This document shows, piece after piece, positions 1 to 27,842 of a stretch of 27,842 nucleotides of DNA (the first letter of the stretch is position 1; the number at the start of each line of letters is the position of its first letter). The position numbers and the translations under genes were made by a program. This DNA comes from a virus, in IMG/VR virus record IMGVR_UViG_3300025872_000246, positions 1-27,842 of that record; one strand, written 5' to 3'. Under the pieces are notes generated by a model. The model was not told the DNA's origin. It saw only the letters and a list, made by a program, of their open reading frames with translations, and made no database searches.

Positions 1-1
1 A

Positions 2-100
2 ACACAGGCAGATTATGATGATTGGGTGAAAACTTTGACCTATGAAACTCTCAAAGACCCTGATTATTCTCCTACTGTTAAACTAATCGAGGATAACTAA
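2..100 (+). CDS. 3' end of an unknown small cyanophage gene (partial)
   Basis: An open frame runs in from the left edge and stops at TAA 98-100. The visible C-terminal residues are TQADYDDWVKTLTYETLKDP followed by a short acidic tail. The true start is outside the window. The next gene begins 1 nt after the stop, which fits the tight packing of this region. The frame uses the same codon style as its neighbours. I do not recognise a family; the piece is rich in Asp, Thr and Tyr and has no membrane segment. Confidence 0.6.
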   Translation, partial: TQADYDDWVKTLTYETLKDPDYSPTVKLIEDN

Positions 101-101
101 A

Positions 102-335
102 ATGACTGTGACTTTCTCTAAAGAGTTCATCAACGATTTCATTGGTTATGTGATGTCTTTCTATGGTCCTGATGGCATCTACCCTATGGGCGCAAATCGT
201 ACCATAGTGCGTAAAGCAACCAACGACATTATTCGCATTTCTAAAATCAAAGGTAGAGAGTTCTGTGGTGATAGTATAGACCGCGAACTTGTGCGAGACC
301 TTTTGATTGACAAATACAAACTTTCTATCAATTAA
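102..335 (+). CDS. Hypothetical protein, 77 aa
   Basis: The frame opens with ATG 1 nt after the preceding stop and ends at TAA 333-335, inside the first bases of 40-bp repeat copy 1. The product is a soluble mixed alpha/beta-looking protein. It starts MTVTFSKEFINDFIGYVMSF, has a central YGPDGIYPMGANRT segment and a basic middle (RKATNDIIRISKIKGREF). No signal peptide or membrane helix is seen. It appears to be the last gene of a chain that enters from the left. Function unknown. Confidence 0.8.
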   Translation: MTVTFSKEFINDFIGYVMSFYGPDGIYPMGANRTIVRKATNDIIRISKIKGREFCGDSIDRELVRDLLIDKYKLSIN

Positions 336-370
336 AGTTACGATCGTCCAAAGTGTCCCTATAGTATGAG
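331..370 (+). promoter_or_regulatory. 40-bp promoter/start repeat, copy 1
   Basis: This is copy 1 of eight near-identical direct repeats. The first 18 bases, ATTAAAGTTACGATCGTC, are invariant across the set and include the 8-bp palindrome ACGATCGT. This copy has C instead of A at repeat offset 27. It carries the stop of the previous gene at its left end and the ATG of the 366-797 gene at offsets 36-38. It probably acts as a promoter. Confidence 0.75.
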
Positions 371-797
371 CACTCTTACCATGCAAGCACAAGCACAACA
401 AACCATCGCAGATTCGGTGCTGAAGCATACTCAAATGCTGATTGAAGCACTGAAGCACAATTACATTCAGTATTCTGTTCGCGGTCATCAGCATTTGGTA
501 GGGCGTGGTGAAAGTGTAGAGTATCATCAGCGTCGGATTGATGAACTTCGCAATGGTATTTGCCCGATTGATTATGTGATTGAAACGGGTAAAAAGTATC
601 ACAAAGTTATCTTTGTTAGTGGTGGAGGTTCCCGCTCCGTTCATTGTTTCATTGACAAACAAACGGGTCAAATGTATAAATCTGCCTCTTGGAAAGCACC
701 TGCAAAGGGTGTAAGATACGACCTGCGAGTTATCACTGACCGCGAATGGTTGTTTGAGAACGCAGATTGGAGTGCCGGGTATTTGTATGCTCGTTGA
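366..797 (+). CDS. Conserved cyanophage hypothetical protein, 143 aa
   Basis: The start ATG lies inside repeat copy 1, and another in-frame ATG at codon 6 (381) is possible. The N-terminal half is a Gln/His-rich predicted helix with many Ala and Gln residues. The C-terminal half is a compact beta-rich block with KKYHKVIFVSGGGSRSVHCF, then DKQTGQMYKSASWKAPAKG, ending at YLYAR. That block resembles a small conserved cyanomyovirus protein I have seen without an assigned function. No membrane segment. It is the only gene between repeat copy 1 and the endonuclease gene. Function unknown. Confidence 0.85.
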   Translation: MSTLTMQAQAQQTIADSVLKHTQMLIEALKHNYIQYSVRGHQHLVGRGESVEYHQRRIDELRNGICPIDYVIETGKKYHKVIFVSGGGSRSVHCFIDKQTGQMYKSASWKAPAKGVRYDLRVITDREWLFENADWSAGYLYAR

Positions 798-800
798 ATA

Positions 801-854
801 ATGTGACTGGATGTGTTATACTTCTAAATAGAAATGTAACGCATCCAGTCATAT
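801..854 (+). promoter_or_regulatory. Long hairpin occluding the endonuclease start codon, with a late-promoter motif at its tip
   Basis: Bases 801-820 pair with 835-854 over 20 positions (three G:U wobbles in RNA). After one mismatch (821/834), 822-825 pairs with 830-833 around the tetraloop AAAT. A853 and U854 of the endonuclease ATG are within the stem, so a read-through transcript should hide the start codon. The motif CTAAATA sits at 824-830. If it is a T4-type late promoter, transcription would begin near 836, after the 5' arm, leaving the ATG free. No T-run follows, so it is not a standard terminator. A TATACT (817-822) -10-like hexamer also lies in the stem. Confidence 0.75.
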
Positions 855-1353
855 GAAACTCATTCCAAACTATCCAGAATACTCTATCACAACCGATGGA
901 AAAGTGTTCTCACACAAAAAACCAGGAGGAAACGGTAGAGGTAAAGTTCTTGACTATTCTTACAAGAGAGAGTTAGAACCAAGAACAGACAGAAAAGGTT
1001 ATCTAAAGGTCGTTCTTGAGGCAGGAACTGATAGGTCAAGACACACAAGTATTCATAGATTAGTAGCAGAAACTTTCATTCCAAATCCTCACAACTACGA
1101 TACAGTTAATCACATTAACGAGGATAAAACTGATAACAGAGTTGATAACTTGGAATGGATGAGTAATGCTGATAATGTAGAATACTCACAAGCAAAAACC
1201 CGTTTGATTGAAACACCAACTGGCGAAACTATTGAAATCACAAATCTTACAAAATGGTGTCGTGAAGTGTTAAATCACTCCTCATCTGGAACGATGTTAA
1301 GAACTCTGCGAAATCCCAGAACAAGTTGTAAAGGTTATCGTCTCATTCGTTGA
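853..1353 (+). CDS. HNH homing endonuclease with NUMOD4-like N-terminus, 166 aa
   Basis: Predicted free-standing HNH homing endonuclease, a selfish mobile gene that cuts alleles lacking it. Residues about 4-55 look like a NUMOD4 DNA-binding module (PNYPEYSITTDGKVFSHKK). Residues about 65-105 form the HNH core: IHRLVAETF, then NHINEDKTDNRVDNLEW with the N-H pair at 86-87 and the conserved Asn-Leu-Glu-Trp at 99-102. Residues 117-166 resemble a C-terminal NUMOD1/helix-turn-helix DNA-recognition segment. The size is normal and no catalytic residue seems missing. It lies between two unrelated small genes and uses AGA for most arginines, unlike its CGT/CGC-using neighbours, which suggests recent arrival. 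The hairpin at 801-854 probably delays its translation until late infection. Confidence 0.92.
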   Translation: MKLIPNYPEYSITTDGKVFSHKKPGGNGRGKVLDYSYKRELEPRTDRKGYLKVVLEAGTDRSRHTSIHRLVAETFIPNPHNYDTVNHINEDKTDNRVDNLEWMSNADNVEYSQAKTRLIETPTGETIEITNLTKWCREVLNHSSSGTMLRTLRNPRTSCKGYRLIR

Positions 1354-1355
1354 TT

Positions 1356-1403
1356 ATGACTATACTTAACCGCATCAATCTCACGCAAAATGAGGACAAC
1401 TGA
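1356..1403 (+). pseudogene. Possible 15-codon remnant similar to the start of the 1551 gene
   Basis: Directly after the endonuclease stop an ATG opens a 15-codon frame, MTILNRINLTQNEDN, then TGA. The stretch LNRINLTQNE matches LNRVNLTKDE near the N-terminus of the 1551-1748 product (same L-N-R, N-L-T and E positions). It could be a truncated duplicate of that gene, a trace of homing-endonuclease insertion, or a short leader peptide. The overlap of its stop with the next gene's SD region (TGAGGAC) suggests it may also be translated. Confidence 0.4.
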
Positions 1404-1404
1404 A

Positions 1405-1554
1405 ATGATTACAGAATACACATCACAACGCATTGATTTTAATGCTTGGTTGAAACAATGTCCCGTTCAGTGGAAATGTCGTTTCGGCAATCTTGGTCAA
1501 GAAGATTATGCTGTTTATGAGTTTCATTTTGATGATGATGAGGATGAAGAATGA
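1405..1554 (+). CDS. Small hypothetical protein, 49 aa, acidic tail
   Basis: ATG at 1405 is preceded by TGAGGAC, a reasonable ribosome-binding site for this region. The product begins MITEYTSQRIDFNAWLKQCP, has a Trp/Cys-containing middle (QWKCRFGN), and ends in a run of Asp/Glu. Its stop TGA shares the ATGA with the next start at 1551, so the two are probably translationally coupled. The protein is soluble and its family is unknown. Confidence 0.75.
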   Translation: MITEYTSQRIDFNAWLKQCPVQWKCRFGNLGQEDYAVYEFHFDDDEDEE

Positions 1555-1748
1555 CTAACACTGGTTATACTCTCAACCGTGTTAATCTGACGAAGGATGA
1601 AGAAACATGTATTCTTCATTTCTTACGTCAAGCAGAAGAATGTGGGTATCCTAGTTGTAACGAACCGTGGTATCCAGTTATTAACAGTATCTTCCGCAAG
1701 TATTATGATAGTGATGTAAAAGAGGCACAACCCTGGCAGACTCTATGA
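1551..1748 (+). CDS. Small hypothetical protein, 65 aa
   Basis: The start overlaps the previous stop by 4 nt (ATGA). The product starts MTNTGYTLNRVNLTKDEETC and has a Cys/Pro-rich middle (ECGYPSCNEPWYPV) that could be a small structural or metal site. Three cysteines are visible (one in EETC, two in ECGYPSC), which is too few for a clear zinc ribbon. It ends in a Trp-Gln-Thr-Leu tail. Its N-terminal motif recurs in the possible remnant at 1356-1403. No membrane segment; function unknown. Confidence 0.8.
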   Translation: MTNTGYTLNRVNLTKDEETCILHFLRQAEECGYPSCNEPWYPVINSIFRKYYDSDVKEAQPWQTL

Positions 1749-1885
1749 TTCTCACTTGCGTCTCACTGAGAACCCTGTCCAGCACTAGATCAAAAACCCG
1801 ATTTTTCTGCAATTCTACTGCAAAGGTGCCCTAGGTCATTCTCTGCAGTAAAAACGTCAATTTTTTCTAAAGTATAAACAAACTC
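1749..1885 (+). promoter_or_regulatory. 137-bp intergenic region with stem-loop and AT-rich promoter-like end
   Basis: There is no convincing gene here. TACTGCA (1816-1822) and TGCAGTA (1844-1850) form a 7-bp inverted repeat around a 21-nt loop that contains CCTAGG. Beyond it lies a T-run and then AGTATAAAC (1871-1879), whose TATAAA is a -10-like hexamer only 7 nt before the ATG at 1886. If used as a promoter it would give an almost leaderless transcript. No -35 element is obvious. The assignment is tentative. Confidence 0.35.
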
Positions 1886-2029
1886 ATGAAGTACATCGTT
1901 GAACTCTACGTTGGTGGCAAAGTCTTCAAAGAAGAAGTACAAGCAACCAACCCTAAAGATGCCCGTGAAACTGCACAAGCACGAAATCCTCATGCTAGGG
2001 TAGTTGGTGTGAACGTAAGTTTCAGGTAA
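1886..2029 (+). CDS. Conserved small cyanophage protein, 47 aa
   Basis: ATG at 1886 opens a 47-codon frame ending at TAA 2027-2029, which touches repeat copy 2. The product begins MKYIVELYVGGKVFKEEVQA, continues with NPKDARETAQARNPHA, and ends in a short beta-like VVGVNVSFR. The YVGGK...EEVQA...A..ARNP pattern is familiar from small conserved cyanomyovirus proteins without known function. The fold is probably a tiny beta-alpha-beta unit. It is the only gene between the 1749-1885 spacer and repeat copy 2. Confidence 0.8.
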   Translation: MKYIVELYVGGKVFKEEVQATNPKDARETAQARNPHARVVGVNVSFR

Positions 2030-2068
2030 TTAAAGTTACGATCGTCCAAAGTGTACCTATAGTATGAG
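2029..2068 (+). promoter_or_regulatory. 40-bp promoter/start repeat, copy 2
   Basis: This copy matches the set consensus at every variable position (C at offset 19, G at 23, A at 27, A at 33). Its ATG at 2064-2066 starts the next small gene. It heads the longest coupled chain in the region, 2064-3270. Confidence 0.75.
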
Positions 2069-2234
2069 AAACACTTTCACCGTCCGCTTTGACTCCAACG
2101 CTCTGGATTCTCCAGAGTACATTGGACCTTTCTACTCTGAAGATGACGCACAAAACTATTGCGATGCCCGCAATGATTCGTTATCACTCTCAGGTGTTCC
2201 TTCCTGGGTTGCTTGTTACTCTGTTGTTGATTGA
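2064..2234 (+). CDS. Small hypothetical protein, 56 aa, paralogous to the 7419 gene
   Basis: ATG lies inside repeat copy 2 and the frame ends at TGA 2232-2234. The product begins MRNTFTVRFDSNALDSPEYI and includes a YSEDDAQNYCDARND segment, which looks like the E-x-A-x-x-Y helix of small phage proteins. The opening TFTVRFDSNALD resembles TVTFQTNALD at the start of the 7419-7664 product, and both genes sit behind a copy of the 40-bp element. The next gene starts on the last base of its stop. Function unknown. Confidence 0.75.
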   Translation: MRNTFTVRFDSNALDSPEYIGPFYSEDDAQNYCDARNDSLSLSGVPSWVACYSVVD

Positions 2235-2380
2235 TGATGACACAAACTCAATGGGACGACATTTACACTTCACTCTACGAAGTGTATGAGAAAGTATCAC
2301 TGAAGGATGAGCAAACCCGCTCTACTATTGGTGATGCACTTGACCGACTGATTGACATTAACCCTCGCAACAAAAACTGA
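2234..2380 (+). CDS. Small hypothetical protein, 48 aa
   Basis: ATG at 2234 overlaps the previous TGA by one base, and a second in-frame ATG at 2237 is equally possible. The product is a predicted two-helix protein: MTQTQWDDIYTSLYEVYEKV, then DEQTRSTIGDALDRLIDINP, ending in a basic NPRNKN. The heptad-like spacing of Leu/Ile suggests helix packing. It belongs to the coupled chain 2064-3270. No family recognised. Confidence 0.75.
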   Translation: MMTQTQWDDIYTSLYEVYEKVSLKDEQTRSTIGDALDRLIDINPRNKN

Positions 2381-2382
2381 TT

Positions 2383-2658
2383 ATGTTCCGCACACTTTCT
2401 GAACTTCGTGACTCTATCAACCAAATGATTGAGCAACAAGGTGAGAACGCTGCTTGTGCTGCGTTTGTATATACTGGAGAGGATGTCTTTGAGTTTGATG
2501 ATAATGATAATGAAGTGCGTTTCTCTAAAGTTCTCACTGAAGATGTGCTCTGTGATGTAGGTGGTTCTTCCTACATTTATGAGCAGATTGGTGAAATGAT
2601 TGATGATTACATTCGTATGCGTAAGGGTATGGAAATCTATCAGGAATCTGTGAAATGA
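2383..2658 (+). CDS. Conserved cyanophage hypothetical protein, 91 aa
   Basis: ATG is 2 nt after the previous stop, and the end overlaps the next start (ATGA at 2655). The product starts MFRTLSELRDSINQMIEQQG, has a beta-rich acidic middle (VFEFDDNDNEVRF) and a C-terminal helix (EQIGEMIDDYIRMRKGME). The layout helix - acidic beta - helix resembles a small conserved cyanomyovirus protein of unknown role. It is soluble and acidic, with no catalytic motif visible. Confidence 0.85.
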   Translation: MFRTLSELRDSINQMIEQQGENAACAAFVYTGEDVFEFDDNDNEVRFSKVLTEDVLCDVGGSSYIYEQIGEMIDDYIRMRKGMEIYQESVK

Positions 2659-2810
2659 CTTTAACAACCACACAAATTGATGCTCTAGTTGCCCTGATTG
2701 AGTATCATCAAGATGAAGGATGGTATAACATGATTGAAACTACGGGTCTTCTTGCCTATGAAGGTGGAGAACTTCGTAGAGAACTTCTCAAAATGCGTGA
2801 AGAGGTTTGA
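2655..2810 (+). CDS. Small hypothetical protein, 51 aa, paralogous to the 4502 gene
   Basis: This start overlaps the previous stop by 4 nt and the frame ends at TGA 2808-2810. The product is mostly helical: TTTQIDALVALIEYHQDEGW, then an acidic/basic C-terminal helix ending KMREEV. The N-terminal pattern (T..QI.AL..LI..H.D..W) is shared with the 45-aa product of 4502-4639, so the two probably come from a duplication. Function unknown. Confidence 0.75.
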   Translation: MTLTTTQIDALVALIEYHQDEGWYNMIETTGLLAYEGGELRRELLKMREEV

Positions 2811-3010
2811 TGATGACTAACGAACAAATCCTACAACTTGCTGAAAATTACAAGTTCTGTTGTCGTGATGAAGATGACATTAAAGACTGGAAAGTAATTC
2901 CTTCTCTTATTCTTGAGTTTGCCCGAGCAATGTATGATGAGGGTTATGATAGAGGATACGATGAAGGTTACTCAAATTGTTCTCTTGACATGGGAGATGA
3001 GAATGTATGA
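2810..3010 (+). CDS. Small hypothetical protein, 66 aa
   Basis: Two in-frame ATGs at 2810 and 2813 follow the previous stop with a one-base overlap; an in-frame TTG at 2807 is less likely. The product starts MTNEQILQLAENYKFCCRDE, continues with a helix (IPSLILEFARAMYDEGYDRG), and ends in an acidic Tyr/Gly repeat (YDEGYDRGYDEGY). The adjacent Cys-Cys and the D-E-G-Y repeats are distinctive. Its end overlaps the next start by 4 nt. No known domain. Confidence 0.8.
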   Translation: MMTNEQILQLAENYKFCCRDEDDIKDWKVIPSLILEFARAMYDEGYDRGYDEGYSNCSLDMGDENV

Positions 3011-3270
3011 CTTACTCTAACCTCTCCAAGATTCGTCCTAAACTTCGCACACAAGGTAACATCACTGGCAACTTTGGTCGCCCAAAATCTAAAGCGGGTT
3101 CGCCTCTTAATGAACTTGGAATGACTGCTGCTGATGTAGTCAAATGCCCCACACAAGATGAGTATTTGAATCGTTTGTATTATGCGTTTGACAATACCAC
3201 AGACGACAAACTCAAAAAGTTCATTTATCAGGAGATTCGTAAGATACACATTCAGCGTGGAAGTTGGTAG
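3007..3270 (+). CDS. Small basic hypothetical protein, 87 aa
   Basis: ATGA overlap with the previous gene. The N-terminus is basic and Gly/Pro rich (SNLSKIRPKLRTQGNITGNF, GRPKSKAG) and probably unstructured or nucleic-acid binding. The C-terminal half looks helical and acidic (PTQDEYLNRLYYAFDNTTDD, KLKKFIYQEIRKIHIQRG). It is the last gene of the chain begun at 2064; repeat copy 3 starts 2 nt after its stop. Function unknown. Confidence 0.82.
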   Translation: MTYSNLSKIRPKLRTQGNITGNFGRPKSKAGSPLNELGMTAADVVKCPTQDEYLNRLYYAFDNTTDDKLKKFIYQEIRKIHIQRGSW

Positions 3271-3272
3271 GT

Positions 3273-3312
3273 ATTAAAGTTACGATCGTCCAAAGTGTAC
3301 CTATGGTATGAG
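3273..3312 (+). promoter_or_regulatory. 40-bp promoter/start repeat, copy 3
   Basis: This copy has G at offset 33 (TATGGT in place of TATAGT) and is otherwise consensus. Its ATG at 3308-3310 starts the next gene. There is no other Met until codon 25 of that gene, so the embedded ATG is very likely the true start. Confidence 0.75.
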
Positions 3313-3547
3313 CAACCCTAACATCGTTTCCGAAATCTACTCCTACCACACGAATTGGAAGGAAGGTAAAGTCAATCAAATGTGGATTGAGCAAATCACT
3401 GATAAAGAGTGTGACAATCTCTACGTTGCTGTTGCACACAATCCCCGCAATGGTTCTACAATGGAGATGAGCAATCCCCGCACATCTTATCACGAAACTC
3501 TAAACTGGGTTCGTGGTTTCTGTGGCACTTTCTGTATTCTCAACTGA
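3308..3547 (+). CDS. Hypothetical protein, 79 aa
   Basis: The start is embedded in repeat copy 3. The product begins MSNPNIVSEIYSYHTNWKEG. Its middle looks like a beta-sheet (NQMWIEQITDKECDNLYVAV, AHNPRNGSTMEM), and it ends in an aromatic/Cys-rich segment (WVRGFCGTFCILN). The C-terminal F-C-x-x-x-C could be a disulfide or metal pair. Its stop shares a base with the next start at 3547, opening a coupled chain to 4036. Confidence 0.82.
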   Translation: MSNPNIVSEIYSYHTNWKEGKVNQMWIEQITDKECDNLYVAVAHNPRNGSTMEMSNPRTSYHETLNWVRGFCGTFCILN

Positions 3548-3681
3548 TGCGATTTGCTTTCCTTTTTGCTACACTTTTCTTTGGTATTCACATCGGTTCG
3601 AATGCTATTGCAACCGTGAGTGAGTATCAAGAACGCCAAGCAGATCGTTTCTGCGAAATCAACACCAACTACTGCAAATGA
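3547..3681 (+). CDS. Small predicted secreted or membrane-anchored protein, 44 aa
   Basis: One-base overlap with the previous stop. The N-terminus, MRFAFLFATLFFGIHIGSNA, is a strong hydrophobic segment that could be a signal peptide (cleavage possible after SNA) or a single membrane helix. It is followed by a short polar domain EYQERQADRFCEINTNYCK with two cysteines seven residues apart. Similar tiny proteins occur in other cyanomyoviruses. The likely site is the host periplasm or inner membrane; function unknown. The next start overlaps by 4 nt. Confidence 0.78.
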   Translation: MRFAFLFATLFFGIHIGSNAIATVSEYQERQADRFCEINTNYCK

Positions 3682-3878
3682 TGCAATTCCAAGTTACTGA
3701 AATTGAGTTTGATTTTGATGATCCTGATGAAGAGTTCACTCAGCATCATTATGATAAAGTTACTGAAGAATCTCTAGGTTTTTGGGAAGCAGATGATGAA
3801 GATGATCTAGTTGAAGAGATCACTTGCGCAACTGGTTGGTGTATCAAATCCATTGATTATCGTATCATTCTGAAATGA
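3678..3878 (+). CDS. Conserved acidic cyanophage protein, 66 aa
   Basis: ATGA overlap. The product is very acidic: MMQFQVTEIEFDFDDPDEEF at the start, then LGFWEADDEDDLVEEITCAT and a closing GWCIKSIDYRIILK. The WEADDEDDLVEEITCATGWC stretch is strikingly conserved in the cyanomyovirus proteins I recall, though no function is assigned. The high charge suggests a DNA-mimic or protein-binding role, which is inference only. It is coupled to the next gene by ATGA. Confidence 0.85.
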   Translation: MMQFQVTEIEFDFDDPDEEFTQHHYDKVTEESLGFWEADDEDDLVEEITCATGWCIKSIDYRIILK

Positions 3879-4036
3879 AACACTCCAACACGGTTCGTAT
3901 CATCGACCGCCTCAATCTGTTCCCTGAGACTAAAGGTAAAGCACGCTACATCACCGTCAAAACATATAATCATGCGATGGAGATTGTAGATGAACAGAAT
4001 AAACTTGGCAACATTGCTGTCCTGATAAACTGGTGA
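3875..4036 (+). CDS. Small basic hypothetical protein, 53 aa
   Basis: ATGA overlap with the previous stop. The product starts MKHSNTVRIIDRLNLFPETK, has GKARYITVKTYNHAMEIVDE, and ends in a hydrophobic IAVLINW. It is a mixed basic protein with a likely beta-alpha-beta pattern. It closes the coupled chain from copy 3. No family recognised. Confidence 0.72.
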   Translation: MKHSNTVRIIDRLNLFPETKGKARYITVKTYNHAMEIVDEQNKLGNIAVLINW

Positions 4037-4062
4037 TTTCCCTTCCTAATCCTAAAACAAAA

Positions 4063-4281
4063 ATGACTCTTACTTCCGAACAACTGAACGATCTCATCGA
4101 ACGCTATTGTGATCGCGTTGTTGATGAAATGGACACGAAATCCATGGAACAAATGCTCTATGAACTGTTGGTCGATTCTTTTCAACAATCCAATGAGAAT
4201 GATATGGAAGAACTTATCACTTCCATCTATGATGAGGAGTATTATCAGGAACTGGTTGAAAGTGTAACACAAGACTCTTAA
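4063..4281 (+). CDS. Small helical acidic protein, 72 aa, paralogous to the 6136 gene
   Basis: I chose ATG 4063; an in-frame GTG at 4033 would add 10 residues and overlap the upstream gene. The chosen start matches the paralog at 6136-6312: both run L-I-x-x-Y-x-D-R near the start, then M-x-T-K, and end with EELIT...YY.EL.E. The product is acidic and predicted mostly helical (MTLTSEQLNDLIERYCDRVV at the start). Repeat copy 4 follows 9 nt after the stop. Function unknown. Confidence 0.78.
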   Translation: MTLTSEQLNDLIERYCDRVVDEMDTKSMEQMLYELLVDSFQQSNENDMEELITSIYDEEYYQELVESVTQDS

Positions 4282-4290
4282 TTCTTTTGA

Positions 4291-4330
4291 ATTAAAGTTA
4301 CGATCGTCCAAAGTGTACCTATGGTATGAG
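4291..4330 (+). promoter_or_regulatory. 40-bp promoter/start repeat, copy 4
   Basis: Identical to copy 3 across all 40 bases (TATGGT variant). Its ATG at 4326-4328 starts the next gene, which has no other Met until its very C-terminus. This copy is therefore strong evidence that the embedded ATG is used. Confidence 0.75.
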
Positions 4331-4502
4331 CAACACTAACTACAACGCAAATCCTTACAAACAGCAGATCCTCGATAAGGGTCGTGATCTGCCCAAATCT
4401 TCTGCTTCAAAGCGTACCTTTCCTCTGACGATTGGACTCCGAACCTATCACACTGAGGAACAATATCAGGAAGCACTTGCTAATTTCATGAACGGTTATT
4501 GA
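4326..4502 (+). CDS. Small basic hypothetical protein, 58 aa
   Basis: The start is in repeat copy 4 and the stop is TGA 4500-4502. The product begins MSNTNYNANPYKQQILDKGR, has a basic Ser-rich middle (LPKSSASKRTFPL), and a C-terminal helix (EEQYQEALANFMNGY). It is probably soluble. It heads a five-gene coupled chain (4326-5145) in which every stop overlaps the next start. Function unknown. Confidence 0.75.
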   Translation: MSNTNYNANPYKQQILDKGRDLPKSSASKRTFPLTIGLRTYHTEEQYQEALANFMNGY

Positions 4503-4639
4503 TGATGTTTTCAACTGACGAAATTCAAGCACTTCTTGATCTAATTACGTTTCATGATGATTGGGAAGAATTGAGCGAACATCTTGGAGTTGATGTTGCT
4601 GCTCTCTACGATAAAGTTGCTGATCTTGACAATGATTGA
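4502..4639 (+). CDS. Small acidic helical protein, 45 aa, paralogous to the 2655 gene
   Basis: ATG at 4502 overlaps the previous stop by one base; 4505 is an alternative. The product MMFSTDEIQALLDLITFHDD followed by a helix ending KVADLDND shares the I.AL..LI..H.D..W pattern with the 2655-2810 product. The segment EHLGVDVAALYDKV looks like a small helix-turn-helix, but it is too short to assign. Its end overlaps the next gene by 8 nt. Confidence 0.7.
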   Translation: MMFSTDEIQALLDLITFHDDWEELSEHLGVDVAALYDKVADLDND

Positions 4640-4775
4640 GACTGATTTCTTTATTCTTTCATCTGAACAGTATCAGGAATCTGTAGAGTATGCTGCGATT
4701 GAAGGTGTATCTGTAGACTACTTTTTGCTTGAGTTTTGTGATATTCAAGGTGACTGGGTTACTGTAAACAACTGA
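4632..4775 (+). CDS. Small acidic hypothetical protein, 47 aa
   Basis: I chose ATG 4632, which overlaps the previous gene by 8 nt, as is usual here; an upstream in-frame start at 4584 would lie deep in that gene. The product begins MIETDFFILSSEQYQESVEY and has a central DYFLLEFCDIQGDWV. It is acidic with no membrane segment. The next start shares the last base of its stop. Function unknown. Confidence 0.7.
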   Translation: MIETDFFILSSEQYQESVEYAAIEGVSVDYFLLEFCDIQGDWVTVNN

Positions 4776-4933
4776 TGGCACGCAAAAGTCTCACATTCAA
4801 ATCACCTGATAAAGTGAAACTTCTCACGTTACTTTTTGTTCTTGGTATTGTTTTCTCACCATCAGTAAGGTATGCTACCGCTACTGTACTTCATACAACT
4901 GCTGACATTCTATCATCCAATTCTGACCAATGA
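4775..4933 (+). CDS. Small single-pass membrane protein, 52 aa
   Basis: One-base overlap with the previous stop. A basic N-terminus (MARKSLTFKSPDKVK) precedes a hydrophobic segment, LLTLLFVLGIVFSPSV, and a Ser/Thr-rich tail (RYATATVLHTTADILSSNSD). This is the pattern of a single membrane helix with positive-inside charges, or an uncleaved signal anchor. A host inner or thylakoid membrane location is likely. Comparable short membrane proteins occur in other cyanomyoviruses; function unknown. Confidence 0.75.
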   Translation: MARKSLTFKSPDKVKLLTLLFVLGIVFSPSVRYATATVLHTTADILSSNSDQ

Positions 4934-5145
4934 CATTATCTAACAAGACCACGCGAAAGTTAGGCATTGCTCTGACAGATGAGGTGATTCAATATATCTA
5001 CCAAGATGAGCGTTGGATTGATTTTATGCACGAAATCATTCCTGATGCGATACAAGAAAAGATAGGTAACATTGACTCTGATTTGTTATTTGAATTGTCA
5101 TTGATTGTGATGGATAATATACATCTAAAATCGTATGATAGTTGA
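4930..5145 (+). CDS. Hypothetical protein, 71 aa
   Basis: ATGA overlap. The product starts MTLSNKTTRKLGIALTDEVI and continues with aromatic/acidic helices (YIYQDERWIDFMHEIIPDAI, LLFELSLIVMDNIHLK). It is probably an all-helical soluble protein. It ends the coupled chain from copy 4; repeat copy 5 begins 2 nt downstream of the stop start. No family recognised. Confidence 0.8.
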   Translation: MTLSNKTTRKLGIALTDEVIQYIYQDERWIDFMHEIIPDAIQEKIGNIDSDLLFELSLIVMDNIHLKSYDS

Positions 5146-5146
5146 G

Positions 5147-5186
5147 ATTAAAGTTACGATCGTCTAAAGTGTACCTATGGTATGAA
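5147..5186 (+). promoter_or_regulatory. 40-bp promoter/start repeat, copy 5
   Basis: Differs from consensus with T at offset 19, G at 33 and A in place of the final G. Its ATG at 5182-5184 starts the next gene. The invariant left 18 bases are intact. Confidence 0.75.
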
Positions 5187-5472
5187 CATCAACGATCTCC
5201 TCGATTCCATCAAACTCACTGAGGAACTTGCGATGGAAAACTATCAACAACGCAATGGTGTTGTTGATTACCGTTTGGACGGTATTTGCAACCACTACTT
5301 TCCTCTTTATGTTGAGGGCAATCCTTCATACAAAAACGGCGAAGTTTGCCTGACTTGTAAAGTTTCCAAGACTGTAAAAGGTCAATTCCGCTATACTTTC
5401 CAAGTGAATGGTAAGCGTATTGCAGAGAAGCGAATTGCCTCTGAGTTTCTCTCTCTGGGTGCATTTCGCTGA
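5182..5472 (+). CDS. Hypothetical protein, 96 aa
   Basis: The start is embedded in repeat copy 5. A helical N-terminus (MNINDLLDSIKLTEELAMEN) is followed by a beta-rich basic domain with GICNHYFPLYVEG, EVCLTCKVSKTVKGQFRYTF and VNGKRIAEKRIASEF. Three cysteines are present, two of them in C-L-T-C, which is suggestive of a metal site but unsupported by a second C-x-x-C. It is a single-gene cassette between copies 5 and 6. Function unknown. Confidence 0.82.
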   Translation: MNINDLLDSIKLTEELAMENYQQRNGVVDYRLDGICNHYFPLYVEGNPSYKNGEVCLTCKVSKTVKGQFRYTFQVNGKRIAEKRIASEFLSLGAFR

Positions 5473-5474
5473 GA

Positions 5475-5514
5475 ATTAAAGTTACGATCGTCCAAACTGT
5501 ACCTATAGTATGAG
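5475..5514 (+). promoter_or_regulatory. 40-bp promoter/start repeat, copy 6
   Basis: Carries C at offset 23, a variant shared with copies 7 and 8. ATG at 5510-5512 starts the next gene, which also has Met at codons 6 and 9. Confidence 0.75.
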
Positions 5515-5722
5515 CACTTCCCAAATGTCCCAAATGCCTAAAGTCTACGCTGTGATCGGTGGAATTGATTATGAAGGCGAAAACTTCAAATCTCTCCGCT
5601 TGTTTGATTGTTTCTCTGCTGCCACTGCTTATATGAAATGGTTGGAGGAAGTTGATGGTTTCGATTATGCGATCATGGAAACCCGTGAGGTTAATCTGGA
5701 ATCTGCAATCGCAATGAATTAA
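5510..5722 (+). CDS. Hypothetical protein, 70 aa
   Basis: The start is in repeat copy 6; codons 6 and 9 are alternative Met starts. The core looks like beta-alpha-beta: KVYAVIGGIDYEGENFKSLR, then LFDCFSAATAYMKWLEEVDG, then DYAIMETREVNLESAIAMN. Small phage proteins with this VIGG.DYEG...A..Y...L pattern are common and uncharacterised. The stop TAA 5720-5722 lies in repeat copy 7, so the two elements abut exactly. Confidence 0.82.
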   Translation: MSTSQMSQMPKVYAVIGGIDYEGENFKSLRLFDCFSAATAYMKWLEEVDGFDYAIMETREVNLESAIAMN

Positions 5723-5757
5723 AGTTACGATCGTCCAAACTGTACCTGTAGTATCAC
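5718..5757 (+). promoter_or_regulatory. 40-bp promoter/start repeat, copy 7 (start codon lost)
   Basis: This is the only copy without an embedded ATG: offsets 36-38 read ATC, and offset 31 is G, giving TGTAGT. The next gene starts at a separate ATG 16 nt beyond the repeat (5774). It shows that the left part of the element can be kept while the start codon moves. Confidence 0.7.
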
Positions 5758-5773
5758 CACTTCACTTCCTACC

Positions 5774-6097
5774 ATGCGAATCATCGAACGTCAAATGAAT
5801 CAAGCAATTCTCAACAGCGAGAATTGGTGCAATGGTAACACTCAAGTTATCTATTCTCCCGAACGTGATGCCTCTTATGTGTATCTGCACGGCAATCATA
5901 TTGCAACGATTCTAGAGACTTCTCTTGAACTTTACACTTGTGGGTATAAGACAAAAACCACGAAGTCTCGTCTTAATGCTATTCTCTCAGAGCACGGAAA
6001 TGGTGCCCGTATCTTTCAACGAAACTTCGAATGGGTTGTGATTGATACAGACAACAATGATCCGATTCCGTTCACTGAAGGTATGATCCTTAACTGA
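5774..6097 (+). CDS. Conserved phage hypothetical protein, 107 aa
   Basis: ATG 5774 follows a pyrimidine-rich leader (CACTTCACTTCC) and lies downstream of repeat copy 7. The product begins MRIIERQMNQAILNSENWCN, then GNTQVIYSPERDASYVYLHG, NHIATILE, and a basic TKSRLNAILSEHGNGARIFQ, ending in an acidic VIDTDNNDPIPF. The layout R-x-I-E-x-x-M-N-x-A-I ... N-T-x-V ... H-G-x-x-I-A ... T-K-S-R-L-N-A-I matches a family of small phage proteins of unknown function seen in both cyanophages and other phages. Confidence 0.85.
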   Translation: MRIIERQMNQAILNSENWCNGNTQVIYSPERDASYVYLHGNHIATILETSLELYTCGYKTKTTKSRLNAILSEHGNGARIFQRNFEWVVIDTDNNDPIPFTEGMILN

Positions 6098-6110
6098 ACT
6101 TTCTCTCTCT

Positions 6111-6128
6111 CTTAAGTAACACTCACTT
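6111..6128 (+). repeat. 18-bp direct repeat, copy A (CTTAAGTAACACTCACTT)
   Basis: The same 18 bases recur at 7887-7904. Both lie just upstream of a small gene, in a leader that lacks a clear SD sequence. They may be a second, weaker class of shared promoter/leader element. Confidence 0.6.
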
Positions 6129-6135
6129 TCCAAAC

Positions 6136-6312
6136 ATGATGAACCGCGAACAACTCATTTCTGATTATGTTGATCGTATTCTTGATAACATGAGCACCAA
6201 AGATTTGATGCGTATTGTAGGAGATCAACTTGAAGAAAATCTCTCTGGTTATAGCGACGAAGAACTGATTACTGAAGTTCAAGAATACTATCCCGAACTG
6301 ATTGAAGGTTGA
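6136..6312 (+). CDS. Small acidic helical protein, 58 aa, paralogous to the 4063 gene
   Basis: Two in-frame ATGs at 6136 and 6139. The product starts MMNREQLISDYVDRILDNMS, then TKDLMRIVGDQLEENL and DEELITEVQEYYPELIEG. It aligns along its length with the product of 4063-4281, including D-R near the start, M-x-T-K, and E-E-L-I-T...Y-Y-x-E-L. It is predicted all-helical and acidic. It sits downstream of the CTTAAGTAACACTCACTT leader rather than a 40-bp element. Function unknown. Confidence 0.78.
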   Translation: MMNREQLISDYVDRILDNMSTKDLMRIVGDQLEENLSGYSDEELITEVQEYYPELIEG

Positions 6313-6320
6313 TTACTCAA

Positions 6321-6449
6321 ATGTACCTGATTCGTTACCAAACTCCTTATACTCAAGAGTGGAGAGTTCAATCATTTCATACACTTGAAGAAGCAAAAAG
6401 AATGGTTGATTTCTATCGCTCTTGTGGTTCACCTTGTCAGTTAGTTTGA
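6321..6449 (+). CDS. Small hypothetical protein, 42 aa
   Basis: ATG is 8 nt after the previous stop. The product MYLIRYQTPYTQEWRVQSFH continues with TLEEAKRMVDFYRSCGSPCQ and ends LV. The pattern (beta strand, W-x-V, then E-E-A-x-R-M helix) looks like a miniature beta-alpha domain with a Cys-x-x-x-Cys near the end. Its stop shares a base with the next ATG. Function unknown. Confidence 0.72.
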   Translation: MYLIRYQTPYTQEWRVQSFHTLEEAKRMVDFYRSCGSPCQLV

Positions 6450-6595
6450 TGTCCGAAGTTCTCTCTGTCATTGATACTTTAACTGATGAAGAGTTAGAGT
6501 CACTTACTGATGAACAAACCCTTCAACTTGTGATACAAAATGCTTCTCTCCAAAACATCATTCAACGATTCAAAAGTTCTGCCTTTCATTGTTAA
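6449..6595 (+). CDS. Small acidic protein, 48 aa, overlapping the next gene by 56 nt
   Basis: ATG overlaps the previous stop by one base. The product begins MSEVLSVIDTLTDEELESLT, then DEQTLQLVIQNASLQNIIQR, and ends FKSSAFHC. It is predicted helical. Its last 56 nt overlap the 6540 gene in another frame, far more than the 1-8 nt usual here. Either both genes are real or the tail is a fortuitous extension. Function unknown. Confidence 0.65.
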   Translation: MSEVLSVIDTLTDEELESLTDEQTLQLVIQNASLQNIIQRFKSSAFHC

Positions 6596-6776
6596 GAAAG
6601 AGAAAGAATATACTGAAGAAGGTTGTTACTCATTGCATCTATTCTCCCGTACTGTTATCACAAAGGAAGGGAAAAAGTATCGTTATCTACCTCTCAGATT
6701 TGAAGGAGAGGAAGCACGTTTCAAGCAAAGAAAGGATGCAGAAGATTATGCAAGGTACAGATTAGCACTTGATTGA
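6540..6776 (+). CDS. Small basic hypothetical protein, 78 aa
   Basis: The only Met in a usable position is at 6540, inside the previous gene, so the 56-nt overlap is accepted. The product starts MLLSKTSFNDSKVLPFIVKK, has a beta-rich middle (YTEEGCYSLHLFSRTVITKE), then YRYLPLRFEGEEARFKQRKD and a helical end (AEDYARYRLALD). It is the last gene before the terminator at 6785-6812. No family recognised; the beta then alpha layout suggests a compact single domain. Confidence 0.72.
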   Translation: MLLSKTSFNDSKVLPFIVKKEKEYTEEGCYSLHLFSRTVITKEGKKYRYLPLRFEGEEARFKQRKDAEDYARYRLALD

Positions 6777-6784
6777 TATAAGAC

Positions 6785-6812
6785 AAAGACCCTATGTAAA
6801 GGGTCTTTTTTT
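6785..6812 (+). terminator. Rho-independent terminator closing the small-gene field
   Basis: AAAGACCC (6785-6792) pairs with GGGTCTTT (6801-6808) over 8 bp with an 8-nt loop, and the run of eight T at 6805-6812 overlaps the stem end. It follows the last gene of the region by 8 nt and precedes the non-coding origin-like stretch. Confidence 0.88.
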
Positions 6813-6837
6813 ATGCCTAAAAGCATGAAATAACGTT

Positions 6838-6875
6838 AAAAAGGTATTAAAAACGATTAAAAATGTATTAAAAAA
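6838..6875 (+). other. Four A-tracts in helical phase, candidate unwinding/bending element
   Basis: A-runs of 5, 5, 5 and 6 begin at 6838, 6849, 6859 and 6870, so the spacings are 11, 10 and 11 bp. Each run is preceded by TT. This phasing with the helix should bend DNA, and the very low GC should make it easy to melt. It lies directly beside the three iterons at 6899-6961. Confidence 0.6.
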
Positions 6876-6898
6876 TATAGTTGTCTTTTTAACATGCC

Positions 6899-6961
6899 TG
6901 TGGAAAAGTATGTTAAATGTGTGGAAAAAGGTGTTATCTCTGTGGAAAAAGTGTGTGAATA
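6899..6961 (-). repeat. Three 21-bp iterons with DnaA-box-like cores, candidate replication origin
   Basis: TGTGGAAAA occurs at 6899-6907, 6920-6928 and 6941-6949, exactly 21 bp apart. The minus-strand reading is TTTTCCACA, which is the form of the DnaA box I know for cyanobacteria (E. coli TTATCCACA). The spacer sequences differ, but the boxes stay in phase on one DNA face (two helical turns). With the phased A-tracts next to them, this is the classical arrangement of an origin. The surrounding stretch 6777-7154 contains no supportable gene. Confidence 0.55.
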
Positions 6962-6996
6962 CCTTATAAATGTGCTGGGTGTTTGTGATCTAAGCG

Positions 6997-7026
6997 AGCA
7001 TAACATAAGGACCGCACTTCTGTCAA
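6997..7026 (-). promoter_or_regulatory. Possible leftward promoter facing the iterons
   Basis: On the minus strand TTGACA (7026-7021) is followed after 18 nt by TATGCT (7002-6997). No minus-strand gene lies to the left, so if active it would produce an RNA running into the iterons and A-tracts. The -10 match is only 4 of 6. Confidence 0.3.
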
Positions 7027-7078
7027 CTCCGGGGTCACAAAATCCTCACAATCCCCGTGCCACAATATAAACCGTCCA

Positions 7079-7086
7079 CATAAATA
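7079..7086 (+). promoter_or_regulatory. Possible late-promoter motif CATAAATA
   Basis: Fits the T4-like late-promoter pattern NATAAATA. It is 68 nt upstream of the ATG at 7155, further than the 18-22 nt seen for the other late-type motifs here, so it is weaker evidence. Confidence 0.3.
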
Positions 7087-7097
7087 CCCCACAGGAC

Positions 7098-7126
7098 TTG
7101 ACAAGTTCTCCCAGGCATCTTAGAGT
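7098..7126 (+). promoter_or_regulatory. Sigma70-type promoter for the 7155 gene
   Basis: A perfect -35 TTGACA (7098-7103), a 17-nt spacer and the -10-like TAGAGT (7121-7126) lie 28 nt before the ATG at 7155. The next gene has a clear GGAG ribosome site at 7144-7147. This is the best host-type promoter in the left half. Confidence 0.6.
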
Positions 7127-7154
7127 ATTTCACATACACCAACGGAGCGTACTT

Positions 7155-7328
7155 ATGTCAGTTGCATTTCAACAAGCGCAGAAGCAGCGTTATAGGATCA
7201 CTCTGGATCTATCAGTGTTCGGTGACTTCGACCCACATCAGATTGATTGGGAGAAGTTATTCAAGTTGGAACCTGCAGAGAAGTGTGATGCTTACGTTGA
7301 GGACCTAAGTACACCTGACCGTTGGTAA
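7155..7328 (+). CDS. Conserved small cyanophage protein, 57 aa
   Basis: I chose ATG 7155 because GGAG lies 7 nt upstream and a promoter precedes it; an in-frame TTG at 7098 is the -35 box itself. The product begins MSVAFQQAQKQRYRITLDLS, then VFGDFDPHQIDWEKLFKLEP and an acidic end YVEDLSTPDRW. The RYRITLDLSVFGDFDPHQI segment resembles a small conserved cyanophage protein without assigned role. It lies between the origin-like region and repeat copy 8. Confidence 0.8.
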   Translation: MSVAFQQAQKQRYRITLDLSVFGDFDPHQIDWEKLFKLEPAEKCDAYVEDLSTPDRW

Positions 7329-7338
7329 TTTGGTTGGT

Positions 7339-7378
7339 ATTAAAGTTACGATCGTCTAAACTGTACCTATAGTATGAG
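7339..7378 (+). promoter_or_regulatory. 40-bp promoter/start repeat, copy 8
   Basis: This copy has T at offset 19 and C at 23. It stands apart from the other seven, on the far side of the origin-like region. Its embedded ATG at 7374 is in frame with, but 45 nt upstream of, the more likely start at 7419. Confidence 0.75.
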
Positions 7379-7418
7379 GGGCAGACAACCCGCCCCGCTA
7401 ACACTCAAGACGTACCAA

Positions 7419-7664
7419 ATGACTGTCACTTTTCAAACCAACGCTCTGGACATTTCCTATAACGGTTGGGAGAATTATGAGACCTGGAATGTTGCACTCT
7501 GGATCAACAATACTGAGGGTTTGTATAACCTGGCACGTCAGTGTGGTGATTATCAAACCTTCTGTGATTGCATGGGTTCTGATGCAGTAACTGGTGATGG
7601 GGTTTCTTATACTGACCCGAAGGTAAATGCGATTCAGATTAACTCTGACGTGTTTGACTTCTGA
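7419..7664 (+). CDS. Small phage protein with NYETWNVALWI motif, 81 aa
   Basis: I chose ATG 7419, since the protein similarity begins there; the ATG at 7374 inside repeat copy 8 would add 15 residues of unusual Arg/Pro-rich sequence. The product starts MTVTFQTNALDISYNGWENY and contains ETWNVALWINNTEGLYNLAR, a motif found in a widespread family of small phage and bacterial proteins of unknown function. The C-terminal half is polar and Asp-rich. The N-terminus resembles that of the 2064 gene. A GGGGC/GCCCC hairpin (7378-7396) lies in the leader. Confidence 0.8.
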   Translation: MTVTFQTNALDISYNGWENYETWNVALWINNTEGLYNLARQCGDYQTFCDCMGSDAVTGDGVSYTDPKVNAIQINSDVFDF

Positions 7665-7678
7665 GTTATACTTAAGGA

Positions 7679-7699
7679 CCACACAGTTCACTTCACTTT
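7679..7699 (+). repeat. Leader repeat, CACACAGTTCA followed by pyrimidine-rich stretch, copy A
   Basis: The leader of the 7708 gene contains CACACAGTTCACTTCACTTT. A near copy, CACACAGTTCATTACACTTT, lies at 8496-8516 before the 8526 gene. Neither leader has a good SD sequence, so this may be a shared start-region element. Confidence 0.5.
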
Positions 7700-7707
7700 T
7701 TCTCCAA

Positions 7708-7878
7708 ATGTCTCAACTCCGTTACAACTTCCAGACTGGTCAATATGAACCTCTGCCTGAGTATCTTCAGACTCCCGCTTATGATCAGGACTTTGACGAT
7801 TACTATACTGCAGAGGACTATGATCGCCGTGCTGCAGAACGTGACGGGTGGACGAGTTCTGTATGGGATGGGCGCTGA
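7708..7878 (+). CDS. Small acidic Tyr-rich protein, 56 aa
   Basis: I chose ATG 7708, downstream of the shared leader motif; the longer in-frame extension overlaps the previous gene and looks non-coding. The product starts MSQLRYNFQTGQYEPLPEYL, then is dominated by Asp and Tyr (QDFDDYYTAEDYDRRAAERD) and ends GWTSSVWDGR. It is probably intrinsically disordered in part. Function unknown. Confidence 0.72.
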   Translation: MSQLRYNFQTGQYEPLPEYLQTPAYDQDFDDYYTAEDYDRRAAERDGWTSSVWDGR

Positions 7879-7886
7879 TTTGCCCG

Positions 7887-7904
7887 CTTAAGTAACACTC
7901 ACTT
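7887..7904 (+). repeat. 18-bp direct repeat, copy B (CTTAAGTAACACTCACTT)
   Basis: Second copy of the element at 6111-6128, 27 nt upstream of the ATG at 7931. In copy A the distance to the ATG is 7 nt, so the spacing is not fixed. Confidence 0.6.
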
Positions 7905-7930
7905 CTTCAGTCCTTAAATTACACTGCGTC

Positions 7931-8143
7931 ATGAACATCACCAAGATGACTAACCTGGACCTGGCAATTGCTGAGGCACAAGGTAAAGTTAAGGTCACAC
8001 GGTTGGCAACACGTAAACCCCGTAAATCCGAACTTGTGATGACACGGGTTGGAGGATGTGGCACCCGATTCTATGCTGCAACTGGTAAGGGTAGGAATGG
8101 CATTGAGCAGGAACTTCGTATCCGTGCTGTTGCTAACTCCTGA
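7931..8143 (+). CDS. Small basic hypothetical protein, 70 aa
   Basis: The product starts MNITKMTNLDLAIAEAQGKV and has a strongly basic middle (RLATRKPRKSELVMTRVGGC) with Gly-rich GTRFYAATGKGRNG and an acidic/basic end. Met at codon 6 is another possible start. The charge suggests nucleic-acid binding, which is inference. It has its own leader containing the 18-bp repeat. No family recognised. Confidence 0.76.
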   Translation: MNITKMTNLDLAIAEAQGKVKVTRLATRKPRKSELVMTRVGGCGTRFYAATGKGRNGIEQELRIRAVANS

Positions 8144-8157
8144 TCAGTAAGCATCAG

Positions 8158-8200
8158 TGAACGGGAATAAGATGCGCCCTATAAAGACACTTACCGTTCA
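8158..8200 (+). promoter_or_regulatory. Inverted repeat TGAACGG/CCGTTCA flanking a TATAAA
   Basis: TGAACGG (8158-8164) is inverted at CCGTTCA (8194-8200), with a TATAAA (8180-8185) in the loop region. It lies 14 nt before the ATG at 8214. It could be an operator around a promoter or a stem-loop leader. The function is not established. Confidence 0.35.
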
Positions 8201-8213
8201 TTCTTAACTAACA

Positions 8214-8399
8214 ATGAAGATCGCAACTCCCTCCACTCCTGCTGATACGTTCTACTTCAACGTTGATCTGCGTGATGTTATGACAAAGATGCAGGATGAG
8301 AACACTGCAATCCTAGAAATCTCTCTGTTCCGTTATTACATTGGTCTGTATGATGGGTGTATTCAATGGGGCAAAGTTGATGAGGAAGGTTATCTCTAA
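8214..8399 (+). CDS. Small hypothetical protein, 61 aa
   Basis: ATG at 8214. The product begins MKIATPSTPADTFYFNVDLR, then DVMTKMQDENTAILEISLFR and YYIGLYDGCIQWGKVDEEGY. The alternating hydrophobic pattern suggests a small beta-rich domain. It is soluble, with a single cysteine. It is preceded by the TGAACGG inverted repeat and followed by a 126-nt spacer. Function unknown. Confidence 0.75.
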   Translation: MKIATPSTPADTFYFNVDLRDVMTKMQDENTAILEISLFRYYIGLYDGCIQWGKVDEEGYL

Positions 8400-8495
8400 T
8401 TGATTGATACTCCTGTCACATGAGTATAAACTAGGCACGCTCCAGGAACTAGCACAACTGCTAGAATGAGGGAACTAGGGGCGCCCTCACAACAC

Positions 8496-8516
8496 ACACA
8501 GTTCATTACACTTTTC
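8496..8516 (+). repeat. Leader repeat, CACACAGTTCA followed by pyrimidine-rich stretch, copy B
   Basis: Near copy of the 7679-7699 leader element, placed 9 nt before the ATG at 8526. The intervening bases are pyrimidine-rich and contain no SD sequence. Confidence 0.5.
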
Positions 8517-8525
8517 TTCTTCATT

Positions 8526-8666
8526 ATGTCCAAGTCTGTGATGCTTTCCCTGCTGGCACAAGGTAACACTGGCGATGAGATTCTGTCCATTCTGGATACT
8601 CTCACCGCTGATAATGTTGCTGATGATTCTGATAGCATGGGCACTCTGAATCCGATTGAATTCTGA
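8526..8666 (+). CDS. Conserved small phage protein (QGNTGDEIL family), 46 aa
   Basis: I chose ATG 8526 because the family sequence begins there; a longer frame from 8466 covers the leader repeat. The product begins MSKSVMLSLLAQGNTGDEIL, continues SILDTLTADNVADD and ends TLNPIEF. The MLSLLAQGNTG.EIL.ILD pattern occurs in many small uncharacterised phage proteins from several phage groups. It is followed by the structured intergenic region at 8667-8868. Confidence 0.82.
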   Translation: MSKSVMLSLLAQGNTGDEILSILDTLTADNVADDSDSMGTLNPIEF

Positions 8667-8676
8667 TAGCAACTGT

Positions 8677-8704
8677 GCGCCCTCTGGTTGACACTGGAGG
8701 GCGC
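8677..8704 (+). terminator. GC-rich hairpin after the 8526 gene, possible terminator
   Basis: GCGCCCTC (8677-8684) pairs with GAGGGCGC (8697-8704), an 8-bp perfect stem with a 12-nt loop. What follows is TTATGTTATG rather than a strong T-run, so termination may be weak. The -35 box of the next promoter lies in its loop. Confidence 0.5.
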
Positions 8705-8716
8705 TTATGTTATGCT
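8688..8716 (+). promoter_or_regulatory. Sigma70-type promoter overlapping the hairpin
   Basis: TTGACA (8688-8693) is perfect, the spacer is 17 nt, and the -10-like TATGCT is at 8711-8716. Transcription would start near 8723. The first gene downstream is at 8869, so the transcript would have a leader of roughly 145 nt containing the GC-rich palindrome. Confidence 0.5.
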
Positions 8717-8763
8717 TTGGCAGTGATGCGAATCGGCAGTTAATCCTGGCGGTTTGTTATAGG

Positions 8764-8775
8764 CGCCGCGCGGCG
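8764..8775 (+). repeat. 12-bp perfect GC palindrome in a structured leader
   Basis: CGCCGCGCGGCG equals its own reverse complement. It lies in GGCGCCGCGCGGCGTTGCGC, far more GC-rich than the surrounding phage DNA. GGCGCCGC recurs at 8884-8891 within the start of the 8869 gene. Confidence 0.6.
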
Positions 8776-8816
8776 TTGCGCCCCCGTATAAAAAAGCGAA
8801 ACTACCCTAACCTACA

Positions 8817-8845
8817 GAGGTGACAATTTGACCTCTAAATGTCAC
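8817..8845 (+). promoter_or_regulatory. Two overlapping inverted repeats with a late-motif-like CTAAATG
   Basis: GAGGT (8817-8821) can pair with ACCTC (8831-8835), or GTGACA (8820-8825) with TGTCAC (8840-8845); the two cannot form together. CTAAATG at 8835-8841 resembles the CTAAATA late motif, one base off. The next ATG is 27 nt downstream. Confidence 0.4.
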
Positions 8846-8868
8846 TCTCTTAAAATTTTTCCGGAAGT

Positions 8869-9027
8869 ATGAAAGAATCTAAAAGGCGCCGCAGAGAACC
8901 TTACTGGAATTTCTGGAAAGTTATACTTGCAGGTTGGATAATCAGATATCCAAAGCAAATGGGAAGAATTATATTCATCCCCCTTGGATTTTTGATAATA
9001 CTGATATATAATGCAATAGTGAAATAA
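8869..9027 (+). CDS. Small single-pass membrane protein, 52 aa
   Basis: ATG at 8869 follows the structured leader. A basic head (KESKRRRREPYW) is followed by a moderately hydrophobic stretch (FWKVILAGWIIRYP) and then a clear membrane helix (IIFIPLGFLIILIYNAIV) reaching the C-terminus. The arginine cluster predicts a cytoplasmic N-terminus. This is the first gene with the AT-rich late-gene codon style. Function unknown; similar short membrane proteins occur at this position in related phages. Confidence 0.75.
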   Translation: MKESKRRRREPYWNFWKVILAGWIIRYPKQMGRIIFIPLGFLIILIYNAIVK

Positions 9028-9063
9028 GTTCACTTGAAAAAATTCCGGAAATATTTTTTTTAT

Positions 9064-9282
9064 ATGGAAAAGATCTATCACATATATGCAAAGAATCAGT
9101 GTTTATTTCATTCTTTGAAGGAAGAAGAGTTTAAGAAGACTTGGAATACCTTACATCAGATGGTTGGAGTAATGAAGACTGATTATAGTGTAGATGATCT
9201 GAATTTCATAGAACTCTCAAATAATATTGGAGGTGGTGGAAATAATGAGTCATCAGATCCACAAGGAAGTCCATCATATTGA
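9064..9282 (+). CDS. Conserved cyanophage protein, 72 aa
   Basis: I chose ATG 9064, since the conserved part begins there; an in-frame TTG at 9034 would add ten residues. The product starts MEKIYHIYAKNQCLFHSLKE, then EEFKKTWNTLHQMVGVMKTD, a short acidic region, and a disordered Gly/Asn/Ser tail. The YHIYAKN.CL.H.L.EEEF..TWN.L..MVG.MKTDY pattern is familiar from cyanomyoviruses, where it lies near baseplate genes. No assigned function. Confidence 0.85.
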   Translation: MEKIYHIYAKNQCLFHSLKEEEFKKTWNTLHQMVGVMKTDYSVDDLNFIELSNNIGGGGNNESSDPQGSPSY

Positions 9283-9332
9283 CAACGCATATATAGACTG
9301 TTAAAATTGAATTTGAAGGTTTATTAAACTTT

Positions 9333-10097
9333 ATGGCAAAAGGATTTACTGTTAAAGCAGCAGCACCAAAACCCAAAGAAGAATGGGATATTGATGAAAT
9401 TAAAGAAAGAATGCGTGGAAAGAGTATTGTCTTCTGTCTACCTGGTAGAGGATGTTCTTTCATTTTTCTGAAGAACTTTGTACAACTGTGCTTTGATATG
9501 GTACAGAATGGTATGAGTATTCAGATCTCGCAAGACTATTCCTCAATGGTTAACTTTGCACGTTGTAAGTGTCTTGGAGCAAATGTTCTCCGTGGACCGA
9601 AGCAAATTCCTTGGGATGGAAAACTACAATATGATTATCAACTCTGGATTGATAGTGATATTGTTTTTGATACAAACAAGTTTTGGCAACTCTGTGATCT
9701 AGCTCTCAGTGAAGATGGTACTGAGCGTGAAGTTGTCGCAGGTTGGTATGCAACTGAGGATGGTCACACAACTTCTGTCGCACACTGGTTGGAAGAGGAT
9801 GATTTCCGTAAGAACGGTGGTGTGATGAATCATGAAACCGTGGATTCAATCTCCAAGCGTAGAAAGCCTTTCACAGTGGATTACACTGGATTTGGTTGGG
9901 TTCTGATTAAGAATGGAGTCTTTGAGAATCTTGAGTATCCTTGGTTTGCTCCAAAGATGCAAGTCTTTGAATCTGGCAATGTTCAGGATATGTGTGGAGA
10001 AGATGTAAGTTTCTGTCTTGATGCAAAAGAGGCAGGCTTTGAGATTTGGTGCGATCCTCGTATTCGCGTTGGGCACGAAAAAACTCGTATTATCTGA
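9333..10097 (+). CDS. GT-A fold glycosyltransferase-like protein, 254 aa
   Basis: Likely transfers a sugar from a nucleotide-sugar donor, or is a derived relative. After a 35-residue linker-like N-terminus, residues about 30-60 hold a beta strand and helix (SIVFCLPGRGCSFIFLKNFV). The metal-binding DxD motif is visible as W-I-D-S-D-I-V-F near residues 105-111. Residues about 180-190 contain VDYTGFGWVLIKN, and C-G-E-D-V-S-F near 219-225 with a closing G-H-E-K fits the acceptor-side E-D and His of GT-A enzymes. The length is normal for a single catalytic domain. Its last base is shared with the next ATG. The target (virion, DNA or host surface) cannot be told from sequence. Confidence 0.75.
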   Translation: MAKGFTVKAAAPKPKEEWDIDEIKERMRGKSIVFCLPGRGCSFIFLKNFVQLCFDMVQNGMSIQISQDYSSMVNFARCKCLGANVLRGPKQIPWDGKLQYDYQLWIDSDIVFDTNKFWQLCDLALSEDGTEREVVAGWYATEDGHTTSVAHWLEEDDFRKNGGVMNHETVDSISKRRKPFTVDYTGFGWVLIKNGVFENLEYPWFAPKMQVFESGNVQDMCGEDVSFCLDAKEAGFEIWCDPRIRVGHEKTRII

Positions 10098-10252
10098 TGA
10101 TCTATAACGTACTTTATCAAGGACGTAAAATTTATATGAATCTCACTGCAGAAGAATGTAGTGAGATTCTTCAAGACTTCTCTGAGCGTTTTTTCTCGGG
10201 TGAAGATGTTGATCCTAATTTAATTGAACTGGAGGAAATTAAAGATGGCTAA
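10097..10252 (+). CDS. Conserved small cyanophage protein, 51 aa
   Basis: I chose ATG 10097, which overlaps the previous stop by one base; the conserved part starts there and an upstream in-frame ATG lies deep in the glycosyltransferase gene. The product begins MIYNVLYQGRKIYMNLTAEE, then CSEILQDFSERFFSGEDVDP and NLIELEEIKDG. The Y..G..IY..LT..EC..IL......F..GE..DPNLIELEEI pattern is a known small cyanophage protein of unknown function. It overlaps the next gene by 8 nt. Confidence 0.85.
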   Translation: MIYNVLYQGRKIYMNLTAEECSEILQDFSERFFSGEDVDPNLIELEEIKDG

Positions 10253-10388
10253 AGGTGGTGGAAGTAACAAGACTCTTTTTGAACCCGGAGCACCAAAGAA
10301 AACTCGTCAAGGGCGTTCTGCTCGTACACTACTGAGCGCGACGTCTCGTAATGGACGTAAGAAAAAGTATCGTGGACAAGGTAAATGA
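10245..10388 (+). CDS. Small, very basic conserved cyanophage protein, 47 aa
   Basis: A good SD sequence (GGAGGAAA, 10231-10238) precedes the ATG at 10245. The product starts MAKGGGSNKTLFEPGAPKKT, continues RQGRSARTLLSATSRNGRKK and ends KYRGQGK. Nearly a third of its residues are Lys or Arg, and it is probably disordered until it binds DNA, RNA or an acidic partner. Short proteins opening MAKGGGSNKTLFEPG are common in cyanomyoviruses. Its stop overlaps the next start by 4 nt (ATGA). Function unknown. Confidence 0.85.
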   Translation: MAKGGGSNKTLFEPGAPKKTRQGRSARTLLSATSRNGRKKKYRGQGK

Positions 10389-10891
10389 AGAAATTACTCT
10401 TTATCTCTGAAGATAAAGAAAAATCTCTGATTCAGGAGATGACCTATAAACTTAAAATTGCAAATTTAGATATTCATCCATCTAATACTTGCTTTTTAAT
10501 GGTATCTCCTGATTACTCTGCAATTGTAACACAGCATCTCTCTCATTCATTGACAATGGATGGAGAGATTTTTCATATCGAATCAGTGAATGTTCCCTTT
10601 CCAGATGAAAGTTCTCAAGAGTATATGGAAGAATTTACTGAGAACTTTAAACGATGGTCAAAAAAATGGAATAATTTTGTGTTAATTGAAGCAGGAGTTA
10701 TAAGAGGGGGTAATTATACATGGATTACCAATATAATTCGTTCAATATCCTCTGCAAATATACATACAGTATCATTATGTGAAAACATTCACAGTAAATT
10801 TAAGAGTGATTTTGTTTCTCTTTACTATGATGACAATGTAGAAGACTTACACTTCTGGTGGGAGCAACCAAACAATCACTGGAAACCATAA
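10385..10891 (+). CDS. Conserved cyanophage hypothetical protein, 168 aa
   Basis: ATGA overlap with the previous gene. The product begins MKKLLFISEDKEKSLIQEMT, has beta strands and helices through CFLMVSPDYSAIVTQHLSHS, an acidic/aromatic middle (EFTENFKRWSKKWNNFVLIE), then AGVIRGGNYTWITNIIRSIS and a Trp-rich tail (DLHFWWEQPNNHWKP). The V-L-I-E-A-G-V-I-R-G-G-N-Y segment recalls the nucleotide-binding loop of phosphoribosyltransferase-like folds, but I cannot confirm this. It is the last gene of the chain begun at 9333. Confidence 0.8.
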   Translation: MKKLLFISEDKEKSLIQEMTYKLKIANLDIHPSNTCFLMVSPDYSAIVTQHLSHSLTMDGEIFHIESVNVPFPDESSQEYMEEFTENFKRWSKKWNNFVLIEAGVIRGGNYTWITNIIRSISSANIHTVSLCENIHSKFKSDFVSLYYDDNVEDLHFWWEQPNNHWKP

Positions 10892-10938
10892 AATAGATAT
10901 TTTTTGCTGTTTTCGGGATAGCAACCCCGTAAAAAGTT

Positions 10939-10958
10939 CTGATTTATTAAATCAGGAG
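10939..10958 (+). promoter_or_regulatory. Hairpin abutting the ribosome-binding site of the 10965 gene
   Basis: CTGATTT (10939-10945) pairs with AAATCAG (10949-10955) with a 3-nt loop. The SD sequence AGGAG (10954-10958) overlaps the last two bases of the stem, 6 nt before the ATG. It could modulate ribosome access; a second small GC hairpin lies just upstream (CGGG/CCCG near 10914-10929). Confidence 0.5.
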
Positions 10959-10964
10959 CAAAAA

Positions 10965-11219
10965 ATGACCAAAAAAGTCGATAAAGATCAAAATTTTATG
11001 AAAAATCAATGGGGAACTCAATTTTTATCAAGTGAATATGGTTGGGAAGAGAAAATTGACAAGCAAAAAATGCTTCGTGAGATTGCAAACGATGAGTTAA
11101 CTCCAAAGAAGCATGATTTTTTCCATCAAAATGAAATTCACGCAAAAATTCGTAATGATAATGATTATGATGATTGGGAATATGGCACTGAACCTCTTTA
11201 CGAATCAAAAAATCTCTAA
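10965..11219 (+). CDS. Conserved cyanophage protein preceding gp25, 84 aa
   Basis: ATG at 10965 has AGGAG 6 nt upstream. The product starts MTKKVDKDQNFMKNQWGTQF, then LSSEYGWEEKIDKQKMLREI, and has a His/Asn/Asp-rich polar end (HDFFHQNEIHAKIRNDNDYD). The N-F-M-K-N-Q-W-G-T-Q-F-L-S segment looks strongly conserved in related phages. Its stop TAA overlaps the late-promoter motif of gp25. Function unknown; its position suggests expression with the tail genes or just before them. Confidence 0.82.
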   Translation: MTKKVDKDQNFMKNQWGTQFLSSEYGWEEKIDKQKMLREIANDELTPKKHDFFHQNEIHAKIRNDNDYDDWEYGTEPLYESKNL

Positions 11220-11225
11220 TAAATA
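11218..11225 (+). promoter_or_regulatory. T4-type late promoter (AATAAATA) for the baseplate genes
   Basis: A perfect match to the NATAAATA late-promoter pattern of T4-like cyanophages, 20 nt before the ATG of gp25. It overlaps the stop codon of the previous gene. With the usual T4 geometry transcription would begin near 11231, leaving a leader of about 15 nt. Confidence 0.75.
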
Positions 11226-11245
11226 AGATAGAATTATAATACTCA

Positions 11246-11647
11246 ATGCCTCTAGAAAGGGTAAGTCAAGGTTTCAAAGACATAAGTATGACTTTTCAGA
11301 GTAATCCTCTGAACAGTGACTTGATTGCACTTAAAAATGAAAGTGCAATTTCTCGTTCTATCCGAAACATTGTATTTACCCTTCCCGGTGAGAAGTTTTT
11401 TAATCCAAATTTTGGATCAAAAATATCAAAGATGCTTTTTGAGAATATAGATGAGATTGAAGCATCAAATATTAGAGATGAAATTGCAACCTCTATTGTA
11501 AATTATGAACCAAGAGTAGATCTAACAAATGTTGTAGTGACTCCCGATTATGACAATAACTCTTTTGACGTATTAATTCAATATCAAATTATAGGAGCCA
11601 ACGTTCCTGCACAAGAATTACAATTTGTTTTGCAACCAACTAGGTAA
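11246..11647 (+). CDS. 25: Baseplate wedge protein gp25
   Basis: Member of the gp25/GpW (lysozyme-like fold) family that joins the baseplate wedge to the first tail-sheath ring. Length 133 aa against about 132 for T4 gp25. The family signature is present: the middle I-V-F-T-L-P-G-E-K-F-F-N-P-N-F-G-S (about residues 42-58), and the E-P-R triad at 88-90, then V-D-L-T-N-V. The C-terminus is beta-rich. It is followed by gp6 after 2 nt and preceded by a late promoter, the standard T4-like order. No defect seen. Confidence 0.96.
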   Translation: MPLERVSQGFKDISMTFQSNPLNSDLIALKNESAISRSIRNIVFTLPGEKFFNPNFGSKISKMLFENIDEIEASNIRDEIATSIVNYEPRVDLTNVVVTPDYDNNSFDVLIQYQIIGANVPAQELQFVLQPTR

Positions 11648-11649
11648 AA

Positions 11650-13575
11650 ATGCCACTAGTAAACTTCTCTAACCTAGATTTCGATCAGGTTAAAACAACC
11701 CTTAGAGATTATCTAAAAGCAAATCCAAATTTTACTGATTATGACTTTGAGGGATCTAATCTCTCAACAATTTTGGATGTTTTGGCATATAATACCTATA
11801 TTACTTCATATAATGCAAATATGGTTGCAAATGAGGTGTTTATTGATAGTGCAACACTAAGAGAAAATGTTGTTGCTCTTGCAAGAAATATTGGATATAT
11901 ACCTCGTTCTAGAAAGTCTGCAACTGCTACTATATCCTTTTTTGTAGATGTTTCTAATGTATCACCAGCACCTGCATCATTAACCTTAAAGAAAGGAATT
12001 GTAGCAACATCATCAGGAAACTTTGGAAATCAATCTTTTGCATTTTCAATACTCGATGACATTACAGTTCCAGTATTTAATCAGGTTGCATCTTTTAATA
12101 ATATAAAAATAAACGAAGGTATACTGTTAACTAATAATTTTACTTATTCTTCCAGGAATCCAAATCAAAGATTTATTTTACCAAATGCAGGTATTGATAC
12201 TGAATTAATATCAGTAACTGTTAGAAGTAACGAAAATGCAACGACCTTGGTAAAATATGCATATCAAGATAGTTTATTTGATATAGATGGGTCATCTAAC
12301 GTATATTTTTTACAAGAAATAGAAGATGAAAGATATGAATTAATTTTTGGTGATGGTATATTTGGTAGAAAGTTGGAAGAGGGGAACTTTATTACTGCAA
12401 ATTATATAACATCAAATGGTGATAGTGCTAATGGTGTAAACTCTTTTACATTTTCTGGTAGGTTAACCTATACAAGAAACTCCATTGAATATACAGTTAC
12501 CTCTGGTATTTCTTTACTCTCAACACAACTACCAACCAGAGGTGGAGAAAATATTGAAAGTGTAGAATCTATAAAAAAATATGCACCAAGAATCTATGCA
12601 TCTCAAAATAGAGCTTTAACAGCAAATGATTTTGAGACTCTGATTCCATCAAAAATATATCCAGAAACTGAAGCTATTTCTGTTTTTGGTGGAGAAGAGT
12701 TGATACCGCCACAATATGGAAAAGTTTTCATTAGTATAAAACCAAGATTTGGTGATTTTTTACCAAATCTAGAAAAAGAAAGCATAAAACTAAAATTAAA
12801 AAAATATGCGGTTGCCGGTATTGTTCCTGAAATTTTAGACTTGAAATATCTTTATGTTGAAGTAGATTCGAAGGTTTATTACAATACAAATCTTGCACCA
12901 TCATCAGCATTTGTATCGAGTATTATTCAATCAAACGTTACAAAATATTCAGAGTCAACAGAATTAAATCGTTATGGTGCCAGATTTAAATATAGTAAAT
13001 TTTTAAACTTAATTGATGACAGTCACGAGTCAATAACATCAAATATTACAACTATTCAAATGAGAAGAGATTTGAGAGTTGTTTTGAATACTTTTGCAGA
13101 ATATCAAATTGGATTTGGAAATGAATTTCATATATCAAATATGAATGGATATAATATTAAATCAACCGGATTTCAAGTAACAGGAATTACACAAACAGTA
13201 TACTTAGGTGATATACCAAACACTGATAGAGAAACAGGATCACTGTTCTTATTTACAGTTTCTACTGAAAATTCAAGAACTCCAACTATTCTAAGAAGAG
13301 GTGTTGGGACAATAGATTATAAAAATGGAATAATAACTATGAATCCCATCAATATAACATCAGGAAAGGTTAAAGATGGACAGACAATAATTCAAATTTC
13401 AACAGTACCAAAATCAAATGATGTTATAGGAAAACAGGATCTTTATTTGCAACTAGATATTAATAGCAGCAATTTTGAAATGGTTGTTGATGAAATTGCC
13501 TCAGGATTAGATCCTTCAGCATCAAAATACATTGTTTCTTCAAGCTACACCAACGGGAATCTAGTAAGATCGTAA
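11650..13575 (+). CDS. 6: Baseplate wedge protein gp6
   Basis: Forms the central wedge ring of the baseplate and, in T4, joins neighbouring wedges through a gp6 dimer. Length 641 aa, close to T4 gp6 (about 660). The N-terminal pattern F-D-Q-V-K-T-T-L-R-D-Y-L then T-D-Y-D-F-E-G-S-N-L-S, L-A-Y-N-T-Y and N-M-V-A-N-E-V-F (residues about 10-70) is typical of gp6 in cyanomyoviruses. The region around residues 225-245 (F-G-D-G-I-F-G-R-K-L) and G-G-E-N-I-E-S-V-E (about 299-307) fits the baseplate-J-like core. Start 2 nt after gp25, stop 4 nt before gp7. Confidence 0.95.
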   Translation: MPLVNFSNLDFDQVKTTLRDYLKANPNFTDYDFEGSNLSTILDVLAYNTYITSYNANMVANEVFIDSATLRENVVALARNIGYIPRSRKSATATISFFVDVSNVSPAPASLTLKKGIVATSSGNFGNQSFAFSILDDITVPVFNQVASFNNIKINEGILLTNNFTYSSRNPNQRFILPNAGIDTELISVTVRSNENATTLVKYAYQDSLFDIDGSSNVYFLQEIEDERYELIFGDGIFGRKLEEGNFITANYITSNGDSANGVNSFTFSGRLTYTRNSIEYTVTSGISLLSTQLPTRGGENIESVESIKKYAPRIYASQNRALTANDFETLIPSKIYPETEAISVFGGEELIPPQYGKVFISIKPRFGDFLPNLEKESIKLKLKKYAVAGIVPEILDLKYLYVEVDSKVYYNTNLAPSSAFVSSIIQSNVTKYSESTELNRYGARFKYSKFLNLIDDSHESITSNITTIQMRRDLRVVLNTFAEYQIGFGNEFHISNMNGYNIKSTGFQVTGITQTVYLGDIPNTDRETGSLFLFTVSTENSRTPTILRRGVGTIDYKNGIITMNPINITSGKVKDGQTIIQISTVPKSNDVIGKQDLYLQLDINSSNFEMVVDEIASGLDPSASKYIVSSSYTNGNLVRS

Positions 13576-13579
13576 TAAA

Positions 13580-16500
13580 ATGACAGAAAAAAGAATTCAA
13601 CTTAAAGATATTGTAAAAAATCAAATCCCACAATATGTTAAAGAGGATTTTCCTCTTGTGGGGGAGTTTTTAACTCAATATTATCTTGCCCAAGAGTTTC
13701 AAGGTGCATCTGTTGATCTTTTACAGAATATTGATAAGTACGTAAAACTGGACTCCATAACGAATTTAAAAACTTCGACAGTTTTAGGCACTGATATAAC
13801 ATCTTTTGATAGAGATATAACAATAAATCTTTTAGATTCCGAAACAGGGACTGATGGATTCCCGGAAAAATATGGTTTAATATCCATAGACAATGAAGTT
13901 ATTGTATATGAAACAAAAACTTCCAATGGATTTAATAATTGTTACAGAGGATTTAGTGGAATTGTAGCATATAAGAATACGAATGTTGGTATAGCTTCCA
14001 CTTACAAATTAAAAACATCAGATCAATTAGTTTTTAAAGATTCATATGCAGAATCTCATACATCTGGAACTTTAGTATACAACCTTAGCAATCTTTTCCT
14101 TAAAGAATTTTTAATTAAAACAAAGTATCAAATATCACCTGGATTTGAAAATAGAAGTTTTACTGAAAAAGTAAATGAGTCAACTTTATTAAAGCAGATT
14201 AAAGATTTTTACAGAAGTAAAGGTACTGATAGATCTTTCGAAATTTTATTTAAAGCATTATATGGAGAAGAAGTAAACATAATACGTCCTAAAGATTTCC
14301 TTTTTAGACCATCTGATGCACAATATAAGGTAACGAATGATTTAGTAGTTGAATTAATTTCCGGTCCTATTAATAAAATACAAAATCTTACATTATTCCA
14401 AAAACCATATCAAAATATAACAGAATCTTATGGTACTGTTTCTGAAATTGAAACAATTGTCTCAAATGATGAGAGAATATTCTATAAATTAAAAATTGAC
14501 GGTGGATACAATAGAGATTCATCTTTTGATGGTGCAATTTATGGAAAATTTTCAGTTCACCCCAAAACTAGATCTATTGGAGAATTTCCGGTAGGATCAA
14601 CAGTGATAGATGTAGATTCCACTGTAGGATTTCCAAATGAAGGTGAGATTTCTGTTGAGTTTAATAATGAAACGACGGGCATTGTAAAATACACTTCAAA
14701 GAATTTAACTCAGTTTTTGGGATGTAGTGATGTAAATTACACAATACCAAATAATTCAAGAATTTGTATTAATACATATGCGTCAGCAGTCACTGAACTT
14801 GGTGAAGAAATTAAGGTTAGAATTAACTCAATTTTAAATAATGTTTCTTTTGATTCTGAGAATTATTTTTACAATAAAGGCGACACTGCTACTATTCCTA
14901 CTCTAGGATATCAAGGAAAATCTGCTCTAGACAATGATTGGATCTTCAATACATCACCAACATATGATGTTGAATCCTATTCAGTAGTTGATTCTTCTGA
15001 TCAGACTTATAGTGTTACATTAAAAAATAAGCACACATTCCAAATAGGTGATAAATTAGAAATCCTAGAAAATGATGTTGTCATTTCAAATTCTACTGTT
15101 TTGGATGTGTTATCAGAAAAAACAATAGTTGTTATTGGTCAAGGGGAACTTAAAAGAATTGGATTTAAGATTAGAAGAAACATCTTAAAAGTAAACACAT
15201 TAAAATTTTTAGAATCTAATATATTATCAGCAAACGTTCAAAATGTATATAAAGATGGAGAAAAAACTTTAATTGCATCTCCCTCTATTCCAAGTTATGT
15301 TAATCAGCAATTAAAAGTAACTGATCGTTCTGTAGTTTTTTCTGGTGTTTTTCAAGGTAGTACATTTTCCATAACATCTTTGGAAGATCATGGATTTTAT
15401 ACTGGAGATTCGGTTTATTATGTACCTGAAAAAACTACTGTAACATCAGTAGATATTGATGGTAACTCATCAACGTCTGATATTGTAGCAAGTTCTTTAT
15501 TTGAAGAAGGAATTTATTTTATAAAAAGAGTTGACTCAAATAATGTAAAATTTGCAAGAAGCAAATCTAATATTTTAAATGGTGATTTTGTAAACGTAGA
15601 AAATGAAACTGTAGTTAATGACAATACTCTAATACCTTATGAATTTTTTGGCAAAACCTTAGAATCACAAAATCTCCTAAGAGAAATTTCTCCAACAGAA
15701 ACCACCACTTTACCAGAAAAAACTACTCCTGGATTTACTGGAATTTTAGTAAATGGCGTAGAAATATTAAATTATAAGGGAAAGGATAAAATATTTTATG
15801 GTCCAATAGAAGATATTGAAGTTTTATCAGAGGGATCTGAATATGATGTGATTAATCCACCACAAATTATAATAAGTGACTCAGTGGGAACTGGTGCTAC
15901 TGGATATTGTGCAGTTTCTGGTTCTTTAAGAGAAATTCGTATTGTAAATTCTGGATTTGATTATCTTGATATCCCCACAATAAAAATAACCGGGGGAAAT
16001 GGTGTTGGTGCTAGAGCAAGAGCCAACATGAAATTAGTCACTCATGAAGTTTCATTCAGCTCAGAATTAAAATCAGCATTAGTTGGAATTGGTATCACAG
16101 TATCAACGATTGGATTTTCAACTTCCCATAAATTTAGAAATGGTGAAAGTGTAATTTATAAAACATTTGGACAAAAATCTGTCGCTGGTCTAACAACTAA
16201 TGCAACTTATTATGTTTCAAATGTATCTGCGACAAAAATAAAGTTACATAAAAATTTCAATGATGCTGTTTTAGGCATAAACACAATATCTTTGACTAAT
16301 TATGGTATTGGAAATCACTCATTTGAATCTATAAACAAGAAGTCTGTTCTTGCTTCAGTCACTGTAGAAAGTTCTGGGGACGGATACCAGAATAAAAAAA
16401 GAGCAGTTTCATTTGCAGGAATTAATACATCATCCAATTCATTTTACATTAGAAATCATGATTTTTCCTCTGGAGAAACTGTAACATATTCAACACTTGG

Positions 16501-19500
16501 GTCTGTAATAGGGGGTCTTTCGAATAATACAAATTACATAATTACAAAGATAGACAATGACAATTTTAGAATATCTCAAGTTGGGACTGGAAATCTTGAT
16601 TCCGATTTTTATTATAAAACCAAGCAGTATGTTAATGTAACTTCTTCAAATTTAGATACTCACTTTTTTAATTACCCCGAAATAAGTGTAGAAATACTAG
16701 GTAACATAGGAATTTCTACCGAATATAAAGCACAAATTCAACCGATCTTTAGGGGATCTATTAAATCAGTTCATCTTGCCACTGGTGGTTCTTCTTATGG
16801 AGTAGAAGATATATTTAATTTGGATAGGCAACCATTAATAACAATTGCCACTGGGTCTAATGTAGAATTTCAACCAGTTATATCAAACGGTAAAATTATT
16901 CAAGTTTTAGTTAATAATGTTGGAAAAAATTACACTTCAGTTCCAGACTTAATAGTTTCTGGATCCGGAACCGGAGCCGTTTTAACACCAATTATTTCAA
17001 ATAACCAGATTATTGAAGTTAAGGTTATTGATGGTGGTGGTGGATATCTTCAAAATTCGACAGAAGTTACAGCAATTCCTGCAGGGATTGGTGCATTATT
17101 TAGAGCAAAAATAAAATCTTGGACTGTCAATCTATTCCAAAAATATATAAGCAAAATTTCAGAAGATGATGGATTTTTATACAATGGAACGGAAAAAGAT
17201 TTTGGATTGCAGTACACTCACTTATATGCACCAAGAAAGTTAAGAGAATTACTATTTTCTAAAGATCAAGGTGGTAAAACTTTATATTCAAATTCAGATT
17301 TAAGAATATCAAATTCAGTAGAAATAAGTTCTTCTGATCACTCACCAATACTTGGGTGGGCATATGATGGCAATCCAATTTATGGCCCATATGGTTACTC
17401 TACAAAATCAGGTGGAGTTGTCACCCAAATGAAGAGTGGATATAGATTAGAGTTAAGTTCATTTAGACCATCTCTAAACTATTTTCCAGAGGGATTTTTC
17501 ATCGAAGATTATGTTTATTATAATTCTGATGATGAAACAGTTTTGGATGAAAACAATGGAAGATTTTGTATTACTCCAGATTATCCAAAAGGAACATATG
17601 CATATTTTGCAACTATTGATAATTCGGGTACAGATTCTTCTGGTCCGTTTGCAAAATATAAAAAACCTGTTTTCCCATATCTAATTGGGGATAATTATAA
17701 GTCAAAGCCAAATAAATTTAATTTTGATAGATTTTCCAATCAAAATGTAATTGACTTAAATAAAACCAATTGGATTAGAAATACGTATCCATACAATATT
17801 ATAGAGAATGAATCTACTTATGAATACATAACTATACCAAATAAATTGAATCAAACTATTGATGTGGTTGGGGTTTCTCCTGGCTATATTGAAAGTATTG
17901 GTATTTTGACTGGTGGAAACAACTATAGAGTAAACGATCCACTATCATTTAATAATCTAGATTATGACGCAAACATAAGAGGAAATTCTGCCTCTGCAGT
18001 TGTTTCAAAACTATTAGGTAAATCAATAACTAACATAAGTGTTGCCAGTAGTACATTAAACAATGTGGAATTTTATCCTATTGGAAACAAAGGTGAGTAT
18101 GTTACATATACCGAAAATCCACATAATTTTTCAAATTTTGATTTAATATCAATATCGGGGTTAAGCACTTCTTCTACCTTAATAGAAGGAAATTATATTG
18201 CTGGTGTAGAAACAAGTAGATTTTCTCTTGTTGGATTAGGTACAACATCAATTGGTATAGGATCTATTAATGTAACTGGAATAGTTACATATATTTCTGT
18301 GAGAGGATCTTTAGATTTTTCAAATATAAGAGAAAATGATATTTTAACTTTAGATGATGAAAAAATAAAAGTTCTTAATATTGATGTAACTTCATCTCGC
18401 TTAAGAATTTTAAGACAAATTGATGGCACCGTTGGTGTTTCACATAGTGTAACTACAGTTTTATATGAAAATCCAAGAAAAATTAAAATAAATTCTGGAT
18501 TTAAAACAGATTATTCATATTCTATTAATAAAGAAATATATTTTGATCCAAAAGAGTCTGTTGCTATAGGAACTAATACCTCTCTGGGTGCAGGAACGAC
18601 AATTAGTATTTCCAATCCTGGTGCTGGTGTTACCCAAGTATTTGTCAATAATGGATCAATTTATCTTCCTAATCACCAATTAAATACTGGAGATCTGTTA
18701 ACATATAAAACAAATAGTGGAACCCCAATAACAGTTTATTCTATTGGATCTGGAACAACAACACTTTCCAATAATTCAAATGTATATGTTGCAAAATTTG
18801 ATGATAACTTTATTGGAATTTCCACAGTAAAAGTTGGACTAGGAACAACTGGATTTTTTGCCGGAATCAGCAGCACGACTAATAATATAAAACCATTACT
18901 TTTTACTGGAATTGGTACTGGTGTTTATCATAGTTTTGTTACTAATTATTCAGTAATTACGGGGCAAATTTCAAGAAATATTGTAACTGTTTCTACTGCA
19001 CAAACTCATGGACTTTTAAATAATGATTATGTTGATATTGATGTAAATCCATCTATTACAACATCTATAACTGTAAAGTATGATGATTATAATAGAAAAA
19101 TAGTTATAAACACACAGTCATTCTCTTCTGGTGACGTAAACACTACAACAAATACAATAACTATTTTTAATCATGGATTTATTGCTGGAGACAAAGTAAT
19201 TTACACTTCACCATCCCCATCAGGTGGTCTTGTAAATGAAAATTGCTATTATGTAATTTTTGTTGATAAAAATAATATTAGACTATCAGACACTTACTTT
19301 AATGCAACAAAAAGAGCACCAAGCGTAATTGATATTACAAGTGCTTCTTCAGGATCTTTATCCAAAGTAAATCCACCACTAAAATTATACAAGAATTCTT
19401 TAGTTCAATTTGACTTGTCAGATTCTTCACTATCTTACAACTATCAATCAACTAGATATTCTGCTTTTAGATTTGAAATTTATAAAGATAGTAAATTTAA

Positions 19501-22500
19501 AAATATTTTTGATACTTCACAGTATGATTCTTCCTTTAATGTTCAAAGAGTTGGAGTCGTTGGAATTTCAAGTGATGCTAAGGTTATCATAAGTGTAAAT
19601 GAAAATGTACCAAAAACTTTATATTACAATTTAGTCCCCATTTATGAAAGTGTTTTACCCTCTGAAAAAGGAGAAATAACATCAGATGATACTGTAAGTT
19701 CTTTCAATGAATTACAAATTGTAAATAGTTTTTATAACGGAAAACATAAAGTTTCAATATCATCCACAACTTCTTTTAATTACTTCTTACCAAAAGAACC
19801 AGAGACATCTTCATATACATCATCTATTTCTGATTTGAAATATTATACAGATTCAAAAACTGCTTTTGGACCAATAAAAGAAGTTAAAATATTGAATAGG
19901 GGGTCAGGATACTATTCACTTCCCTCTATAGATAGAGTTTTATCCGAAACTGGATCTGGAGCTGTTTTAGAAACTCAAAGTAGATCAATAGGAAAAATTA
20001 AAAAAACAAGAATAGTTGATATTGGATTTGATTATCCATCAGATTATACACTAAAACCAAAAGTTTCTCTACCAAAAATTATAAAAATTGATAGCCTAAC
20101 ATCATTTGAATCGGTTGGTGTTTCGTCTTTTGGTAGAGGATACGTATCTGCACCAAAACTGTTGGTTTTTGACGGAAAAACAGGAAACTTGGTTCCGGAA
20201 GTTGATTTAAAATATGATCTTGGGAAAAATAATGTTGAAATTAGAAATAATAGTTATGGGATGTATAATACAACCCCAGTTATTTTACCAATACAAAACT
20301 CAAATGGTGTTGGTATCAGAACTATATCCTATAATAGTTCAACTAAGATAGTAACAGTTGGTTTATCAACTGGGTTTAACACTTCCGATGCTTTCCCATT
20401 CAAAATCAATGACAAAGTTTTAATTGAAAACATTAGTGTTGGAATAGGATCTACTGCAAAAGGATTTAACTCAGAAAACTATAACTATCAACTTTTCACA
20501 GTAACAGATATTGATGCAAATATTGGTGGTATAGGTTCTGTATCATATAGTTTGGATGGTTACCTATCAGGAACAGAGTTTCCTGGTAATTTTGATGCAG
20601 CAAATTCTGCTGGTAGAATTATACCTGAAAAGTTTTTCCCACAATTCGTCTCAACTTTAAAGAAAAATAATTATAGAGTTGGAGAAATTGTAAGATCAGA
20701 AAATTCAACTGGTTTGGTTGAGAGTTGGGATCCAATTACAAATTATTTAAAAATATCAACCAAAGATGAATTTAAAGTTAACAATAAAATAGAGGGATTA
20801 TCATCAAAAACTCAGGGATTTGCCTCCTCGATTACAGAATTTGATTATTATGCTGTTTTAGATTCAACTTCAAAAGTTGAAAGTGGGTGGGAAACAAGTG
20901 CTGGATTTTTAAACAATGAGCAACAAAGAATACAGGATAATTTCTATTATCAAAACTTCTCATATTCAATAAAGTCAAAAATACCATTTGACACATGGAA
21001 TGATGCTGTAAGCACTTTAAACCATACAGTTGGATTTAAAAAATTCTCAGATTTGCAGATGGAGTCTAAAGTTTCTCCGGAGACAAATACTTCATTAACA
21101 GTTGGAGTTTCGACTCAAGTAACTAGTGTAGATGCTATAGTTGATGTAATTGGTTTTGGAGATCTAAATTGTTTTTATGATTTTGACTTAGCCAAAGAAA
21201 ATTCTTTGAGGATAGGATCAAGAGTATTCTCGAATAGGATATCCTTCAGCAATCGAGTTCTGACTGATTACTTTGAGTCATTTGGCAATAGAGTTTTATC
21301 AATTGATGATATTAGTCCACAATTCAATAGCAATCCAAGACCAACTAATTATTCAGAAGTTCATAGATTTGATCTTAGAGACGTAAGATCTCAAAAATAC
21401 ATTACTTATATTAAAGATAGAAGATATACCGGTCAAAGACAGGTTATGTTACTCACATTGATTCATGATAATATAAATGGTTATTTAAATCAATATGGAA
21501 GAGTTGAGACATTGTATGATCTTGGTTCTTTTGATTTTGCAGTGAGTGGTTCTGAGGGTATCTTAAACTATTATCCAACTAAATTTACAGTAAATGACTA
21601 TGATGTAGCAACTCTTTCTTATAACATAAAAGATAATTTGAGTGGAGTTGGAAGTACGTCTATAGGTCCGATTGTTAATATTAACACTACAAATTCTAGT
21701 GTTGCGGCAGCATCAACAGTAACTATTGTAAGTTTTGCTTCCACATACAGATCGGCCAAAATCCTTGTTGAAATTAATGGTGGTGATGGTCAATATGAAC
21801 TGGATGAACTTAATTTGGTTCATGACGGAACAAATGTTGAAGTGATTGAGTATGGTCAGTTAACAACAGGATCAGTAATAACACCACTATCTTCTAGTGG
21901 TTATGGAACTTATTATCCATATATTTCTGGATCTACGGTAAAGGTAGATTTTATTTCTAATGCTGGAATAGGAACAACAACATACATCAATACAATTACA
22001 ATTGGAATTGCTAACACTTCTAGTGTAGGTGTTGGAACTCTTGAAATGAAACATGCAGTTCTAACGGCAAAAACAACATCTATATCTTCCTCAACATCAC
22101 CAACTTCATCAGTTATTTTGGAATATTCTGGGGAATATAGTGCAGCATATTGTTTAGTTCAAGTAACAGACATAACAAACAACAGACATCAAATATCTGA
22201 AGTTGTTATGATTGATGATGATACATATGCAGAACCATATGTAACAGAGTTTGGAAATCTAGAAACTCATAGTAGTCTTGGAAGTATTAGTGGTTCAATC
22301 ACCGGAATTGGTCAAACTACCCAATTAACGTTCACTCCTTTACCAAACATAGAAACACAAGTTAAAGTATATGCAAACATTTTGAGAATCCAAGATGATT
22401 CAAGAGATGTTGTTGACTTGAATAATGGAACTATTGAAACCAATTATGCAAATTATTATGGAACAGAAAGCGATTTGAAGAGAGCATTTAACCTTACTCA

Positions 22501-25500
22501 TAAGGGAGCTCAAATTTTTGAAAGATATTTTGATGGATCTAGTGCTAGTGTTGTAAATCTAACAGATGATACAATAGAAATTCCGGGTCATTTCTTTGTT
22601 ACTGGAGAAAAGGTGATTTACACCAATGCTGGTGCCGGTACTACAACAGCAATTGGAATTGCAACTACATCAATAACTGGTATTGGTTTAACGGACAAAC
22701 TTCCATCAACTCTTTACATAGTCAAAGTAAATGAGAATAAGGTAAAGGTAGCAACTTCAGCGACAGACTCATTAAAGTCTATTCCGAATGTTCTTGATTT
22801 AACATCAGTTGGGACAGGAACAACTCACAAATTTACTTCCCATAATCAAAATGCCAAGGTTTTAATTTCACTTGATAATATTATTCAATCACCAGTTGTT
22901 GCTACATCACAAACAACAACTTTGGCATCTAATGTTTTCACGACAGATGATTTACTTTATTTCACCGGAATAACTTCATTCTTTGGAGGTGATTTAATAA
23001 GAATTGGAAGCGAAATAATGAAAATTGAAGGTGTTGGAATTGGCAGCACTAATGCAATAAGAGTTAGAAGACCTTGGCTAGGCACTTCGGTTGCTGGATA
23101 TTCTACTGGTGCGGTAGTTACAAAAGTAAGAGGAACTTATAACATCATTGATAATACTTTAAACTTTGTAGAAGCTCCTTATGGTAATGTTCCAATTGGA
23201 AGTATAACTAACCCACCAGATGAAAGAGATTGGTCTGGAATATCAACAAGTTCACACTTCCATGGAAGATCTTTCATGAGATCTGGTATTGTCAATACTT
23301 CTAATGAATCTTATTATAAAAATTATATTTTTGATGATATATCGGATGGATTTACTGGAACAAATAGATTATTTACCCTAAAAAGTTCTAGAGAAAACAT
23401 AACAGGAATTTCCGATGAAAATGCAATTATTTTAATTAATGATGTTTTCCAAGGACCTGGTTCAAATATAAATTACACATTATCAGAAAGTCTTGGTGTA
23501 ACGTCAATAACATTTACTGGAACTGCAACCTCTGTCGCTTATGATGTAAATTCATCAAACTTACCAACTGGTGGTATTATTATTTCTGTTGGTTCAACAG
23601 AGGGATTTGGTTATCAACCATTAGTTTCTGCTGGCGGAACAGCAATAGTCTCTGCTGCTGGGACAATTGCTTCTATTAGTATTGGAAATAGTGGATCTGG
23701 ATATAGAGTCGGTGTTCAGACAGTTAGAGTTGGTGTTCAAACATATGATTCTAATGGTTTTTACTTGAATTTCATAGGAACAGCGGCAGTAAGTGGGGGA
23801 AATATTGTAAGTGTTGCCATCACAAATCCTGGTGTTGGGTATACATCTACAAATCCACCTAAAGTTATTTTTGATGATCCATTGTCATATTCTGACATTC
23901 CATTAATTTATAGTTCTTCTTCATCGATTGGAATTGGTACAGCGGCAACGGTTGACATTGTAGTTGGACAAGGATCTAGTGTAATTGATTTTGAAATCAA
24001 AAATACTGGTTATGGATATAGAGAAAGTGAAGTACTGACTGTACCAATTGGTGGATTAACTGGAATACCAACAACATCTTCATTCAAAGAGTTTCAAATT
24101 ACAATACAAAATATTTTCTCTGATAAATTTACTGGATGGTCAATAGGTGAACTTCAACCTTTTGATGATATTTCTGATCTTTTTGATGGAGAAACAACCA
24201 CTTTCCCACTTACAATTAATAGTAATTTAGTATCTATTAAAGCGGCTAAAGGTTCAAATATTAACGTTCAAGATCTTCTTTTAGTCTTTGTAAACGATAT
24301 TTTACAAGTTCCAGGTGAAGGATACATTTTTGAGGGTGGAAGTATTATCACATTTACTGAGGCACCAAAGGGAATAAGTTTGGGGATTCCGGGAACAAAT
24401 GATACCTGCAAAATTCTATTCTATAAGGGAAGTGGATCTGTTGATGTCATAGAAAAAGATATCTTAGAAACAGTTAAGATTGGTGATCAGTTAATCTTAG
24501 GATATGATTCTTCTATTGGTCAGGATCCGACACTTCAAGAAGATGATAGAACTGTTACTTCAATTTTGGCAACTGATTTGGTTGATACAAATCCATATTT
24601 TGGTCCAGGAAATACTGAAGATGAATCTTTAGAAAGAACAATTACTTGGTGTCGTCAAACAGAAGATAAGATTATAAATGAAAGGGAAATAACCAAGGAT
24701 AGATCATTATATGAACCACAAATTTATCCATCTAGTTACTTGATACAACCTGTGGGTGTAGGTTCCACTGTATTATTTGTTGATAATATAAGACCATTTT
24801 TTGATCCAGCAAATGAAAATCAAATATCATTAGATTTTCAAAATAATATTACATTTATTTCTCAAGATATAAAGGTTTCTGCTAGTGCAACTGCAGTAGT
24901 ATCATCTGCTGGAACTATTTCTTCTATTATTATCAATAATGGTGGATTTGGATATGAATCTCAACCAATTGTTAGTATTCAAAGTCCCATAGGAATAGGA
25001 ACTACGTCTTCAACTGCAATTTCTTCAATTACTTCGGGAATAGTAACTTCTATTTCAGTTATTGGTGTTGTAACTGGTTATTCTCAACAAAATCCACCTT
25101 CAATTTTAATTGAAGATCCATCTATTGATATTGAAAGAAACGAAGTTTATTCATACTCTGGCGACTCTGGTATTGTGGTAAGTGTGGCAAATACTTTCAA
25201 TGGATCTTACAATCAACTTATGTTCAGTTTTTACATACCAGAAGATTCTTTCTTAAAAGACTCATTGGTAAGTAGCAATCCTTATGATGTAAGTTCATTA
25301 TCTGTTGGAGACTTTTTTGTAATTTATAATTCCAATGTAGGTTATGCAACTACGTATTTCTCATCTCTGGGACTATCTGGTAATTCAATAGGGGTTTCAA
25401 CACAATTTATAGATACTGTCTATCAAGTTGAAAGTAAAGAATTATCAAAATTTAGATTAACTGGTATTGGTGTCGTAGATATTGTTAATATTTTTACTAA

Positions 25501-25792
25501 TGTTTCGACCGCAATGACAGTTACGACTCCTCAACCATGCACTGCTATTTCTTTTGATTCTACACAAACTACTTTTGATAGTACCGCATATACCTTTGAT
25601 AATTTTATTCCGAACATTTATAGTTGCCCATCCGATATCTATGCTAATTATAGTTGGGGTAAAATTGTTTTACAATCAAGAACAAAAGAAATATCATTTA
25701 ATTCATATACAAATAATGGAACAAATGGTATTACAACATCATCTTTGGTAAATAGAACGCCATCATTAAAATACAGAAATTATGCAATCTAA
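13580..25792 (+). CDS. 7: Giant baseplate wedge protein, gp7-like, 4070 aa
   Basis: It occupies the gp7 place between gp6 and gp8, but is about four times T4 gp7 (1032 aa). Residues 1-240 are the conserved wedge-like head (K-R-I-Q-L-K-D-I-V-K-N-Q-I-P-Q-Y-V, then F-L-T-Q-Y-Y and G-T-D-R-S-F-E-I-L-F-K-A-L-Y-G-E-E-V near 213-233). A YHYH-type motif, W-A-Y-D-G-N-P-I-Y-G-P-Y-G-Y, lies near 1258-1271. About 13 scattered G-x-G-Y type modules (for example S-G-F-D-Y near 795, G-G-G-G-Y near 1155, G-S-G-Y near 2112, 3375, G-G-F-G-Y near 3792) and at least four H-x-F-x-x-G-(D/E)-x-V-x-Y beta modules (about 600-670, 845-915, 955-1000, 1860-1910, 3000-3050) suggest repeated beta domains. The end A-N-Y-S-W-G-K-I lies near 4025. 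The frame is intact throughout. It is probably a long extension of the wedge that reaches the fibres or the host surface. Confidence 0.9.
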   Translation: MTEKRIQLKDIVKNQIPQYVKEDFPLVGEFLTQYYLAQEFQGASVDLLQNIDKYVKLDSITNLKTSTVLGTDITSFDRDITINLLDSETGTDGFPEKYGLISIDNEVIVYETKTSNGFNNCYRGFSGIVAYKNTNVGIASTYKLKTSDQLVFKDSYAESHTSGTLVYNLSNLFLKEFLIKTKYQISPGFENRSFTEKVNESTLLKQIKDFYRSKGTDRSFEILFKALYGEEVNIIRPKDFLFRPSDAQYKVTNDLVVELISGPINKIQNLTLFQKPYQNITESYGTVSEIETIVSNDERIFYKLKIDGGYNRDSSFDGAIYGKFSVHPKTRSIGEFPVGSTVIDVDSTVGFPNEGEISVEFNNETTGIVKYTSKNLTQFLGCSDVNYTIPNNSRICINTYASAVTELGEEIKVRINSILNNVSFDSENYFYNKGDTATIPTLGYQGKSALDNDWIFNTSPTYDVESYSVVDSSDQTYSVTLKNKHTFQIGDKLEILENDVVISNSTVLDVLSEKTIVVIGQGELKRIGFKIRRNILKVNTLKFLESNILSANVQNVYKDGEKTLIASPSIPSYVNQQLKVTDRSVVFSGVFQGSTFSITSLEDHGFYTGDSVYYVPEKTTVTSVDIDGNSSTSDIVASSLFEEGIYFIKRVDSNNVKFARSKSNILNGDFVNVENETVVNDNTLIPYEFFGKTLESQNLLREISPTETTTLPEKTTPGFTGILVNGVEILNYKGKDKIFYGPIEDIEVLSEGSEYDVINPPQIIISDSVGTGATGYCAVSGSLREIRIVNSGFDYLDIPTIKITGGNGVGARARANMKLVTHEVSFSSELKSALVGIGITVSTIGFSTSHKFRNGESVIYKTFGQKSVAGLTTNATYYVSNVSATKIKLHKNFNDAVLGINTISLTNYGIGNHSFESINKKSVLASVTVESSGDGYQNKKRAVSFAGINTSSNSFYIRNHDFSSGETVTYSTLGSVIGGLSNNTNYIITKIDNDNFRISQVGTGNLDSDFYYKTKQYVNVTSSNLDTHFFNYPEISVEILGNIGISTEYKAQIQPIFRGSIKSVHLATGGSSYGVEDIFNLDRQPLITIATGSNVEFQPVISNGKIIQVLVNNVGKNYTSVPDLIVSGSGTGAVLTPIISNNQIIEVKVIDGGGGYLQNSTEVTAIPAGIGALFRAKIKSWTVNLFQKYISKISEDDGFLYNGTEKDFGLQYTHLYAPRKLRELLFSKDQGGKTLYSNSDLRISNSVEISSSDHSPILGWAYDGNPIYGPYGYSTKSGGVVTQMKSGYRLELSSFRPSLNYFPEGFFIEDYVYYNSDDETVLDENNGRFCITPDYPKGTYAYFATIDNSGTDSSGPFAKYKKPVFPYLIGDNYKSKPNKFNFDRFSNQNVIDLNKTNWIRNTYPYNIIENESTYEYITIPNKLNQTIDVVGVSPGYIESIGILTGGNNYRVNDPLSFNNLDYDANIRGNSASAVVSKLLGKSITNISVASSTLNNVEFYPIGNKGEYVTYTENPHNFSNFDLISISGLSTSSTLIEGNYIAGVETSRFSLVGLGTTSIGIGSINVTGIVTYISVRGSLDFSNIRENDILTLDDEKIKVLNIDVTSSRLRILRQIDGTVGVSHSVTTVLYENPRKIKINSGFKTDYSYSINKEIYFDPKESVAIGTNTSLGAGTTISISNPGAGVTQVFVNNGSIYLPNHQLNTGDLLTYKTNSGTPITVYSIGSGTTTLSNNSNVYVAKFDDNFIGISTVKVGLGTTGFFAGISSTTNNIKPLLFTGIGTGVYHSFVTNYSVITGQISRNIVTVSTAQTHGLLNNDYVDIDVNPSITTSITVKYDDYNRKIVINTQSFSSGDVNTTTNTITIFNHGFIAGDKVIYTSPSPSGGLVNENCYYVIFVDKNNIRLSDTYFNATKRAPSVIDITSASSGSLSKVNPPLKLYKNSLVQFDLSDSSLSYNYQSTRYSAFRFEIYKDSKFKNIFDTSQYDSSFNVQRVGVVGISSDAKVIISVNENVPKTLYYNLVPIYESVLPSEKGEITSDDTVSSFNELQIVNSFYNGKHKVSISSTTSFNYFLPKEPETSSYTSSISDLKYYTDSKTAFGPIKEVKILNRGSGYYSLPSIDRVLSETGSGAVLETQSRSIGKIKKTRIVDIGFDYPSDYTLKPKVSLPKIIKIDSLTSFESVGVSSFGRGYVSAPKLLVFDGKTGNLVPEVDLKYDLGKNNVEIRNNSYGMYNTTPVILPIQNSNGVGIRTISYNSSTKIVTVGLSTGFNTSDAFPFKINDKVLIENISVGIGSTAKGFNSENYNYQLFTVTDIDANIGGIGSVSYSLDGYLSGTEFPGNFDAANSAGRIIPEKFFPQFVSTLKKNNYRVGEIVRSENSTGLVESWDPITNYLKISTKDEFKVNNKIEGLSSKTQGFASSITEFDYYAVLDSTSKVESGWETSAGFLNNEQQRIQDNFYYQNFSYSIKSKIPFDTWNDAVSTLNHTVGFKKFSDLQMESKVSPETNTSLTVGVSTQVTSVDAIVDVIGFGDLNCFYDFDLAKENSLRIGSRVFSNRISFSNRVLTDYFESFGNRVLSIDDISPQFNSNPRPTNYSEVHRFDLRDVRSQKYITYIKDRRYTGQRQVMLLTLIHDNINGYLNQYGRVETLYDLGSFDFAVSGSEGILNYYPTKFTVNDYDVATLSYNIKDNLSGVGSTSIGPIVNINTTNSSVAAASTVTIVSFASTYRSAKILVEINGGDGQYELDELNLVHDGTNVEVIEYGQLTTGSVITPLSSSGYGTYYPYISGSTVKVDFISNAGIGTTTYINTITIGIANTSSVGVGTLEMKHAVLTAKTTSISSSTSPTSSVILEYSGEYSAAYCLVQVTDITNNRHQISEVVMIDDDTYAEPYVTEFGNLETHSSLGSISGSITGIGQTTQLTFTPLPNIETQVKVYANILRIQDDSRDVVDLNNGTIETNYANYYGTESDLKRAFNLTHKGAQIFERYFDGSSASVVNLTDDTIEIPGHFFVTGEKVIYTNAGAGTTTAIGIATTSITGIGLTDKLPSTLYIVKVNENKVKVATSATDSLKSIPNVLDLTSVGTGTTHKFTSHNQNAKVLISLDNIIQSPVVATSQTTTLASNVFTTDDLLYFTGITSFFGGDLIRIGSEIMKIEGVGIGSTNAIRVRRPWLGTSVAGYSTGAVVTKVRGTYNIIDNTLNFVEAPYGNVPIGSITNPPDERDWSGISTSSHFHGRSFMRSGIVNTSNESYYKNYIFDDISDGFTGTNRLFTLKSSRENITGISDENAIILINDVFQGPGSNINYTLSESLGVTSITFTGTATSVAYDVNSSNLPTGGIIISVGSTEGFGYQPLVSAGGTAIVSAAGTIASISIGNSGSGYRVGVQTVRVGVQTYDSNGFYLNFIGTAAVSGGNIVSVAITNPGVGYTSTNPPKVIFDDPLSYSDIPLIYSSSSSIGIGTAATVDIVVGQGSSVIDFEIKNTGYGYRESEVLTVPIGGLTGIPTTSSFKEFQITIQNIFSDKFTGWSIGELQPFDDISDLFDGETTTFPLTINSNLVSIKAAKGSNINVQDLLLVFVNDILQVPGEGYIFEGGSIITFTEAPKGISLGIPGTNDTCKILFYKGSGSVDVIEKDILETVKIGDQLILGYDSSIGQDPTLQEDDRTVTSILATDLVDTNPYFGPGNTEDESLERTITWCRQTEDKIINEREITKDRSLYEPQIYPSSYLIQPVGVGSTVLFVDNIRPFFDPANENQISLDFQNNITFISQDIKVSASATAVVSSAGTISSIIINNGGFGYESQPIVSIQSPIGIGTTSSTAISSITSGIVTSISVIGVVTGYSQQNPPSILIEDPSIDIERNEVYSYSGDSGIVVSVANTFNGSYNQLMFSFYIPEDSFLKDSLVSSNPYDVSSLSVGDFFVIYNSNVGYATTYFSSLGLSGNSIGVSTQFIDTVYQVESKELSKFRLTGIGVVDIVNIFTNVSTAMTVTTPQPCTAISFDSTQTTFDSTAYTFDNFIPNIYSCPSDIYANYSWGKIVLQSRTKEISFNSYTNNGTNGITTSSLVNRTPSLKYRNYAI

Positions 25793-25795
25793 ATA
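25789..25795 (+). promoter_or_regulatory. Late-promoter-like CTAAATA before the fibre gene
   Basis: The motif ends 21 nt before the ATG at 25817 and overlaps the stop codon of the giant gene. Spacing matches the motifs before gp25, gp8 and the endonuclease. Confidence 0.6.
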
Positions 25796-25816
25796 TTTAA
25801 AATATATTACTAAACG

Positions 25817-26785
25817 ATGGCAAAGTTAGGAATAATTACTGGCGTATCACCTAATGATAATCTTGGAGATACTTTATTAGAAGGTGCGATTAAAATTAAT
25901 AGTAATTTCAATGAAATATATAATTATTTTGGAAATAGTAATGATTTAACTTCTGGTGTTTTAAATAAAACTTCCGTTGGTGTTAACACACTTTCTAATA
26001 TTGGTATTGGAACTACTAATCCTACATCAAAATTGACTGTTTCTGGTAATGGGTTATTTTCTGGTGTTGTTACGGCTACATCTTTTAGTGGTAATGCAAC
26101 AAGTTCGTCATATGCAAATGCTGCAGGTATTGCAACTTATTCAAGTACTGCTGGTATTTCAACTTATTCTTCTAGTTCCGGAATAGCAACTTATGCAAGT
26201 ACTGCAGGTATTGCCACAATAGCAGTAGGATTAGGATCCACTTCAAGTATTAATACTAGTGGTATTATAACTGCATCAAACTTTTCATTGTCTGCAGGAA
26301 CTGGATATATTGGGTTTAGTACATATCAAACTTTAACCTCAGGAACATCTTGGACAGTACCAACTGGAGTTAGACTAATAAAAGTATATGCAACAGGTGG
26401 TGGTGGAGGAGGAGGTTTATCTGGATATATAAGAATCTATGGTGGATCTGGAGCAACTGCAATTAGATATTATCAAGTTACTCCAGGTACTTCAGCGTCA
26501 TACACAATAGGAGCTGGAGGAATAGGAACTGCTAGTGGAAATGGCACTGATGGTGGTAATACTACATTTACTTATGTTGGTGTGGCTATCACTGGAGTTG
26601 GTGGAAAAGGAACTAATAATGACGTACAAATTGCTCTTGGTGGTCAGGTAAATCTTTATGGTGGATCTGTTACTGAAACAGATTACCAAAATACATCAGT
26701 AGTGACTCCACAACTTAGTGGTTATGGTCTTGGTGGAAAGAGCAGCCAAAATGGACAACAGGGCGCTATTATAATAGAATATTAA
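25817..26785 (+). CDS. Glycine-rich tail-fibre-like virion protein, 322 aa
   Basis: Likely an adhesin or fibre attached to the baseplate. Residues 1-40 match a head common to cyanophage virion proteins (N-D-N-L-G-D-T-L-L-E-G-A-I-K-I-N-S-N-F-N-E-I-Y). Residues 62-95 carry a fibre repeat (I-G-T-T-N-P-T-S-K-L-T-V-S-G-N-G-L-F-S-G). Residues 103-138 are four 9-residue repeats of the type AGIATYSST. From about 175, W-T-V-P-T-G-V-R leads into a glycine-rich receptor-type domain with a run of seven Gly (194-200) and many G-G-x motifs. The next gene, a chaperone-like protein, follows after 10 nt with a strong SD, supporting a fibre role. Which host surface it binds is unknown. Confidence 0.82.
   Translation: MAKLGIITGVSPNDNLGDTLLEGAIKINSNFNEIYNYFGNSNDLTSGVLNKTSVGVNTLSNIGIGTTNPTSKLTVSGNGLFSGVVTATSFSGNATSSSYANAAGIATYSSTAGISTYSSSSGIATYASTAGIATIAVGLGSTSSINTSGIITASNFSLSAGTGYIGFSTYQTLTSGTSWTVPTGVRLIKVYATGGGGGGGLSGYIRIYGGSGATAIRYYQVTPGTSASYTIGAGGIGTASGNGTDGGNTTFTYVGVAITGVGGKGTNNDVQIALGGQVNLYGGSVTETDYQNTSVVTPQLSGYGLGGKSSQNGQQGAIIIEY
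26123..26230 (+). repeat. Four 27-bp tandem repeats within the fibre gene
   Basis: The four units encode AGIATYSST, AGISTYSSS, SGIATYAST and AGIATIAVG (residues 103-138). Codons differ between units, so the array is old or drifting rather than freshly amplified. Confidence 0.65.
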
Positions 26786-26795
26786 GGAGAAACAA

Positions 26796-27143
26796 ATGTC
26801 TAAAAGATACGCAATTCTAGAAAAAGGTATAGTCACTAATATTGTTCTTTGCTCCGATGAAGAAGCAAAAGTAAATAAATGGGTTTTTGCCGAACAGGCA
26901 TCAATTGGTGATCGTTATAAAAATGGAAAATTTATTAAAAAAGAAAATAATTTTGACGATTGGGAAACGGTGAGATCATTAAGAAATAAAATGTTAAATT
27001 TGACTGACTGGGTTGTAATTTCCTCTTTAGAAAAAAACACACCAGTTCCTGATGAGTGGAAAGAATATAGACAACAATTGAGGGATATTACAACATCATT
27101 TTCTTCTCCAGGTAAAGTTGTGTTTCCGGAGATTCCACTATAA
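26796..27143 (+). CDS. Tail-fibre assembly chaperone-like protein, 115 aa
   Basis: It resembles the phage tail assembly chaperone-like domain (Phage_tail_APC type). The C-terminal half has the signature R-x-x-R-N-K-x-L-x-x-T-D-W (about 60-72), then P-V-P-D-E-W-K-E-Y-R-Q-Q-L-R-D-I near 82-98. The N-terminal half is a small beta domain (R-Y-A-I-L-E-K-G-I-V-T-N-I-V, and I-G-D-R-Y-K-N-G-K-F near 37-46). The SD AAGGAG (26784-26789) is one of the clearest in the window. Its place immediately after the fibre gene suggests it folds or mounts that fibre; this is inferred from position. Confidence 0.82.
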   Translation: MSKRYAILEKGIVTNIVLCSDEEAKVNKWVFAEQASIGDRYKNGKFIKKENNFDDWETVRSLRNKMLNLTDWVVISSLEKNTPVPDEWKEYRQQLRDITTSFSSPGKVVFPEIPL

Positions 27144-27159
27144 ATCTTTTTATGATCAA

Positions 27160-27166
27160 CTAAATA
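27160..27166 (+). promoter_or_regulatory. Late-promoter-like CTAAATA before gp8
   Basis: The motif ends 18 nt before the ATG at 27185 and is followed by an A/T-rich stretch (TATAAAAAA). The predicted leader is about 13 nt. Confidence 0.6.
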
Positions 27167-27184
27167 TATAAAAAACAGTATCAA

Positions 27185-27842
27185 ATGGCTGCGATTATAA
27201 CTGATCAAATCAGAATATTAAATGCTAAGAATTTTGTTGCTGGAGTAGAATCCTCAACTAATTCTTATTATACTTTTATAGGTCTACCAAATTCTACTGA
27301 TTATCAAACTGATTGGGATGAAAGTCCCCCTGCACCAAAAGATAATTTTGATGAAGAAAACAGTTATTGGGATACAATGATTGCTCTGAAGAAAATTAAC
27401 TCTTCAGATGTTCGCCAAGTGGTTCCAAAGAGAGTTTGGACTTCAGGAAATACTTACGATATGTATCGCCACGACTATAGCAGAACAAATACTGCTAAAG
27501 TTTCTGGTGCAACAAATTTATATTCATCTTTTTATTTTGTAATGAATAGTGAGTACAGAGTTTATATCTGTCTCCAAAATGGAACAACTCCGGAAACTCC
27601 AAATGGAAAACCATCTTTAGATGAACCACTTTTTACTGACTTAGAACCGAGAGCAGCAGGTTCAAGTGGTGATGGGTACATATGGAAGTACTTATATACA
27701 ATTAAACCAGTTGACGTAGTAAAATTTGAAGCAACTGATTTCATCCCAGTTCCTCAAAATTGGGATACCTCTACAGATAATGCGGCAGTAAGAGGAAATG
27801 CCCAAGATGGATCAATAAAAATAGTAACTATTACAAATAGAG
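27185..27842 (+). CDS. 8: Baseplate wedge protein gp8 (N-terminal part)
   Basis: The frame is open from ATG 27185 to the right edge, so the 3' end is missing (T4 gp8 is about 334 aa; 219 codons are visible). gp8 is a wedge component that binds gp7 and gp10. The start A-A-I-I-T-D-Q-I-R-I-L-N-A-K-N-F, the central P-K-R-V-W-T-S-G-N-T-Y-D-M-Y-R-H-D-Y (about 80-98) and F-Y-F-V-M-N-S-E-Y-R-V-Y-I-C-L (about 118-132), with G-D-G-Y-I-W-K-Y-L-Y near 162-171, are characteristic of cyanomyovirus gp8. The T4 order 25-6-7-8 is kept except for the two inserted fibre genes. Confidence 0.92.
   Translation, partial: MAAIITDQIRILNAKNFVAGVESSTNSYYTFIGLPNSTDYQTDWDESPPAPKDNFDEENSYWDTMIALKKINSSDVRQVVPKRVWTSGNTYDMYRHDYSRTNTAKVSGATNLYSSFYFVMNSEYRVYICLQNGTTPETPNGKPSLDEPLFTDLEPRAAGSSGDGYIWKYLYTIKPVDVVKFEATDFIPVPQNWDTSTDNAAVRGNAQDGSIKIVTITNR

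Follow-up and report, generated by a model that had tools for sequence, protein, structure and literature searches.

Where does a T4-like cyanophage begin copying its DNA, and does the initiator protein of its host take part? T4 itself is, to our knowledge, not thought to use host DnaA. The question is raised by a short stretch of the viral record IMGVR_UViG_3300025872_000246, of which all 27,842 nucleotides were analysed; this whole stretch is referred to here as the window. The window covers only part of a T4-like cyanophage genome; gp25, gp6 and other baseplate genes lie at its right side. A reading of the sequence alone had singled out three DnaA-type boxes beside phased A-tracts as a candidate replication origin. 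Comparison with relatives shows them to be part of a larger non-coding element, whose position to the left of gp25-gp6-gp7 is similar throughout the Kyanoviridae and which is probably the site where the virus begins copying its DNA. In the window, the element and its surroundings comprise the following features:

310-372, 2008-2070, 3252-3314, 4270-4332, 5126-5188, 5454-5516, 5697-5759 and 7318-7380: eight copies of a ATTAAAGTTACGATCGTCYAAASTGTACCTATAGTATGAGCA repeat, between small early ORFs
6785-6808, plus strand: intrinsic terminator at the end of the block of small early ORFs; on the minus strand, too, the stem has a terminator-like score
6785-6990, minus strand: predicted short non-coding leftward RNA of about 200 nt, a candidate primer or R-loop RNA
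6838-6875: four phased A-tracts (6838-6842, 6849-6853, 6859-6863 and 6870-6875), with starts 11, 10 and 11 bp apart
6899-6907, minus strand: DnaA-type box 1, TTTTCCACA (plus-strand reading TGTGGAAAA)
6920-6928, minus strand: DnaA-type box 2, same sequence and plus-strand reading
6941-6949, minus strand: DnaA-type box 3, same sequence and plus-strand reading
6967-6999, minus strand: near-invariant core TAAATGTGCTGGGTGTTTGTGATCTAAGCGAGC, on the start-site side of the leftward promoter
6997-7026, minus strand: leftward sigma70-type promoter (-35 TTGACA at 7026-7021, 18-bp spacer, TG-extended -10 TATGCT at 7002-6997)
7098-7126, plus strand: divergent rightward sigma70-type promoter, TTGACA-N17-TAGAGT
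7155-7328, plus strand: small ORF to the right of the element, conserved and encoding an acidic protein (MSVAFQQAQKQRYRITL...) kept in several cyanophages

The three boxes, all exact copies of TTTTCCACA, the cyanobacterial DnaA box (PMC4674748), begin at 6899, 6920 and 6941, with an exact spacing of 21 bp. No further exact copy is present in the 27.8 kb window, and the looser pattern TTWTNCACA returns the same three sites only. First-order Markov versions of the window contain 0.68 exact copies on average, so that three boxes on one strand and in register are not a product of chance. The phased array of four A-tracts is also the sole one in the window (one of 60 Markov versions has one), and its AT-rich DNA is a candidate unwinding or bending zone. 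The sequence-only reading had described this layout accurately: the minus-strand boxes were correct base for base, the A-tract positions and spacings match exactly, and the claim that the box occurs nowhere else in the window holds for exact copies and for the looser pattern. It had also rightly placed the stretch after a terminator and between two gene blocks, which in window order are the early small-ORF block, the element and a second block leading to gp25-gp6-gp7. The early block includes an HNH endonuclease gene (853-1353), and the ATTAAAGTTACGATCGTCYAAASTGTACCTATAGTATGAGCA repeats between small early ORFs look like a phage-specific early promoter, in which a ACGATCGT motif would replace the normal -35. 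No initiator gene adjoins the element.

In the window, a 58-codon frame with VEK heptads (6894-7070) spans the boxes, and a coding repeat was considered as the source of the array. Relatives rule this out: their box spacings include 20, 22, 34 and 43 bp, which are not multiples of three, some of their copies are inverted, they lack long frames, and no ORF is consistent in the module across them. The description of the stretch as non-coding therefore stands, the crossing frame finding no coding support in relatives.

DNA and protein searches located the matching gap in the Synechococcus phages Bellamy, SynMITS9220M01 and S-SM2. In S-SM2 the gap contains a pair of perfect boxes at 21-bp spacing. 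Boxes are absent from Bellamy and SynMITS9220M01, which retain the AT-rich A-tract zone together with a strongly conserved core, TAAATGTGCTCAGG..TTGTGATCTWAGCGAGC. This core, of the form TAAATGTGCT...GTGATCTWAGCGAGC, lies right of the boxes and is nearly unchanged across relatives; it occurs once per complete genome in the six genomes where it is recognisable. The position left of gp25-gp6-gp7 is similar in the window, Bellamy, SynMITS9220M01, S-SM2, S-SCSM1, Syn9 and S-PM2. Two classic isolates also carry the boxes: in S-PM2 (element near 19.23-19.36 kb) they read TTTTCCACAacgtTGTGGAAAAagcTGTGGAAAA and are followed by A-tracts, and in Syn9 (52.56-52.70 kb) they form an inverted pair; blastn found no core in these two phages, and their diverged cores were judged by eye in the DNA around the box clusters, unscored by profile. 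Searched for the core pattern, 2.9 million viral contigs yielded 81 stretches with a common order: an AT-rich A-tract zone, a repeat module, sometimes extra copies of TAAATGTGCTSAGACCTTGTGATTT, and then the core. A-tracts and AT-rich DNA of similar kind are present in most relatives. TGTGGAAAA is the commonest module type, and in many cases an inverted partner lies 13-14 bp upstream of it. TTGAGAA, GCATAAA or CTGTGGAGT repeats make up other types, several of which share this inverted-direct arrangement. Left of the core in L089-L161, the repeats TTCTCAATAA..TTATTGAGAA, TTTATGC..GCATAAA, CTGTGGAGT and GATAATTATTGTTATC fill the module slot. In P-TIM68 (KM359505), a weak core has an inverted TTTTCCACA pair (58194-58216) not on its left but on its right, at a distance of about 200 bp.

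The boxes are concentrated at the element in whole genomes as well. S-SM2 (190.8 kb) has three copies of TTTTCCACA, two of them the 21-bp pair, and four matches to TTWTCCACA, whose sole cluster lies at the element. The same holds for the only TTWTCCACA cluster of the complete S-BM3 genome, and four of the five boxes in record AG-345-O18 lie at the element. Boxes spread at chance frequency, the outcome that would have spoken against an origin, are absent from the complete relatives, where the element is the sole cluster or nearly so; the array itself recurs in relatives, conserved and phased.

What might this conserved element produce? Right of the core, a conserved GTCAA is TTGAC(A) read on the minus strand, and a minus-strand promoter resembling TTGACA-N17/18-TAnnnT is found in 59 of 64 elements. 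The plus strand of these elements gives 1/64, and Markov versions give 2.3%. The usual form of the promoter is TTGACA, a 17-bp spacer and TAGACT, TATGCT or TATAAT. Between 6700 and 7200, the window has two sigma70-like matches only, the leftward and the rightward promoter, and a TTGACA...TATAAT resembling the latter is found in S-SM2 and SynMITS9220M01. Transcription from the leftward promoter of the window is expected to start near 6990, inside the core, so that the invariant GTGATCT would be the first DNA transcribed. The core has no conserved RNA fold (0 pairs in 49 sequences) and the window has no Rfam match, which rules out a structured RNA family for the core. Since the module also lacks a consistent ORF, the likely product is a short non-coding RNA that would be read leftward across core, boxes and A-tracts, opposite in direction to the rightward genes. 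It could end at the 6785-6808 stem, given the minus-strand score of that stem.

To quantify the boxes, we used 63 non-redundant loci picked by core or gene and not by boxes, with 15.6 kb of upstream modules; the repeat-type labels took in loci chosen by boxes, and the unbiased figures are those of this set. The modules contain 64 copies of TTWTCCACA against 0.71 expected from Markov sequence, an enrichment of about 90-fold (maximum of 200 draws, five). TGTGGAAAA is the 9-mer duplicated in the most loci (20), the next unrelated 9-mers reaching five. Successive forward boxes are spaced by 21 (8 cases), 42 (5), 12 (4), 22 (2), 34 (2), 20, 43 and 131 bp, and are phased with a period of 10-11 bp (Rayleigh p ~1e-7); TGTGGATAA (TTATCCACA) and TGTGGAGAA occur as phased variants. 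An independent set of contigs, retrieved by triple boxes alone, was tested for promoter and core. An exact TTGACA-N17/18-TAnnnT was present on the predicted side and strand in 18 of 63 and on the mirror side in four, and the core was found in register at E<1e-3 in six of 63. The link of triple boxes with the promoter is real, and many triple-box contigs are other phages. A core beside every triple-box array, suggested by weak profile matches in about 30 of 73 contigs, is too strong a claim in view of the strict test. Many viral contigs without the core bear at least three TTTTCCACA in a row, some of them several arrays (L037, L040, L051, L056); these are other phages with DnaA-box arrays.

The boxes are not a fixed part of the element. 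TTWTCCACA is present in at least one copy in 29 of the 63 loci and absent from the module in 34, so DnaA is not needed by all carriers. When mapped on a tree built from the DNA to the right of the core (59 rows), the presence or absence of DnaA boxes requires at least 14 changes, and two loci with nearly identical right flanks (L111 and L114) carry different modules. A function maintained through these exchanges is consistent with a binding-site cassette, as might be found in an origin or an operator.

Several properties of the element recall T4 oriE, which is located 1.7 kb to the left of gene 6 and is annotated in the minus-strand direction (record AF158101); the window element lies 4.7 kb to the left of gp6. 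oriE has evenly spaced 12-nt iterons, for which no role in oriE is proven, and depends on an early promoter (PMC3016281). Both sites are thus found left of gene 6 amid baseplate genes, with evenly spaced repeats and a host-type early promoter. The oriE primer RNA is complementary to the gene 5 transcript and antisense to the rightward baseplate genes (AF158101 annotation), a likeness that for the predicted cyanophage RNA concerns orientation and place only. The oriE repeats differ in sitting inside gene 5 and in not being DnaA boxes (TTWTCCACA is absent from T4 76-86 kb, which rules out such boxes at oriE), whereas the cyanophage element is intergenic, with a core and an AT-rich zone of its own; no counterpart of repEA or repEB was found for it. 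T4 oriF and oriG share the order of a promoter followed by an AT-rich zone able to hold an R-loop, as predicted for the cyanophage element, but use MotA-dependent middle promoters and lack DnaA boxes.

Strand composition shifts at T4 oriE, oriF and oriG. This feature of R-loop origins is absent from seven complete cyanophage genomes, where the GC skew is nearly uniform, with genes almost all pointing one way, and the missing switch at the element is for that reason not very informative. Other features of R-loop and DnaA-type origins are present, namely a promoter in 59 of 64 elements with an RNA predicted to head into the AT-rich zone, several boxes in helical register that correspond to the host DnaA box, and AT-rich DNA adjoining them. 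Iteron plasmids and phages that use host DnaA, such as P1 with its oriR, likewise combine helical-register repeats, DnaA boxes and AT-rich DNA; the cyanophage element differs from this type in having no linked Rep gene and in that the DnaA boxes themselves are the repeats. From the relation to gp6/gp7 shared with oriE, the leftward early-type promoter, the repeats and the AT-rich zone, we propose, with moderate confidence, that the element is an R-loop/iteron-type replication origin of T4-like cyanophages (Kyanoviridae), most similar to T4 oriE. A host-type sigma70 promoter would fire leftward early in infection, and its RNA would traverse the core, then the box array and finally the A-tract zone, and could prime leading-strand synthesis. 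A protein bound to the box module may help to open the AT-rich DNA or to hold the RNA-DNA hybrid. For the DnaA-box types (window, S-SM2, S-PM2, Syn9) this protein would most likely be host DnaA, and for other types another protein. The DnaA-type origin suggested earlier survives in part: the comparative data place DnaA-type boxes in an origin-like element, no skew switch accompanies them, and the core, the leftward promoter and the differing repeats in about half of the relatives had been missed.

If the element is not an origin, it could be a regulatory hub, with divergent early promoters and an operator array on which host DnaA, or in other module types a phage or host regulator, controls a leftward regulatory RNA or the neighbouring genes. 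The two promoters are 70 bp apart, DnaA doubles as a transcription factor, and the exchange of repeat modules resembles operator swaps. Leftward genes lie just left of the element in S-BM3 and S-8S55, where it could serve as a plain promoter driving them. In most genomes, however, the path of the predicted RNA is free of genes, the array lies downstream of the start and beside an AT-rich zone, and each genome has a single core; we consider the hub unlikely.

The identity of the boxes bears on whether host DnaA is involved at all. A dnaN start could be located in about 28 Cyanobiaceae genomes. Upstream of this gene, TTTTCCAC/GTGGAAAA is the 8-mer found in the most loci (21), exact TTTTCCACA is found there in many low-GC genomes, and some genomes have an inverted box pair about 22 bp apart. 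In L321 and L323, some 270-310 bp upstream of dnaN, inverted TTTTCC[AC]C..GTGGAAAAC copies are about 22 bp apart; the inverted pair of the host family resembles those of phages, e.g. Syn9 and S-BM3 (24 bp). The element is thus like the cyanobacterial chromosomal oriC in its TTTTCCAC(A) boxes, which in oriC frequently form inverted pairs spaced by about 22 bp, and unlike it in having no dnaN or dnaA beside it, other neighbours and a core with a leftward promoter. The boxes might instead bind a phage-encoded or other protein, their match to the host box being convergent or accidental, as could be suspected because other phages have unrelated repeats, among them TTGAGAA and GCATAAA, in this layout. 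This is improbable: the exact 9/9 match is the single commonest module, S-PM2 and Syn9 included, the variant TTATCCACA is another accepted DnaA box, and host oriC bears the same motif, inverted pairs too.

Least probable is a decoy like E. coli datA, a DnaA-box cluster, that titrates free host DnaA and shuts off initiation on the host chromosome: the boxes are of high-affinity type and phage copy number climbs during infection, but there are only two or three of them inside a promoter element that is kept when unrelated repeats replace them, and titration leaves the conserved promoter and core unexplained. With other repeats in about half of the relatives, titration, also raised by the sequence-only reading, does not fit as a general function.

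Returning to the origin reading, module swapping allows a more specific version that we put forward tentatively: a swappable origin cassette, in which a constant leftward primer-promoter is joined to an exchangeable module that recruits host DnaA in about half of the lineages.

We found no earlier report of the element in the freely readable full-text literature on cyanophages with DnaA or origins. Cyanomyoviruses are abundant ocean viruses, and according to one review (PMC2984593) the single theta origin predicted for Syn9 is the only replication origin reported for them. With its promoter, predicted start site and host DnaA boxes, this precise and conserved candidate allows the origin question to be tested directly in S-PM2 and Syn9. 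If the origin reading is true, replication of these phages would be tied to a host initiator that T4 is not thought to use. The swappable cassette, if true, would be a DnaA-assisted T4-type origin that changes its initiator by the swap of a small module.
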